A DNA stretch of 61,514 nucleotides from assembly GCA_000218705.1 (NCBI GenBank), contig GL947594.1:124845-186358 (forward strand). The letters are read 5' to 3'. This document shows positions 1-61,514 of this stretch, one piece after another (within the stretch, counting starts at the first letter, position 1; each line of letters starts with the position of its first letter). The notes beneath the pieces are model-generated. The model saw only the letters and a list, made by a program, of their open reading frames with translations, was not told the DNA's origin and did not search any database. This DNA comes from Prochlorococcus marinus bv. HNLC1. GTDB taxonomy: Bacteria; Cyanobacteriota; Cyanobacteriia; PCC-6307; Cyanobiaceae. Made by a program: the position numbers and the translations under genes.

Positions 1-666
1 CCAGGCTGTACCATAAATTCTTTGAAGTGATTCATTCTCACAATTTCCTCTCCAATACGAACCAGATAATTTTAGTAACTTAAAATGTCGCAAATGTCTT
101 GTGTTGGGGACGTGGGGTCCTCTACACATGTCAATATATTCTTCGTGTTTATAAAGATTGATGAGGCCTTCATCAGGAATTTCTTCAATTATTCTTAGTT
201 TAAAAGTCTCATCTCTTTCCTCAAAAGTTTTAATGGCTTCTTCTTTAGAAACTTGCAAAATGTTTACATCATAATTTTTTCTTATTAAACTATCAATTCG
301 TTTTTCAATTTTGATTAAATCTTCAGGGGTAAATCTATATTCTGAAAAGATGTCGTAATAAAAGCCATCTTCAATAACAGGTCCGATAGCCATTTTTATA
401 TTTGGGTAAATTTGTTTAACGGCATGACCGATAAGATGAGCAAAGGAATGTCTAATAATCTCAATTCCCTCTTTGTCTTTGGATGTAATTATTACAACTC
501 TAGAATCACTATTTATGGGAAGAGTTGCATCAAGCAGAATATCATTGACTCTCCCCGCAATAGTAGCTTTAGCTAATCCAGTTCCAATACTTTGGGCAAT
601 TTCTAGAATTGTTACCGAATGATCAAAGACCTTTTGGGTACCATCAGGCAGCGTGATTACTGGCAT
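1..666 (-). CDS. thrS: threonyl-tRNA synthetase, N-terminal part (runs off the window)
   Basis: Threonyl-tRNA synthetase charges tRNA-Thr in the cytoplasm. The first 222 codons lie in the window and the gene continues past position 1. The translation opens [11 protein letters not shown] and carries a TGS domain (about residues 1-65), followed by the second additional (editing-type) domain with the family motif [13 protein letters not shown] and then [10 protein letters not shown]. Only the N-terminal domains are visible; the class II catalytic core lies outside the window. The ATG at 664-666 sits three bases after the trpS stop, so trpS and thrS are probably co-transcribed with trpS first. 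Identification rests on the seen motifs and is secure. Confidence 0.95.
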
Positions 667-669
667 GAA

Positions 670-1686
670 TTATTTCTCCATTTCAAAGAATCCAAGTTTT
701 GATTTAACTCTCTTAAGAGTTTTTTTTGCTAAATCATCAGCCCTCTCCTTCCCTTCAATGAGAATATTATTCAATTGATGTGGATCATTAATTAAAACTT
801 TATATTTTTCTTGAATAGGTGAAAGGGATTCAATAACTTGTTCTGTAATTAATTTTTTAAATGTACCCCATCCAGTTTCAGAAAACTCATTCTCACATTG
901 AGAAATTTCCTTTCCTGATAATATTGAATAAATCATCAGCAGATTTCTGGATTCGGGTCTTTCAGGATTATTAAATTCTAACCCAACATAACTATCGCTC
1001 TTTGCTCTTTTTATTTTTTTCGAGATTATTTCAGGCGTATCTAACAAATTAATTCTACTACCTTCATTAGGATCACTTTTACTCATCTTTCTAGAACCAT
1101 CAATTAAACTCATAATTTTTGATCCACTTTTCATAATTATTGGTTGAGGAATTTTCAGAATATCTTTCTCTTTACTAAATTTGGCATTAATTCTTTGTTG
1201 TGCAATATCTCTAGCTAGTTCAAGATGTTGTTTTTGATCTTCTCCTACTGGGACGTAGTCGGCATCGTATAGAAGAATATCTGCAGCCATTAGTATAGGA
1301 TAGTCAAATAATCCAATAGAAACATTATTACCTTGTTGAATAGATTTTTCTTTAAATTGAATCATCCTTTCCATCCAATTAATTGGAGTCATGCAATTTA
1401 AGATCCAGCAAAGCTCAGAATGAGCAGGTATGTGGCTTTGTACAAAAATAGAACATATATTAGGATCTATTCCACAAGCAACATATAAAGCGGCAGTAGA
1501 AAGAGTATTTTGGGTTAGTTCTTTTGGATTATGTTCAGCGGTAATTGCATGCAAATCAACGACACAGAGGAATGTCTCATATTGTTCTTGAAGTGTTACC
1601 CAATTTCTAATAGCCCCTAACCAATTCCCAAGATGCAGGTCACCAGTTGGTTGAACTCCAGAAAGAATTCTTTTTTTATTTTTCAT
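670..1686 (-). CDS. trpS: tryptophanyl-tRNA synthetase
   Basis: Class I aminoacyl-tRNA synthetase that charges tRNA-Trp. The 338-residue product has the family's usual length. The HIGH-type signature appears as GDLHLGNWLGAI (about residues 15-26) and the KMSKS loop at residues 200-204 (RKMSKSDPNEGS), both inside a Rossmann-type core. The gene's start overlaps the end of the upstream hypothetical gene (1676-2089) by 11 bases, and its stop lies three bases before the thrS start, so all three form one minus-strand unit. No oddities. Confidence 0.97.
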   Translation of the reverse strand: MKNKKRILSGVQPTGDLHLGNWLGAIRNWVTLQEQYETFLCVVDLHAITAEHNPKELTQNTLSTAALYVACGIDPNICSIFVQSHIPAHSELCWILNCMTPINWMERMIQFKEKSIQQGNNVSIGLFDYPILMAADILLYDADYVPVGEDQKQHLELARDIAQQRINAKFSKEKDILKIPQPIIMKSGSKIMSLIDGSRKMSKSDPNEGSRINLLDTPEIISKKIKRAKSDSYVGLEFNNPERPESRNLLMIYSILSGKEISQCENEFSETGWGTFKKLITEQVIESLSPIQEKYKVLINDPHQLNNILIEGKERADDLAKKTLKRVKSKLGFFEMEK

Positions 1687-2089
1687 CTAAATTTTCATTA
1701 TTATCTTTATTCTCTATTATTTGGGGCTTTTTTTCTGGCCTTGCAAAAGGATTAGCCGCATTTATTGAGGATGTTTCTTTTTTTTCAAAGTTATTAACTT
1801 TTTGGAAAGAATTTTTATTATTTTTTGCTATTTTAGTAATCTCTTCTTTCAGATTCTCATTCTTTATTAATTCGCTCAAAGTTCTTACGGAGAAACCCAG
1901 TACAGCAACAGTAGACTTAAGTTGAAATATTTCTTGTATAGTTTTTACTGATTTCATTTCATTGTCACTTAATCTTATTCTAAAGCCACCTGTTTCTCTT
2001 TTCCCTCCATATCTATTTCTATAATTATTGTTATCATTATTTCTAAAGTTTCTTTGCCCCTGGCTATTTTCGTAATTTGAATTGGTCAT
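1676..2089 (-). CDS. conserved picocyanobacterial protein, Asn-rich N-terminus, RHH-like core
   Basis: Function unknown. The 137-residue protein starts with a low-complexity stretch rich in Asn, Arg, Tyr and Gly (residues 1-33). A compact core follows (about residues 35-80, GGFRIRLSDNEMKSV ... TVAVLGFSVRTLSELI). The core has the beta-strand plus two-helix pattern of small ribbon-helix-helix DNA-binding folds, but I cannot prove that assignment. The tail is charged and probably disordered. It overlaps trpS by 11 bases, suggesting translational coupling with trpS-thrS. The core looks like a family I associate with cyanobacteria; the N-terminal composition is the odd part. Confidence 0.75.
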   Translation of the reverse strand: MTNSNYENSQGQRNFRNNDNNNYRNRYGGKRETGGFRIRLSDNEMKSVKTIQEIFQLKSTVAVLGFSVRTLSELIKNENLKEEITKIAKNNKNSFQKVNNFEKKETSSINAANPFARPEKKPQIIENKDNNENLDEK

Positions 2090-2242
2090 TTACTTACTAT
2101 TTAAATTTCATGAATTAATAATTTAGCATCAAAATATGCAAGAAGTCTTTAAATTTTTCTAATTAATTTAGCCTTTCCAAAAAATTAAATAATTTAAACA
2201 AGCTTTTTTTCATTTTAAATATGCATTAAACTAATAAAAGAT

Positions 2243-3583
2243 ATGAAAAGTATTTTGATTAATATAAGTAAGGCAAATTTATTTAAAAATTTTTTTAAAT
2301 TTCCAAAGGCAAATATTCTTTTTACTTTTTTAGTTTTTGGATTTAGTGAATGGATTATTAGTGACTTATTCAATTTCTCGGGAGGTAATTTAGGATTTAT
2401 TCTTTTATGCATTGGAGGATATTTTTACTTTAAATCTGATAAACCTAAATTTAATGAGCCAAAAGATTTAAATGGCTGGGTCAAGATATGTAATGAGGAT
2501 TTAGATTCTCTTAGTGAATTAGAAGAAAAAAATAATTTGGAGAAAAAAACAAATTTTAGAAAAAATTTGCTTTTAGAGATTCTTGAAAATCATGAGAAAC
2601 AATTAATTACAGTCATTGGAGATGAATGCAATCTATTTTATGAAAGTTTAATTAAAAAATATTTTAAAGAAGGTACTTACTCATTGAACATAATACAAAA
2701 TTTACCATCTATTTCTAATGAGGAGGAATTAAACAGTAAAATTTTTCAGAATGATATTGTGCTTTACCATTTAACTCCTCCTCTTTCTGCTAAAAGTCTT
2801 TTATGGCTAAATAAACTTCCCAAAGATATAAGGTTTTGGCTAATGACTTCATCACCTATTAATAATTTTGAAAAAGAACAAATAGAAGAATTGAAACATG
2901 AAATTCCTTTACAACTTAAACAAAAAATTTTGGAAATTGATTTAAGAAACATTTTTATTAGTAATCTTCCTTTGGCTTTTAGAATTAATTCTCTTACACC
3001 AAAGATTACGATAGAAGCTACTAAGAAAAGGCTTTTGAGAGAATTACATTCTAAATGGCAAGCAGAAATTGAGGTAATTAGAAGAATTAAGTTAAAAGAA
3101 ATTCAGACAAAAAATCAAATTATTGTAGCAGCCTCTGTCTTCGCATCTCCAGTCCCTTCTATAGATGTTTTATCAATGACTGTCTTAAATGCTTTAATGA
3201 TTAATGAAATAAAGTCAATTTGGGGGTGCACATGGTCACCCGAAATTTTAGAAAAGATTTCAAAAGAAATTCTTAAAACGGCTATAACTCTAGGAGTTGT
3301 TGAGTGGAGTGGTCAAACTCTGTTAGGGATCTCTAAGTTTCATGGTCCTAATTGGTTCGTTGCAGGCTCATTTCAGGCGGCAAGTGCTGCATATCTCACA
3401 AGAGTTGTGTCTCGATCTTTAGCTGATTTTATGGCAATTAATAAAGGCGTATCTGAATCTGACCTTGAAAATATAATTTCTAATAATGAAAAAATTGTAG
3501 AAAATGCATTCAAAAGTGAGAAAATTAATTGGCAATCATTTTTGGGTGACTTACAAAATTCTCTAAATTTAAAATTTTCTTAA
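2243..3583 (+). CDS. DUF697 family membrane-associated protein
   Basis: A 446-residue protein whose C-terminal half matches the DUF697 pattern seen in proteins linked to Era-like GTPases. Residues about 300-410 contain AASVFASPVPSIDVLSMTVL, WSGQTLLGISKFHG and SFQAASAAYLTRVVSRSLAD. The N-terminus has two hydrophobic segments (about residues 20-62), so membrane attachment is likely. No P-loop is visible, so this is the partner-type domain rather than a GTPase itself. It is followed after nine bases by the metal ABC transporter genes and may share their transcript, but a functional tie is not shown. Specific role unknown. Confidence 0.75.
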   Translation: MKSILINISKANLFKNFFKFPKANILFTFLVFGFSEWIISDLFNFSGGNLGFILLCIGGYFYFKSDKPKFNEPKDLNGWVKICNEDLDSLSELEEKNNLEKKTNFRKNLLLEILENHEKQLITVIGDECNLFYESLIKKYFKEGTYSLNIIQNLPSISNEEELNSKIFQNDIVLYHLTPPLSAKSLLWLNKLPKDIRFWLMTSSPINNFEKEQIEELKHEIPLQLKQKILEIDLRNIFISNLPLAFRINSLTPKITIEATKKRLLRELHSKWQAEIEVIRRIKLKEIQTKNQIIVAASVFASPVPSIDVLSMTVLNALMINEIKSIWGCTWSPEILEKISKEILKTAITLGVVEWSGQTLLGISKFHGPNWFVAGSFQAASAAYLTRVVSRSLADFMAINKGVSESDLENIISNNEKIVENAFKSEKINWQSFLGDLQNSLNLKFS

Positions 3584-3592
3584 ACATTATTT

Positions 3593-4561
3593 ATGAAAAA
3601 AAATATTTTATTTATTTTATCTTGCTTATTATTATTGTTCCCATTGACAGCTTGTAAAAAAAATAGTGAAATTAGTAATTTAAATATCAATCAAGGTAAT
3701 AAATTAATTAATCAAAATAATATTATTAAAAAAGAAAAAAAGTTACTTTTGGTTAGCTTTACAATCCTTGAAGACATAGTAAAAAATATTGTTGGCAATG
3801 AATATAATGTGGAGTCAATTACTAAGCCTGGCATGGAGGTCCATGGTTATCAAGTTACTCCAAGTGATCTTGTTAGGGGTTCAAAAGCGATCATTTTTAT
3901 ACAAAACGGGTTTGGTTTTGAATTATGGGCAGAAAAATTTGTTACTAATTTAGATGTTGAGAGAATTACTATTGCAAATAATTTAGAACCAATATTTATT
4001 AATGAAGACATATACAAAGGTAAACCAAATCCTCATGCATGGATTTCGCCTAAAAGAGGAATTTTATATGTAGATATTTTATTAGAAGAGCTATCTAAAT
4101 TAGATCCCGAGAACAAAGAAAAATTTAAAAAAAATGCTCAAAACTTTAAAAATAAGATAAAAAAAATAGATGAAGATTTTTCACTTTTTCTTAATACATT
4201 GCAGAAAAGTAAGAGGTATCTAGTAAGTTGTGAAGGAGCATTTTCATACCTAACAAATGACTATGATTTAAAGGAAGCATATCTATGGCCTGTAAATGCA
4301 GAAAGTCAAATTACTCCGAAAAGGATGGCGAGAGTGATTAATTTAGTTAAAGAGAAACAAATTCCAGCTGTATTCTGTGAAAGCACAGTAAGTTCAGAAT
4401 CTCAAGAATCTGTTGCCAAAGAAACTGGAGCTTTTTTTGGTGGTAATTTATATGTCGATTCTTTATCTAAAAAAAATGGTCCTGCAGAAAGTTACTTGGA
4501 GATGCTTGAATATAATCTTGGCACAATAAAAAATGGCTTTAATGCAAGTTTAAAAAATTAA
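3593..4561 (+). CDS. mntC: manganese/zinc ABC transporter, substrate-binding lipoprotein
   Basis: Cluster A-I solute-binding protein that captures Mn(II) or Zn(II) in the periplasm for the ABC importer encoded just downstream. The N-terminus is a lipoprotein signal with lipobox LTAC, giving Cys21 as the lipid anchor. The four expected metal ligands are visible: His86 (MEVHGYQV), His150 (NPHAWISP), Glu216 (CEGAFSYL) and Asp291 (LYVDSLSK). The His-His-Glu-Asp set and the lack of a His-rich loop favour manganese over zinc, in line with cyanobacterial MntC; metal choice is inferred. At 322 residues it has normal length. The gap to the ATPase gene is three bases, so this is an operon. Confidence 0.88.
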   Translation: MKKNILFILSCLLLLFPLTACKKNSEISNLNINQGNKLINQNNIIKKEKKLLLVSFTILEDIVKNIVGNEYNVESITKPGMEVHGYQVTPSDLVRGSKAIIFIQNGFGFELWAEKFVTNLDVERITIANNLEPIFINEDIYKGKPNPHAWISPKRGILYVDILLEELSKLDPENKEKFKKNAQNFKNKIKKIDEDFSLFLNTLQKSKRYLVSCEGAFSYLTNDYDLKEAYLWPVNAESQITPKRMARVINLVKEKQIPAVFCESTVSSESQESVAKETGAFFGGNLYVDSLSKKNGPAESYLEMLEYNLGTIKNGFNASLKN

Positions 4562-4564
4562 AAA

Positions 4565-5329
4565 ATGAAATCTATGGAATTTGAAAAATATAGAATTGAA
4601 GCTGAAAATATTTGCGTTGATTACAATGGCAAGGTTGCATTATACGATGCAACTTTAAGATTAAAAGCTGGACAAATATGCGGATTAGTAGGGATGAATG
4701 GAGCTGGTAAAACAACTTTCTTTAATGCTTTAACAGGATTCGTAAATCTTTCAAAAGGTAAAATTAGAATAAATGGTGAAACACTTAAAACTTCTCAAAA
4801 AGATCAAGCAGTTGCGTATGTTCCACAAAATGAAGGAATTGATGCTGACTTTCCGGTGAATGTTTGGGATATCGTTATGATGGGCAGGTATGGTTCAATG
4901 AATATCTTTAGATCACCGAGAGAATCTGATATTCAAGCTGTTAAAAATGCGATTGAAAGAGTTGATCTTGTTGACTATTCATTTACTCCAATTGGTAATT
5001 TATCAGGAGGTCAGAGAAAAAGAACCTTCTTAGCTAGAGCTATCGCACAGAGAGCTTCAATACTACTATTGGATGAACCATTTGCAGGAGTTGATATTAG
5101 GACTGAAAAACTTATATCAGAATTATTTATCCAATTTAAAAAAGAAGGTAAAACAATTTTACTTTCAACTCATGATATGATTCACGTCCGAGAATTTTGT
5201 GATCTAGTTCTTTTAATAAACAAAACAGTTGTTGCCTATGGTGATACATCAGAAGTATTTACTCCCGAAAATATAACAAGTACATTTGGAGGAATGTCAC
5301 CAGATTTTTTGTTTGGTCCAGAATCTTAA
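4565..5329 (+). CDS. mntA: manganese/zinc ABC transporter, ATP-binding protein
   Basis: Cytoplasmic ATPase that powers the metal importer. It shows the full ABC set: Walker A GMNGAGKTT (residues 43-51), signature LSGGQRKR (146-153), Walker B ILLLDEPFAG (166-175) and the switch histidine in STHD. Length is 254 residues, normal for the MntA/ZnuC family. The first ATG gives three extra residues before a second Met (Met4), so the true start could be either. It sits between the binding protein and the permease with tiny gaps, which fixes its role. Confidence 0.92.
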   Translation: MKSMEFEKYRIEAENICVDYNGKVALYDATLRLKAGQICGLVGMNGAGKTTFFNALTGFVNLSKGKIRINGETLKTSQKDQAVAYVPQNEGIDADFPVNVWDIVMMGRYGSMNIFRSPRESDIQAVKNAIERVDLVDYSFTPIGNLSGGQRKRTFLARAIAQRASILLLDEPFAGVDIRTEKLISELFIQFKKEGKTILLSTHDMIHVREFCDLVLLINKTVVAYGDTSEVFTPENITSTFGGMSPDFLFGPES

Positions 5330-5345
5330 TTTTCTAAATAAATAA

Positions 5346-6221
5346 ATGGATGGATCTTTTCTAACTATCGATATAAATTCATTTATTACTGAGCCAATTG
5401 CTCATGAGTTCATGAGAAAAGCTATTTTGATTAGCATTTTAATAACTTCTGTGTGTGGTTTGCTTTCAAGCTTTTTAACTTTAAAAGGGTGGGCTCTTAT
5501 GGGAGATGCTGTATCTCATGCCGTAATGCCTGGAGTTGTTGTGGCTTATGCTTTAGGGGTTCCATTATCTATTGGAGCTTTTGTTTTTGGAGTCGGTTCT
5601 GTAGCTCTTATAGGTTTTATTAAACATAAATCAAGGATTAAAGAAGATACTGTAATAGGTTTAGTTTTTACAGGTTTCTTTGCTCTTGGGATTGTCTTAA
5701 TATCCAAAATAACAAGTGAAATTGACTTAATGCATATTTTATATGGGACACCATTAGGGATACCATTATCAGATGTAAAACAGACTATTTTTATCTCTTT
5801 TTTAGTTGTATTGCTTTTATCAATATTTAGAAAAGATTTAATGTTATATTGTTTCGATCCAAGGCATGCAAAAACTATAGGAATAAATGTTTCATTTTTA
5901 CATTATCTGTTGCTGACATGCTTGTCTTTAGCAGCAGTTGTAGGATTACAAGCAGTTGGTATCGTTTTAGTTGTTGCTATGCTCATTACTCCTGGAGCTA
6001 CAGCATATTTACTGACTGATAAATTTGATGAGTTGTCGATAATATCTGTTTTGAGTAGTATTATTTCAAGTTTAATAGGAATTTATTTAAGCTATTGGTT
6101 AGATATTGCTCCTGGTGGTTCAATAGTGTTAGTTCAAACATTTATTTTCCTCTTCGCATTTTTATTTGCTCCAAGATATGGAATCTTTAAAGTTAAACAA
6201 TTATTATCATCTTCTAAATAA
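5346..6221 (+). CDS. mntB: manganese/zinc ABC transporter, permease (ABC-3 family)
   Basis: Integral membrane permease of the metal importer. The 291-residue protein is almost entirely hydrophobic with about eight membrane segments and carries ABC-3 hallmarks such as GDAVSHAVMPGVV (about residues 53-65) and the later GIVLVVAMLITPGATAY (about 205-221). It completes the binding protein-ATPase-permease operon (16 bases after the ATPase). The next gene starts four bases after its stop, but that product is not a transporter component by sequence. Confidence 0.92.
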   Translation: MDGSFLTIDINSFITEPIAHEFMRKAILISILITSVCGLLSSFLTLKGWALMGDAVSHAVMPGVVVAYALGVPLSIGAFVFGVGSVALIGFIKHKSRIKEDTVIGLVFTGFFALGIVLISKITSEIDLMHILYGTPLGIPLSDVKQTIFISFLVVLLLSIFRKDLMLYCFDPRHAKTIGINVSFLHYLLLTCLSLAAVVGLQAVGIVLVVAMLITPGATAYLLTDKFDELSIISVLSSIISSLIGIYLSYWLDIAPGGSIVLVQTFIFLFAFLFAPRYGIFKVKQLLSSSK

Positions 6222-6224
6222 CAG

Positions 6225-7385
6225 ATGATAGAAAAAGATAAAATCTGGCCATGGTGGCCTTTATTTCCCCTTTATCCATATGGATCTAAAAAAACAATTA
6301 TTAATGAATTAATCCCTGAACAGATCTGGTCTTTAGAACAAATTCAAGGAATTTATTATGTAGCGGTTCCAGTAAGAATGACTGTAATTAAGGTTAATGA
6401 GGGTCTTATGATCCTTAATCCATTGCCGCCAACTATAGAATTGATTAATCAATTAAATGAAATAATCTTTAAACATGGTCCTATTAAGGCGATTGTTTTA
6501 CCAACAGCCTCAGGATTGGAACACAAAATAGGATTACCTCCATTGGCAAGAATTTTTAACCAAGCCGAAATATGGCTTTGTCCTGGACAATGGAGCTTTC
6601 CTATTAATTTACCTTTGGATTTTATAGGGATACCCTCTAAAAGAACAAAAATTTTATTTGAGGATGGATTACCTTTTGAGGATTGTTGTAAATGGACATC
6701 TCTTGGACCTATTAATCTAGGATTAGGTAGATTTCAGGAGATAAGTTGTTTCCATAAACCTACTGGATCTCTACATGTCACTGATGCAATAGTTGGTATT
6801 GAAAGTAATCCTCCAAAAATATTTGATTATGATCCATCTCCTCTACTATTTCATTCTAGAGAGAGAGGTGATGAGCTTTTAGTAGATTCACCCGAAAACA
6901 GAAAAAAAGGATGGGCTAGATTGGTTTTGTTCGCTTCTTATTTGAGGCCAAGTAAACTTCAGATTCCTTCTTTGAATCATGTTATTAAATATTCTTTTAA
7001 AAAAGGATTAAGAAATAAGAAATCACATTTTGGTATATATCCATTCCTCTGGGATAAGGATTGGGAAGTATCGAAAGCAGTAATTATTGGAGATAATTCT
7101 CCTAAGATACAAATTGCTCCAGTCTTACAAAGACTCATTTTCCCAAGATCAAAAGAACTTCTCTCTAATTGGTTGATGGTAGTTAAAAACTTTAAGGGCA
7201 TGAAATACTTAATATCTGCTCATTATTCATCACCCCTAGAATTTTCTGAAATAGATTGTCAAAAAATTATTGATAATATAAATTCTGATGAATGGAATAG
7301 TTTGAATGAAGATAATAAATTTCTTTATAATTTTTATGAAAGACTATATAAACTTGGAATTATTCCTGAAAATATTAATATTTAA
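6225..7385 (+). CDS. DUF4336 domain protein
   Basis: A 386-residue protein of the DUF4336 family, found in cyanobacteria and plants and related in fold to metallo-beta-lactamases; biochemical role unknown. It opens with a Trp/Pro-rich stretch (KIWPWWPLFPLYPYGSKKT), followed by VPVRMTVIKVNEGLMILNPL, and contains SGLEHKIGLPPLARIF and SLHVTDAIVGI, which resemble the strand/His-loop pattern of that fold. The canonical HxHxDH zinc motif is not obvious, so I do not claim hydrolase activity. It begins four bases after the metal permease and ends six bases before the convergent DUF760 gene. Confidence 0.8.
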   Translation: MIEKDKIWPWWPLFPLYPYGSKKTIINELIPEQIWSLEQIQGIYYVAVPVRMTVIKVNEGLMILNPLPPTIELINQLNEIIFKHGPIKAIVLPTASGLEHKIGLPPLARIFNQAEIWLCPGQWSFPINLPLDFIGIPSKRTKILFEDGLPFEDCCKWTSLGPINLGLGRFQEISCFHKPTGSLHVTDAIVGIESNPPKIFDYDPSPLLFHSRERGDELLVDSPENRKKGWARLVLFASYLRPSKLQIPSLNHVIKYSFKKGLRNKKSHFGIYPFLWDKDWEVSKAVIIGDNSPKIQIAPVLQRLIFPRSKELLSNWLMVVKNFKGMKYLISAHYSSPLEFSEIDCQKIIDNINSDEWNSLNEDNKFLYNFYERLYKLGIIPENINI

Positions 7386-7391
7386 TTTTTC

Positions 7392-7730
7392 TTATTCAGA
7401 TTCCACAGACATATTTTCATCATTTATTAGAGTTTGTTCTAATTCTTTTCTCTGCTCCATTTGTCTTAAAAAATAACCCGTCATCATAGCTGATGAAAGT
7501 AAGTTGGCGATATTGTCTTTAGAGCATGTTACTTTGACATCAAATTGATCTGAAGGAAGCATTCCCAACAAACCTTGGACATTATGTCTTATTATCTCTT
7601 GAATATCTTCACTAGCAGATTTAGCAACTCTCTGAAGTACCTCAGGAGATTGTTTTTGAAGATACTGAATTAAATCATTACCCTCATTAGGATCATTGTT
7701 TTCAGTAGCAAGGAATTCAGGATTAAACAT
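7392..7730 (-). CDS. DUF760 family protein
   Basis: A 112-residue soluble protein of the DUF760 family, shared by cyanobacteria and chloroplast-bearing eukaryotes. Visible conserved blocks include NDLIQYLQKQSPEVLQRVAK, HNVQGLLGMLPSDQFDVKV and NLLSSAMMTGYFLRQMEQR. No catalytic residues are recognisable and the role is unknown, though the distribution hints at photosynthetic or plastid physiology. It converges on the DUF4336 gene with a six-base gap and reads away from lepB on the same strand 56 bases upstream. Confidence 0.85.
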   Translation of the reverse strand: MFNPEFLATENNDPNEGNDLIQYLQKQSPEVLQRVAKSASEDIQEIIRHNVQGLLGMLPSDQFDVKVTCSKDNIANLLSSAMMTGYFLRQMEQRKELEQTLINDENMSVESE

Positions 7731-7786
7731 TTATTTTCCTCTTACTTATAAACAATACAATAGCACGATGAAGTATATATTTTTTA

Positions 7787-8359
7787 TTAAGCTGCAGGAA
7801 AATAAATAGGTCCAAAATGATTTAAAGGCCAATATCTTAAGAAAGCTCTTCCAATGATTTTCTTATATGGCAAGGGACCCCAGACATGAGAATCTAAACT
7901 ATTATTTCTATTATCTCCCATTACCCATAAGCTGTTCTCAGGAACTATTACTGGGCCTATTGAGTAATTTATATTCTTATCAGTAATAAATTTGTTTTGT
8001 ATTTCATCATTTAAATATAGATTCCCATCTTTAACTTCAATTTTGTCACCTGGGATCCCAATAACTCTTTTAATTAATGCTATGTCTGAATCATAACCAG
8101 CTTTAATAAGTGTTTCAGGTGGTTTAAAAACAACAATATTATCTTTTAAATTAAAAAGATTATCCTTTAAATTAATTTTTGTACTTAATTTTTCTACTAA
8201 TATTTTATCTTGAATTTGTAGAGTAGGAAGCATAGAGCCAGAAGGTATCCATCTTGGTTCAATTACTTGCCATCGTATAATTAATGCAATAATTACCCAA
8301 ATTATGAGGTTCTTAAAATCCTTCAATATTGAAGTTGATTTTTTTGAAGAATTCGTCAT
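7787..8359 (-). CDS. lepB: signal peptidase I
   Basis: Type I leader peptidase that cleaves signal peptides of exported and thylakoid-lumen proteins. The 190-residue protein has one N-terminal membrane anchor (about residues 17-30, NLIIWVIIALIIRW) followed by the catalytic serine in PSGSMLPT (Ser42), the catalytic lysine in ALIKRVIGIPGD (Lys97) and the conserved VMGDNRNNSLDSHVWGP box. It is divergent from menD with a 54-base gap that must hold both promoters. Length and motifs are normal. Confidence 0.95.
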   Translation of the reverse strand: MTNSSKKSTSILKDFKNLIIWVIIALIIRWQVIEPRWIPSGSMLPTLQIQDKILVEKLSTKINLKDNLFNLKDNIVVFKPPETLIKAGYDSDIALIKRVIGIPGDKIEVKDGNLYLNDEIQNKFITDKNINYSIGPVIVPENSLWVMGDNRNNSLDSHVWGPLPYKKIIGRAFLRYWPLNHFGPIYFPAA

Positions 8360-8413
8360 TTTGATTAAAGATTTATTTAAGTGATGAAATTGTCTTTGAA
8401 ATATATATAAATT

Positions 8414-10182
8414 ATGACATCATCAGTAGAATTCCAAAATTTTTTTAGAAGTTTTCAACTTTTAAATCTTTTTGTAGATATTGGTATAAGTCACTTTATA
8501 TTATGCCCAGGAAGTAGATCGGCTCCTCTGGCAATTGCTGCAGGTGAACTTTTTAGGAGAGGAAAAATAACATTAATTAGTTCTTTAGATGAAAGATCAG
8601 CAGGATTTCATGCTTTAGGTATATCAACAGCGTCTGCCAATAATGTAATAGTAATAACTACTTCTGGAACGGCTGTCGCTAACTTATTACCTTCTGCTGT
8701 TGAAGCTGATAGATCTTGTATTAATGTCCTTTATATAACTGCAGATAGACCATTAAGATTAAAAGATTGCGGTGCTAACCAAACAGTAAATCAAGAAGAA
8801 TTTTTATCATCTGTGTGTAAATTATCATTGAGTACAAATCTGAATGGATTGCATCAAACAAGTGATTCAGAAATTAAGAATTTGATAAGTTTAATTTTTA
8901 AAGAGAATTTACTAAAGCCTGGTCCGATTCATTTAAATGTACCCTTTGAAAAACCATTATTAATTTCAAAGAATAATAAAAAAGAGGTATTAGAAATATT
9001 TGATAAAGAATATGTAAATAAAAATATTAGTTTTTACATAAACAAAATTAAAAATGAAAGCTGTAATGCTTTGGATAAAATAATAAAACAAATTAATCTT
9101 GCTCGCTCAGGGTTAATAATAGTTGGTCCTTACAGAGGTTCAACCAATGATATATTGGAGTTTAATAAGTCCTTAGAAATATTCCAAAAGTTAACAGGAT
9201 GGCCTGTCTTTGCAGATCCTGTATCTGGTGTTAATTCCTCTTTAAGAGGGCTTGTCGATCACTGGGAAATAATTATTTCTAAAAATAAAATATCAGCTAG
9301 TTTTGATCAATTATTAAGAATTGGTCCTATGTCTTCTTCAAATGTTTTAGAGGAATTCTTACTAAGTTTTAATGGACCTCAATTTTTGATTAAAGAAAAA
9401 GACTCAAGAGATTTAGACCCCATTAAAAAAGCTAAGAGTATCAATTCGGTTTAAATAAATTTGTAAATCAGCTATTAGATAAAAAAGGTATTAATAAAAT
9501 ATCAAATAAAACTTTAATTCCTATTACTAAAGAGTTAATAGATAAAGGCAAAAGAATAAAAAAACAAATTAAAAAACATATATTAATTAACGATAATATT
9601 ACCGAATTATCCATAGCAAATTTAGTGCCAGAAATTTGGCCTAAAAATAAACCAATAATGATTTCAGCAAGTAGTCCTATTAGAGATTGGCTTACATTTT
9701 CAGGGAAAGAATTATTTTCTAGAAGATGTTTTAGTTTTAGAGGGGCATCAGGAATTGATGGAACTTTATCTATTGCATTAGGTATTGCACTTATTAAGGA
9801 TCCTCTCTTATTAGTTACCGGAGATCTTTCTTTTTTGCATGACATTAATGGATGGTTTAATCAAGATGCCAAACATATTAATCTAAAAATTTTGCTCATA
9901 GATAATCATGGAGGAAATATTTTTAACAGGCTGTATAAAAATAATCTTACGAAATTAGAAATTGAAAATTTATTTTTAATGAAAAGTTCTGTTAATTGGA
10001 AAAAACTTGCGGAAGCTCATGAAATCCCTTATGTAAATATATTGAGCCTTGATAAATTAAAAGAAGCTTTTGATTGGAGCCTATCTATTCAAAAATCTGT
10101 AATAATGAGAGTTGAAATTAATACTGATTATGAATTTAAGCAAAGAGAAAATTTATATAAATATATATTTGACAATCATTAA
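8414..10182 (+). CDS. menD: MenD, SEPHCHC synthase (frameshifted, one base missing near 9437-9441)
   Basis: 2-succinyl-5-enolpyruvyl-6-hydroxy-3-cyclohexene-1-carboxylate synthase, a thiamine-diphosphate enzyme of phylloquinone (vitamin K1) synthesis. The first 346 codons end at a TAA (9452-9454); the rest reads on in another frame (…[15 protein letters not shown]… through 10182). Restoring one base between 9434 and 9451 gives one 589-residue protein, the usual length. Seen motifs are the cofactor-activating Glu60 ([14 protein letters not shown]) in part one and the ThDP/Mg site [13 protein letters not shown] followed by NHGGNIF in part two. Because both halves are fully conserved and no second copy is visible here, a sequencing deletion is the likeliest cause. 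menB follows 20 bases later. Confidence 0.92.
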
Positions 10183-10202
10183 TCTTTAATAATTTAAAAG
10201 AC

Positions 10203-11060
10203 ATGGATTATTTATCAATTAATTCAAAAGTTGAATGGGTTAAGCAGGGAGACTATGAAGATATTTTGTTTTATAAATCTAAAGATGGGATCGCAAAAAT
10301 TGCTATAAATAGGCCTGAGAAAAGGAATGCTTTTCGTCCTAAAACAATTGATGAACTTATTGATGCATTTATTAAAGTTAAATATGATGAAAAATTAGGA
10401 GTTGTTCTTTTCACTGGAGAGGGCCCAGATAAAAAAGGGGTTTTTTCCTTCTGTGCTGGAGGTGATCAAGGCATAAGAGGTGAGAATGGTTATTTAGATC
10501 AAAATGGTAATCAAAAACTAAATGTTCTCGAATTACAGAGAATCATTCGAAGTCTACCTAAAGTAGTTATTGCTCTTGTTTCTGGATTCGCTATTGGAGG
10601 AGGTCAGGTTCTACAGTTAATTTGCGATTTAAGTATTGCTGCTGATAATGCAATATTTGGGCAATCTGGGCCAAAAGTAGGGAGTTTTGACGGTGGATTC
10701 GGATCAAGTTATCTTGCTCGCGTAGTTGGACAGAGAAAAGCTAGAGAAATTTGGTTCTTATGTAGAAAATATGACGCTAAGCAGGCTTTAGGCATGGGCT
10801 TAATAAATGCAATTACAAAAAATGAAAATTTAGAAGCTGAAGGAGTAATCTGGGCTAGGGAAATTCTTCGTAATAGTCCTACCTCTATTAGAATCCTCAA
10901 AGCCTCATTCAATGCTGAGAACGATGGTATGGCAGGGATTCAAGAATTATCTGGGTATGCTACACAATTGTTTTATGGAACTTCAGAAGCTAAAGAGGGA
11001 AGAGACGCTTTTCTAGAGAAACGAAATCCAGATTATTCAGATTATGGATGGTCCCCTTGA
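10203..11060 (+). CDS. menB: 1,4-dihydroxy-2-naphthoyl-CoA synthase
   Basis: Crotonase-fold enzyme that closes the naphthoquinone ring of phylloquinone by Dieckmann-type condensation of succinylbenzoyl-CoA. The 285-residue product shows [16 protein letters not shown], the oxyanion/substrate region [34 protein letters not shown] and [20 protein letters not shown], all typical of MenB rather than of general enoyl-CoA hydratases. It follows menD by 20 bases, forming the phylloquinone pair, and precedes glgA by 41 bases. Nothing unusual. Confidence 0.96.
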
Positions 11061-11101
11061 TCGTTTATTATTTTTCAATGAAAAGTAATTTAAAATATTA
11101 A

Positions 11102-12553
11102 ATGCGAATCCTATTTGCTGCTGCAGAATGTGCTCCCATGATCAAAGTTGGAGGTATGGGTGATGTGGTAGGTCTCTGCCTCCTTCTCTAATAAATCTTG
11201 GCCATGATGTAAGAGTGATAATTCCAGGCTATGGAAAATTATGGAGTATGTTAAAGGTCACTAAGGAACCGTTATTTAGAGCTCAAACGATGGGAGCTGA
11301 CTTTTCTGTGTATGAGGCTACTCATCCTACTCATGACTATAAGATTTATTTGGTTGCACACCCTTCATTTGATTCAGAAAGAATCTATGGAGGAGAAGAT
11401 GAGGATTGGCGATTTACTTTTTTTGCCAGTGCAACGGCAGAATTCGCTTGGAATTGCTGGAAACCTCAAGTACTTCATTGTCATGATTGGCATACAGGAA
11501 TGATTCCTGTATGGATGCATCAAGATCCTGAAATTAGTACAGTATTTACAATTCATAATCTCAAATACCAGGGCCCTTGGAGATGGAAACTTGAAAAAAT
11601 GACTTGGTGTCCTTGGTATATGCATGGTGATCATACTATGGCTGCTGCTATGTTGTATTCAGACAGAGTAAATGCCGTATCTCCAACTTACGCGGATGAA
11701 ATTAAAACTAATGAGTATGGAGAGAGTTTAGATGGGCTTTTAAATTATATATCTGGAAAATTAAGAGGAATTTTAAATGGGATAGATCTTGAGGATTGGA
11801 ATCCCTCGATTGATAAGTATTTGCCTTCTAATTTTGATATCAATAATCTTGAGGGTCGTTATGAGAATAAAAGAATATTGCAAAAAGAGATGGGTTTAGA
11901 TATTGATAGAAATAAATTTTTATTGGGAATGGTTGGAAGATTAGTTGATCAGAAAGGTGTTGATCTACTATTACAAGTTGCTAGAAGATTGCTTGCTTAT
12001 ACAGATTCTCAAATAGCAGTTTTGGGGACGGGTGATCGTTATTTAGAATCTGGATTATGGCAATTAGCAGTTGATTATCCCGGACGCTTTGCTGTATTTC
12101 TTACATATGATGATGCTCTTTCGAGGCTCATTTATGGGGGGTCAGATGCATTCTTGATGCCAAGTCGATTTGAGCCTTGTGGAATAAGTCAACTACTTGC
12201 GATGAGGTACGGATCAATCCCAATTGTTAGAAGAGTTGGTGGTTTAGTAGATACTGTTTTGCCTCATGACCCAGAGAATGATCTAGGTACAGGTTTTTGT
12301 TTTGATAGATTTGAACCAATTGATTTTTATACTGCACTCGTGCGTGCTTGGGAAGCATTCAGACATAAAAAAAGTTGGCGATTACTTCAAAAAAGAGCTA
12401 TGGCAAAAGAGTTTAGTTGGGAAAGATCAGCATTAGAATATGAAATTATGTATAAAGATGTTTGTGGTATTAAAAGAGCCATCGCCTGATATTGTTGAAA
12501 TTGAGAAATTTTCATACGGTCAATCAGCAGATCCATCACTTAAGAAATCTTAA
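11102..12553 (+). CDS. glgA: glycogen synthase (two compensating indels, near 11173 and 12472-12475)
   Basis: ADP-glucose-dependent starch/glycogen synthase that extends alpha-1,4-glucan chains. The ATG at 11102 gives [20 protein letters not shown] with the K-x-G-G nucleotide-sugar motif, then one base is missing after codon 24 (about 11173; expected VVGSLPPSL). The long middle frame (about 11215-12489) carries [13 protein letters not shown] and the donor site [20 protein letters not shown] second indel, one extra A in the A4 run at 12472-12475, truncates the end; correcting it adds about 25 natural residues ([20 protein letters not shown]) and moves the stop from 12489 to 12551-12553. The repaired protein is 483 residues, typical for GlgA. 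Sequencing error is the likely cause. Confidence 0.92.
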
Positions 12554-12567
12554 AAATTTTGATATAA

Positions 12568-13941
12568 ATGAAATTCTCAATAAGTGAGATTAATCAAATT
12601 TTAGGTAATATAAATTTCAATGGGTCAGTTAAGAGTAATCTTTTATTTAGTAAAGTTTCTATTGATAGTAGAACAATATCTCCTGAAGATTTATTTATTG
12701 CATTGAAAGGTGAAAAATTTGATGGGCATGATTTTCTAAAAAATGTTTTAAAAATTGGAGTCAAAGCAGTTGTTATAAATCAAGGTAAACAAAATCTTGT
12801 TCCTAAAAATTATCCGTTTTGGGTGGTCCCTGATACTAAAGAAGCTTTTCAGAATTTAGCTTTAATTAAAAGGAGAAAATTAAAAATTCCAGTTATTGCA
12901 ATTACAGGTTCAGTTGGTAAAACAACTACTAAAGAAATGACATTAGAAGTTTTAAAAAGTTATGGGAAGGTAAAAGTTTCAGAGAAAAATAATAATAATG
13001 AAATTGGTGTAGCTCTAACGATACATTCATGTGAAGGTTCAGAAGAATTATTAGTATTAGAAATGGGCATGAGAGGAAGAGGACAGATAGAAATATTATC
13101 GAAATTTTCTGAACCTAATATTGCAGTTATTACTAATATTGGGAGTTCACATATAGGAATCTTGGGGTCAAGAGATTCTATCGCTAAAGCAAAATGTGAA
13201 ATTACTCAACATCTAAATCCTGATGGGGTAGTAATCATTCCTTACGGAGAACCTCTTTTGGATGAAAATTTAAAAAATTTTTGGAGAGGTAAAGTTGTAA
13301 AAGTGAAGTTAGAAAAAAATAGAAAAAATATTAAATTGAATTCATCCAATGATAATTTTATTTTGGGCATTTACGATGTTCCTAAAAATATAATTCAAAT
13401 TGAAGAAAAATATTTTGAAATATCTTTTAAAGGAATTCATAATGCTTTAAATTTTCTTTATGTATATGCAATCTCGAGAGAATTAGGTATTGATTTTGAT
13501 AAATTTAATAAATTTAATTTTAGAAGTTTAGATGGGAGGAACAATGTTATTCATACCAAGAAATTATTAATAATGGATGAATCTTATAATGCTTCGCCTG
13601 AGTCTGTAAAAGCTTGTATTAAATGCCTTCTTGATTATCCAGGTAGGCATTTCTTTATTTTTGGAAGTATGAAGGAATTAGGCAATAATTCGGAACAATA
13701 TCACATAGAAATTTTTAAATTAATAAATAATTCAGATATTCAGAGATGTATATTTCTTTGTGAAAAAGAATTAGAAATTGAGATTAGAAAATATTGCTTA
13801 ATAAGTGAAAAAATCTTCATTGTAAATCAAATTGATAGTATTATTCCTATGATTAATGATATTACGATTAAAGGGGATGTTTTATTGATTAAAGGTAGTA
13901 GATATTGGCAATTAGATAAATTAATTCCCCATATAGGTTAA
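12568..13941 (+). CDS. murF: UDP-N-acetylmuramoyl-tripeptide--D-Ala-D-Ala ligase
   Basis: ATP-dependent Mur ligase that adds D-Ala-D-Ala to the peptidoglycan precursor in the cytoplasm. The 457-residue protein has the N-terminal UDP-substrate domain with [19 protein letters not shown], the P-loop [12 protein letters not shown] (about residues 112-123), the [12 protein letters not shown] and [14 protein letters not shown] boxes and the C-terminal [14 protein letters not shown] signature. It begins 14 bases after the repaired glgA end, and its last four bases overlap the end of the convergent glmU gene, which feeds the same pathway with UDP-GlcNAc. Confidence 0.95.
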
Positions 13942-15284
13942 TTAGCTTTTTTCCAGTTATCTATATTTAATTGTTTTACTCTGGAGATGGCTAAGGAATC
14001 ACTTTTAACATCTTTATTAATAACTGATCCAGCACCAATTGTTACTGCATTCCCAAGAGTTATTGGAGCTATTAAAACTGAATTAGAGCCAACACTACAA
14101 TATTCACCAATGTTTGTGATGTTTTTTTTAAAACCATCATAATTTGCTGTAATTGTTCCCGCTCCAACATTTGTAAATTTGCCAATATTAGTATCACCTA
14201 TATAACTGAGATGATTTACTTTTACTGATTGAGATATATGGCTGTTTTTTATTTCTACGAAATTACCAACTTTGCTATTAGAAGAAATTGTAGAACCTGG
14301 TCTTATATGACTATAAGGACCTATATTTACATTATCCATTATCTCAGAGTTAAATATAGTCGTATTAACTACTTTAGTATTTTTTTTGATGGAGGTATTT
14401 TCTAGAAATGTATTTGGCCCAATAATGCAATTATCAGAAATTTTTGAGAATCCTCTTATATGAGTATTTGCTTCAATAATTACATCTATTCCAATTTCAG
14501 ATTCTTCACTTACTGATGAGCTCTCTGGATTTACAAAAGTCACACCATTTAGCATATGCCTTGTTTTAATTTTCCTTTGTATAATTTCCTCGCATTTAGC
14601 TAAATCAATCCTATTATTGATACCTTGTATTTCTTCTTCATCAATAATTTCATAAGAAATTGCTTTCTCCAAAAGTGAAATAGTATCTGTAAGATAAAAT
14701 TCTTTTTGATTATTATTTGATTCTAAATTATTTATAATTTTAATTAATCTTTCACAATTAAAACAATATATTCCTGCATTAATTAACTTATTATTTTTTT
14801 CATTTAGGCTGCAGTCTTTTTCCTCGATAATCTTTTCAATAAAATTATCCTTTTTAAAAACCCTGCCATATCCAAAAGGATTTTCTTTTTCAGTTGTAAT
14901 TAAAGAAACATCTGCGTCCCTTGATGAGTGAACTTTTAAAAGTTCTTCTAATGATTCTGCTCTTATAAGTGGTACATCACCATTAAGGATTAGTAAATTA
15001 CCTTTGAAATTGTTAAATTTCTTTGATAATACCTGTACAGCATGACCGGTACCCAATTGAGGCTCTTGTAAAACTATTTCTACATTTTCTTTATTTAATA
15101 ATGACTTTTTAACCAAGTCGGGTTTATGACCAATCACAACAAATATCTTATCTGGATTAAGTTTTTTAGAAGTATTTATGATCCTATTTAAAAGAGTTTC
15201 ACCTGAAATTCTATGTAATACTTTTGGTAAGTTGCTTACCATTCTGGTGCCTTTCCCTGCGGCTAGTATCGCAATAGCTAGCAT
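13938..15284 (-). CDS. glmU: bifunctional GlcNAc-1-P uridyltransferase / GlcN-1-P acetyltransferase
   Basis: Makes UDP-GlcNAc for peptidoglycan and lipopolysaccharide. The N-terminal uridyltransferase domain shows the nucleotide motif LAAGKGTRM (residues 7-15), [14 protein letters not shown] and NGDVPLI. The C-terminal left-handed beta-helix acetyltransferase has the repeated hexapeptides [46 protein letters not shown] and [10 protein letters not shown]. At 448 residues it is full length. It overlaps murF tail to tail by four bases and lies downstream of aroA and the MnmC-type methyltransferase on the same strand. Confidence 0.96.
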
Positions 15285-15330
15285 AAATTCTTTTTTCTTC
15301 TTTTACATAAATTTAACTATTAGATGTTTT

Positions 15331-16207
15331 TTATGCCATCTCCCATTTCTTTCTCCATGAATTTGTATCTAAAAGCTTAGAAAATTGTTGCTCTTTTTTC
15401 CTTATTTCTAGAATTTCTTTTGATAACATTTCTCCTGTTGGATCTCTATAAGGAATAGATGCCTTTGTATTTAGATGTTCAATTTCCATCTCTGATAATT
15501 GCTTGATGTATGGGTTATTTTGTTGATTATCAAAAGTAGCTAATGTTCCATCACTCCAATGATTTTTATTTGAAAGAGTTGGCAATATATTAAATAAATT
15601 AAAACCTAGATTTTTCAATGATTTTCTTACAGCTGCTGCTGATGTATATGTAATTAAGTAGCCTTCATATTTTATTTTATTTTTTAATTGTGATAGAAAT
15701 TCATAAGACCATATCTCAGGACATTTTTGAGGCGAAAAACCATCTAAAAAAATTAAGTCAAAATTTAATTCTTTTGGTAAATTTAATATTTCTTTTCTGG
15801 CATCTCCTATTATCAAGTTTGCAATCGAAATTCTTATTTTTGTATAAACCTTTTAAATTTAGGGAATTTAGAATTTCAATTACTTTTGGACTCCATAAGT
15901 TATTAAATTTTTTGTCAGTTAAAGCATAATTTAATGGTCTTTTATCAATCTCTAATCCATACCAATTTAAAGTTGATAATTCTATTTTTAGATTTTCAAA
16001 AAGCAAAGCTGAATTATATCCAATCCCAAAACATATATCTAAAACATTTATGGATTTATTTTGAAATCTTTTAAGCCTGGAAGGATTAATAAATTTATTT
16101 TTTGTTTCATAATATGCCCCTGCTTTACTATGAAAATTTTCATTAAATTTTTCACTTCTAAAAGATATGCTCCCATCTTTAGTAATTACCTTTATTAAAT
16201 TATTCAA
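15331..16207 (-). CDS. MnmC-type (DUF752) methyltransferase (frameshifted, extra base near 15837-15841)
   Basis: S-adenosylmethionine-dependent methyltransferase resembling the methyltransferase half of MnmC, which modifies U34 of some tRNAs; no FAD oxidase half is present. The N-terminal part carries the SAM motif LDICFGIGYNSALLFE and WYGLEIDKRPL; the C-terminal part, in another frame, carries DLIFLDGFSPQKCPEIWS, ITYTSAAAVRKSL and WSDGTLATF. Removing one T from the T5 run at 15837-15841 joins them smoothly (…YKIRISIANLIIGDARKEI…) into 291 residues. The two pieces are clearly one gene. It starts nine bases after the aroA stop, so the two are co-transcribed. Confidence 0.85.
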
Positions 16208-16216
16208 TTATTAAAA

Positions 16217-17524
16217 TTAAAGTAAAGATTCCAAATCATTCCAAAATCCTGGGTAAGAAACATTAGAAGCATCAGATCTAAAAATTTTAGAGGATCCTTT
16301 CGCTAATAATGCGGCAATAGCTAAACTCATAGCAACTCTGTGATCTGTCTCACTATCAACATCTGCACCAATAAATTTAGAATCACCATTAATTATTAGT
16401 CCATCATGTTTCTCTTTGATATTTGCTCCAAATTTATTTAGTTGCCTTGCCATAACTTTTAAACGATCTGTTTCTTTGACTCTCAATTCAGATGCATCAT
16501 TAATATATGAAATGCCTCCACAGAAACAAGCTGCAACGGTAAGTATGGGTATTTCATCAATTAATTTTGGAAGAATATCTCCTTGAATTGTAAAAGGCTT
16601 AAGTTCATTGGCTGTTTTAACATGAATATTGCCAATCATTTCTCCAGCTATAGTAGATTGTTCATCAATTTTATAATTGCATCCCATCATATCCATTACT
16701 TTCAATATTCCAATTCTTGTAGGATTAAGTCCTACATTTTTAATAGTAATGTTTGAATTTGGAATGATAGAAGCTGCTATCATCCAAAAAGAGGCTGAAC
16801 TTATATCACCAGGGATTAATATCTTTTGACCTTTTAAATCTCTACCAGGATTTATAACAACATTTCTACCTAATTCTCCTCTGATTTTTATATCTGCGCC
16901 AAAAGCGTTCAGCATCCTTTCTGTATGATCTCTGGATGAGGCTGGTTCAATAACTGAAGTTGGCCCTGTAGCAGTTAAACCGGCGAGTAGGATGGCTGAC
17001 TTAACTTGTGCGCTCGCTACAGGGGTTCCAATTACACAACCTTTAAGGTTTGCACCTGAAATTGATATGGGAGCTTTATTTCCTCCTTCTCTTCCAAATA
17101 ATTTTCCACCCATCATTCTTAGAGGCTTGCATACTCTTCCCATAGGTCTTTCAATAAGAGATTCATCACCAGTTAGTATGAAATTCTTATCTTTTTGACC
17201 AGCTAAAAGTCCCATAATTAAACGCATTGTCGTGCCAGAATTTCCACAGTCAAGAATTTCTTTGGGTTCTTCATATCCTTCAAGCCCCCTACCAATAACT
17301 TCAAAAGTCTCTCCTTCAACAATATCTGTAATTTTAACTCCTAAATTTCTCAGACAGTTTGCTGTTGATATTGGGTCTTCTGAATTTAAAAAACCACTAA
17401 TGGTTGTTTGCCCTTCTGCAATACTCCCTAAAATTAGTGCTCTATGTGATATTGATTTATCCCCAGGGACTTCAATAATACCTTGCAAACTTCCTCCACC
17501 TTCTAATGTTCGAGAATTATTCAT
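16217..17524 (-). CDS. aroA: 5-enolpyruvylshikimate-3-phosphate synthase
   Basis: Sixth step of the shikimate pathway, making EPSP for aromatic amino acids and, through chorismate, for phylloquinone. The 435-residue protein has the PEP/shikimate-3-P motifs [39 protein letters not shown] and [19 protein letters not shown], plus [14 protein letters not shown]. Length is normal. It leads a minus-strand unit aroA-methyltransferase-glmU and is divergent from comB across a 160-base spacer. Confidence 0.97.
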
Positions 17525-17684
17525 AATGATTTGAAGTTGAGGTAGTAAAAAGTTAAAGTAATTTATATAGTATCAATTAAGTACTTAGAAATTTATTGTT
17601 ATCAATGCAAAATTAAATAAATTTAAATCTATTTAATTTCTTTTTTATGTACCTATGATAATTTTATTTTATTAAGTTTTCAGT

Positions 17685-18419
17685 TTGAATTTTAATCTTA
17701 CTTATTATCACGTCGCTTCTGACGTCCCAGAGAATAAATCCGAGATAGCAGTTGTTATTGATGTATTAAGAGCAACTACTACTATCGCATGGGCCCTGAA
17801 AAATGGAGCTGATTCTATAGAAGTTTTTGCTGATTTAGATTTATTAAGAGAGAAAGCATTGAAATGGAACCCTCAAAAAAGGGTTATGTTAGCTGAACGA
17901 GGTGGAAAGAAAATAGATGGATTTGATTTAGGTAATTCGCCTTTAACAGTGACAAAAAATATTGTTGAAGGTAAAAGATTATTTATGAGTACGACTAATG
18001 GTACAAAAGCTCTCCAAAAAGTTGAGAATAGTCAATTTCTATTCCCAATGGCATTAACAAATAGGAAGGCGGTTGCAGATAGAATAATTTCTCTTAATGA
18101 GAGTAATATTTTAATTCTTGGTAGTGGATGGGAAGGAAATTATTCCTTGGAGGATTCATTAGCTGCTGGTGCACTTGCTGATTATCTTATGAATTTTCCG
18201 AACTCAGAAGTTAATATTGTTAATGATGAATTAAATGCTGCTTTAGCTTTGTGGAACTTTTGGAAAGATGATGTATTAAAATGTCTTAAGACAGCTACTC
18301 ATGGTAAAAGATTGGCTAGTATTGGAGATTATGAAGATGATTTTAAATGCTGCTCTCAAATTGATTGCTTAGATATTGTTCCCACACAAGTAGAAAGAGG
18401 GGTCATCCGTGCCTCTTAA
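17685..18419 (+). CDS. comB: 2-phosphosulfolactate phosphatase family protein (ComB)
   Basis: ComB-family phosphatase, which in coenzyme M-making organisms hydrolyses 2-phosphosulfolactate. Cyanobacteria carry the family without the rest of the pathway, so the true substrate here is uncertain. Visible blocks in the 244 residues are VVIDVLRATTTIAWALKNGA, MLAERGGKKIDGFDLGNSP, MSTTNGTKAL and the Asp/Glu-rich SLEDSLAAGALADYL. The start is a TTG at 17685-17687; no ATG upstream fits. It is followed by the nitrilase-family gene 31 bases on. Confidence 0.9.
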   Translation: MNFNLTYYHVASDVPENKSEIAVVIDVLRATTTIAWALKNGADSIEVFADLDLLREKALKWNPQKRVMLAERGGKKIDGFDLGNSPLTVTKNIVEGKRLFMSTTNGTKALQKVENSQFLFPMALTNRKAVADRIISLNESNILILGSGWEGNYSLEDSLAAGALADYLMNFPNSEVNIVNDELNAALALWNFWKDDVLKCLKTATHGKRLASIGDYEDDFKCCSQIDCLDIVPTQVERGVIRAS

Positions 18420-18450
18420 ATGAATTTATTTTTTTCAGGAGTTAAAAACA

Positions 18451-19278
18451 TTGACTGATTTCCTTGTCGCAGCATTACAAATAACAAGTACTTCTAATAT
18501 TGATTCTAATTTTGCAGAAGCTGAGGAACAAATTGAATTAGCTACAAGAAGAGGTGCTGAATTAATTGGTTTGCCTGAAAATTTTGCTTTTTTGGGGGAT
18601 GATTCTGAAAAACTAAAATTATCTGGAGAGTTATCTATTAAGTGTGCTAATTTTCTCAAAACGATGTCTCAGAGATATCAAGTGTTTCTTTTGGGAGGAG
18701 GATATCCTGTGCCTGCTGGAGATGATACTCATATACTTAATAGATCTGCTTTATATGGAAAAGATGGTTTGATAATTGGTCAATACGATAAAATTCATCT
18801 TTTTGATGTAGATCTACCTGATGGGAATTTGTATAAAGAATCAGCAACTATTTTATCAGGGTCTGAAAAGCCACCTATTATTGATATCCCTGGTTTATGT
18901 AAGGTTGGATTATCAATCTGCTACGATGTCAGATTTCCTGAGCTTTATAGATATCTTTCTGAAAATGGAGCAGAATTATTAATGATACCTGCTGCTTTCA
19001 CTGCCTTTACAGGTAAGGATCATTGGCAAATTTTACTTCAAGCAAGAGCTATCGAAAATACTGCTTACGTAGTTGCACCTGCCCAGACAGGTATTCATTA
19101 TGGCAGAAGACAGAGTCACGGCCACGCCATGGTTATTGATCCATGGGGTACTGTACTCTCAGATGCGGGTAAAACTCAAGGTGCCGCTATTGCTCCTGCT
19201 GATAAGGCAAGAGTAAAAAAGATTAGAGAACAGATGCCTAGTTTAAAACATAGAAAAACAAATATATTTGCAAAATAA
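18451..19278 (+). CDS. carbon-nitrogen hydrolase, Nit1-like (probable deaminated-glutathione amidase)
   Basis: Nitrilase-superfamily amidase. The catalytic triad is visible as Glu43 (GLPENFAFLG), Lys114 (QYDKIHLFDVDLPDG) and Cys157 (LSICYDVRFPELYR). The last motif and the context HWQILLQARAIENTAYV place it with the Nit1/NitFhit branch, whose known activity is repair of deaminated glutathione; that substrate is inferred. The start is TTG with a good upstream Shine-Dalgarno (AGGAG, about 18439-18443). Its TAA overlaps the ATG of amiC by one base, so the genes are translationally linked. Confidence 0.9.
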   Translation: MTDFLVAALQITSTSNIDSNFAEAEEQIELATRRGAELIGLPENFAFLGDDSEKLKLSGELSIKCANFLKTMSQRYQVFLLGGGYPVPAGDDTHILNRSALYGKDGLIIGQYDKIHLFDVDLPDGNLYKESATILSGSEKPPIIDIPGLCKVGLSICYDVRFPELYRYLSENGAELLMIPAAFTAFTGKDHWQILLQARAIENTAYVVAPAQTGIHYGRRQSHGHAMVIDPWGTVLSDAGKTQGAAIAPADKARVKKIREQMPSLKHRKTNIFAK

Positions 19279-20366
19279 TGTTTAAAATAAATAATTATTA
19301 TTTTGCTAGATTTTTACCTTTAATTTTTCTTTTAAGTGTTACTAGTCAACCTGTTAAATCTTCTAGCGCTTTAGCAGCCTGGTCTCTCAATTCAAATGGA
19401 CTTTTAGAACTGAGAACGAGAAAAAATTCAAATTTAAAAGCTTATTATCAAAAAGCTAATCAACTCTATGGTGATAGATTCTGGGTTGACTTTAATGGAG
19501 AATTACTGAATCCAAGAACAATAAAAGGAAATGGACCTGTTAAAGAAATTAGATTAGGAAAGCCTGTTAGCGGCATAACAAGATTAGTTATTGAATTCGC
19601 TCCTCAAAAAAGTATTAATCCTTATCAATTAAAGTTAATTGGTGTAGATGAAAATAAGTGGAAAATAAAACTTACTTCTTTTCCTCTAAATTCATTCAAG
19701 ACTATGAAGGAAGGAAATGTCTCAAAAGCACCTGTTACATATCCTAAAAGACAAGAGTTAAGAAGTTTAAGAGATATTAATTTGCGAATTACAGATCTTC
19801 CTAATATTAAAAGAAACAAATATTCTGTAGTTATTGATCCAGGGCATGGAGGTCCCGATTCTGGGGCTGTAGGAATAGATGGTTTAAAAGAAACGGATGT
19901 TGTTTTGGATGTTTCAAAGATTGTTACAAAATTACTTTTAGAAAAAGGTGTTAATGTGAAAATGACCAGAAATAAAGAGGTAGAGGTTGATTTATCTCCA
20001 AGGGTTGCCTTCGCAAATAAAACAAATTCAGATATTTTCGTAAGTATTCATGCAAATGCTTCTAGAGGGAAAAAAAGATATATTAATGGAATTGAGACGT
20101 TTTATTATTCTGGATGGAGGGGAAGGCTTTTAGCTGAAAAAATACAAAAAGAAGTTTTAAAAGTTTCTCCAGGTAGTCCCGATAGAGGAGTCAGGAGAGG
20201 AAGATATTTTGTAATTAAGAGAACTAATATGCCTGCAGTTCTTGCGGAGATAGGTTTTGTTACTGGTAGATTAGATGCTAGAAGACTTGAAAAGAAAATT
20301 CATAGAAAAAGAGTTGCTTTTGCTATAGCGAAAGGTATTCTTGAATATTTTAAGAGAGTAGGTTGA
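19278..20366 (+). CDS. amiC: N-acetylmuramoyl-L-alanine amidase (AMIN + Amidase_3)
   Basis: Periplasmic zinc amidase that cleaves peptide stems from peptidoglycan, typically for daughter-cell separation. An N-terminal signal/anchor (residues 1-29) leads into an AMIN-type domain (about 35-130), then Amidase_3 with VVIDPGHGGPDSGAVG (His zinc ligand), GLKETDVVLDVSK (Glu), FVSIHANASRG and the catalytic-Glu box PAVLAEIGFVTGR. At 362 residues all parts are present. It overlaps the nitrilase gene by one base and murI by four, making a compact cell-wall operon. Confidence 0.93.
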   Translation: MFKINNYYFARFLPLIFLLSVTSQPVKSSSALAAWSLNSNGLLELRTRKNSNLKAYYQKANQLYGDRFWVDFNGELLNPRTIKGNGPVKEIRLGKPVSGITRLVIEFAPQKSINPYQLKLIGVDENKWKIKLTSFPLNSFKTMKEGNVSKAPVTYPKRQELRSLRDINLRITDLPNIKRNKYSVVIDPGHGGPDSGAVGIDGLKETDVVLDVSKIVTKLLLEKGVNVKMTRNKEVEVDLSPRVAFANKTNSDIFVSIHANASRGKKRYINGIETFYYSGWRGRLLAEKIQKEVLKVSPGSPDRGVRRGRYFVIKRTNMPAVLAEIGFVTGRLDARRLEKKIHRKRVAFAIAKGILEYFKRVG

Positions 20367-21154
20367 AACTAAGATTAGGAATATTTGATAGTGGTATTGG
20401 AGGCTTTAGTGTCTTAAACTCACTTCTTTCAACAAGAACAGATGTTGAAGTTATTTATTTAGCAGATGTTGCTAGAAATCCATATGGAGAAAAAGATAAT
20501 AAAGAGATTAGAAATATCGCAATTCAAATATCAAATTGGTTTAAAGAAAAGGATCTTGATGCTCTTTTAATCGCTTGCAATACAACAAATGCTTGTGCTT
20601 TAGATCTATTGCAGAATACTTTAAAGATACCTTGTTTTGATTTAATAACTTCAGTTTCTAGTACTATTACATCTAACTCAATTGGTGTGCTAGCAACCAC
20701 TGCAACAGTTAAATCATCTTTTTATAAAAATATTATTAACAAAATAAGACCTGATATCAAAGTCTTCCAACAATCATGTCCAGAATTTGTATCTGAAATA
20801 GAAAAAATATCTATTGATTATAAAAAAATAAATTATCTTGCAGATTTATATTTAGGACCATTATTAAAAAAAAATATTAGTGAATTAATCCTTGGATGTA
20901 GTCATTACCCTTTGATATATCAAATTTTAAGAGAAAAAATATCATCAGATATAAAAATTATTGATCCTTCAATAGCTCTTACAAATAACTTAAATAATTT
21001 TTTTTATCCATCTAATAAATTTCATAAAAGTAATAAATATGACAATGTAGAATTTTTTGCTACTGGAAAGATTGACGAATTTTCTATCAAAGTGACAAAT
21101 TGGTTAAAAATTAATAAAAAAATTACTTTAGTTAACCTACGAAGAGAGGCATGA
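20363..21154 (+). CDS. murI: glutamate racemase
   Basis: Supplies D-glutamate for peptidoglycan. The 263-residue protein has the N-terminal FDSGIGGFSVL signature and the two catalytic cysteines, Cys72 in ACNTTNACAL and Cys179 in LILGCSHYPLIY. The start is TTG at 20363, overlapping the amiC TGA by four bases (TTGA), a clear case of coupled translation. It precedes the prenyl-diphosphate synthase gene by 27 bases. Confidence 0.95.
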   Translation: MKLRLGIFDSGIGGFSVLNSLLSTRTDVEVIYLADVARNPYGEKDNKEIRNIAIQISNWFKEKDLDALLIACNTTNACALDLLQNTLKIPCFDLITSVSSTITSNSIGVLATTATVKSSFYKNIINKIRPDIKVFQQSCPEFVSEIEKISIDYKKINYLADLYLGPLLKKNISELILGCSHYPLIYQILREKISSDIKIIDPSIALTNNLNNFFYPSNKFHKSNKYDNVEFFATGKIDEFSIKVTNWLKINKKITLVNLRREA

Positions 21155-21181
21155 TTCCTTTAGTATGTAAGAGAGGTAAAT

Positions 21182-22153
21182 ATGAAGACAGTTACAGAGC
21201 TATTACAACCAGTTGAGAAAGATCTTGAAGATCTTGTCTTGGAGCTGAAAAATTTAATTGGGGCTGGGCACCCTATATTACAAGCTGCTGCAGAGCATTT
21301 ATTTTCTGCAGGGGGGAAAAGGTTAAGACCAGGTATCGTTTTATTAATTTCAAAAGCTATTTCAGTTGATTCTTCATTATCAACAAAACACAAAAGATTG
21401 GCAGAAATAACTGAAATGATTCATACAGCATCATTAGTTCATGACGATGTCGTTGATGAATCTTCTATGAGAAGAGGTGTTGAGACTGTACATAGTAGAT
21501 TTAATACGAGGGTAGCTGTTCTTGCTGGAGATTTTTTGTTCGCTCAATCTAGTTGGCATCTAGCTAATTTAGATAACGTAGATGTAGTTAAATTACTTAG
21601 TAGAGTTATTATGGATTTAGCTGAGGGTGAAATAAAGCAAAATTTAAATAGATATGATTCTGGTCAGACTTTTTCAAAATATATAAATAAAAGTTATTGT
21701 AAAACTGCATCACTCATAGCTAATAGTTGCAAAGCTGCAGGAGTTTTAAGTGATATTAATGCTGATAAATTGGATATGTTATATGAATTTGGAAAAAATA
21801 TAGGTTTGGCATTTCAAGTGGTTGACGATATTCTAGATTTCACAGGTAATGATAAACAGTTAGGAAAACCAGCCGTTAGTGATCTAGCAAGTGGTTATTT
21901 AACCGCTCCAGTTTTATATGCTTTAGAGGAGAATAAAAATTTATCTGTTTTAATTGATAGAGAATTAGCAGAAAAAGATGATTTAAATAATGCATTAGAA
22001 ATAATTATGAGTTCTGGTGCTATAAAGAAATCAAGGATATTGGCAGAAGATTTCGCCACTCATTCAAAAGATGCAATTTTATGGCTACCTGAATCTGAGT
22101 ATAAAAGAGCACTAATGGCATTACCTGAATTTGTATTGAGTCGTCTTTACTAG
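21182..22153 (+). CDS. sds: all-trans polyprenyl (solanesyl-type) diphosphate synthase
   Basis: Trans-prenyltransferase that builds the long isoprenoid tail of plastoquinone. The two Asp-rich motifs are DDVVD (residues 88-92, in LVHDDVVDESSMRRG) and DDILD (residues 215-219, in FQVVDDILDFTGN). The substrate box GGKRLRPGIVLL is also present. Small residues before the first motif are compatible with a long (C40-C45) product, but chain length is inferred from the cyanobacterial context. Length is 323 residues. A purine-rich stretch (GAGAGG) lies just upstream of the ATG. Confidence 0.92.
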   Translation: MKTVTELLQPVEKDLEDLVLELKNLIGAGHPILQAAAEHLFSAGGKRLRPGIVLLISKAISVDSSLSTKHKRLAEITEMIHTASLVHDDVVDESSMRRGVETVHSRFNTRVAVLAGDFLFAQSSWHLANLDNVDVVKLLSRVIMDLAEGEIKQNLNRYDSGQTFSKYINKSYCKTASLIANSCKAAGVLSDINADKLDMLYEFGKNIGLAFQVVDDILDFTGNDKQLGKPAVSDLASGYLTAPVLYALEENKNLSVLIDRELAEKDDLNNALEIIMSSGAIKKSRILAEDFATHSKDAILWLPESEYKRALMALPEFVLSRLY

Positions 22154-22239
22154 AGAAATAAATATATTAATTTAAATACCGTTAATTTTTATTGGAAATT
22201 TTATAATTTTTGCTTCAATTTAATTAATACCAAAAAAAA

Positions 22240-24189
22240 ATGAAATTAAACAAAAAAAATTCAATTAATAATATTCTTGAAGAAAATAGAATTTTCCCTC
22301 CATCAAAAGAATTTTCTAAAAATGCTTTAATAAAGGACTTTAAAGAATTAATCGAATTAAAAGAAGCGGCAAAAAAAGATTCAATAAAGTTTTGGGATGA
22401 TTATGCTAAATCTGAAATAGATTGGTTTGAGCCATATCAAACTGTTTTAGATGACAAAAATGCGCCTTTTTATAAGTGGTTCCCAGAAGGAAAACTTAAT
22501 ATTTCCTATAATTGCTTAGATAGGCATATAAAAAATGGTCTTTCTGATAAAACAGCTTTGATATGGCAAGGAGAACCTGGTGATAATAAAAAATTTACTT
22601 ATAAAGAGCTCCTTAAAGAAGTTTGCAAATCAGCTAACGGACTTAAATCAATAGGGGTAAAAAAAGGAGATTTGGTCTGTATTTATATGCCAATGATACC
22701 TGAGGCTATGTTCGCAATGCTTGCTTGTGCAAGAATTGGTGCTCAGCACTCAGTAGTTTTTGGAGGCTTTTCTTCTGAATCCTTAAAAGATAGATTGATT
22801 GATGGAAATGCAAAGTTTGTAATTACAGCAGATGGGGGATATCGAAAAGATAAAGAAATTGAATTAAAAAAGGCAGTTGATTTGGCTCTTGACGCTGGTG
22901 CAAATGAAATAGTTGAAAAAGTTATTGTTGTACAAAGAATCAAAAAAGAGATTTATATGGATTCATCCAGAGATTTGTGGTGGCATGAATTGTTGCAAAA
23001 TAAAGATGATTGGTGCGAGCCTGAAAAAATGAATAGTGAAGATCGATTATTTATACTATATACTTCAGGTTCAACAGGAAAACCTAAAGGTGTAGTTCAT
23101 ACTACTGCAGGTTATAATCTATGGTCACATTTAACTTTTAAATGGGTATTTGATATAAAAGAGGATGATATATATTGGTGCACTGCTGATGTCGGATGGA
23201 TAACTGGTCATTCCTATATCGTTTACGGTCCATTATCAAATGGAGCAACTACTCTAATGTATGAAGGAGTGCCAAGGGCCTCTAATCTTGGGGCTTTTTG
23301 GGAAGTTATTCAGAAATATAAAGTATCTATTTTTTATACTGCTCCAACTGCTATAAGGTCTTTCATGAAGTCTGGAAGAGAGATCCCAGATAAATATGAC
23401 CTTTCAAGTTTGAGGCTTTTAGGGACAGTGGGAGAACCTATTAATCCCGAGGCGTGGATTTGGTATAAGAATGTAATAGGTAAAGATAAATGTCCAATCG
23501 TTGATACCTGGTGGCAAACAGAAACTGGTGGAATAATGGTAAGTCCTATCCCTGGGGCTGTTGATGCTAAGCCTGGCTCAGCGACTTTTCCACTCCCAGG
23601 AGTAGAAGTCTCAATTGTGAATAAAGAGGGGGAAGAAGTAAATTCAAATGAAGGAGGATATTTAATTATTAAAAAACCTTGGCCAGGAATGATGCGAACT
23701 ATTCATGGCGATCCAGAAAGGTTTAAAAAAAGTTATTGGGAATTTATACCCTTTAAGGATGAAAAGTACGTTTATTTCGCAGGAGATGGAGCACGAATAG
23801 ATAGTGATGGTTATTTATGGATAATGGGTAGAGTTGATGATGTTATAAGTGTTTCTGGTCATAGATTAGGTACTATGGAAATTGAATCAGCATTAGTTAG
23901 TCATGAATCGGTTGCAGAAGCTGCAGTGGTTGGTAGAAAAGATTCTATTAAAGGAGAATCTATAGTTGCCTTTGTTTCTTTAGAGAAAAATTTTCAGAAA
24001 TCTTTAAATTTGATTAATGAATTAAAGCAACATGTTGTTAATGAAATTGGAATAATCGCTAAGCCAGAGAAAATAATCATATCGGATGCACTACCAAAGA
24101 CTAGAAGTGGAAAAATAATGAGAAGAATATTACGATCTTTAGCTTCGGGAGAAAAAGTAAGTGGTGATATTAGTACTCTTAGAAGATAG
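22240..24189 (+). CDS. acs: acetyl-CoA synthetase (AMP-forming)
   Basis: Activates acetate to acetyl-CoA through an acetyl-adenylate. The 649-residue product matches Acs length. Visible motifs are the phosphate-binding loop [28 protein letters not shown], the hinge region [19 protein letters not shown] and the C-terminal [11 protein letters not shown] with Lys625, the residue that is reversibly acetylated in characterised Acs enzymes. It converges on the DUF1350 gene 30 bases downstream. No oddities. Confidence 0.96.
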
Positions 24190-24219
24190 TTCAGTATTGG
24201 AAAAGTTGAAAAAAGATAC

Positions 24220-24941
24220 TTAACTAAAATCATCAATTAAATGAGAAATTTTTTCGATTGTTTTTCTTTTAAGATCATCATCAGCCCATTCTCCTAGCAA
24301 GTCTTCTCTTAAACCTGCACTAGCAATTAAAGTATGGTTGCCTTTCATTAATAATCCTTTACTGTTGTCATTTGCTCTAAGTTTTAATGCTGACAGAAGA
24401 GATTCAGTTTGATCTAGTTTGTCATCATCAAACTTTATCAATAAATTTTTATTCTGGATGTATGAATTATTAATAATTTTTAGAGTTCTGTTGGGACTTG
24501 GACTGAATTCACTTCTAAAATCTAATTTTTTGGAAATATTTTTTAAAAGAGGAATTGATTTATTCGCGGAGAAGTTATTAAAACTAATAGATATAAATTT
24601 CTCACAATTCCTACCCCCATCGGGGCTAATTAAATGTATTTTACAACCTAAACTGTGCCCTACCCTTACTGTCTTAAGTTCTTTATTAATTCTCTTAAGA
24701 AGGACTTTTTTGCACTTTTAAAATCTTTCCATGCATTAGAAGATATTTCTTGATGATCAAACTGAGGTATATATCGATATGCATGGACTGCATAATTTTT
24801 TTTGAGTAGATTTTCAATAAATCTTTTATAGGCAAAATCAGGTCTTGTTGCTAAATAACTACCTCCAATAAATTCAATAATTTTTTTAGGATTTGATGGC
24901 CAATAACAATTTGTATTGTATTGGAATTTTGTGAAGTACAT
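24220..24941 (-). CDS. DUF1350 family alpha/beta-hydrolase-like protein (frameshifted, one base missing near 24689)
   Basis: Cyanobacterial/plastid DUF1350 protein of unknown function with an alpha/beta-hydrolase-like layout. The first 91 codons (…FIGGSYLATRPDFAYKRFIE…) end in a stop at 24666-24668. The next frame continues directly (ELKTVRVGHSLGCKIHLIS… to …KGLLMKGNHTLIASAG… HLIDDFS). The nucleophile-elbow-like GHSLGCKIH lies right after the break. Restoring one base near 24689 (AAGAA-CTTAAG) gives 240 residues in one frame. It converges with acs. The same kind of indel breaks nine other genes in the window, so this is probably a sequence error. Confidence 0.82.
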
Positions 24942-25074
24942 TTTTTCAAATTTACTGGGAATTGATACTTTCGAGGCTAAAAAATATTTTTTCTGAAATT
25001 ATTTAATTAATATTAATTTAAAAGAAATTTCTATTAAATGCGTCAATATAAAATTAGTAATTTATTCATTAAAG

Positions 25075-25884
25075 TTGGAAACATTTAGTAACGATAATTT
25101 AGATCAACTTGATTTTCTTAATAATCAATTTAAAAATATCTCAAATAAAAATGGGTTAATTCAATCAGATAATTTAATTATGGATAATACTTCTCAAAAA
25201 AGATCTGTTGAATCAGTCTTAATATTAGATACAGAAACTACAGGATTAGATGAAAATAATGATGAGGTTATTGAGATAGGTTGCATCCTTTTCAATGTTC
25301 CTTCCAAATCTGTTCTCGCACAATTATCTTTTTTGTTGCCAGTTGAGATTAATGCTGCTGAATTTATTAATGGAATACCTGCGGATGTTTCAAATCTTAA
25401 GCAGCCATGGAAGGATGGAATTCAATTGTTTTTAAAACTTACTGAATCCTGCGATTTTATAGTTGCTCATAATGCTGCTTTTGATAAGAAATGGTTTGGG
25501 AAAGGTAATCTACCTTCTCTAGACAAAAAATGGATATGTAGTTTAGACGATATAAATTGGTCATTTAAAAAAAATATCAAAAGTAGACCATCCGTCACAG
25601 ATCTTGCTTTAGGTTTTAATATTCCAGTATGGAATTTACATAGGGCTTTATCAGACTGTTATTACATTTCAGAGGTATTTAAGAAAATTGATAATCTTGA
25701 AGATATTTTACTTAAAGCAACTGAACCTAAATATTTATATAAAGCAATAGTTAGTTATGAGGATAGATCATTGGCAAAAAATGCTGGTTTCAGATGGAAT
25801 AGTCCTGTTCATGGAGCTTGGACGAAGAAATTATCTGAAATTGAAGCAACAGAATTAGATTTTAAAGTTGAAATTTTAAATTGA
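25075..25884 (+). CDS. DEDDh 3'-5' exonuclease (DNA polymerase III epsilon-like)
   Basis: Exonuclease-fold protein of 269 residues. The DEDDh motifs are visible: LILDTETTGLDENNDEVIEIG (Exo I, Asp and Glu), VAHNAAFDKKWF (Exo II) and HRALSDCYYISEVF (Exo III with the His). The C-terminal part, about residues 215-265, ends in GFRWNSPVHGAWTKKLSE, a small extra domain. It may act in proofreading or repair; whether it is the replicative epsilon subunit is not provable here. The start is TTG at 25075 (no ATG nearby in frame). It converges on the repeat protein 13 bases away. Confidence 0.88.
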   Translation: METFSNDNLDQLDFLNNQFKNISNKNGLIQSDNLIMDNTSQKRSVESVLILDTETTGLDENNDEVIEIGCILFNVPSKSVLAQLSFLLPVEINAAEFINGIPADVSNLKQPWKDGIQLFLKLTESCDFIVAHNAAFDKKWFGKGNLPSLDKKWICSLDDINWSFKKNIKSRPSVTDLALGFNIPVWNLHRALSDCYYISEVFKKIDNLEDILLKATEPKYLYKAIVSYEDRSLAKNAGFRWNSPVHGAWTKKLSEIEATELDFKVEILN

Positions 25885-25896
25885 TATTTAAAATAT

Positions 25897-26328
25897 TTAT
25901 TTAGTGAGAATTACATGGCATCCACTTATCACCCATCTTATGAGCCCCTTGCAATTTAGGGTTTTAGCCATATTTTCTGCCTCTTCTCTAGTATTAAAAA
26001 GCAAACTTCTTTGCTTTGAATTCGATTCGCTATTAATGAGAGATTTATCTTCTAAATTATGATTATGAGTACCTCCTCTAGGTGAATATTCCCAAACCCC
26101 CATTGTGGTAATACCTGAAGAGATTATTCCCATCCCTACAATAGACAAATTTATAATACCCATTGCAACTGCTCCAAAAGAAAAAACACCCATCGGAACA
26201 ATACCTATACTTACAACTCCCATTGGAACAATACCAATAGAAATTATTCCAAGTGGCGCGATGCCAAAAGCAATTTTTTTAGGTTTAGTACCACAATGTT
26301 GAATATCTGATGTTTTATCTTTTTCCAA
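25897..26328 (-). CDS. protein with six tandem ten-residue Gly-rich hydrophobic repeats
   Basis: A 143-residue protein of unknown function. Residues 22-81 are six consecutive decapeptides of the pattern G-I-x-P/T-M-G-V/I-x-S-I: GIAPLGIISI, GIVPMGVVSI, GIVPMGVFSF, GAVAMGIINL, SIVGMGIISS, GITTMGVWEY. Glycine recurs at positions 1 and 6, so each unit is two pentads; this could be a beta-solenoid or a membrane-inserted hairpin. The N-terminus has one Cys (HCGTKPKK) and the C-terminal 55 residues are soluble (REEAENMAKTLNCKGLIRW). It lies between the exonuclease and hisS with its own promoter region. No function is assigned. Confidence 0.72.
   Translation of the reverse strand: MEKDKTSDIQHCGTKPKKIAFGIAPLGIISIGIVPMGVVSIGIVPMGVFSFGAVAMGIINLSIVGMGIISSGITTMGVWEYSPRGGTHNHNLEDKSLINSESNSKQRSLLFNTREEAENMAKTLNCKGLIRWVISGCHVILTK
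26086..26265 (-). repeat. six in-frame 30-bp units coding ten-residue repeats
   Basis: Six successive 30-base units encode the decapeptide repeats of the 25897-26328 protein (residues 22-81). The protein pattern is well kept while the DNA has drifted, with 'cccat' recurring at the start of most units on the + strand. This points to an old duplication held by selection on the protein. Confidence 0.7.
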
Positions 26329-26422
26329 AATTTAAAAGATTCTTAAGTTAAAATTATTACATGATGAGTACTACTTAGATTTATTATTTACTCAAAATTA
26401 AAATCTTGAATTATTTATTATC

Positions 26423-27711
26423 TTGAATAACCTAAAAAATCTCAGAGGAACCACAGATCTTCTTCCTGAACAATTGAAGAAATGGCAAAATGTTGAAAAT
26501 ATTATAAAAGAGCAATTATTAAGAGCGCATGTAAGAGAAATTAGGACACCTATTATTGAGATGACAGAACTTTTTGTAAGAGGTATTGGTGAAGGTACAG
26601 ATGTAGTTAATAAAGAGATGTATACATTTGTAGATAGAGGTGAAAGATCCTGCACACTTCGTCCAGAGGGTACTGCTTCAGTTGCCAGAGCATTTGTTAA
26701 TAATGGTAATTTAAAAGGAACTTTTAATAAGTTATGGTATATGGGGCCTATGTTTAGGTATGAGAGGCCACAGGCAGGAAGGCAAAGGCAGTTTCATCAG
26801 TTAGGAGTAGAATTTATTGGATATGAATCTCCTAATAGTGATATCAAAATTATCTCTCTAGCTTGGGACATATTACAGAAATTAGGTATAAGTGAATTAA
26901 ATTTAGAAATAAATAGTCTTGGAGATAGTACTGATAGAGAAAACTATAAAATATCTTTTTTAAAATGGCTTAAAAATAACTTTGATGATCTTGATCAAGA
27001 CTCTAGAGCAAGAATAAATAAAAATCCCCTTAGGATACTGGATACAAAAAATCCTCATACACAGAAACTTTTAGAAAATGCCCCAAAATTAAATCAATTT
27101 TTATCTGAAAAAAGCTTAGAAAGATATTCCTTTATTAAGAAACAGCTAGAGTTTTTAAAGATTCCTTTTGTTGAAAATCTTAAATTGGTGAGAGGATTAG
27201 ATTATTACAGTCATACTGCTTTTGAAATTACCAGTGGAGCTTTGGGATCTCAAGCAACTGTTTGTGGAGGGGGAAGATATGATGATCTTATTAATCAAAT
27301 GGGAGGTGATAAAACACCGGCTATTGGATTTGCCATTGGATTAGAAAGATTAATGTTAATCGCTGGAAAAGATTAGAAAAAGGTAGAGATCCAGATATTT
27401 ATATCATTAATAAGGGACAATTAGCAGAATCGCTCGCGATAGCTCTATCAAGGTTATTAAGTAATTTTGATTTAATAACAGAATTAGATTTGAGTGGTTC
27501 CTCTTTCTCAAGGCAATTTAAAAAAGCTAATAAATGTAATGCAAAAAGTGTTGTGGTGATTGGAGATGAGGAGGCTAAGAAAAATGAATTTTCAATTAAA
27601 TTATTTAATAATAGTAATGGAAGTAATAATGAGATAAAAATATCAATTGAAGATAATGCTAAATTAGAAGAATGGATTTTAAAAAATCTAAATTTAAATA
27701 TATCCGCTTAA
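26423..27711 (+). CDS. hisS: histidyl-tRNA synthetase (frameshifted, one A missing in the A-run at 27367-27370)
   Basis: Class II synthetase that charges tRNA-His. Part one (318 codons) has the N-terminal [16 protein letters not shown], motif 2 [17 protein letters not shown], the His-specific [15 protein letters not shown] and motif 3 [13 protein letters not shown]. It then hits TAG at 27374-27376. Part two continues in the next frame as [20 protein letters not shown] through the anticodon-binding domain (…[18 protein letters not shown]…). Adding one A to the A4 run joins them into 429 residues, normal for HisS. The start is TTG at 26423. Since a cell cannot lose hisS, this is best read as a sequence error. 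Confidence 0.94.
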
Positions 27712-27712
27712 A

Positions 27713-27955
27713 ATGAGTATTAAGTCATCTCTAATAAAGTTTTTAATCAATATGAATAATAATTACCTTAGTAAAATATTTATAAAAAAAAGAGGACTTA
27801 AATTTAATAAAGAGAATTTATATTCTTGGATGAATTTAACTAAAAAAGAAAGATTTAATTTGTCTAAAAAAGATTCAATGAATTATTTAATAGAAAGAAA
27901 AAATTTATTAAATCAAATTAGAAATGAATACAAAAACAGTATTGAAAATAATTAA
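27713..27955 (+). CDS. small basic hypothetical protein
   Basis: An 80-residue Lys/Asn-rich protein with no recognised domain, starting with ATG one base after the hisS stop and ending nine bases before the next small gene. Tight spacing suggests co-transcription with hisS. It has no signal peptide or membrane segment, a net positive charge and a helical-looking C-terminal half (DSMNYLIERKNLLNQIRN). I do not recognise the family; presence in other strains would confirm that it is a gene. Confidence 0.6.
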   Translation: MSIKSSLIKFLINMNNNYLSKIFIKKRGLKFNKENLYSWMNLTKKERFNLSKKDSMNYLIERKNLLNQIRNEYKNSIENN

Positions 27956-27964
27956 TTTTTAATT

Positions 27965-28264
27965 GTGGAACTTTATTGGACTTCAAGAAAAACAATAAAT
28001 GGATTAAAACATTTTGTCGTAATTAATCAATACGAATTTAAAAAAGAAGTTTATTTAGATTTTGTATCTGCTTTAGATGAAGCAATTAGTTTTACAATTT
28101 CTAAAAAAGTTTTTGAGGAATCAAGTCAATGGATAAAAGGTTGGAATGATAATGAAAGAGAAAATATTGATATGAAAGAATACTTAGAATTTAAATCATC
28201 AATAAGAGAATACAAAACCAATAAAATTATTTTTAATGAAACCTCGTTATTTAATATTTCTTAA
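27965..28264 (+). CDS. small hypothetical protein
   Basis: A 99-residue soluble protein with a GTG start (27965-27967), no recognised domain and no signal peptide. It opens MELYWTSRKTINGLKHFVVI, followed by a stretch rich in aromatic residues. The middle (SALDEAISFTISKKVFEESS) is amphipathic. It is the third gene in a row after hisS with nine-base spacing, so it likely belongs to the same transcript. Function unknown. Confidence 0.6.
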   Translation: MELYWTSRKTINGLKHFVVINQYEFKKEVYLDFVSALDEAISFTISKKVFEESSQWIKGWNDNERENIDMKEYLEFKSSIREYKTNKIIFNETSLFNIS

Positions 28265-28394
28265 TTTATTTTTATCTAGAGCAAAAGCATTTGATAATAA
28301 GACTTTACAAATTTATTTTAGAATTAATTTCTTACAGGCACTTCCTTGCTGCTTAGATAAACGTTATCAAGGTATATTAATATCTCAGAAAATA

Positions 28395-28628
28395 ATGTTA
28401 GAAAATGTTTGGTATCCATGTGGCTTGGCAGCAAAGAAACTGGGCATAAGAGAAAGTCAATTATCTGAATTAAGAGAGTATGTCTATTTTAAACCTGGAA
28501 TCCATTGGAGAAGCTCACCTTTAGGACAAACAAAACCTTGGAGTCCTGAAGCTATATACAATGTTAATGCTTGTAAAAAAGTTATTAATAAATACAATTT
28601 ATTAAAAATTAATCAAATTGCTGCTTAA
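28395..28628 (+). CDS. small conserved-looking protein, possible helix-turn-helix
   Basis: I choose the ATG at 28395, giving 77 residues (MLENVWYPCGLAAKKLGIRE…). The open frame extends upstream to 28236, but that part overlaps the previous gene and has unnatural composition. The sequence GLAAKKLGIRESQLSELREY reads like a winged-helix/excisionase-type helix-turn-helix, and YFKPGIHWRSSPLGQTKPWS follows as a basic, Trp-rich loop. This suggests DNA or RNA binding, but it is inference. It is the last of the small genes after hisS. Confidence 0.55.
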   Translation: MLENVWYPCGLAAKKLGIRESQLSELREYVYFKPGIHWRSSPLGQTKPWSPEAIYNVNACKKVINKYNLLKINQIAA

Positions 28629-28673
28629 TATATAAAATTTATTTTGTAAATTTCTAGTTTAATGTTTTAAATT

Positions 28674-28850
28674 TTACTCTATTAGATTTTCGTTCTTACA
28701 ATCTATTAGTGTATTTTGCAATATTGGATATAAATTAATCATATTAATATACTGTTCTGATCTTCTATAGTTCTCGGCAGCTTTTTTATAATGTCCTTCA
28801 GATTTCATTGTAAGTGAAATTTTTTCTGAAGGGTTTTGAGAAATAGTCAT
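28674..28850 (-). CDS. 58-residue hypothetical protein
   Basis: Open frame from ATG (28848-28850) to TAA (28674-28676). The product begins MTISQNPSEKISLTMKSEG and continues as an amphipathic helix-like stretch (HYKKAAENYRRSEQYINMI), reminiscent of a single tetratricopeptide-like helix pair. Normal codon use and a complete reading frame support a real gene, but there is no recognisable family. It lies in the 547-base space before pcb on the opposite strand. Confidence 0.45.
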   Translation of the reverse strand: MTISQNPSEKISLTMKSEGHYKKAAENYRRSEQYINMINLYPILQNTLIDCKNENLIE

Positions 28851-29175
28851 TAAGATTTAATATCCTACACCCTTTTTAATAATTGTTTTTCGATGAGGCA
28901 ATGTGAAAATAGTTTTATTACACGAAAAATTATTAATGTCAGCATTAAGAGATTTAAGAATTATTTTTTTATTTTTTTACTTCTAATTGCCTGATTCCTA
29001 AATAAGAAAAGCTAGTTATAGTAACCTATTTGCACAAATTTTTTTCAAAATAATTCGATTTTTTTATGATTAAATTATTTACGGAGCATTAATAACCTTT
29101 ACAATTTTGTTATTAATTAAACTCTTTGATTGAATATAAAGTATTCTCAGAACGTTTAAGCTAATCACTTCCTAA
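28851..29175 (+). other. 325-base non-coding region upstream of pcb
   Basis: No gene is visible here. The region is AT-rich with several T-runs and is unusually long for this genome. It directly precedes the antenna gene, so it probably holds the pcb promoter and a long 5' leader. A TATAGT hexamer (about 29015-29020) could be a -10 element, but I see no matching -35, so no promoter is called. I see no tRNA or known small RNA. Confidence 0.4.
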
Positions 29176-30234
29176 ATGCAAACCTATGGAAATCCAGATG
29201 TCACCTATGGATGGTGGGCTGGTAATTCAGGTGTAGCAAATCGCTCAGGTAAATTCATTGCAGCTCACGTAGCACATGCTGGATTAATCGTTTTCTGGGC
29301 AGGAGCTTTCACCCTATTTGAACTTTCACGATTTGACCCTAGTGTTCCTATGGGCAATCAACCTCTTATCGTTCTTCCACACTTAGCTACCCTTGGAATA
29401 GGGTTTGATGCTAATGGTGTTGCGATGGGAGATACTAAACCTGTTATCGCAGTAGCAATTGTTCACCTTGTTTCTTCAATGGTACTAGCTGCTGGTGGTC
29501 TTCTTCATTCTCTACTACTTCCAGGAAATTTAGAGGAATCAGATATTGGAAGAGCAAGAAAATTCAATATTGAATGGGATAATCCTGACAAATTGACATT
29601 TATTCTTGGTCATCACTTAATCATTCTCGGATTTGCTGTAATTGCATTTGTTGAATGGGCAAGAGTTCATGGAATATATGATCCTGCTATTGGTTCTGTT
29701 AGACAGGTTGAGTATGAATTAAATCTTGCTAAAATTTGGAATCATCAAACAGACTTTTTGACAATCGATAGCTTAGAAGAAGTTATGGGTGGTCATGCTT
29801 TCTTAGCTTTTGTTGAGATTACTGGTGGTGCATGGCATATCGCTACAAAACAGGTTGGAGAATTTACTAAATTCAAAGGTAAAGGTCTTCTTTCTGCTGA
29901 AGCTGTTTTATCTTGGTCACTTGCAGGTATTGGCTGGATGGCAATTGTAGCTGCTTTCTGGAGTGCTTCAAATACTACTGTTTATCCAACTGAATTCTTT
30001 GGTGAACCACTTGAGTTAAAGTTTAGTATTTCTCCTTACTGGATTGATACTGTTGACTTACCAGATGGTGAATATACTTCAAGAGCTTGGTTAGCTAATG
30101 TGCATTACTACTTTGGTTTCTTCTTTATTCAGGGTCACCTATGGCATGCTCTAAGAGCACTTGGCTTTGACTTTAAGAGAGTAACAAATGCTATTAGTAA
30201 TATTGATAGTGCTACAGTTACACTTAAAGATTAA
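29176..30234 (+). CDS. pcb: prochlorophyte divinyl-chlorophyll a/b-binding antenna protein
   Basis: Six-helix antenna protein of the CP43/IsiA family that binds divinyl chlorophylls and serves as the light-harvesting complex of Prochlorococcus thylakoids. The 352-residue protein opens [19 protein letters not shown] and shows chlorophyll-ligating His residues in helices, such as [52 protein letters not shown] and the C-terminal [17 protein letters not shown]. It lacks the large lumenal loop of CP43, as Pcb does. The gene stands alone with a long leader and a perfect terminator, fitting strong independent expression. Confidence 0.97.
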
Positions 30235-30254
30235 TTAAGTTTAAATTTCTACAT

Positions 30255-30284
30255 AAAAAGCCTCAATATATTGAGGCTTTTTTT
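30255..30284 (+). terminator. intrinsic terminator of pcb
   Basis: A perfect 20-base palindrome (AGCCTCAATATATTGAGGCT), extended by A5 on the left and a T7 run on the right, starts 20 bases after the pcb stop. Stem plus U-tract is a textbook Rho-independent terminator, the clearest in the window, and fits a heavily transcribed gene. Confidence 0.9.
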
Positions 30285-30351
30285 ATTTGAAATTATTTCT
30301 TATTTAAATTAAATTTATAAAATAAAGAACTGAATTTGAGAAATCTTGTAA

Positions 30352-31711
30352 ATGGAGAAAAGTAATATTTTTTCAAATTCTATATTTGTCAGCATTGCCG
30401 GTTTATTAATAATTGGTTTTTTATTAATTTTTGGTAGAAGATTGAAATTTGCTATCCAATTAGAAAGATTTGGACTACCAATTGCTGTTATTTGTGGAAT
30501 TGTAGGAATACTAATTGGTCCATATGGAATATTTAATTTTTTAACTAAGGAAACTACTTCTATTTGGGAAGAGTCTTTAACACCGCTTCTATCAATTGTA
30601 TTTGCAACTTTAATGCTTGGAAGATCTATCCCAGATCTTAAGGGTCTAATAAAGCCAATAGGTAATCAATTTTTACTAGCGTTAGCATTAGGCTTTGGGC
30701 AATTCTTCGTTGGAGGATTAGTTGTCAAATATCTGTTGCCAGAATCTATAAACGTTAATCCTCTAATGGGGTGTTTAATTGAAGTTGGCTTTGAAGGTGG
30801 TCATGGTGCTGCAGCTATTATTGGAAATAGCTTTAATAAGTTAGGTTTCCCTGAAGGTTTAGATCTAGGTTTAGCTATGGCTACTATGGGCTTATTATCC
30901 TCGTCATTAATTGGAAGCTTGTTTATTCTTCTAGGTAAGATTTTCAAAATAACTAATCAGACTGAATTTATAGAAAATAAAGAAAATAAAGATTTCAAAT
31001 TTAACTTTAATATTTATGCTGATTTAAGGATACTTTTGGTAAACGTAGGATTTGCAGGATTAGCTATATTTATAGGAGTTCTATTGATTAAAAACTATAA
31101 GGCTTTCTTCAACTATTTTTGGAGACTTTTCAAAAGAAGTTATAAATTCTTTACCAGTTTTTCCATTAATACTTATAGGTTCCTTGTTGATAAGATATGT
31201 GTTGGAGAAGACTGAAAAAACTGCTTTCATTTCTCAAATTCTCCAAAGGGAAATGGGTATATTATCAACAGATTTGTTAATATTTTCAGCTATGGCTAGT
31301 TTAAATTTATCCATAGTGATGAATAATCTTTCTACTATACTTTTACTTACTATTTTTGGTCTTTTGTGGAATATCTTATGTATTGCTTTTTTTTCATACT
31401 TTGTTTTTGATGATTTTTGGTTTGAAAAAGGGTTAGTAGAATTCGGTAATTCAACCGGGGTAGTTGCCTCAGGGTTACTACTTTTAAGATTGGCAGATCC
31501 TAATAATCTTTCAAAGACTTTGCCGATATTTACATCTAAACAACTTTTTGCACAATTATTATTATCTGGAGGATTTTTTACAGTTTTATCACCATTTTTA
31601 CTCTCAAGAATTGGACTTACTTATTGGACTGAATTATGTGGAGCTTTATCGCTCCTAGTAGTCATTATTGCATTTTTTTTAAATAATAAATTGACAGTTT
31701 TATTTAAATAA
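30352..31711 (+). CDS. GltS-type sodium/glutamate symporter family protein (frameshifted, extra T in the T-run at 31116-31120)
   Basis: Multi-span membrane carrier of the sodium:glutamate symporter (GltS, COG0786) type. Part one shows ALALGFGQFFVGGLVVKY, the conserved GCLIEVGFEGGHGAAAIIG and GLAMATMGLLSSSLIG. Part two, in another frame, shows LQREMGILSTDLLIFSAMAS and LVEFGNSTGVVASGLLLLR. The join lies in the T5 run at 31116-31120: dropping one T gives …NYFGDFSKEVINSLPVFPL… without a break and a 452-residue protein with about ten membrane segments. Substrate (glutamate) is inferred from the family. It is the same indel type as elsewhere in the window. Confidence 0.85.
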
Positions 31712-31755
31712 TAAAATTAATAAAATTAATAGTAAATTTATAAAATAGGAATTAA

Positions 31756-32013
31756 ATGCAAAACAGTCCATATGATATTCCTCCTCAAGAAAGTAAAGAA
31801 AAATGGTTTAGAAGTCATTTACTAAGTAGAGAAGTGGAATTAGGCGATTTATACAGTCTTCATCCAAATGAACTTGATCTTTTGATGGCTGAAACTGCTG
31901 AGATTAGAAGTGATATAGAGGGTAAAGAGAAAAATATTGGTAAATACAGAACAGCTGGTTATTTCCTTGAGTTAGCAAAAATAATTGAGAAAAGAAGATT
32001 ATCAGAAATCTAA
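31756..32013 (+). CDS. small conserved hypothetical protein
   Basis: An 85-residue soluble, charged, helical-looking protein: MQNSPYDIPPQESKEKWFRS, then LYSLHPNELDLLMAETAEIR, then GYFLELAKIIEKRRLSEI. No domain is recognised. It follows the symporter gene by 44 bases on the same strand and overlaps the tail of the convergent GST gene by 12 bases. Composition and codon use look like a real gene. Function unknown. Confidence 0.65.
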   Translation: MQNSPYDIPPQESKEKWFRSHLLSREVELGDLYSLHPNELDLLMAETAEIRSDIEGKEKNIGKYRTAGYFLELAKIIEKRRLSEI

Positions 32014-32679
32014 ATTTCTTGGGAAAGTTTCTTCGATTGAACTTGATTCCCAAACACTATATTTGTGCATTACGTATTTAAAGTTTTCATGTTTTGAGAA
32101 ATAATTAAACCAAGATTCTAAAGGCTCTTCAAAATAATCTAAAATTTTTTGACTATTACATGCAATTTTAAATTGTCTTACGAACGGCCAAATACACCAA
32201 TCAGCAATTGATTCTTGATCACCGACTAGCCATCTGTTTTTATTAGATTGGCTTAAGGAAATATTCAATTTCTTTAGAAATTTTTGTGCATTTTTGAAAT
32301 GAAATTCTTTTTCATTTGGATTAAACCTAGAAGCATATTTAAATCTATCTAAATGATATTTAAATATATGGTCATTTTCATGAATAATTTCTAAAATTAT
32401 TTCTCTATAACTTTTCTTAAAATATTTTTCAATATAATTTTTTTTCTGTGAATTTTTCAATGACCAAATAATAATATCAAGACTTTCTTCAATCACCTCT
32501 CCATTATTTAGAATTAGTAAAGGTACAGTTTTTGAGACTGAATTTTTTATTAATTCTGAAGGCTTATTTTTTAAGTCAATTTCTCTAATTTCAACTTCTA
32601 TCCCACACATTTTTATAGCCCATCTTGCTCTTATAGCAAAAGGACACCTGCGAAAAGAAAATAAGATATGTTTTTTCAT
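32002..32679 (-). CDS. glutathione S-transferase
   Basis: Thioredoxin-fold plus helical-domain GST. The N-terminal domain reads MKKHILFSFRRCPFAIRARW with a Cys-Pro-Phe active-site-like motif, as in omega/glutaredoxin-like GSTs, then KTVPLLILNNGEVIEESLDI (cis-Pro and the glutathione-binding Glu-Ser). The C-terminal helical domain includes WLVGDQESIADWCIWPFVRQ. I choose the ATG at 32677-32679 (225 residues). The frame is open for 48 more codons upstream, but that part is not GST-like and runs over the start of the opposite gene. Conjugation substrate unknown. Confidence 0.85.
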   Translation of the reverse strand: MKKHILFSFRRCPFAIRARWAIKMCGIEVEIREIDLKNKPSELIKNSVSKTVPLLILNNGEVIEESLDIIIWSLKNSQKKNYIEKYFKKSYREIILEIIHENDHIFKYHLDRFKYASRFNPNEKEFHFKNAQKFLKKLNISLSQSNKNRWLVGDQESIADWCIWPFVRQFKIACNSQKILDYFEEPLESWFNYFSKHENFKYVMHKYSVWESSSIEETFPRNLDF

Positions 32680-32754
32680 TTTATGAAAAAGATATATTTT
32701 TTTAATATTTTTAGTATTATTTAAAAAGAAGCTTACTTTAACATAATCATAAAA

Positions 32755-33297
32755 ATGTCGGGATATGTTTATCTTATAAGAGTTGGAGATCTTTATAGAA
32801 TTGATAAAACAGATAATCTTCAAAAAAAAATAAAGAAATTAAATCCTGATGAATTGTTGTTCTCAATTCTCACAAAAGAGCCTGAAACTCTTAAAGCCAG
32901 ACTATTAAGAAAATATAGGTACCAAAGAATTCCTGAGACTGGTTATCTTCGTCTTTCTAAAAGACAATTGTCAGATTGTCAAAAACAATTTGAGCTAAGG
33001 GGAAATCTTCCGCATACCCTTGATGCAGAAGTATCAATTAGCTTATTTGCATCTTCACTGTTATTTGGCTTTTCTTTTCTATTATTTAATTATTTAAATT
33101 TAGGATTTTTAAATTCTTTCGGTTATTCTTTTATTTTTGGATCAGTGCCAATGATAATTCTTTTTATTACAGGAAGTTTTGGAGGTTATTTCGCAGAAGA
33201 TATTTCATTATTCTCACTATTCACTAATAGGATTAAAGCATTTTTTATAGCTTTAGCGATGCTCTTAATTTCTTATACTATTATTAATTCTACTTAA
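32755..33297 (+). CDS. GIY-YIG-like (MUG113/T5orf172-type) domain fused to membrane segments
   Basis: A 180-residue protein. Residues 1-80 look like the GIY-YIG-type domain seen in MUG113/T5orf172 proteins: SGYVYLIRVGDLYRIDKTDN … LLRKYRYQRIPETGYLRLSK. The second motif is altered (YRIDKT where YKIGKT is usual) and the helix Arg is replaced by Lys (KKIKKL), so nuclease activity is doubtful. Residues about 95-178 hold three hydrophobic membrane segments. Function unknown. It converges on the SDR gene with a four-base overlap. Confidence 0.72.
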   Translation: MSGYVYLIRVGDLYRIDKTDNLQKKIKKLNPDELLFSILTKEPETLKARLLRKYRYQRIPETGYLRLSKRQLSDCQKQFELRGNLPHTLDAEVSISLFASSLLFGFSFLLFNYLNLGFLNSFGYSFIFGSVPMIILFITGSFGGYFAEDISLFSLFTNRIKAFFIALAMLLISYTIINST

Positions 33298-34000
33298 ATT
33301 TCTAAATTGCAATTTATTTTTATCTCAAAAGGGACAGATTGTTTAGGAAGTTTTAAGAGGGTAGAACAGATTTCTGAAATATCTTCAGGTTGACTCATCT
33401 CTAATTTATCTATAGTTTTCACCCCTTTTGCCATTTTAGTATTTACCCAACTTGGACAAATTGTTGTAACCCTAATTCCTTTTTCCCATCCTACATTCCT
33501 CATGGTTTGACATATACTCATAAGAGCAAATTTAGAACAAGAATAAGCAGCTAAATCTCCTTTAGATCTTTTACCACTCATTGAGACTATTGAAATAATC
33601 CTTCCATTTTTTGATGAAGAAAGATATTCCCAACATAATCTTGTTAGATCCCATACCGCTAAAAAGTTTATTTTCATTGTTTTATCTATTTCATCCAAAT
33701 CATCATCTTTGTATAAAAAAGGTACTTTAGATAAAATTCCTGCAGAATTAATTAAAGTGTCAAAACTTCCAAATGACTTTACAGTGTTTGATATCCAATT
33801 TTTAGAAGAATTTTTATCTAAAGCATCATATTTATTTAAAATTAATTGCTCATTAGGCCAATTACGAGGATCAATAATACTACCTTCTAAAGATTCTAAA
33901 TCTCTAATGCCAGCACTAACTCTATTTCCCTCTTAAGCTGTTTATGAGCAATTTTTAAACCTATTCCACTACTTGCACCGCTTATTAATATTGTCCTCAT
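33294..34000 (-). CDS. short-chain dehydrogenase/reductase (frameshifted, one base missing near 33934)
   Basis: NAD(P)-binding SDR. The start gives MRTILISGASSGIGLKIAHK with the TGxxxGxG-type SGASSGIG motif. One base is then lost near 33934 (AAGAGGGAAAT, expected KKGNRVSAGIRDLESL). The rest reads DTLINSAGILSKVPFLYKDD (NAG motif), then SIVSMSGKRS and YSCSKFAL, the catalytic Ser and YxxxK. Repaired length is 235 residues. Substrate unknown. It lies five bases before (in map order) the lycopene cyclase stop, on the same strand, and could be co-transcribed with it. Confidence 0.82.
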
Positions 34001-34005
34001 TAAAT

Positions 34006-35289
34006 CTATATATTTGGAAAAATAATTTTAAACAACATTTTTAATTCTCTACCCCTCATAATCATCAATCCTTTTTTCACACTCCAAGGAGCCTTAAGAA
34101 ACATTATCCACATTGCATTTACAATTTCTTTCAATGATAAAGTATCAGTAAGAAATCCATACCATTGATTCTTTGGTAATTGAAAAAAACTTTCGAAAAA
34201 TTCTCTTAGTAGTTTCTCATCAAATCTCATCAATTTTTCTAAACCGAATTGATATAATGATTTTTTTCTTATTAATTCAGTAGGCCACAAACTTTCCCAT
34301 CCTCTTTTTGCTATTAACATAGTTGGAAGGTTTTTATCTTGCATTGCATCAGATATCGCTTTAGCAACTAAAGGTGCTCGTCTTAAAACATTTCCAATTA
34401 AATATCCAGAGGCAGGATGAACCATTGAAGCAGCACCTCCATAACCAAGAATAGGTTGTTTAAAATCAGGTATTGGCATATTCATAGGCAAAAATAATCC
34501 TAATTCCTCATGCTGTTTGCTTGTTATTTCTATATCTCTATATGCAAGTCTTTTTTCTAAACGACCTTTTAAGTCATCCATCGTTAATGGATTAACAAGA
34601 CCAAGCTGTGTTTCTTCAAGAAAATATTTTCCGTCTCCCATGTCCATAGCATATAAAAAAGTAGGTGGTTCTTTTTTCTGGGTCTCACTTAAGTGATCAC
34701 TTCTATAGTCCATCAAGACAAATTGATCTTTTTCGAGTGGTGGTTTACTAAAATTGCCTACTACCCCATAACAAGTTTGAACAGCTAAAGGTTCATTTGA
34801 TTTTAATTTCAAAAAGATTGGATCATATCCTGTTGCATCTATAACAAGTCTTGCAGAATAAACTTTCCCATCGTCAGTTGTAACTGTACTTTTATGTTGC
34901 TCAAAATTAATTTTATTTGCAAATCCTTGATGCCAATTTATTAATGAATTATTGCATTCATTTAACCAATAGGAATGAAGTTTCTTTTTATCAAATAATC
35001 CATAATCTAATAGGTGCTGTGTTGGCTTATTTTCAAAATCATGTTCCTTTAATGATCCATTCCCAAAAAAACTTACTGTATTTTTCCACCTATGTTCTAG
35101 TAAATTTTCTAAACCGAGTTGATCTACCTCATTTCCCCAAATCCCATATGTATTTGGCCAAGGTTCATCTGGTCCCTTAGGAGAAAGCACATCTACTTTT
35201 AAACTCTCTTTCCCTAAAGCTGATGCAATTGCCATACCTGCGGGTCCCGCCCCTAGAACAAGTACATCTGGCAACTCTTTGGTAGTCAT
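34006..35289 (-). CDS. crtL: lycopene cyclase, CrtL type (probably beta)
   Basis: FAD/NAD(P)-binding lycopene cyclase that closes the beta-ionone rings of beta-carotene and zeaxanthin (alpha-carotene if it is the epsilon form). The 427-residue protein opens with the dinucleotide-binding fold DVLVLGAGPAGMAIASALGK, then WPNTYGIWGNEVDQLGL, the cyclase motif KYFLEETQLGL and LGYGGAASMVHPASGYLIGN. Prochlorococcus has two CrtL homologues, and I cannot fully separate beta from epsilon here. It heads a minus-strand pair with the SDR. Confidence 0.88.
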   Translation of the reverse strand: MTTKELPDVLVLGAGPAGMAIASALGKESLKVDVLSPKGPDEPWPNTYGIWGNEVDQLGLENLLEHRWKNTVSFFGNGSLKEHDFENKPTQHLLDYGLFDKKKLHSYWLNECNNSLINWHQGFANKINFEQHKSTVTTDDGKVYSARLVIDATGYDPIFLKLKSNEPLAVQTCYGVVGNFSKPPLEKDQFVLMDYRSDHLSETQKKEPPTFLYAMDMGDGKYFLEETQLGLVNPLTMDDLKGRLEKRLAYRDIEITSKQHEELGLFLPMNMPIPDFKQPILGYGGAASMVHPASGYLIGNVLRRAPLVAKAISDAMQDKNLPTMLIAKRGWESLWPTELIRKKSLYQFGLEKLMRFDEKLLREFFESFFQLPKNQWYGFLTDTLSLKEIVNAMWIMFLKAPWSVKKGLMIMRGRELKMLFKIIFPNI

Positions 35290-35508
35290 TTATTTAAACT
35301 TTAGAGTAATGGGTTTTAAATAAAAAGATTTAGTTTGAAACTAGTTTTATAAACTTTTTATTTAAATAAGAAGATGTTTATACTAATAAAAAAAAATAAA
35401 TATATGCGTTATGGCAGCTCTGTTTTAACAATAATTTATATGGCTACATTTGAAGAAATATTTTTATATAAACTTAATTTATTAAATCATAATTAAAATA
35501 TTAATTTT

Positions 35509-36534
35509 ATGACTAATAATTCTTCTATTTTTAATCAATTTGGTAAGACTATTTTTATAACTGGTGCTAATTCAGGTATTGGATTTTATTCAGTAATAAA
35601 ATTCTTAGAGACTAAAAATTATTTATATGTTCCTATTAGATCAAAAATTAGAAAAGATTCATTCATAAATGATTTAAAAAATTTTTATAGTGAAAGTTAC
35701 CTAAAAAAATATTTAAAAATAATTAGTGATATTGACTTAGGGAATCTTGAAAATATTTCTAATTTAGAAAAATTCTTTGTAAATAAAAGTATAAAATTTG
35801 ATATTTTTATATTAAATGCTGGTTTGCAATATACGGGTGCTTTATATCCAAAAGTTTCAAAGCAAGGGATTGAATTAACATTTGCAGTAAATCATCTTGC
35901 TCATTTTTACATAATAAATCTTTTAAATTCAATAATTAAGGATTCATCAGAATCAAGAATTATTATTACTTCTTCCGATGTTCATGATCCAAAAAGTTCT
36001 GGAGGTAATATCGGAGAGAAAGCAGGCTTGAATAATTTAAATAATTTTAAAGAAGAAATTATGGGTAATTTTAAAAATTTTAACGCAGATAAATCATATA
36101 AAAATAGTAAATTATGTAATATTTTATTTGCTAAAGAATTAAGTAATAGATTAAGAATAAAAAAAAGAAAAATCTCTGTAATTACTTGGGCTCCAGGATT
36201 GGTTTTCCCTGAAAAGGGTCTAGGTTTTTTTCGGTATAGCAGCAAATTTAATAAGTCTGGTTATCTTATATTCTCAACAATCGCTAGTAAATTATTAGGA
36301 ATTTCAGAAAGTGTCCAAGATGCAGGAAGTTTACTCTATAAAATTGCAATGGATAAAAATTATAATAATATTGATTACCTACATTTAAGTAATCAGCTTA
36401 TTTCTTTTAGAAAACATAAATTAAGTGTTACTGATGTTAGCGAGGAGGCCTCAGATCCAGAATTAGCAACCAAGCTATGGGAATTTAGTACCGATTTGTG
36501 TAATTCATTTGGAGTTACCCCTATCAATTTGTAA
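35509..36534 (+). CDS. protochlorophyllide-oxidoreductase-like SDR, diverged
   Basis: A 341-residue short-chain dehydrogenase. The cofactor motif is FITGANSGIGFYSVIKFLE, then DIFILNAGLQ and FAVNHLAHFYII. The SDVHDPKSSGGNIGEKAGLN block and ADKSYKNSKLCNILF (YxxxK) resemble light-dependent protochlorophyllide reductase (Por), as does the length. Yet the sequence around the cofactor and N-terminus is more diverged than expected for the housekeeping Por. It is therefore either a Por paralogue or a related reductase. Its last 30 bases overlap the convergent mscS gene. Confidence 0.72.
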   Translation: MTNNSSIFNQFGKTIFITGANSGIGFYSVIKFLETKNYLYVPIRSKIRKDSFINDLKNFYSESYLKKYLKIISDIDLGNLENISNLEKFFVNKSIKFDIFILNAGLQYTGALYPKVSKQGIELTFAVNHLAHFYIINLLNSIIKDSSESRIIITSSDVHDPKSSGGNIGEKAGLNNLNNFKEEIMGNFKNFNADKSYKNSKLCNILFAKELSNRLRIKKRKISVITWAPGLVFPEKGLGFFRYSSKFNKSGYLIFSTIASKLLGISESVQDAGSLLYKIAMDKNYNNIDYLHLSNQLISFRKHKLSVTDVSEEASDPELATKLWEFSTDLCNSFGVTPINL

Positions 36535-37536
36535 GGTTTGAGTTGGAAAAGCAAATTCAATATTATTTAATTTAAATTCTTCCATAATTTTCAAATTAAT
36601 ATTTTGCTGTGCTTCCATAGCGGCAAAGTAATTATTTGTGGGGATATAGTAAACAAGTTCAAAATTTAAACTGAAATCTCCAAAGTCTGTAAAATGACAC
36701 CTATCGAATGTTGCATTATCTGTATTACTAACAATATTTTTAAGAATCAATGGAATTCTCTTCATAATTTCTGGAGATGTTTCATAAACGACACCCAATT
36801 TATGCACTAACCTTCTTTTTTTCATCTGAGCATAATTTGCAATCATTCCATTGGTAAGAGAACTATTACTCATAACAATTATTTCTCCGTTTATACTTCT
36901 AATTCTTGATGATCTAACACCTACTCTCTCAACCATTCCTAATACTCCATCAGCTTTAATAAACTCTCCTTTTTGAAAGGGTTTATCTAGAAGAATTGTT
37001 ATGTATTCAAAAAACTCTTGGACAGGATCTTTTAATGCTAATCCAGCTCCAATTCCTCCTGCACTGAGTAAAGCCCATATCGCCGTCATTTGTACACCTA
37101 TATTTTGTAAATAAAATATTGAGCCGATAGTCCATGTAAATGCTTTTGTTAAAGGTGTTAAAGAGGATATCATTGAACTTAATGAAGAGTCATTTATTTT
37201 ACTGGTCGCTTCAGAAAGTAATCTTATTAATATTTTGTTTAATGCTTTTATAATAATTATCAGGATCAATAATTTTTTGATATTAAGTAAGACTGATACA
37301 AAAGTGATATCGCTAACTGATAAATAATCAATTGTAAAATAAGTTGATAAAAGAATTCCAATAGGTTTTATTGTGCTATTTAAAGACTCAAAAATAAAAT
37401 CATCAAAATCAGTTTTTGTTCTATTTGTTATCCTTTTAAAAAAGATTTTTGAGATTTTTGCTATTAATATTGTTGAAACTATTCCCGTTAAGAATATTAA
37501 TAAAGCGTAAAAGATTTTCTCACTGAATATTTGCAT
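36505..37536 (-). CDS. mechanosensitive ion channel, MscS family
   Basis: Small-conductance mechanosensitive channel that opens under membrane tension to release solutes on hypo-osmotic shock. The 343-residue protein has four to five membrane helices. The pore-lining TM3 and cytosolic start read LLSAGGIGAGLALKDPVQEF, followed by ITILLDKPFQKGEFIKADGV and the beta-domain RSSRIRSINGEIIVMSNSSL. It overlaps the convergent Por-like gene by 30 bases. It lies a few kb from stpA (osmolyte phosphatase), fitting a salt-stress theme, though a direct tie is not shown. Confidence 0.92.
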   Translation of the reverse strand: MQIFSEKIFYALLIFLTGIVSTILIAKISKIFFKRITNRTKTDFDDFIFESLNSTIKPIGILLSTYFTIDYLSVSDITFVSVLLNIKKLLILIIIIKALNKILIRLLSEATSKINDSSLSSMISSLTPLTKAFTWTIGSIFYLQNIGVQMTAIWALLSAGGIGAGLALKDPVQEFFEYITILLDKPFQKGEFIKADGVLGMVERVGVRSSRIRSINGEIIVMSNSSLTNGMIANYAQMKKRRLVHKLGVVYETSPEIMKRIPLILKNIVSNTDNATFDRCHFTDFGDFSLNFELVYYIPTNNYFAAMEAQQNINLKIMEEFKLNNIEFAFPTQTLQIDRGNSK

Positions 37537-37623
37537 TTAAAGAAGTCATAAATTTATATTTTGATTCTAAAATATATAAAAAAACAAACCAGTTATTAAT
37601 TTAATTGTTTTTAATAATATTAC

Positions 37624-38160
37624 TTATATTTTTAAATTCAATTCTTGATGAAGTCTCGCATAATTCAAAAATAATTGATTCTGAGGTTGATAAAATTGCT
37701 CCTTCTGATTGCATCCTCTAACAGCAATATCATGATCTATTATTTTCCTACTACTCATTGAATCTGCCGCAAGATAAACTTTAAAATTGTTTTTTAAAAA
37801 ACCTAATACACTTTGTTGTATGCATATATGTGTTTCAAATCCGCAGATTATTAATTGTTTTATTTTCTTTAATGATAATTCATTATTTAATTGTTGATTA
37901 TTTGCAACACTAAAATCCATTTTTTCAAATACTTTAAAATCGGTTTTTGGTAAAAGTTTTTCAACTGTTGATCCTAACTTAAGAGGATTTTGTTCAGAAA
38001 TATAAATATTTTCACCTAAAATTTCATAAGCTTTTAGTAGCTTATAAATATTTTCTAATATTAAATCTTTATTTTTAATTGGATTAATTATTTTAGCTTG
38101 TGCGTCCATTATTAATAGAGCTGTTTGTCTTTTTGAAATTTGTTTAATAAAGTTATTCAT
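37624..38160 (-). CDS. isochorismatase-like cysteine hydrolase
   Basis: A 178-residue member of the isochorismatase/nicotinamidase superfamily. The catalytic triad is visible as Asp19 (ALLIMDAQAKII), Lys90 (FKVFEKMDFSV) and Cys123 (IICGFETHICIQQSVLGFL). The substrate is unknown; family members hydrolyse isochorismate, nicotinamide or ureide-type amides, and there is no pathway neighbour that decides. It is divergent from fur across a 113-base AT-rich spacer that holds both promoters. Confidence 0.85.
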   Translation of the reverse strand: MNNFIKQISKRQTALLIMDAQAKIINPIKNKDLILENIYKLLKAYEILGENIYISEQNPLKLGSTVEKLLPKTDFKVFEKMDFSVANNQQLNNELSLKKIKQLIICGFETHICIQQSVLGFLKNNFKVYLAADSMSSRKIIDHDIAVRGCNQKEQFYQPQNQLFLNYARLHQELNLKI

Positions 38161-38273
38161 ATAAAAAATTTATTATTTTATATAAAATATACTGTTAAAA
38201 ACTTCAAATTAAAATTTAATTTTTCTTGTGAAAATATTTATAAAGGTTAATATTAAAAAAACTTAATCATAAA

Positions 38274-38726
38274 TTGCAAGTCGTTTCAAAATATTTAGTT
38301 ATAAGAAATCCTCTTGGATCTGGCTTACATCAAGAAGGAAAAAGATTAACTAAGCAAAGATTAAAAGTACTAAATTTATTTGAAAATATTGGACCAGGTA
38401 ATCACTTAAGTGCTGAAGAAGTTCATTCAGAATTAAAAGACTTAAATTCAAAAGTTTCGCTTGCAACTATTTATAGAACATTAAGGCTTCTAGTCCAAAT
38501 GGGATATCTTCATGAAAGAGAATTAAGTGAAGGGGGCCATAGATACGAATTATTAAGTAATGATTTCCCAGATCATCATCATTTAATATGTATTAAATGC
38601 GGAAGAACTGAAGAGTTTGAAAGTGATCAAGTTTTAGAGGCGGGTAGAAAAGCTGCAAGTATTAAAGGTTTTAAATTAATAGAGTCATCATTTAAAGTTA
38701 AAGCCATTTGTCCAAATTGTTTATAG
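38274..38726 (+). CDS. fur: Fur-family metal-responsive repressor
   Basis: Winged-helix repressor of 150 residues. The DNA-binding domain includes LTKQRLKVLNLFENIGPGNH and SLATIYRTLRLLVQMGYLHE. The dimer/metal domain has DHHHLICIKCGRTEEFESDQ and KAICPNCL, giving two CxxC structural zinc motifs. The CxxC pair fits Fur and Zur alike, so iron versus zinc sensing is open. The start is TTG at 38274. It converges with the ArsS gene eight bases downstream. Confidence 0.88.
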   Translation: MQVVSKYLVIRNPLGSGLHQEGKRLTKQRLKVLNLFENIGPGNHLSAEEVHSELKDLNSKVSLATIYRTLRLLVQMGYLHERELSEGGHRYELLSNDFPDHHHLICIKCGRTEEFESDQVLEAGRKAASIKGFKLIESSFKVKAICPNCL

Positions 38727-38734
38727 ATTTGATT

Positions 38735-39667
38735 TCAACTTAAGCTTCCACCACAGCTCGAACCAGCACCTGCGGTACATGCAAAACAGTGATTTTTTGC
38801 TGCAATTGGATAATTAAATGATGATGAGTAATTTAAAAGTTCATAAAGATTCTTTGGTCCACTTTCACTTTTTAATTTTAGTTGTTGATTAAAATCGCAA
38901 TCATAAATCTGACCTTCCCAATCAATACTTAAAGTTTTTTTACACATTAAATTTTTTAAATTTTGTTGATTAAAATTTTTTGCAAGTAATTCAAAATATT
39001 TTTCAAGCTCCCCAGTCATTTTTAAAAAGTCCGCATACCTATTAATAGGCATATTTGTTATTGTATAGAGTTTATTAAAAGTAATTTTATATTTCTCAAA
39101 TAAAACCTTTTTATAGTCTTTTTCTAATTTGTCTTGAGCAGGGGGTAATGTAGGATTTATAGGATTGTATACTAGATTTAATTCAAGTTCTGTATTAGTT
39201 TTTCCATATCCTAAGTTATTTAAGATTTTGATCGCATTAATACTTTTATCAAAAACACCTGAACCTCTTTGTTTCTCAACATTTTCTTTTTCATAGCAAG
39301 GTAATGAAGCTGTAATAATTACTTTATTTTCAGCTAGAAAATTAGGTAAGTCTTCATAACCTTTTTCAAAGAAAATTGTTAAATTGCACCTATCTATAAT
39401 ATTTATATCTTGATTCTTGAGACTTAATACAAGTTTCTTAAAATTAGGGTTCATCTCTGGTGCTCCACCAGTTATGTCTAATGTTTTTATGTTGAATTTT
39501 TTTATTATCTTTGGAATTAAATCTAAAATTTTTTCTGACATCATCTCGGTTCTACTTGGACTAGAGTTCACATGACAATGCTTGCAAGCTTGATTACATT
39601 TATATCCAATATTAATTTGTAAAGTATCTATAGATTCCTTTTTTATATTCGGGAATGAAGTTTTCAT
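38735..39667 (-). CDS. arsS: arsenosugar biosynthesis radical SAM protein
   Basis: Radical S-adenosylmethionine enzyme of the ArsS type (TIGR04167-like), which in characterised systems adds the adenosyl group to dimethylarsinous acid on the way to arsenosugars. The cluster motif is CNQACKHCHVNSSPSRTEMM (CxxxCxxC), with TLDITGGAPEMNPNF, and the C-terminus has the typical NHCFACTAGAGSSCGG. I prefer the ATG at 39665-39667 (MKTSFPNIKKESIDTLQINI), which matches the family start; an ATG at 39715 would add 16 residues. No arsM is adjacent. It converges on fur. Confidence 0.88.
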   Translation of the reverse strand: MKTSFPNIKKESIDTLQINIGYKCNQACKHCHVNSSPSRTEMMSEKILDLIPKIIKKFNIKTLDITGGAPEMNPNFKKLVLSLKNQDINIIDRCNLTIFFEKGYEDLPNFLAENKVIITASLPCYEKENVEKQRGSGVFDKSINAIKILNNLGYGKTNTELELNLVYNPINPTLPPAQDKLEKDYKKVLFEKYKITFNKLYTITNMPINRYADFLKMTGELEKYFELLAKNFNQQNLKNLMCKKTLSIDWEGQIYDCDFNQQLKLKSESGPKNLYELLNYSSSFNYPIAAKNHCFACTAGAGSSCGGSLS

Positions 39668-39729
39668 GAAATATCTATTTACTTTTAAAGTGTCAATAAA
39701 AAGTAAATTCGTCAATAAATATAAATATA

Positions 39730-40941
39730 TTAATTTTTTATTTGATATCTTTTATGGGCTATTTTTGTAAACCAATTTATATATTCTTCTGGCCCATCCT
39801 GGAAAATAATATCAAATTTCAGACTATCATATTTATCTGTAATTCCTTTAAGACCAGTTTCTTTTGTTGATGGTCTGAATACTTCTCCATAGCTGCTATC
39901 AACAAAAATTATATTATTTTTAATTCCAAATTCATAACCTAATAATTGAATAAATTCTAAAAAAGATCTGTCACTTCCACCTCTTGAAAAAGAATTACTC
40001 TTTCTAATTTGATTAGAAGTAATAGTATCTCCTACTCCAATTATTAATGGCATATCCTTAGGTTGGATATATTTTTTGCAGAAAGCTATTTTCTCATTTT
40101 TCTCAATTGGTGCATCTCTAAAATTAAAATTTTCTCCAAATGGTTTTTTACCTTTTCTATCTCCAATGAATTTATTTAATAAACACAATACGCCTGCATC
40201 TTTTTGTGCACCTTTTAAAAGTAATTGAATATCAGTTGAACCAATATCATTGTTCTTTGATTCTTTTAATATTTCAACTCCATTTTTTGATCCTAGATTT
40301 GGGGATATGTGGAGAAAAAATGAATTTCTTAATCCCCTAGATTCTCCTATAGAGATTATTTCATTCATCATTTTTTGAAAATATCTTTGTATTTTTATCT
40401 TTTTAAGATTATTTTCTGATATTTCAAAAAGGCTATTGAAGTTTATTGTTGGAGAAAATCTAGTATCACAAATTGATTTTTTCATATGGAAATTAATTAA
40501 ATTATCATCCATTTTGGGAAATAATTCTTTAACAATTAATCTAAATTTGGGGCGCATTATTTGAGGCACATTAGCTAAAAAATCTAATTCTTCTTTTGAA
40601 ATGCCTTCAGAATTTATCTCACCTTTATTATCTTGATATTCAACACCGCATGCTGCTAAACCTCTTAAATAAAGTCCATCTTGTTTCGGTTTAAACTTAC
40701 TTCCTAAAGATCTTTCAATTATTCTATTAACTCCCCTTTCACCCTCATGTTCTCCACATGTAAGTACAAAGAATTCTTTATCTAACTTTTTCGCAGCAAA
40801 TATATATTCTTTATTTAATTTTCTAGTCATTGGATCCTTTACGAGAGGAATACAAACGCCATCTATGTCTTGTATAAATAGAATATTTTGTGAAGATAAT
40901 ATTATTTTCTCTAAACTTATAGTATTGCTTTTAATTTTCAT
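39730..40941 (-). CDS. stpA: glucosylglycerol-3-phosphate phosphatase-like protein (StpA)
   Basis: A 403-residue protein of the StpA salt-tolerance family (TIGR02399-like), which dephosphorylates glucosylglycerol-3-phosphate to the osmolyte glucosylglycerol. The N-terminal FIQDIDGVCIPLVKDPMTRK is the HAD-like nucleophile region, then VLTCGEHEGERGVNRIIERS, and later MPLIIGVGDTITSNQI and FVDSSYGEVFRPST. The partner synthase gene ggpS is not in this window, so whether the whole pathway exists is open. It lies divergent from a GpsA-like gene (159-base spacer) and is not overlapped. Confidence 0.82.
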   Translation of the reverse strand: MKIKSNTISLEKIILSSQNILFIQDIDGVCIPLVKDPMTRKLNKEYIFAAKKLDKEFFVLTCGEHEGERGVNRIIERSLGSKFKPKQDGLYLRGLAACGVEYQDNKGEINSEGISKEELDFLANVPQIMRPKFRLIVKELFPKMDDNLINFHMKKSICDTRFSPTINFNSLFEISENNLKKIKIQRYFQKMMNEIISIGESRGLRNSFFLHISPNLGSKNGVEILKESKNNDIGSTDIQLLLKGAQKDAGVLCLLNKFIGDRKGKKPFGENFNFRDAPIEKNEKIAFCKKYIQPKDMPLIIGVGDTITSNQIRKSNSFSRGGSDRSFLEFIQLLGYEFGIKNNIIFVDSSYGEVFRPSTKETGLKGITDKYDSLKFDIIFQDGPEEYINWFTKIAHKRYQIKN

Positions 40942-41099
40942 CTAAAAATATTTTTATCTTTTTGAAGATTGCATTAATTCAAAATAAATTTGATTATTTT
41001 ATTGATTATAACAATTTACTATGCAAATTTATTTCATATATTGATTTTTGTACGATAATTAAAAGAAAAGTATTTTAAGTATATTTCTGAGACTTTACT

Positions 41100-42578
41100 A
41101 TGGAAAATAAATTTTTTTATGGAACAATTGATAAATTTTCATTTGATTCATTTTTACAAAATACAAATAAAAGCAAAGTAGGTTTTTATAGCGTTGGCTT
41201 ATATCCAGCTTCTTTAGCTTATAACTGCGCAATGCATTCTAAAGAACTAAACATTTTATTAGCTCCTCGTCCAGGTAGAGAATTGTTTGGTGCTTTCTCA
41301 GAAGATGTCTTATCAAATATGGAGCCAAAAATTATTGAGAAAATTGTAAAAATGGCTTCTCCTGTAGATCAAGGAAGCCAAGATAAATATAATACTCTTG
41401 AGAGTCTTATCTTAAATTGTGATATTGTTATTCTTGCTTCAAATAGCAACCATATTCAAGATGATATTGAATTAGCAATTAAATTAAAAGAGGATCTAGG
41501 TAGGGAGAATATAGTTCTTACCTGCCTAGTAGGCTCATTTTGTATGGATAAAAGTAATAATAAGCCTTTTATATTGTGTGAAAAATATCCTGATTTAGCT
41601 TTTTTTACAGGCTTTCATCGGCATGGTGCTCTTAGGAATAGGAAGGATTCATTTAGTGCTAATTTTTGTCATCCAGATTCTTTAACATCATTTTTAGGAA
41701 CTCAAATATTAAATAATCTATCGCCTAAAATTAGAGTTTCAGCAGGTGTTCATAATATTGAATGTCAATATATAAAAGCAATTAAAAATATATCATCAAT
41801 TTTTGCTGGATTTGTAAATAAATATCATTCAGATAAGCCTGGAATGTTACCTACGATAAATACTGTTTTATTAAGTCAATGTTTTGATCAGGCTGCAAGT
41901 ATTTCAACTTTTATAAGATCTAAAATTAATTTATCAGATCAATTTATATCACTTAAAGAGTTAGGTTATGGAGTAGATAGCATAAAAGCACTTGAGATCA
42001 ATAAAGATAAAAATCAAGAGAAAGGAGACTTTACTTTTTCTCAACTAAATGCTGTTACCGCTGATGTACTTGGTAGTATGTCCTTACCAGTTGAAGGTAA
42101 GCCAACAAGAAATTTTCAGGCGGGTCAAGTTTTATCTGAAATGATTTTAAAACTTAAAAGATGTCCAAATGACATAGATGAGTTTATCAATTGGTGCGAA
42201 AGATTTTATCTAAGTAAAGGTGATCTTGAGGGTTTAAAGTCTTTAAAATTTTGGCCTTATATTTATGAGAAATATTTTCTTGTCAATCATAATTGTTCTA
42301 TGATTAATCTTATTTATATATGCTTTTATGCCAATTATGAAGAGAAAAAATATATTTATGAAGTTCTTACTGATGAAGAAGAAATTATAAATTATTGTCA
42401 GGAATCAGTTAAGCCATACATTAGCAATGAAATTTGTAAAAATAGTTCTGAGGATTTTAAAAATAATGATGTAAATATATTGACTAAAAATGAGATAAAG
42501 ATTTCTTTAAAGAATAAAAATAACGAAGAAAAATATTTCAAAGTAATGAAGATAGTAGATAAATATTTTAAGAATTAA
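41100..42578 (+). CDS. glycerol-3-phosphate-dehydrogenase-like (GpsA fold) protein, unassigned
   Basis: A 492-residue protein that I cannot name with certainty. Residues 25-45 (KVGFYSVGLYPASLAYNCAM) look like a Rossmann N-terminus without a strict GxGxxG. Residues about 105-120 (CDIVILASNSNHIQDDI) match the second half of such a fold. The C-terminal domain has HNIECQYIKAIKNISSIFAG, similar to the Lys-Asn box of GpsA, and ISLKELGYGVDSIKAL. This suggests a dehydrogenase using a phosphorylated three-carbon or sugar substrate. Its position, divergent from stpA, suggests compatible-solute metabolism. All of this is inference. Confidence 0.55.
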   Translation: MENKFFYGTIDKFSFDSFLQNTNKSKVGFYSVGLYPASLAYNCAMHSKELNILLAPRPGRELFGAFSEDVLSNMEPKIIEKIVKMASPVDQGSQDKYNTLESLILNCDIVILASNSNHIQDDIELAIKLKEDLGRENIVLTCLVGSFCMDKSNNKPFILCEKYPDLAFFTGFHRHGALRNRKDSFSANFCHPDSLTSFLGTQILNNLSPKIRVSAGVHNIECQYIKAIKNISSIFAGFVNKYHSDKPGMLPTINTVLLSQCFDQAASISTFIRSKINLSDQFISLKELGYGVDSIKALEINKDKNQEKGDFTFSQLNAVTADVLGSMSLPVEGKPTRNFQAGQVLSEMILKLKRCPNDIDEFINWCERFYLSKGDLEGLKSLKFWPYIYEKYFLVNHNCSMINLIYICFYANYEEKKYIYEVLTDEEEIINYCQESVKPYISNEICKNSSEDFKNNDVNILTKNEIKISLKNKNNEEKYFKVMKIVDKYFKN

Positions 42579-42650
42579 TTTTTTTCTAATTTATCCTATA
42601 AGTTAAATTTATTTACTTCTAACCATTGAAGGGGTAAAATTCTATTAAAT

Positions 42651-43325
42651 TTGGGAAATTTTTTGAACAAAGAATCATCACATCGATCTCATGAACTAAA
42701 GGCAATTGGTTGGAATATAGAAGACGTTACTAGATATGAGGAATTATGGGAGTATAGCCAGAGATGGGGACTAATAAATTTGGAAAGAGAGGATAGACAG
42801 TTTCTTAAGAAAGCTGAAAAGCTAATTCCTAAACTTCAACCTAAGAAAACATCAAATAAAAAGTCTATTGAAGAAAAATCATATTATTTATGGTTAAATT
42901 TCTACTTAAATAAATTAAAGACATTTAGTAATTTACATGCACCAAAAGATATGATTAGTGTTTGGGAGATAATTATTGAGGAAGAATTAAATTTATTAAA
43001 AAAATATAATCCAGTTATGGGATTGCCAGATTCAATTAAAGCTAAAGAACTTTATAAAGTTAGGGCGATTCTCATACAAAATTCATTTAATAATTATGAA
43101 GCCAAAAATTGTGATGTGTTATTTGATTTTGATATAGAAAAAATCTCTTCAGAAGAAGAAGTGATTGGAAAGAGTTGGAAATCTTTGATTGAAAGTGATT
43201 CCTCCCAAAAAGATAAATTTCCTTTATTAAAACAAAAGAATGCTGAAGAATTTAAAATTGAAACTTTGAAAAATATAGAGGAATTTATGATTAGTAATTA
43301 TCCTTCTTTAAAAGATAATTTATAA
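42651..43325 (+). CDS. conserved hypothetical protein
   Basis: A 224-residue soluble, charged protein. Recognisable blocks are KAIGWNIEDVTRYEELWEYS, WGLINLEREDRQFLKKAEKL and HAPKDMISVWEIIIEEELNL, but no named domain. The start is a TTG at 42651; a second TTG at 42663 is also possible, and no ATG fits. It lies between the GpsA-like gene and metY on the same strand with a 73-base gap before it. Probably a picocyanobacterial orphan family; function unknown. Confidence 0.65.
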   Translation: MGNFLNKESSHRSHELKAIGWNIEDVTRYEELWEYSQRWGLINLEREDRQFLKKAEKLIPKLQPKKTSNKKSIEEKSYYLWLNFYLNKLKTFSNLHAPKDMISVWEIIIEEELNLLKKYNPVMGLPDSIKAKELYKVRAILIQNSFNNYEAKNCDVLFDFDIEKISSEEEVIGKSWKSLIESDSSQKDKFPLLKQKNAEEFKIETLKNIEEFMISNYPSLKDNL

Positions 43326-43380
43326 AGATTTAGCCATATTAGATTTTTATTTATTCAATACTTAGCTAAATATAAGATAG

Positions 43381-44724
<1,344 letters not shown>

Positions 44725-44738
44725 TTAAAAATAATTTA

Positions 44739-45647
44739 GTGGCATTAATAATACCAAGTAATTATCACAAGATTCGTGATGTTGAAAAAAATCACATTTC
44801 TTGGATTGAACCTGAATTAGCCGAGAGACAAGATATTCGGCCTTTGAGAATTGGCATTTTGAATATAATGCCACTTGGTAAACAGTATGAATTTAATCTC
44901 TTACATCCTTTAGGATTATCGCCCTTGCAGATTGAACCTATTTGGATAAGGTTAAAAACTCATTCATATAAAACCTGGGATATTGATCATTTGAATAACC
45001 ATTATTTGAGCTGGGAAGAAGCAAATGAGAAGCAGTTTTTAGATGGACTTATCATTACTGGTGCACCTGTTGAACATCTTGATTTTGAAGAAGTAAATTA
45101 TTGGAAAGAATTAGTAATCATAATAAATCAGGCTAGAAAAATATGTGCGAGTACTCTCGGTCTTTGTTGGGCAGGTTTTGCATTGGCCTATTTAGAAGGT
45201 GTGAATAAGAAGGTTTTTGATAAAAAACTATTTGGAGTCTACTCATTAAAAAGTTTAGTCCCAGGACATCCTCTAATGGGGACACAAGATGATGAATTTA
45301 TTTGTCCTCAAAGTAGATTCGCTGGCTTACCTGATTTCGAAATGGAAAAAGCACAAAAGGAAGGGAAATTAAATTTGTTGGCTCATGGAGATAAGGTTGG
45401 ATATACTATCTTTGAAACTACTGATCAAAAACAGCTTATTCATCTTGGACATCCCGAATATACAGTTCATAGAATCATTAGTGAAATTAATAGAGATAGA
45501 GAAAAAGGTGATGTTCCTCCTCCAGAAAACTTTGATGTAAATTTATCAAAAACTTCTTGGAGATCTCATAGGAATTTGTTATTTCAGCAATGGCTTTGGT
45601 TCTGTTATCAAAAGGTAAGTTTAAAAGGTAAAAAACTTAATGATTAG
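44739..45647 (+). CDS. metA: homoserine O-acetyltransferase (MetA/HTS family)
   Basis: Class I glutamine-amidotransferase-fold acyltransferase that activates homoserine for methionine synthesis. The catalytic Cys143 lies in STLGLCWAGFALAYLEG and His in HLGHPEYTVHRIISE. The residue that selects the acyl donor is Glu112 (ITGAPVEHLDFEEVNYW); in this family Glu there goes with acetyl-CoA and Gly with succinyl-CoA. This fits the upstream O-acetylhomoserine sulfhydrylase. The start is GTG at 44739. Length is 302 residues. Its last 11 bases overlap the convergent sulP gene. Confidence 0.93.
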   Translation: MALIIPSNYHKIRDVEKNHISWIEPELAERQDIRPLRIGILNIMPLGKQYEFNLLHPLGLSPLQIEPIWIRLKTHSYKTWDIDHLNNHYLSWEEANEKQFLDGLIITGAPVEHLDFEEVNYWKELVIIINQARKICASTLGLCWAGFALAYLEGVNKKVFDKKLFGVYSLKSLVPGHPLMGTQDDEFICPQSRFAGLPDFEMEKAQKEGKLNLLAHGDKVGYTIFETTDQKQLIHLGHPEYTVHRIISEINRDREKGDVPPPENFDVNLSKTSWRSHRNLLFQQWLWFCYQKVSLKGKKLND

Positions 45648-47205
45648 TTTCCATACCTCCTAGTCTTTCAAATAAATTTAAGCTTTCTTTATTTAATCCT
45701 ATTATCTCAACTTTTGATCCACCATTTTTAAATTTTCTTATGATTTGATCGAGTGCAACTACACCACTTTGATCCCAAATGTGCGCAGAGGCCATATCAA
45801 TAATAATTTCTTCTGGATGTTCATAAACATCAAAACCTTGTAGGAAGTACATTTTACTAACAAAAAATAGTTGACCTTTAACCTTGTATATAATTCTATT
45901 TCCCTCATTTTTAATTCTTTTAACGGATATAACTTTTGCTACTTTTCTGCTGAAAAGAATTGCCGCCAAAGCAACACCTGCAATTACTCCTAATGCTAAA
46001 TTATGTGGCTTAGTAAGCATAGTAACTGAAAATGTTGTGACCATAACAGCAATATCACTTTTTGGTATTTTTCGGATATTTTTTAAACCATTTATATCTG
46101 CAGTGCTAATTGAGATAGTTATCATTACAGCTACCAATGCTGCCATTGGAATTGATCCTATCCATGACTTGAATATTAAGATCATTAATAATAAAGATAA
46201 ACCGGAAGAAAGTGTAGATAATCTTGTTTTGCCTCCATTTTCAGAATTCATAACAGATTGGCCAACAAGTGCGCATCCTGCCATCCCTCCAAACATAGAA
46301 GCTACAATATTTGCGATTCCTTGTCCTCTCGCTTCTTTATTTTTGTTAGAGCTACTATCATTAGCATCATCTAAAATATCTTGTGTTAAAAAAGTTTCCA
46401 TTAATCCTACCAATGAAATAGCAAGCGAAGTTGGAAGAATAATACCCAAAGTGGTCATGTTAAATGGGACTTTACCATTCTCTAATGAACCAAAAGGTAA
46501 GGAAATGGAAGGGAAGCCATTTGGTAATGTACCTAAGTCGCTAACTTTTGGGATATCAAGTTTAAGAAGCAAACTTATAAGTGTAATTACAATAATTGCA
46601 ATTAATTGAGAGGGTATAACTTTAGTTATCTTTGGAACTCCATAAATAATTATTAAGCCTAAAATTACAAGTATCCAAACTGTTGGGATCTGATCAGCGA
46701 CTGGATATCTTGAAATATTCTCAATTCCTAAATCACTTGTTTCTTTAACACCTATACCGAGTTGAGGCAATTGAGCTTGAAAAATAAGTAATGCTAGAGC
46801 ATTTACAAAACCACTTAATACTCCAGATGGCACAAATCTCATTTGATATGCCAATCTTAAATATCCCCATGTGATTTGTAATATACCGGTTAATAATCCA
46901 GCTGCAATTAAGTAGGATAATCCTACCCCAGGGCCTTGAGATTCTCCATAAGCTACAAGCCCTGTCATTAGCAAAGCTGTTGATCCTGTTACAGAGGTTA
47001 TCATTCCTCTCCTTCCACCGAATAAAGCAATTGTTATTGATAAGCAAAATGCTCCATATAAACCAACTTTCGGATCAACACCTGCAATTCCAGAAAAAGC
47101 TATAGCTTCAGGAATCATTGCAAAAGCAACAACTATACCCGAGAGAATATTTGATTTTGGATCCCCGAACCAATTTCTTGATAAATAATTCTTTAAATCT
47201 GCCAT
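45637..47205 (-). CDS. SulP-family anion transporter with STAS domain
   Basis: Membrane transporter of the SulP family, whose cyanobacterial members carry sulfate or bicarbonate (BicA-like). The 522-residue protein has about ten to twelve membrane spans. Visible blocks are GIVVAFAMIPEAIAFSGIAG (SulP N-terminal motif), GLVGLMETFLTQDILDD-type helices, GMAGCALVGQSVMNSENGGK and GLSLLLMILIF. A C-terminal STAS domain follows (about residues 420-515, with IIDMASAHIWDQSGVVALDQ). Sulfate versus bicarbonate cannot be settled from sequence; the met gene neighbours would suit sulfate, but that is weak. It overlaps metA by 11 bases. Confidence 0.88.
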   Translation of the reverse strand: MADLKNYLSRNWFGDPKSNILSGIVVAFAMIPEAIAFSGIAGVDPKVGLYGAFCLSITIALFGGRRGMITSVTGSTALLMTGLVAYGESQGPGVGLSYLIAAGLLTGILQITWGYLRLAYQMRFVPSGVLSGFVNALALLIFQAQLPQLGIGVKETSDLGIENISRYPVADQIPTVWILVILGLIIIYGVPKITKVIPSQLIAIIVITLISLLLKLDIPKVSDLGTLPNGFPSISLPFGSLENGKVPFNMTTLGIILPTSLAISLVGLMETFLTQDILDDANDSSSNKNKEARGQGIANIVASMFGGMAGCALVGQSVMNSENGGKTRLSTLSSGLSLLLMILIFKSWIGSIPMAALVAVMITISISTADINGLKNIRKIPKSDIAVMVTTFSVTMLTKPHNLALGVIAGVALAAILFSRKVAKVISVKRIKNEGNRIIYKVKGQLFFVSKMYFLQGFDVYEHPEEIIIDMASAHIWDQSGVVALDQIIRKFKNGGSKVEIIGLNKESLNLFERLGGMETNH

Positions 47206-47234
47206 ATTGAATTTATCTATTAGAAAAATTTACT

Positions 47235-48517
47235 CTATAAAGGTGGCAAAATGTTTGCAGGATCATAAAACTTCTTTAAAAGTTTTAAATCTTTTAATTT
47301 ATTACCAAAAGCAAGATTCATTTCTTCTTTATGAGAATGAAGATGATTATGTAGTTGCGCCATATGTATATATGGGAAAAATCTTTTTAATTTATCCCAA
47401 GATTGATTCATCCAAGTTAGTGCTAAATTCTTATCTTCGTAATTATCCTTTTCCCATGAGGCATATATCCATGGCTTCCATGAACATTCTCTATGTATAA
47501 AAAGGCTAGAAGACTTATTTTTTTTGTTTGAATTACAACCTAATTGTTGTGATGCAACATAACATGATTTATTTGGTTTTAAGAAATTAATTTCTGAAAG
47601 TGTTGCTATAAAATCTTTTACGTTATTTTTTAAATCATTACCCAATAAACTAATTACTTCAGAATGGTTATTTGAATTTAATTCAAAAAGATTTAATTCT
47701 TTCGGAAAAAATCTAACATCATTAAAACTTTTGTAGTTTCTTATTTTTAAAGATGAGTATTTTTTAAAATCGACTGTATATTTTTCAGCTAATATTTTAT
47801 CTTTTTCTGTTTTTATTTCTGCAACAATATAAATATATATCTGATCAGAGAAAATCCATTGAATACTCATGTTTGGGGGAATTCTTCTGACTTTATTATT
47901 AATTCTTCTAATTCATTTTTATTAATAAAACCCTCAAAAATTTTTATTGGGTAGGATTTAAAAGTCTTAAGACCAATTTCAGTTATTATTGTAAAAAATG
48001 GAGCTGCTCCCTTTATACCCTCCATAATTTTAAGTTCTTTTTCTTCAATTATTTTTTCTTCATTTAGTGAGAAATATTCACCATTACCAAAAAATCCTTT
48101 TACTGAAATAACACTATCAATTGCTAAACCATATCGCCTGCTTAAAGGACTTATTCCTCCTGTAAGAATATATCCTATCCCTGGAAGAGTTGATAAACCA
48201 ATTGGAAAAGTTCTATTAAATTCGTCTAAATTTTTTAATAAATCATCCATCAAAACACCTCCCCCAATATTAATAATGCCTGTTTTTTTATCGAACTTAA
48301 TTTGGTTATAGTTTTTTCTGAGATCAACAGTAATATAATTATCCTTTGCACAACCAGAAGTTGTTCCACCACTACAAATGCATAAATATTCTTTATTAGT
48401 AGAATCTTTCTTAAATTTTTCAAAAAAACTTTTGTCTATTTCGTAAACTACTTTTTTAATTTTTGCATCATTAGAATTTGAGTTTGGTACTTTAAATAAA
48501 TTTGATTTATCTATCAT
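47235..48517 (-). CDS. FAD-linked oxidase (glycolate/berberine-bridge type; frameshifted at the G-run 47875-47879)
   Basis: Flavoprotein with the FAD_binding_4 (PCMH) layout. Part one has LCICSGGTTSGCAKDNYITV, NIGGGVLMDDLLKNL and FPIGLSTLPGIGYILTGGIS, ending in a stop at 47867-47869. Part two, in the next frame, starts NMSIQWIFSDQIYIYIVAEI and ends KKFYDPANILPPL, the classic end of this family. One base is missing in the C5/G5 run, and repair gives a continuous 427-residue protein (…EEFPPNMSIQW…). Substrate unknown. It lies 30 bases from sulP on the same strand. Confidence 0.82.
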
Positions 48518-48563
48518 TATTTAACGTGATTATTTATATAATAATATTAATAATACTAATAAT

Positions 48564-49664
48564 TTGGATACTCTAAATTCAAAATTAAATAATGATATAG
48601 GCATATTAATTTGTGGTCATGGGAGTAGGAATAAACTTGCACTAGAAGAATTTAAATATTTGACAAAATGTATTCAAAAAAGATTTCCTTTATTTAATGT
48701 TGAATATGGTTTTTTAGAATTTGCAAAACCCTCACTAATTGATGGTTTAGAAAAATTAAAAATAAAATCTGTAAAAAGAATTATTGCAATTCCTGCAATG
48801 TTATTTGCAGCTGGACATGTTAAAAATGATATTCCAAGTGTTTTAATGTCTTACGCTAACAAAAATGGTATTGAAATTAATTATGGGAGAGAACTAGGGA
48901 TTAACAATTTAATGATAAGTGCAGCCTGTGAGAGAGTTAGAGAAGTATTCAAAGAAAATACAAATATTGTACCTTCTGATTCTGTTTTAGTTGTTGTTGG
49001 TAGAGGATCTTCTGATCCAGATGCCAATTCAAACGTAGCAAAAATAACAAGGATGATTGTAGAAGGAGTAGGACTTGGATGGGGTGAAACAGTCTTTTCC
49101 GGAGTTACTTTTCCCTTGGTAGAACCAGGTTTGAATCACGTTGTCAAACTTGGATATAAAAATATAATTTTGTTCCCATATTTTCTTTTTACAGGAGTTT
49201 TAGTAAGTAGGATAAAAAGGCAAAAAGATGCAGTTGCAGGAGTAAATCCAAATGTTTCCTTCTTTGATGCGAAATATCTGTCTTCCCATCCTCGAGTAAT
49301 TGATACTTTTGTTGAGAGAATCGATGAAATATTAAAAAATGAAGATAATTCTTCTCCAAACTGCTCTTTATGTAAATATAGGTCTAATCTTTTTGGGTTT
49401 GAAAAAGAAGTTGGCCTAATACAAGAGAGTCATCATGATCATGTTGAGGGATTAGGAATTAGTTGTGAACTTTGTGAGGCAGAGTGTAGTGGAGCTTGTG
49501 AAATTGAAATAATATCCTCTTATTCAACCAAAAAAGATATATCGAAAAATAATAATTCTGAAGAAAGTGATACTCATCATCATCATCATCATGAAGTCTA
49601 TCCAAATGCTCATCACCCTTTAGGGCCTATAACCCTTCAATCGGCAAATAAAGTTAAACATTAA
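48564..49664 (+). CDS. cbiX: sirohydrochlorin cobaltochelatase (CbiX) with Cys/His-rich tail
   Basis: Inserts cobalt into sirohydrochlorin on the way to (pseudo)cobalamin. The CbiX halves each carry metal-binding His: His19 (ILICGHGSRN) and His85 (MLFAAGHVKNDIP), with VVVGRGSSDPDANSNVAK marking the second half. The 366-residue protein has an extra C-terminal region with NCSLCKYRS, CELCEAECSGACEIE and a run of six His (338-343) followed by two more (350-351), likely a metal-holding tail. The start is TTG at 48564. No other cobalamin gene is visible nearby. Confidence 0.9.
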   Translation: MDTLNSKLNNDIGILICGHGSRNKLALEEFKYLTKCIQKRFPLFNVEYGFLEFAKPSLIDGLEKLKIKSVKRIIAIPAMLFAAGHVKNDIPSVLMSYANKNGIEINYGRELGINNLMISAACERVREVFKENTNIVPSDSVLVVVGRGSSDPDANSNVAKITRMIVEGVGLGWGETVFSGVTFPLVEPGLNHVVKLGYKNIILFPYFLFTGVLVSRIKRQKDAVAGVNPNVSFFDAKYLSSHPRVIDTFVERIDEILKNEDNSSPNCSLCKYRSNLFGFEKEVGLIQESHHDHVEGLGISCELCEAECSGACEIEIISSYSTKKDISKNNNSEESDTHHHHHHEVYPNAHHPLGPITLQSANKVKH

Positions 49665-50032
49665 GAAATTCAGTTGAATATTGCTGAATCATCTGTCTCT
49701 TTCTTACTCGTGTCTTAATAGACTTATAGATTATAAGTATTACTTATCAGTATAAATAAATTGTTTATTCATTGTTTTTCCACAAAATAGATTTATTTTT
49801 CCACGTCCATATCCACAGTGATCTTGTAAGGGATTGATTTTTATAAAGATAACTTCACTTCCTAATTATTGTTGACAATTTAAAATTTTTCTATCTAAAA
49901 ATATAAATTTAATGAATAAAATTTTAAATCCCCTAAATAACATGAGTCTCATTTAATAATTAATCAATGTTGTGTTTTGACAGTATTTAAAAAATATAAG
50001 ATTATTGATTTTGAAGTTCGAAATTTATTTAA
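49665..50032 (+). other. 368-base non-coding region with DnaA-box-like cluster
   Basis: No gene is visible. A weak hairpin (ATTCAG … CTGAAT, about 49670-49691) follows cbiX. Two overlapping short palindromes lie at 49723-49737 and 49733-49747. Three TTTTCCACA-like elements lie at 49775-49817. The remainder, up to the DUF2811 start, is AT-rich and probably holds its promoter. No tRNA or known small RNA signature is seen. Confidence 0.45.
49775..49817 (+). promoter_or_regulatory. cluster of three DnaA-box-like elements
   Basis: Within 43 bases three near-identical elements occur in the same orientation: TTTTTCCACA (49775-49784), TTTTTCCACG (49796-49805) and CATATCCACA (49808-49817). They match the cyanobacterial DnaA-box consensus (TTTTCCACA) at all or most positions. 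The spacing and the lack of dnaA/dnaN next door argue for DnaA-regulated transcription or titration rather than an origin. Confidence 0.45.
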
Positions 50033-50278
50033 ATGGATCTAAATACTTTTGAAAAGAATGTAGAAAATACTTATTCATGCAATCCTCAATTATCTGTTTC
50101 TTTAGAAACAGAATTATCTGAAAGTCTTTATAGAAATATGAAGGATTTTGTTATCAAAAATCCTAAATGGGACCAATATCAACTTATTAATTCAGCTATA
50201 GCAACTTTTCTAGTTCAAAATGGATGTGGTGATAGTCAAGTAACAGAAATGTATTTAAATCAGCTTTTTAATCCCTAA
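50033..50278 (+). CDS. DUF2811 family protein
   Basis: An 81-residue cyanobacterial protein of the DUF2811 family, with SVSLETELSESLYRNMKDFV, NPKWDQYQLINSAIATFLVQ and YLNQLFNP visible. Role unknown. It is preceded by the long region containing the DnaA-like boxes, so it may be under cell-cycle-linked control, which is inference. Its last 24 bases overlap the tail of the convergent GMC oxidoreductase gene. Confidence 0.8.
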   Translation: MDLNTFEKNVENTYSCNPQLSVSLETELSESLYRNMKDFVIKNPKWDQYQLINSAIATFLVQNGCGDSQVTEMYLNQLFNP

Positions 50279-51892
50279 GCAAGCTCTTCTACTTAATGCC
50301 ATCATTGTTAGGGTAGGACTCTGCCAAGAAGAAGTTGGCCAGCAAGCTCCATCTAAAACGAAAACATTCTTACATCTCCAAAGTCTATTCCATTTATCTA
50401 AGACACTCTCATCTTCCTTTAAACCCATAGGTGCTCCTCCAACTTCATGTATATAGTAACCAGGAGGAGGTATATCCCCTGAAAGAGCAATAGAATTATT
50501 TTCAAGCAAATGTAAAAGTGGAATATTTAGCATAGTTTTTAAATCCTTAACTTTACCTCCCGAATAATTAATTGCTTTCACCATGGTATTTGACATATGT
50601 TTAATCATTTTGTACTCATTATCACTCCATTCAAATTCAATATTAGGGATGGGAATATCCCATTCATCTGTTTGATTAGAAAGCTTAACCCTGTTCTCTT
50701 TGCGAGGTAACACTTCGCCATGAGATATAAGAAAGCCAATAGATTCATTCTCTTCTTTTTTTAAAAAAGCAGGGATGCCTAACCTATCAATAGCACCCCA
50801 AATCCCATAGCCCCTTAAGAAGTCAATATCGTCTGGTAATTGTGTTCCGAATGGGATAAAAAAGCTACCTGCTCCTGAAAGAGGTGCTTGATTAAATGAT
50901 TTATTTGAAAAATTATCTGTACGAGGAATAGCAAAAAATTTACTTATAGAGACATGATCCATAATATATCTACCAAGTTTTCCTGAGGTATCAATAAATC
51001 CAGAATCACACGATTCTTTTTCTGAATTTAAAAGAATTCGAAGAGTTGAAATTGTAGATGCGCATAATAAGATTAATTCGCAATTTAAATCCTTTTTAAG
51101 TCCATTATTGGTATTAATTATTCTAATTGAGGTAGCCATTTCAGTTTCTTTATTTGTTTGAAACGACTCCACAAGATGATTAGGAAGTATTTGTACGTTG
51201 CCTGTTTTAAGAGCTCTTTTAAGTGAACTTCCTAAGCTTGAGGATTTTGGCCAGTCTTTCTCCTTAATAGAAGCATTTTTATCAAATCCTCTCGACTGCA
51301 CAAAGGGATAGTTTAATTTTGATTTAATTTTTTCACCAAAAATCAGCTCACTTTCGGTTAGAGGTACTTCGCCAATGTAATGCCCATTAGGAATTTGTTC
51401 TAAATTATCTTTTTTGCCAAATATTTGGGACGATTTCTCTACATAATCGTAATGAGGAGATAATTCATCATATGTGATTGGCCAGTTTGCTCCAAACCCA
51501 TCTTTATCAGCTGGTTTAAAATCGCTTGGAGAAAGTCTTAGTGTAATTCCGCCCCAAGTAAGAGATCTGCCACCAACTTGTTTTCCTTGTGTCCAGAGAA
51601 AAGGTTTATCTTTTGGATAGGTATAAGGATATTTTTTTTCATTGCCATATAGGTCTGGATTATTTTTCCAATAACCTGGATGTTGAATTTGATTTTTATG
51701 TTTTTTTGATATGAACCCACAGGCTCTTTTAAAAGTGTCAAGTGGCTCATTGGAGTAAGCTTCTTCTCTTTTTAAAAATGGTCCAGCCTCTATCATTAGA
51801 ACTTTTATTCCTTGTTCGGCTAATGTAAGAGCAGCTATTCCTCCAGTGGCACCTGTTCCGACAATTATTGCATCGTATGGATTTAAATCCAA
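50255..51892 (-). CDS. GMC-family oxidoreductase (FAD)
   Basis: Glucose-methanol-choline type flavoprotein of 545 residues. The N-terminal FAD-binding motif is DAIIVGTGATGGIAALTLAE, followed by the GMC box VGGRSLTWGGITLRLSPSDF. Also visible are RGYGIWGAI and a C-terminal VFVLDGACWPTSSWQSPTLT with the conserved HEVGGAPMGLKEDES (active-site His in YYIHEVGG). Family members oxidise sugars or alcohols; no signal peptide is visible. Exact substrate unknown. It is the first of two GMC genes in this region and lies opposite DUF2811. Confidence 0.85.
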   Translation of the reverse strand: MDLNPYDAIIVGTGATGGIAALTLAEQGIKVLMIEAGPFLKREEAYSNEPLDTFKRACGFISKKHKNQIQHPGYWKNNPDLYGNEKKYPYTYPKDKPFLWTQGKQVGGRSLTWGGITLRLSPSDFKPADKDGFGANWPITYDELSPHYDYVEKSSQIFGKKDNLEQIPNGHYIGEVPLTESELIFGEKIKSKLNYPFVQSRGFDKNASIKEKDWPKSSSLGSSLKRALKTGNVQILPNHLVESFQTNKETEMATSIRIINTNNGLKKDLNCELILLCASTISTLRILLNSEKESCDSGFIDTSGKLGRYIMDHVSISKFFAIPRTDNFSNKSFNQAPLSGAGSFFIPFGTQLPDDIDFLRGYGIWGAIDRLGIPAFLKKEENESIGFLISHGEVLPRKENRVKLSNQTDEWDIPIPNIEFEWSDNEYKMIKHMSNTMVKAINYSGGKVKDLKTMLNIPLLHLLENNSIALSGDIPPPGYYIHEVGGAPMGLKEDESVLDKWNRLWRCKNVFVLDGACWPTSSWQSPTLTMMALSRRACLGIKKLI

Positions 51893-52000
51893 AATTTGGC
51901 TGATATTCTTTTATTGATACAATATAGCACTACTTAAAATCCAAACTTCAAGAATTGTTCAATAGAAGTTAGAATTGTTTTAGTACTTTTTAAGATTAAA

Positions 52001-52468
52001 ATGAGATTCTTCGTTCTCTTATATTTAACCTTAAGTCTTTTATTCCCGAGAGCCTCATTCGCTGCATTAGATTACGGAAAACAATCGCTATTAGGCGTAG
52101 ACTTTTCTGGATCTGATTTGCAAGGAGCTACTTTTTATTTAACTGATTTGCAAGACGCAAATCTTTCAGACTGCAATTTGGAGGGAGCTAGTTTATATGG
52201 AGCTAAACTAAAAAATACAGATTTAAGTAATTCAAACTTGAGAGAAGTTACCTTAGACTCGGCAAATCTTGAAGGAACAGACTTAACTAACACAAATTTA
52301 GAAGACTCTTTTGCTTTCAGTGCTCAGTTTCAAGATGTCAAAATATATGGAGCAGATTTTACAAATGTATATCTTACAAAAGATGTTCTAAGAGAATTTT
52401 GCAAAAAAGCAGAAGGAATAAATTCTTTTACAAATAGAAAAACAATAGATACTTTAGATTGCGGGTGA
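52001..52468 (+). CDS. exported pentapeptide-repeat protein
   Basis: A 155-residue protein with a signal peptide (MRFFVLLYLTLSLLFPRASFA, predicted cut after about residue 21) and about fifteen pentapeptide repeats of A(D/N)LXX type between residues 30 and 120 (DFSGSDLQGATFYLTDLQDA, then NLSDCNLEGASLYGAKLKNT). These build a right-handed beta-helix. The C-terminal part has two Cys (FCKKAEGINS, TLDCG). This class is common in the thylakoid lumen or periplasm of cyanobacteria; role unknown. Confidence 0.88.
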   Translation: MRFFVLLYLTLSLLFPRASFAALDYGKQSLLGVDFSGSDLQGATFYLTDLQDANLSDCNLEGASLYGAKLKNTDLSNSNLREVTLDSANLEGTDLTNTNLEDSFAFSAQFQDVKIYGADFTNVYLTKDVLREFCKKAEGINSFTNRKTIDTLDCG

Positions 52469-52470
52469 TT

Positions 52471-52875
52471 TTAATTAACTGCATAAAGTATCTTCTTCTT
52501 TATAACTCTCTGTTTATAAAGAGATCTGCCTACAGGCCAACCAAGAGTATGCAAATGTCTTATTAATAATTCAGAATATTTATAGTATTTATTATTTAAA
52601 ATTAAAAGTCCTAGTTCCTCTAATGTTCTTTTTAAGGTTCTTAACTCCTTTAGGGAACCTTTTTTTTTGTCTAGCAAAATGAATTTTTCATTCATTAATT
52701 TATTTTCTAGAATTTTATTGCTTTGAGTAAATCCAACTTCAATTAGATTTGAATTATCAGAATAAAGTGTATAAATAAAACCATCTTTTAAACCATTTCT
52801 TTTAAATATGAATTTCTCACTAAGTGAGGAATTATTAAAAATTTTATATTTTTTTTGTAAGTATTTTTTCAACAT
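52471..52875 (-). CDS. GIY-YIG-like (MUG113 type) small protein
   Basis: I choose the ATG at 52873-52875, giving 134 residues and no overlap with the upstream gene (an ATG at 52914 would add 13 residues and overlap it by 35 bases). The middle part, GFIYTLYSDNSNLIEVGFTQ, then RTLKRTLEELGLL and IRHLHTLGWPVGRSLYKQRV, resembles the GIY-YIG/MUG113 core in which Y-x-L … V-G-F-T replaces the canonical motif. A nuclease is possible but catalytic residues are not certain. It lies four bases after the ribbon-helix-helix gene, so they are co-expressed. Confidence 0.7.
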   Translation of the reverse strand: MLKKYLQKKYKIFNNSSLSEKFIFKRNGLKDGFIYTLYSDNSNLIEVGFTQSNKILENKLMNEKFILLDKKKGSLKELRTLKRTLEELGLLILNNKYYKYSELLIRHLHTLGWPVGRSLYKQRVIKKKILYAVN

Positions 52876-52879
52876 GAAT

Positions 52880-53374
52880 TTAATTTTTATTTTGGGCAGA
52901 CTCATATTTATCAAGTAAATTATTAACTTCTGCTAAAGCAATTCTCTTTTTGCAAGCAGAATCATATCTACTGGTAGCAATTGAAGGTATGCTACCTTTA
53001 CTTTTCATTTCTCTTAAACCCGTTTCAAGACATTGAAATGCAACACTTGACAAGTCTCTGCCTTCTGCTGCTGCCCATACTTTTAAAAGATAATTAATAT
53101 TCGATGGGACTGAGATTTGCAACTTATTTGAGTTTGAAGCATTTAAAGAAATATTATCTAGGCTTATTTCCTTTGAAGAAAGATTTTCTCTTACTTTCTT
53201 CTTAAGAATTTTTACTTTTCCAAAGATATCTTCCTTATTTTGTAGTCCTCTTTCTATCTCAAATAATTCTTCTTCTGTATCAATAAGGGCTTCCAGAGCC
53301 CATTTGGCATCCTCTTCTTGAAGAGAGGTGTTTTTAAGCCATTCTTCTCTGTAGTAAGACCAATTCTTGGGCAT
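52880..53374 (-). CDS. ribbon-helix-helix type DNA-binding protein with helical N-terminus
   Basis: A 164-residue protein. Residues 1-70 are charged and helical (EEWLKNTSLQEEDAKWALEA, then TEEELFEIERGLQNKEDIFG). Residues 84-127 form a beta-strand plus two helices (KLQISVPSNINYLLKVWAAA, GRDLSSVAFQCLETGLREMK) that match the CopG/Arc ribbon-helix-helix pattern. An array of three 11-bp iterons lies 35-67 bases upstream (53409-53441), which is what an autoregulating protein of this class would bind. It is followed four bases later by a GIY-YIG-like gene. Target and role beyond that are inference. Confidence 0.72.
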   Translation of the reverse strand: MPKNWSYYREEWLKNTSLQEEDAKWALEALIDTEEELFEIERGLQNKEDIFGKVKILKKKVRENLSSKEISLDNISLNASNSNKLQISVPSNINYLLKVWAAAEGRDLSSVAFQCLETGLREMKSKGSIPSIATSRYDSACKKRIALAEVNNLLDKYESAQNKN

Positions 53375-53408
53375 AATTTCGTTTCTATAAATATATCCTA
53401 ATAATATC

Positions 53409-53441
53409 TATATAGATTGTCTATAGATTGTATATAGATTG
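53409..53441 (-). promoter_or_regulatory. three tandem 11-bp iterons (probable operator)
   Basis: Three head-to-tail 11-mers: TATATAGATTG (53409-53419), TCTATAGATTG (53420-53430) and TATATAGATTG (53431-53441) on the + strand; on the gene strand each reads CAATCTATA(T/G)A. The unit is exactly one helical turn, so all copies face the same side of the DNA. The array sits upstream of the ribbon-helix-helix gene at 52880-53374. It is too short for a CRISPR and has no spacers. Confidence 0.7.
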
Positions 53442-53580
53442 AATAAAGAATTAATAAAAGGTTTTAGTTTGCTATTTATTCAAAGAATTGGTTGGAACTT
53501 TAAAAAATTTATAATTAGAAATTTTTAATCTATAAATATCTAATTAAAAGGTTAGTATTAAGAAGGTTTTCAAAAATTAA

Positions 53581-54018
53581 TTGATTTCAATCTTACAAAG
53601 AATTTCCTCTATACTCATTTACACTATTCCCTTAAAGGCTGTGTTACCTTTTGGGTCGATTTTATTTTATAAATTCGCTTATTTAAAAATAATCTTATAT
53701 GTTACTTTGCCAATCGCAATAATTGAAAACAGCCTACCTTTTGGAAGCTTATTATTATTTCTAATCTTATTTGCTGGAGTTGTGAGAAATCCAAATGTAC
53801 CTTATTTTGTCAGATTCAATGGATGCCAAGCTTTACTTTTAGATATAGCTCTTATTTTATTCTCATATTTACTAAGGATTGTCCCGATTGCTGAAATAGG
53901 TTTGTTTTTATTTATTTTAACTTTAGCAATATTTATATTTTGTTTAATTCAATGCATATCTGGAATTGAACCAGAAATACCACTAATTAGTAAATCAGCG
54001 AGAATGCAAATATATTAA
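53581..54018 (+). CDS. Tic20-like membrane protein
   Basis: A 145-residue membrane protein related to chloroplast Tic20 (Ycf60). It has about four hydrophobic helices, with PLKAVLPFGSILFYKFAYLK, VRNPNVPYFVRFNGCQALLL and LIQCISGIEPEIPLISKSAR visible; the FNGCQALLLDI box is typical of the family. It may act in membrane protein insertion or import in cyanobacteria, but the role is not established. The start is TTG at 53581. It follows a 206-base spacer that holds the iteron array and the divergent promoters. Confidence 0.87.
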   Translation: MISILQRISSILIYTIPLKAVLPFGSILFYKFAYLKIILYVTLPIAIIENSLPFGSLLLFLILFAGVVRNPNVPYFVRFNGCQALLLDIALILFSYLLRIVPIAEIGLFLFILTLAIFIFCLIQCISGIEPEIPLISKSARMQIY

Positions 54019-54047
54019 ATATTTATCTAAAAATAATAAAATTTAAA

Positions 54048-54641
54048 TTATATTTCTTGAAATCTTTTTCTTGATCTATTTAATACAAGATAAAACGCTA
54101 AAACACTTATTGTTCCTGAGGGGCCTATAAAAATATGCCAAATTTGATTAGCACTTAATGAAAGTTTTATCCCTAAAAAAGTTGTTAAAAATATTCCAAA
54201 AATTGGGTAAGCGATAAATATCCAGTCTTTAAATTTTCTTTGCCAATTAATAATCAAAAATATACTTATTAAAACTTGAAAAACTAGTGTTAGAGATTTT
54301 CCAAAAATCCAGTAAGAGGCTATAGCTAAAATACAAGTTAGGAGATTTGTCAGTATTAGATATTTATTTTTTATTATTGATATAGATAAAAATGTTAAGC
54401 CTATTGATAGCAATGAATAAAAAAGCCAATTAAATAATGATGAATGATCTATATATATCCATTCGGTTTGAGTATGATCAATCATCTCAAACATAGAAGC
54501 TAATCCTAATGAAACAAAACCCCAAGAAATTAATTTTGAATTTTTAATGTGATTAAACTTATTTATAGATTTTATTCCTATAAAGATTGGAATTAGGATC
54601 GCTTGTAAATGTGCTAAAACAATAATCAATTTAAAAATCAT
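54048..54641 (-). CDS. seven-helix hypothetical membrane protein
   Basis: A 197-residue, highly hydrophobic protein with about seven membrane helices. Visible pieces are VLAHLQAILIPIFIGIKSIN, SWGFVSLGLASMFEMIDHTQ (Glu-Met-Ile-Asp-His in a membrane segment, a possible metal or heme contact) and IWHIFIGPSGTISVLAFYLV. I do not recognise a named family. It converges on the Tic20-like gene at 30 bases distance. No signal peptide is needed, since the first helix starts at residue 1. Confidence 0.65.
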   Translation of the reverse strand: MIFKLIIVLAHLQAILIPIFIGIKSINKFNHIKNSKLISWGFVSLGLASMFEMIDHTQTEWIYIDHSSLFNWLFYSLLSIGLTFLSISIIKNKYLILTNLLTCILAIASYWIFGKSLTLVFQVLISIFLIINWQRKFKDWIFIAYPIFGIFLTTFLGIKLSLSANQIWHIFIGPSGTISVLAFYLVLNRSRKRFQEI

Positions 54642-54830
54642 TTATTTTATCTGTTAATGATCAATTTTAATAGGATTTATTTAATTATCTCAATTAATTA
54701 ATTATTGAAAATGTATAGTCCTTATATTAAAGAAAATAAATGTAAAGTTCGAAAATTTATCTTTAAGTAAAAAAATGTCAATGCATAATAATTTCTACTA
54801 ATATTTAAAAATATGTTTAAAGGAATTTAA

Positions 54831-55379
54831 ATGGATGCCAAGAAAGCTATTTTCAATAGAAGAACAATCCATTTTTTTGAAAATAAAAAAGTAAGTGAAA
54901 ATATTATTAGAGATTCTATTGAAGCAGCTAATCAAGCACCATGTCATAGATTCACTTTCCCATGGAGATTTTATTCTGTGAGTCTTAAAAAGAGAATGCA
55001 AATTTTAGATTTAGCGATTGAGATTAAATCAAAGAAAAAACAAATTGATGAAAATGCAGAAAATATAATTAAGGAAAAATATCTTAATCCTTCCCATCTT
55101 CTAATAACTAGTCAGATATTAAATAAAGAGCCTACCATTCAAAAAGAAGATTATGCAGCTTGTTCTTGTGCTATTCAAAACCTCTGCATTTCATTAGCTT
55201 CTGATGGTGTTTTTTCAAAGTGGTCTACTGGAGCAATAACAAAAAATCCAAAAACTTATGAGATTATAGGTCTAAACACGAAGATAGAGGAGATTATTGG
55301 TTTTATATGGATTGGTTATGGCAAAAACTTACCCAAAATAACTAGGCCATTAATTGATCAAATCTATAAAGAGATTTAA
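54831..55379 (+). CDS. nitroreductase-family protein
   Basis: A 182-residue FMN-dependent nitroreductase-like protein. The N-terminal NRRTIHFFENKKVSENIIRD and AANQAPCHRFTFPWRFYSVS carry the FMN-binding RR and the active-site region, then EDYAACSCAIQNLCISLASD and IEEIIGFIWIGYGKNLPKIT. It may reduce nitro compounds, quinones or act in cofactor metabolism; substrate unknown. It is a normal-length member. It lies between the membrane protein and a tiny gene, both with their own spacers. Confidence 0.82.
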   Translation: MDAKKAIFNRRTIHFFENKKVSENIIRDSIEAANQAPCHRFTFPWRFYSVSLKKRMQILDLAIEIKSKKKQIDENAENIIKEKYLNPSHLLITSQILNKEPTIQKEDYAACSCAIQNLCISLASDGVFSKWSTGAITKNPKTYEIIGLNTKIEEIIGFIWIGYGKNLPKITRPLIDQIYKEI

Positions 55380-55444
55380 AATAGAATTTATTAAATAATT
55401 TCTAAAATTCTTTAAGTAATTTAAAAATTTTTGCTAACTTGAAC

Positions 55445-55606
55445 ATGTCTCAAAATCAAAGTGATAACAAAGAAAACTTTATGATTGGTCCTATTTTCGA
55501 GAATGTTATAGTAACCCAATGTAGGGAAATGAAAAAATTATTAGGTTGCGAAGATAGTTATATTAGAGAATTTCTTATAAAATTAGCTGATAAATATTTT
55601 TTATAA
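55445..55606 (+). CDS. 53-residue hypothetical protein
   Basis: ATG (55445-55447) to TAA (55604-55606), coding for MSQNQSDNKENFMIGPIFEN, then VTQCREMKKLLGCEDSYIRE and a short C-terminal helix (FLIKLADKYFL). Two Cys and a helical end are visible, but no family is recognised. The complete frame and normal amino-acid use support a real small gene. It is followed by ycf34 71 bases downstream. Confidence 0.5.
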   Translation: MSQNQSDNKENFMIGPIFENVIVTQCREMKKLLGCEDSYIREFLIKLADKYFL

Positions 55607-55677
55607 TGTAGTATTGTTATAGGATTCTTAATAAGTAATTACTTTTAAGTAAATCAACCGCTTCAGAAATTAAAAAA

Positions 55678-55929
55678 ATGTGCATTTGTGTTAATTGTAA
55701 ATGGGTTGATAGATGCAAAACTTACCATGATGTAGAAGAAAAGCATGAAGCTGACCATCTTAGTTTAAATCCTGATTTGGAGGCTAAGAATCCATTTATT
55801 CATGTAAGTTTAGTTGAAGAAACTAAAGGTGAATTTACTATGGAATGGGATGTAAGATCTTGCTCTAGCTTCTATGAAGAAATTGGAAGATGGTCAAAAT
55901 TAAGACCGGGATTAGAAATACCTGCTTAA
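55678..55929 (+). CDS. ycf34: Ycf34 family protein
   Basis: An 83-residue cyanobacterial/chloroplast protein. The N-terminus MCICVNCKWVDRCKTYHDVE carries four Cys, which in Synechocystis Ycf34 have been linked to binding an iron-sulfur cluster, with a role in photosynthetic electron transport. Also visible are EADHLSLNPDLEAKNPFIHV and EWDVRSCSSFYEEIGRWSKL. Length and pattern match the family well. It stands alone between two tiny genes. Confidence 0.9.
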   Translation: MCICVNCKWVDRCKTYHDVEEKHEADHLSLNPDLEAKNPFIHVSLVEETKGEFTMEWDVRSCSSFYEEIGRWSKLRPGLEIPA

Positions 55930-56060
55930 TTTTAATTAGAAAAGTAGTATTTTTTTATAATCTTGAGAATCAAATGGGAAAATTTTTTTAACAATTAACA
56001 CCAATAATTGTAAATTAAATTTTTTAAGAGTATAAATACCTAGTTAAAATAATAAAAAAA

Positions 56061-56294
56061 TTGTATTTCATCTCAAGAACCTTGAAAGTTTTTTTAATCA
56101 CTGCTTATAAACCTATTGAAGGATTTTTAGAAACCCTTGAAGAAGTTATGAAAATGGAAAAAATTATGGATGTTTCTAATGATAACTGGCAAAAAAATAA
56201 TGAAGAAATTCCTTTATGGTTTTATCAAATGATTATCTCAATGGGTATATCTGTTTGTTTAGGATTCCTTTTGATTTTAATTGGAAGTCTTTAA
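56061..56294 (+). CDS. small single-span membrane protein (start uncertain)
   Basis: A 77-residue frame starting at TTG (56061). It ends in a clear membrane helix (WFYQMIISMGISVCLGFLLI). The N-terminus has a hydrophobic part and then YKPIEGFLETLEEVMKMEKI; an internal ATG at 56148 (MKMEKIMDVSNDNW…) would give a 48-residue version with the helix at its C-terminus. I cannot decide which is used, since neither has a strong ribosome site. The membrane-end design recalls small photosystem/respiratory subunits, but I do not recognise a family. Confidence 0.45.
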   Translation: MYFISRTLKVFLITAYKPIEGFLETLEEVMKMEKIMDVSNDNWQKNNEEIPLWFYQMIISMGISVCLGFLLILIGSL

Positions 56295-56663
56295 ATTGTT
56301 TCTAAATAATAGAAGTATTTTGGATTTGTAAATTTAAATACAATTATAGAATTTAATTATCTAATCTAATCAAATTAAATATAATTAATTAGTTTTAATT
56401 ATCTTTAATCTTATTAAAAATTTATTCAAAGATTAATACTTAAAATAGTTATGAAAGGGATATACAATCTTTATTAAATTTTTATAGTAAGTAATGATAA
56501 ATTTGATTCTCAAATTATTAGCAATTCTAGTTAGGTTATATTTTTATTTATAAAGATGTTCGAAGCTATTATTTATTTATTACAAGGTAAAACAGAAGAG
56601 AATGAGAAATATAAGCAGTAAAGTTTAAATATTTAAAATTTACTTTCTATTATTTATCTAATA
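56295..56663 (+). other. 369-base region with two tandem micro-ORFs, otherwise no gene
   Basis: AT-rich spacer between the small membrane protein and the tail of the second GMC gene. It contains two tiny open frames two bases apart: 56494-56553, coding a 19-residue hydrophobic peptide (MINLILKLLAILVRLYFYL), and 56556-56621, coding MFEAIIYLLQGKTEENEKYK plus one residue. Their order (membrane peptide, then charged peptide) is curious, but at this size chance is likely. No RNA gene is visible. Confidence 0.3.
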
Positions 56664-58232
56664 TTAAGGTCTGCATATCAGTGGCTTTCTTACATTTTCA
56701 GCTGTAAGATAATCAGCCAGTTTAATTGAGAGAGCAATAACAGTTAAACCATGACCGATGCTTGGACAGCTTGGAAAAATACTAGCATCAGAAATATATA
56801 AATTATCAATATCATGTGATTTACAATTTTTATCGACTACTGAAATTATTGGATCATTACCCATTTTGCATGTTCCACATGCATAGCCAACAATACTCAA
56901 AGGTGCTAATCCTCTTGGATGAGCGGGAGTCCTAGTAATTGATACTGATAGAGGATTTTTTTCCATACTTTTCAGTGTGTCTAACCATCTATATACCAGT
57001 CGATCATGAGCTTCTAGATTATTATGTAGATAATTAATTTTAATTTTATTATTCTGTATAGTTACTTCGTTCTCTTCATCAGGTAATACTTCAGTCATCG
57101 CCCACCAAGAGATTGATCTCTTTGCTAAACGCTTTAATCCAAAGTCTGGGATCACTTTTGTAATTAATGATAATACAGGGGGAGATTCTGCAAAAAAGGC
57201 ATCTCTCAAAACCCCACCTCCTGTTTGTACGTGTCCTAGGGGGAAATTTACATTTTTGTCTCCAAAATAAAAATCATTTATACCTAAAGATTTTGCAAAA
57301 TATCCACTGGTAGTGCTATTAGCCCTTTGTAAGATGCAAGTCATTTGCAAATTCATTAAATTTTTTCCAACAAGTTTTGAACTATTACTCAAACCATTGG
57401 GGTGTAATGAAGATTTTGAATTTAACAGAATAATTGGGGTATTAATAGCTCCAGCTGCAAGAATTACAATGTCTGAGGAGAAGAACCAAGTATCATCACC
57501 AATTATTGCCTCAACTCCCTTAATTGATTTTCCGGATGAATTTACATCTAACTTTGAAACTTTAGCATTAGTTCTTATTCTTAAAAAATCTTGATTAGAG
57601 TCATAAATTCCATATAACTGTGCATCTCCTTTTTGAAACATAGAGCAATTTTCAAAATTTATATCTTGTGATTGATCTGGCCAACTAATAGGTAAATAAT
57701 ATGGATTACATCCCTCTTGTTTTAAAACATTTTGAATCTCTTTGAAAATCGGATCAATTGGTTTTGGGGGATTATCATATTCTAAAGAGCGAGTAGGTTC
57801 TGTTTGATCAATACCATGTTGACCTTTCACCTTATACATTTTTTCTGCAATTGAATAATATGGTTCAAGATCACCATATGAAATTGGCCAAGAGGGAGAG
57901 ACACCTTCTTGTAGTTCCAGATCTTCAAAATCTTCTGCCCTCATTCTTTGTAATACAGAACCCCAAATCTTTGTATTACCTCCAAGGGCATAAACTGTTT
58001 GAGGTGAAAATGGATCACCATCAGGACCAAGCCAATTTTCTCCTTTTGGATGATATCTAGTTTTTCTAAATAAATCTGTACCAGAAATATTTGTCTCTTC
58101 AGGTGGAAGCTGACCTCCTCTTTCAAGCAGTAGTACCCATTTCCCTTTTTTTGACAATTGATGTGCTAAGGTTGCTCCGCTTGCCCCTCCTCCAACTACT
58201 ATAAAGTCATAATGATGATCATCAATTAGCAT
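56664..58232 (-). CDS. GMC-family oxidoreductase (FAD), downstream of the oxidase operon
   Basis: Choline/glucose-dehydrogenase-like flavoprotein of 522 residues. The FAD motif is FIVVGGGASGATLAHQLSKK, then TVYALGGNTKIWGSVLQRMR, ILAAGAINTPIILLNSKSSL, and the C-terminal YACGTCKMGNDP and DASIFPSCPSIGHGLTVIAL with the active-site His of GHGLT. It oxidises an alcohol or sugar group, substrate unknown, and no signal peptide is seen. It starts 48 bases after the ctaE stop on the same strand, so it may be expressed with the terminal oxidase, to which it could pass electrons through quinone. That link is inference. Confidence 0.86.
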   Translation of the reverse strand: MLIDDHHYDFIVVGGGASGATLAHQLSKKGKWVLLLERGGQLPPEETNISGTDLFRKTRYHPKGENWLGPDGDPFSPQTVYALGGNTKIWGSVLQRMRAEDFEDLELQEGVSPSWPISYGDLEPYYSIAEKMYKVKGQHGIDQTEPTRSLEYDNPPKPIDPIFKEIQNVLKQEGCNPYYLPISWPDQSQDINFENCSMFQKGDAQLYGIYDSNQDFLRIRTNAKVSKLDVNSSGKSIKGVEAIIGDDTWFFSSDIVILAAGAINTPIILLNSKSSLHPNGLSNSSKLVGKNLMNLQMTCILQRANSTTSGYFAKSLGINDFYFGDKNVNFPLGHVQTGGGVLRDAFFAESPPVLSLITKVIPDFGLKRLAKRSISWWAMTEVLPDEENEVTIQNNKIKINYLHNNLEAHDRLVYRWLDTLKSMEKNPLSVSITRTPAHPRGLAPLSIVGYACGTCKMGNDPIISVVDKNCKSHDIDNLYISDASIFPSCPSIGHGLTVIALSIKLADYLTAENVRKPLICRP

Positions 58233-58280
58233 AAGGCAAGGAAATAATTATCAAATCATTAATTCATCATTTTACTAAAT

Positions 58281-58877
58281 TTATTGCCACAAATAAATAA
58301 GAACAAATAAAATTATCCAAATAACGTCAACAAAATGCCAAAAAAGACTAACAGATTCAACTCCCATTTCTCCTCCTTTGTAATTATTTGGTAGAAAAGA
58401 TCTATACAACATTAATCCCATCAACAAAATACCAGTAATAACGTGAAGACCATGAAAACCTGTAAGTAAGTAAAACATACCTCCAAAGACACCGCTTTGT
58501 AAGCTAAAAGAAAGTTCAGACCATTCAATATATTGTCCATAAACAAAATAACTTCCCATCAACATAGTTATGAACCATATAAATCTAAATCCCCATAAAT
58601 TTTTTTTATGAAGAGATTTCTCTGCAAAATAAATAACAAAACTTGATGATACTAATATAACTGTATTTATTAGTGGTTCTTTTACTGCTATTCCATCAAT
58701 CCCTTCTGGATACCATACTGGTGCTGTTACTTTAAGAATTCCATAACCAACAAAAAAAGCAAAAAATATAATACTTTCTGAACATAAAAAAATTATAAAA
58801 CCAGTCATATTGTGGCCATCATGTTTAACATGACCAGGAATATGATTAATAGTTGGACTTTTATTATCTGAGAGCAT
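58281..58877 (-). CDS. ctaE: terminal oxidase subunit III
   Basis: Membrane subunit III of a heme-copper oxidase. The 198-residue protein has about five hydrophobic helices, with MTGFIIFLCSESIIFFAFFV, then LLTGFHGLHVITGILLMGLM and HFVDVIWIILFVLIYLW, the last of which holds the typical FWHFVDVIWI motif. It is the last gene of the ctaC-ctaD-ctaE operon and sits three bases after the ctaD stop. Length fits the five-helix (A2-type) subunit III. Confidence 0.93.
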   Translation of the reverse strand: MLSDNKSPTINHIPGHVKHDGHNMTGFIIFLCSESIIFFAFFVGYGILKVTAPVWYPEGIDGIAVKEPLINTVILVSSSFVIYFAEKSLHKKNLWGFRFIWFITMLMGSYFVYGQYIEWSELSFSLQSGVFGGMFYLLTGFHGLHVITGILLMGLMLYRSFLPNNYKGGEMGVESVSLFWHFVDVIWIILFVLIYLWQ

Positions 58878-58880
58878 TTT

Positions 58881-60571
58881 TTAATGTTTTTTAAAAGATT
58901 TATCTATATAAAATTGTTCATCTTGAACAAAGGGTTTATCAAGACCATAACAATAAGGTTCATTTAATACAGTTGGAATATCATCTTCAAAGTTTTCATG
59001 TGGAGGAGGTGATGGTAGAAGCCATTCTAACCCAATTGCTTTCCATGGATTTGGAGGAGCGGCTTTACCTCTTACCCAAGAGCTAACCATATTTAAAATA
59101 AAAGGTATTGATGCTACTCCAAGAATAAATGCACCAATACTGGCTATTACATTCCAAATAGCAAATTCTGGATCATAGGATGCAACTCTTCTAGGCATGC
59201 CTAACAATCCTGCCCAATGAAGAGGTAACCAATTTAAAGTAGCTCCAATAAAAGTAAGTGCGAAATGGACTTTCCCTAATCCCTCATAGAACATCCTTCC
59301 AGTAAATTTTGGGAACCAATGATAGATTCCTGCAAAAATTCCAAAAGCAATAGTATTAAAGATAATGTAATGAAAATGGGCAACAACAAAGTATGTATTC
59401 CCAACATGTATATCAACTGGAACTGTTGCAAGCATTACTCCAGTAATACCTCCAAAAATAAAATTAAATAATCCTCCTAAACAAAAGAGCATTGGTGTAC
59501 TTAATCTAAGATTCCCTCCCCATAAAGTTGCTATCCATGCAAATACTTTTACACCTGTAGGTACAGCTATGAGCATAGTAGTGAACATAAAAAGATTTCT
59601 CATCCACATAGGTGTGCCTGTATAAAACATATGGTGCACCCATACCACAAGAGAGAGTATTGTTATTCCAAATGAGGCAACCGCAACAAATTTATATCCA
59701 AAAAGTGGTTTTCTTGCATAAACGGGAAAAAGTTCTGAAAAAATCCCAAAAACTGGAAGAACCATTACATAAACAGCAGGATGTGAATAGAACCAAAAGA
59801 AGTGTTGAAATAAGACAGGATCACCACCTCCTTCAATCCTAAAAAAACTTGTTCCAAATGAAAGATCGAAGAAAAGCATAATTGCACCACCTGTGAGTGC
59901 TGGTAATCCAAGTAATTGAAGTAATTGAGCAGCTAAAACAGTCCAGATAAAAATTGGCATTTTAAAGAAACCCATACCAGGAGCCCTCATTCTTATGATT
60001 GTTGTGACAAAGTTAACAGCTCCCATTATCGAAGAAATTCCTGATAATGAAATTGCCGTAATCCAAAGCATCTCTCCGTTTATCATCTTCCCGAGTGGAT
60101 TTTGAATGCTAATTGGTGGATATGACCACCATCCTGAAGATGCAGGTCCACCTGGTACAAAGAAACTTAAAAGTAAAATTATTGAGAAAACTGGTACAAG
60201 CCAAAATGCTAATGCATTAAGTTTTGGGAAAGCCATATCAGGTGCCCCAATCATTGGAGGAACAAGTAGATTAGTCAATCCGCTTAACATGGGGAAGAGG
60301 AACAAAAATAACATTACTGTTCCATGCATCGTATAAAGGCCGTTATAAACTGTTGGATCAAATAAATCTGATGGAGGTGTTATTAATTCCCCTCTGACTA
60401 GCATGCCTAAAAGTCCACCTAGAAGTAAAAAAAATAAAGCTGTAACTATATATTGAATTCCAATTACTTTGGCGTCGGTATTAAAAGAAAAAAATCTTTT
60501 CCAATCATTTGGTCCTTTTGGATAGGGATTTTTAGATTTAACAATCTTTGATCGTAATTAATAATTGTCAT
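58881..60571 (-). CDS. ctaD: terminal oxidase subunit I (frameshifted near 60547)
   Basis: Catalytic subunit I of a heme-copper oxidase, with low-spin heme ligands in YTMHGTVMLFLFLFPML, CuB/heme ligands in FWFYSHPAVYVMVLPVFGIF and VHHMFYTGTPMWMRN, and VVAHFHYIIFNTIAFGIFAG. The YSHPAVY motif marks an A2-type oxidase (no D-channel Glu). The ATG at 60569-60571 (MTIINYDQ…) is in one frame, and NPYPKGPNDWKRFFSFNTDA with the first membrane helix is in the next; one base is missing near 60547. The repaired protein is 563 residues. Starting at 60404 instead would lose the first helix. Confidence 0.9.
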
Positions 60572-60579
60572 TGTTTTAA

Positions 60580-61514
60580 CTATCCATCATGAGGTCTATC
60601 TTCTAAACCTACATCTTGAACTTTTGGAGCAGGAGCAGGCTCAACAGTAGCCCAACCCCTATTACCATTTTTTAGCCTTTTATCGTATAAACGACCTGCA
60701 GGATTTAATCCATTTTGAGGTTCTTTTTTTACAGTCTCATTAATCCATTTATTAAATATATCCTCTGATTCAACAATTACATTAGTTTGATTTTGTGAAA
60801 AATATGCACCACTAAACATGGCATCTCTTAATCTAAACACTCCATTTCTTGTAGGTGTAAGGGAATATGTAATAACACTTCCTGGGATAATATCTTGCTT
60901 TAACCTAAATGCAGGTATGTAAAAGCTGTGAATAACATCATCAGTAATTAATCTAAAGTTTGTTCTCTTATTAATAGGGAGATGTAATTCAGAGCTATGA
61001 ATGCCGTTAGGATATATAAATTCCCAGTTCCATTGTCTTGAGATTACATCAATTGGTCCAAAATCAAAAGCCTTTTTTTCTTTAACAAAAGGAGCCTCTT
61101 GATCATAATTATATTTAGTTTTTGAACCTAAATTTTCAAGTTTATAATTTACATTTGTTGCATAGGAAGCAATTGCTAAAACTAAAATTAGAGGAATATT
61201 GTCCATATAACTTCCAATTTTACGTTACCTTCAAGAGGTTGGCCATTACTTTCATCATATTTGGGGGCTCTATTAAATATTAAAATCCAAGCCATAGTTC
61301 CAGTGCACCCTAAAAATATAAAAGTTCCAATAGTTGTCTCGAATGCAAAAAGATTATCAACATAATTTGCAGCTTCTGAAGCTTGGATAGGCAACCAACT
61401 ATAAGACCAATAGCCCATTAATAAACTTATTAAACTATTAATCCCAACAGCAGAAATTATTATAAAAATAGTTATGTATTTTCTTTTGTTAAATTTCTTT
61501 ATTTTTGTATTCAT
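60580..61514 (-). CDS. ctaC: terminal oxidase subunit II lacking CuA ligands, ARTO-type (frameshifted near 61200)
   Basis: Subunit II with two N-terminal helices (about residues 12-100) and a cupredoxin domain with QWNWEFIYPNGIHSSELHLP and DDVIHSFYIPAFRLKQDIIP. The CuA loop, which in cytochrome c oxidases reads C-x-E-L-C-G-x-x-H-G-x-M, is here FRLRDAMFSGAYFSQNQT: both Cys, the second His and the Met are gone. Such a copper-free subunit II is the mark of the cyanobacterial alternative terminal oxidase. One base is missing near 61200 (…VIWTI|IPLILVLAI…). The repaired length is 311 residues. The ATG is at the very last bases of the window, so it may be the true start or a cut point. Confidence 0.88.

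Follow-up and report, generated by a model that had tools for sequence, protein, structure and literature searches.

Introduction

How electrons enter a terminal oxidase whose subunit II has lost the residues that bind CuA is the question raised by the genes at the end of a 61,514-nucleotide stretch of DNA from Prochlorococcus marinus bv. HNLC1 (the window, here meaning the whole stretch analysed; G000:C1:124845-186358 of a 1.57-Mb single-scaffold genome). A preliminary description had recognised in these genes the alternative respiratory terminal oxidase (ARTO) of cyanobacteria and had classed it as a quinol-type A2 oxidase. The sighting is correct, and the enzyme is known in kind and was published in this lineage in 2023. 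The absence of CuA from ARTO is stated in a review that names plastoquinol as the donor and leaves further subunits open (PMC6616624), ARTO is reported in Prochlorococcus (Dore et al., 2023, PMC10119275) as a marker of those living in iron-poor oceans (PMC10119275), and details of respiratory electron transport in the plasma membrane are described as debatable (PMC7796093). New here are the class-wide linkage of ARTO to a pair of DUF2231 proteins, the invariant His residues of these proteins, their occurrence beside other oxidases and the absence of the quinol site of bo3.

The Oxidase Locus of the Window and the Loss of CuA

The oxidase cluster is encoded on the minus strand. Subunit II (ctaC2) is represented by two open reading frames that are out of frame with each other and constitute one frameshifted gene, namely an N-terminal half (61188..61514; 108 aa; 96% identity to the intact gene at L009:4851-5783) and a C-terminal half with the cupredoxin domain (60580..61206; 208 aa; 95% identical to that of the intact copy; above the cut-off of Pfam COX2). 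The start codon lies at the edge of the window, and a 100-N scaffold gap lies directly after it (L008 3360-3459). The cluster continues with ctaD2 (subunit I; 58881..60404; COX1, 485 bits), an open reading frame called from an internal ATG whose gene extends to about 60577, the initial codons near 60.55 kb being in another frame, then with ctaE2 (subunit III; 58281..58877; COX3, 120 bits) and a downstream gene for a GMC-family FAD oxidoreductase (56664..58232). A second GMC-family oxidoreductase of 545 aa is encoded at 50255-51892, about 5 kb from that of the ARTO cluster, and two overlapping minus-strand reading frames of 211 and 216 aa at 47235-48517 appear to be the two parts of a single flavin-type oxidase interrupted by a frame break.

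The former CuA loop (60784..60834, minus strand) reads RLRDAMFSGAYFSQNQT, with segments RLRDAMFSGAYF at 60799-60834 and RDAMFSGAYFSQNQT at 60784-60828, close to the 60795-60830 given in the preliminary description. The Cys, His and Met ligands of CuA are all gone, the 208-aa half contains no Cys, and the first CuA His is kept within VIHSFYIP (60913..60936, minus strand), as had been proposed. The same loop occurs in a second partial ARTO copy of the same genome (L009; G000:C1:254686-256782; 93.8% DNA identity over 2097 bases), where ctaC is unbroken and encodes 311 aa (L009 4851-5783). The loop is therefore not an error. A CuA-containing set, which had been anticipated elsewhere in the genome, was found by genome search about 132 kb from the window (L010; ctaC at G000:C1:318150-318968; motif CAELCGPYHGGM) adjoining ctaA and ctaB. 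With the CoxB model its ctaC scores 157.8 bits, against 117 bits for that of the window and a cut-off of 147.7.

The two ARTO copies share ctaC-ctaD at 94% identity, an end at a 100-N gap and single-base frame breaks. Because both stop at such gaps with such breaks, they suggest that the scaffolded draft includes contigs from two strains for a single locus; a true second ARTO operon in this genome is not favoured. The frame breaks differ in place, affecting ctaC and ctaD in the window (58881-61514) and ctaD in the other copy (L009 3585-5783), as in long-read drafts. The window contig (61514; L008 3360-3459) and a second genome (G025; L074 7433-7532) break within one base at the ctaC2 start codon, each then running into a 100-N gap; beyond the gap of G025 stands a 16S rRNA gene, and the same break point in two assemblies is odd.

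The wider ARTO set comprised 40 loci hand-picked across families from strong matches, plus L009 (41 in all), and the set of CuA-containing cytochrome c oxidase (Cox) comprised 39 loci, from 38 of those 40 genomes and from the window's own (L010). The CuA motif (CxELCGxxHGxM) is present in 0/41 ARTO ctaC genes and the first CuA His in 41/41; the loop reads (Y/F)R(L/I)RD in all except one (L106). Loci from named genomes include MIT9201 and MIT9107, and within the genus this ctaC is found at 81–100% identity in 17 of 266 genomes, that of the window included. One cyanobacterial ARTO locus (L238; CALPNT020000109.1) stands in a record titled Bifidobacterium breve, probably a wrong title of a metagenome-assembled genome. 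The frames of ctaC and ctaD are broken in the window and its contig ends at a gap, as would be expected if a frameshift, gene decay or misassembly had produced the apparent absence of the ligands, but this explanation is almost certainly wrong and was rejected, the loop being the same in the intact copy and the motif absent from every ARTO locus.

A matched change in subunit I supports a real loss of CuA. Subunit I sequences were aligned after dropping rows shorter than 450 aa, which left 40 ARTO and 37 Cox rows (CyoB numbering). At positions 411 and 412, which in cytochrome c oxidases are ligands of the Mg site, ARTO has Gly, Ser or Asn followed by Asn (40/40), whereas Cox has His and Asp (37/37). 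Within ctaD2 of the window the corresponding stretch (59367..59408, minus strand) reads HVGNTYFVVAHFHY, with the haem ligands present and the Mg-site His/Asp replaced by Gly/Asn; CyoB likewise has Asn at 412. The window subunit II is thus that of cyanobacterial ARTO, without CuA-binding residues, and the enzyme itself does not differ from the ARTO or Qox described elsewhere (ctaC2-D2-E2; Cox3 of Anabaena), with the same subunits, a CuA-less subunit II and a coexisting CuA-containing Cox.

The DUF2231 Pair Upstream of Subunit II

Just past the gap at the end of the window, as the L009 copy shows, ctaC is preceded by two DUF2231 genes, DUF2231A (L009 6457-7017) and DUF2231B (L009 5783-6454). Both belong to Pfam PF09990 (the two upstream partners score 115.1 and 129.9 bits, the cut-off being 26.4 bits), and an hhalign probability of 98.7 shows that they are homologues. 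The gene order is DUF2231A-DUF2231B-ctaC-ctaD-ctaE-(GMC). The pair lies directly upstream of ctaC in 40/41 ARTO loci, where DUF2231B shares the strand of ctaC and is separated from it by no more than 139 bp; the pairless locus is that of G025, with a 100-N gap at the ctaC start. A GMC gene occurs in the fetched stretch of 35/41 ARTO loci and within 700 bp of ctaE in 34. In contrast, the pair was found beside 0/39 CuA Cox loci, 28 of which have ctaA and ctaB as neighbours. Among 41 loci initially listed as Cox, 39 carry the CuA motif; the other two (L180 and L181) are CuA-less third copies, and both have the DUF2231 pair.

Each of the two proteins contains four His residues that are invariant (40/40 rows each) and that are predicted, from positive-inside charges, to cluster on the periplasmic (P) face of a four-helix bundle. 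Structure comparison of the DUF2231A and DUF2231B models with Foldseek gave no match at E<=0.001. VIA-align returned a mixture of four-helix bundles, with COX3, bd oxidase, b561 and designed proteins among them, of which the COX3 type is the one that DUF2231A resembles most. Profile searches of the PDB with the pair returned no relative, one yielding none up to E 1 and the other eight rows at E 0.26 or worse, and the best 120 of 3425 proteins in a DUF2231 homologue search are PF09990 proteins only.

The cox3/Qox operon of Anabaena PCC 7120 is given as alr2729-alr2730-coxB3-coxA3-coxC3 in one source (PMC6616624), and in three others alr2729 and alr2730 figure as hypothetical or putative membrane proteins or as 'cox3 operon' (PMC4390870, PMC7065334, PMC3898017); from the gene order, they would be the DUF2231 pair. 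No function for the pair, for COG4244 or for alr2729-alr2730 was found in the literature searched, which lay mostly outside subscription journals, and the one mention of DUF2231 there is in a cysteine database paper. A search of the same scope returned no report of a terminal oxidase together with a GMC oxidoreductase in cyanobacteria.

The linkage leads to a tentative proposal, with close to even prospects of being right, that electrons enter ARTO from plastoquinol through the two DUF2231 proteins instead of through CuA. The invariant His residues would bind haem b or another redox metal at the P face, the pair would oxidise plastoquinol and pass the electrons to the low-spin haem of CtaD, and a neighbouring flavoprotein of the GMC or NDH-2 type might load the quinone pool, giving a short plasma-membrane chain.

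Subunit I and the Missing Quinol Site

The catalytic core of ARTO is conserved. The ligands of the haems and CuB are kept, with His 106 in 39/39 ARTO rows with residues there and His 284, 333, 334, 419 and 421 together with Tyr288 in 40/40, and the K- and D-channel positions checked (Lys362, Thr359, Asp135, Asn124, Asn142) are retained in ARTO and Cox, Glu286 being Ala in both. In these respects the cyanobacterial aa3 Cox (CtaC1D1E1; L010) resembles ARTO, and it differs in having CuA, the Mg-site His/Asp and no DUF2231 neighbours.

In the subunit I tree, a branch with SH-aLRT 100 divides the 41 ARTO rows, that of the window included, from the rest, and the 37 Cox rows lie apart (98), so that the tree and the absent CuA ligands together bear out the identification as ARTO. 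Four further rows linked to DUF2231 are separate (SH-aLRT 92), three of them beside a CuA-containing ctaC and one (L293) without ctaC; the excessive length of the branch to the CyoB root keeps the order of CuA loss from being read off this tree.

In oxidases of the A2 type the helix VI Glu is replaced by a YSHPxVY motif. The window subunit I has YSHPAVY (59769-59789), which fits the A2 label given in the preliminary description; as the standard Cox of the same genome also has YSHPAVY, the motif does not separate ARTO from Cox. The other half of that classification, the quinol type, is not secured. In bo3 the ubiquinone site is formed by Arg71, Asp75 and His98 (PMC10256718), and the cluster is retained in QoxB of aa3-600. 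No equivalent of these residues is present in any of the 39 ARTO subunit I sequences that can be read at these positions (one of the 40 aligned rows has a gap here): position 71 is Val, Ile, Leu or Phe, position 75 Leu or Phe, and position 98 Val, Leu, Phe or Ile, with Gly, Ala or Ser at 101. Arg71 and Asp75 are also absent from Cox (37/37). A query lacking the N-terminus stays far under the NCBIfam cut-offs for CyoB (414 bits, cut-off 1020) and QoxB (406 bits, cut-off 1015.5), and the same N-terminus-less query gives 630 against 670.75 bits with the CtaD_CoxA model. Thus bo3 (CyoABCD) and aa3-600 (QoxABCD), which are heme-copper oxidases with a CuA-less cupredoxin subunit II like ARTO, differ from it in having the Arg/Asp/His quinol site and in lacking the DUF2231 partners.

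Plastoquinol might still be oxidised directly, at a new site in CtaC/CtaD, with the DUF2231 pair as structural accessory subunits comparable to CyoD or COX4. CuA-less cupredoxins are typical of quinol oxidases; a PDB search with CtaC places QoxA of aa3-600 second, after the subunit II of caa3, and by eye the CtaC loop resembles that of QoxA. The likeness of DUF2231A to COX3-type bundles would suit a structural subunit, and the review has ARTO accepting electrons from PQH2 with further subunits unclear (PMC6616624). Nevertheless, the absence of the Arg71/Asp75/His98 equivalents counts against direct oxidation, and a structural role leaves the four invariant His residues and the association with a cbb3-like oxidase (see below) unexplained, so that this explanation is considered unlikely.

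Judged from the alignments, the loss of CuA went along with that of the neighbouring metal site, since 411/412 are changed, and no bo3-type quinol site has come in their place, since the Arg71-Asp75-His98 cluster is absent. This bears also on a soluble donor, cytochrome c6 or plastocyanin, that would dock on CtaC and reduce haem a without CuA. Retention of the cupredoxin domain would fit such docking, but electron-transfer distances to haem a are long without CuA and the loop and the Mg site have changed together, which makes a soluble donor highly improbable.

Co-inheritance of ARTO and the DUF2231 Pair

Within the genus, 16 of 266 genomes encode PF09990 proteins, and each of these is one of the 17 with ARTO. 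A count over 388 genomes from across the class gave 205 with ARTO-like ctaC (taken as E below 1e-45, a threshold set after the results had been seen) and 219 with DUF2231B, tallied without DUF2231A; both occur in 203, ARTO only in two, DUF2231B only in 16 and neither in 167. DUF2231B is therefore present in 203/205 ARTO genomes versus 16/183 others. In an adjacency tally that took in a subset of all rows (143 for ctaC and 140 for DUF2231B), DUF2231B lies directly upstream in each of the 121 cases in which a ctaC row has a DUF2231B row of the same genome, with a gap of 3–365 bases (median 42). A pattern search for DUF2231B in named genomes agrees as far as its best 80 of 518 loci, largely Cyanobiaceae, are concerned: in 79 it adjoins a ctaC that lacks the CuA motif, and the remaining locus ends at a contig edge.

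In one of the two genomes with ARTO only (G566), ctaC stands at the very start of its contig, and its upstream side is therefore missing. In the other (G550), about 1.4 kb upstream of ctaC is present without DUF2231B, the 3' end of ctaC is cut by the contig edge, and DUF2231B was not found elsewhere in the 550-contig draft; a strict rule that ARTO always comes with the pair is thus broken by G550, a real exception as far as the draft goes. The converse rule, that the pair implies absence of CuA, is broken by three loci (L272, L273, L276) and by an orphan pair on a Gloeothece plasmid, which are described below. Co-inheritance of ARTO and the DUF2231 pair is near-obligate, not absolute.

The DUF2231 Pair in Other Genomic Contexts

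The 16 genomes with DUF2231B only contributed 17 loci. Ten are beside ctaC variants without the CuA motif, one of which (L269) is cut off before the loop. Three are beside a ctaC that keeps CuA, with CTQLCGxYHGAM (L272 and L273 in genus g32, which is probably Gloeobacter, and L276 in g76). One (L274/L293) has the order DUF2231A-DUF2231B-ctaD without adjacent ctaC or ctaE, in a draft with 8% contamination. In the remaining three (L271, L275, L277) the pair is located between ccoO of a cbb3-like oxidase and the gene of an NDH-2-like flavoprotein, where the ccoN and ccoO calls are best matches below the NCBIfam cut-offs and NDH-2 was assigned by PDB match. In genus g58, three of four genomes (G464, G474, G495) have ctaC at a distance and still keep the pair; an NDH-2 gene adjoins the pair in three of the four, including two of the three with ctaC elsewhere, and another gene does so at L315.

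The cbb3 oxidases (CcoNO) belong to another oxidase family, and since the pair directly follows ccoO in these three loci it is not tied to one oxidase type. Among frames of at least 60 residues in the three stretches of 14–18 kb, the CXXCH of ccoO is the one such motif, and a diheme CcoP is accordingly missing nearby. This context supports a role of the pair in electron entry because the usual entry subunit for cytochrome c is absent there too. In the same context (L287, L288, L289) DUF2231B is extended at its C-terminus by about 100 residues.

Two plasmids were also noted. Plasmid A of Trichormus variabilis ATCC 29413 (NC_007410.1, L319) is annotated with DUF2231-DUF2231-ctaC-ctaD-ctaE-GMC; it is typed as conjugative, the neighbours of the cluster are genes for a BlaI/CopY regulator and an M56 peptidase, and a gene for cytochrome ubiquinol oxidase comes after it. 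A plasmid of Gloeothece verrucosa (NC_014533.1, L320) carries a DUF2231 pair near a gene for a four-helix copper-binding protein; in its incomplete gene table no oxidase gene appears within 6 kb of the pair.

The Gloeobacter-like CuA loci, the orphan pair of Gloeothece and G550 mean that the link to ARTO is not absolute, which leaves room for an assembly or accessory role. The pair could be an assembly factor that delivers metal or haem to subunit I and carries no electrons: four-His sites are able to bind metals, the pair accompanies several oxidase types, and on the Gloeothece plasmid it lies near the copper-binding protein gene. On the other hand, it is absent at 39/39 CuA Cox loci, although CuB and haem sites have to be assembled in these oxidases too, and the NDH-2 and GMC genes alongside are indicative of electron flow. 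An assembly factor is, on balance, improbable.

Extended to these contexts, the proposal of electron entry through the pair takes a broader and somewhat less probable form. DUF2231A and DUF2231B would make up a hitherto unrecognised metal- or haem-bearing membrane heterodimer that hands electrons from plastoquinol to heme-copper oxidases, rendering CuA dispensable in ARTO and also serving a cbb3-like oxidase without CcoP. Such a heterodimer would represent a third feeding route, besides CuA/CcoP and the quinol site of bo3, and the Gloeobacter-like loci would preserve the state before CuA was lost.

A Possible Link to Iron Reduction

Electrons could also leave through the pair, from quinol to periplasmic Fe(III), in which case the pair rather than the oxidase would be the source of the ferric reductase activity ascribed to ARTO. 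According to two reports, an ARTO mutant of Synechocystis is impaired in Fe reduction and uptake (PMC10119275, PMC7676907); the mutant in the first lacks ctaD2 and ctaE2, so that the DUF2231 genes are not the deleted ones (PMC10119275). Cytochrome b561 and STEAP reductases have, like DUF2231, membrane helices with conserved His and appear among the rows of the fold search, but this weak resemblance is not significant. An iron exit is accordingly regarded as very unlikely.

Concluding Remarks

What this analysis adds to the known enzyme is the DUF2231 partner pair; the two upstream genes of Anabaena were known as operon members without a function. With two small membrane proteins that are co-inherited with ARTO across the class and contain eight invariant His residues between them, the question of the ARTO electron donor is now directly testable. 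If it is true that the pair carries electrons, this would explain how the oxidase functions without CuA, and perhaps its tie to iron reduction.
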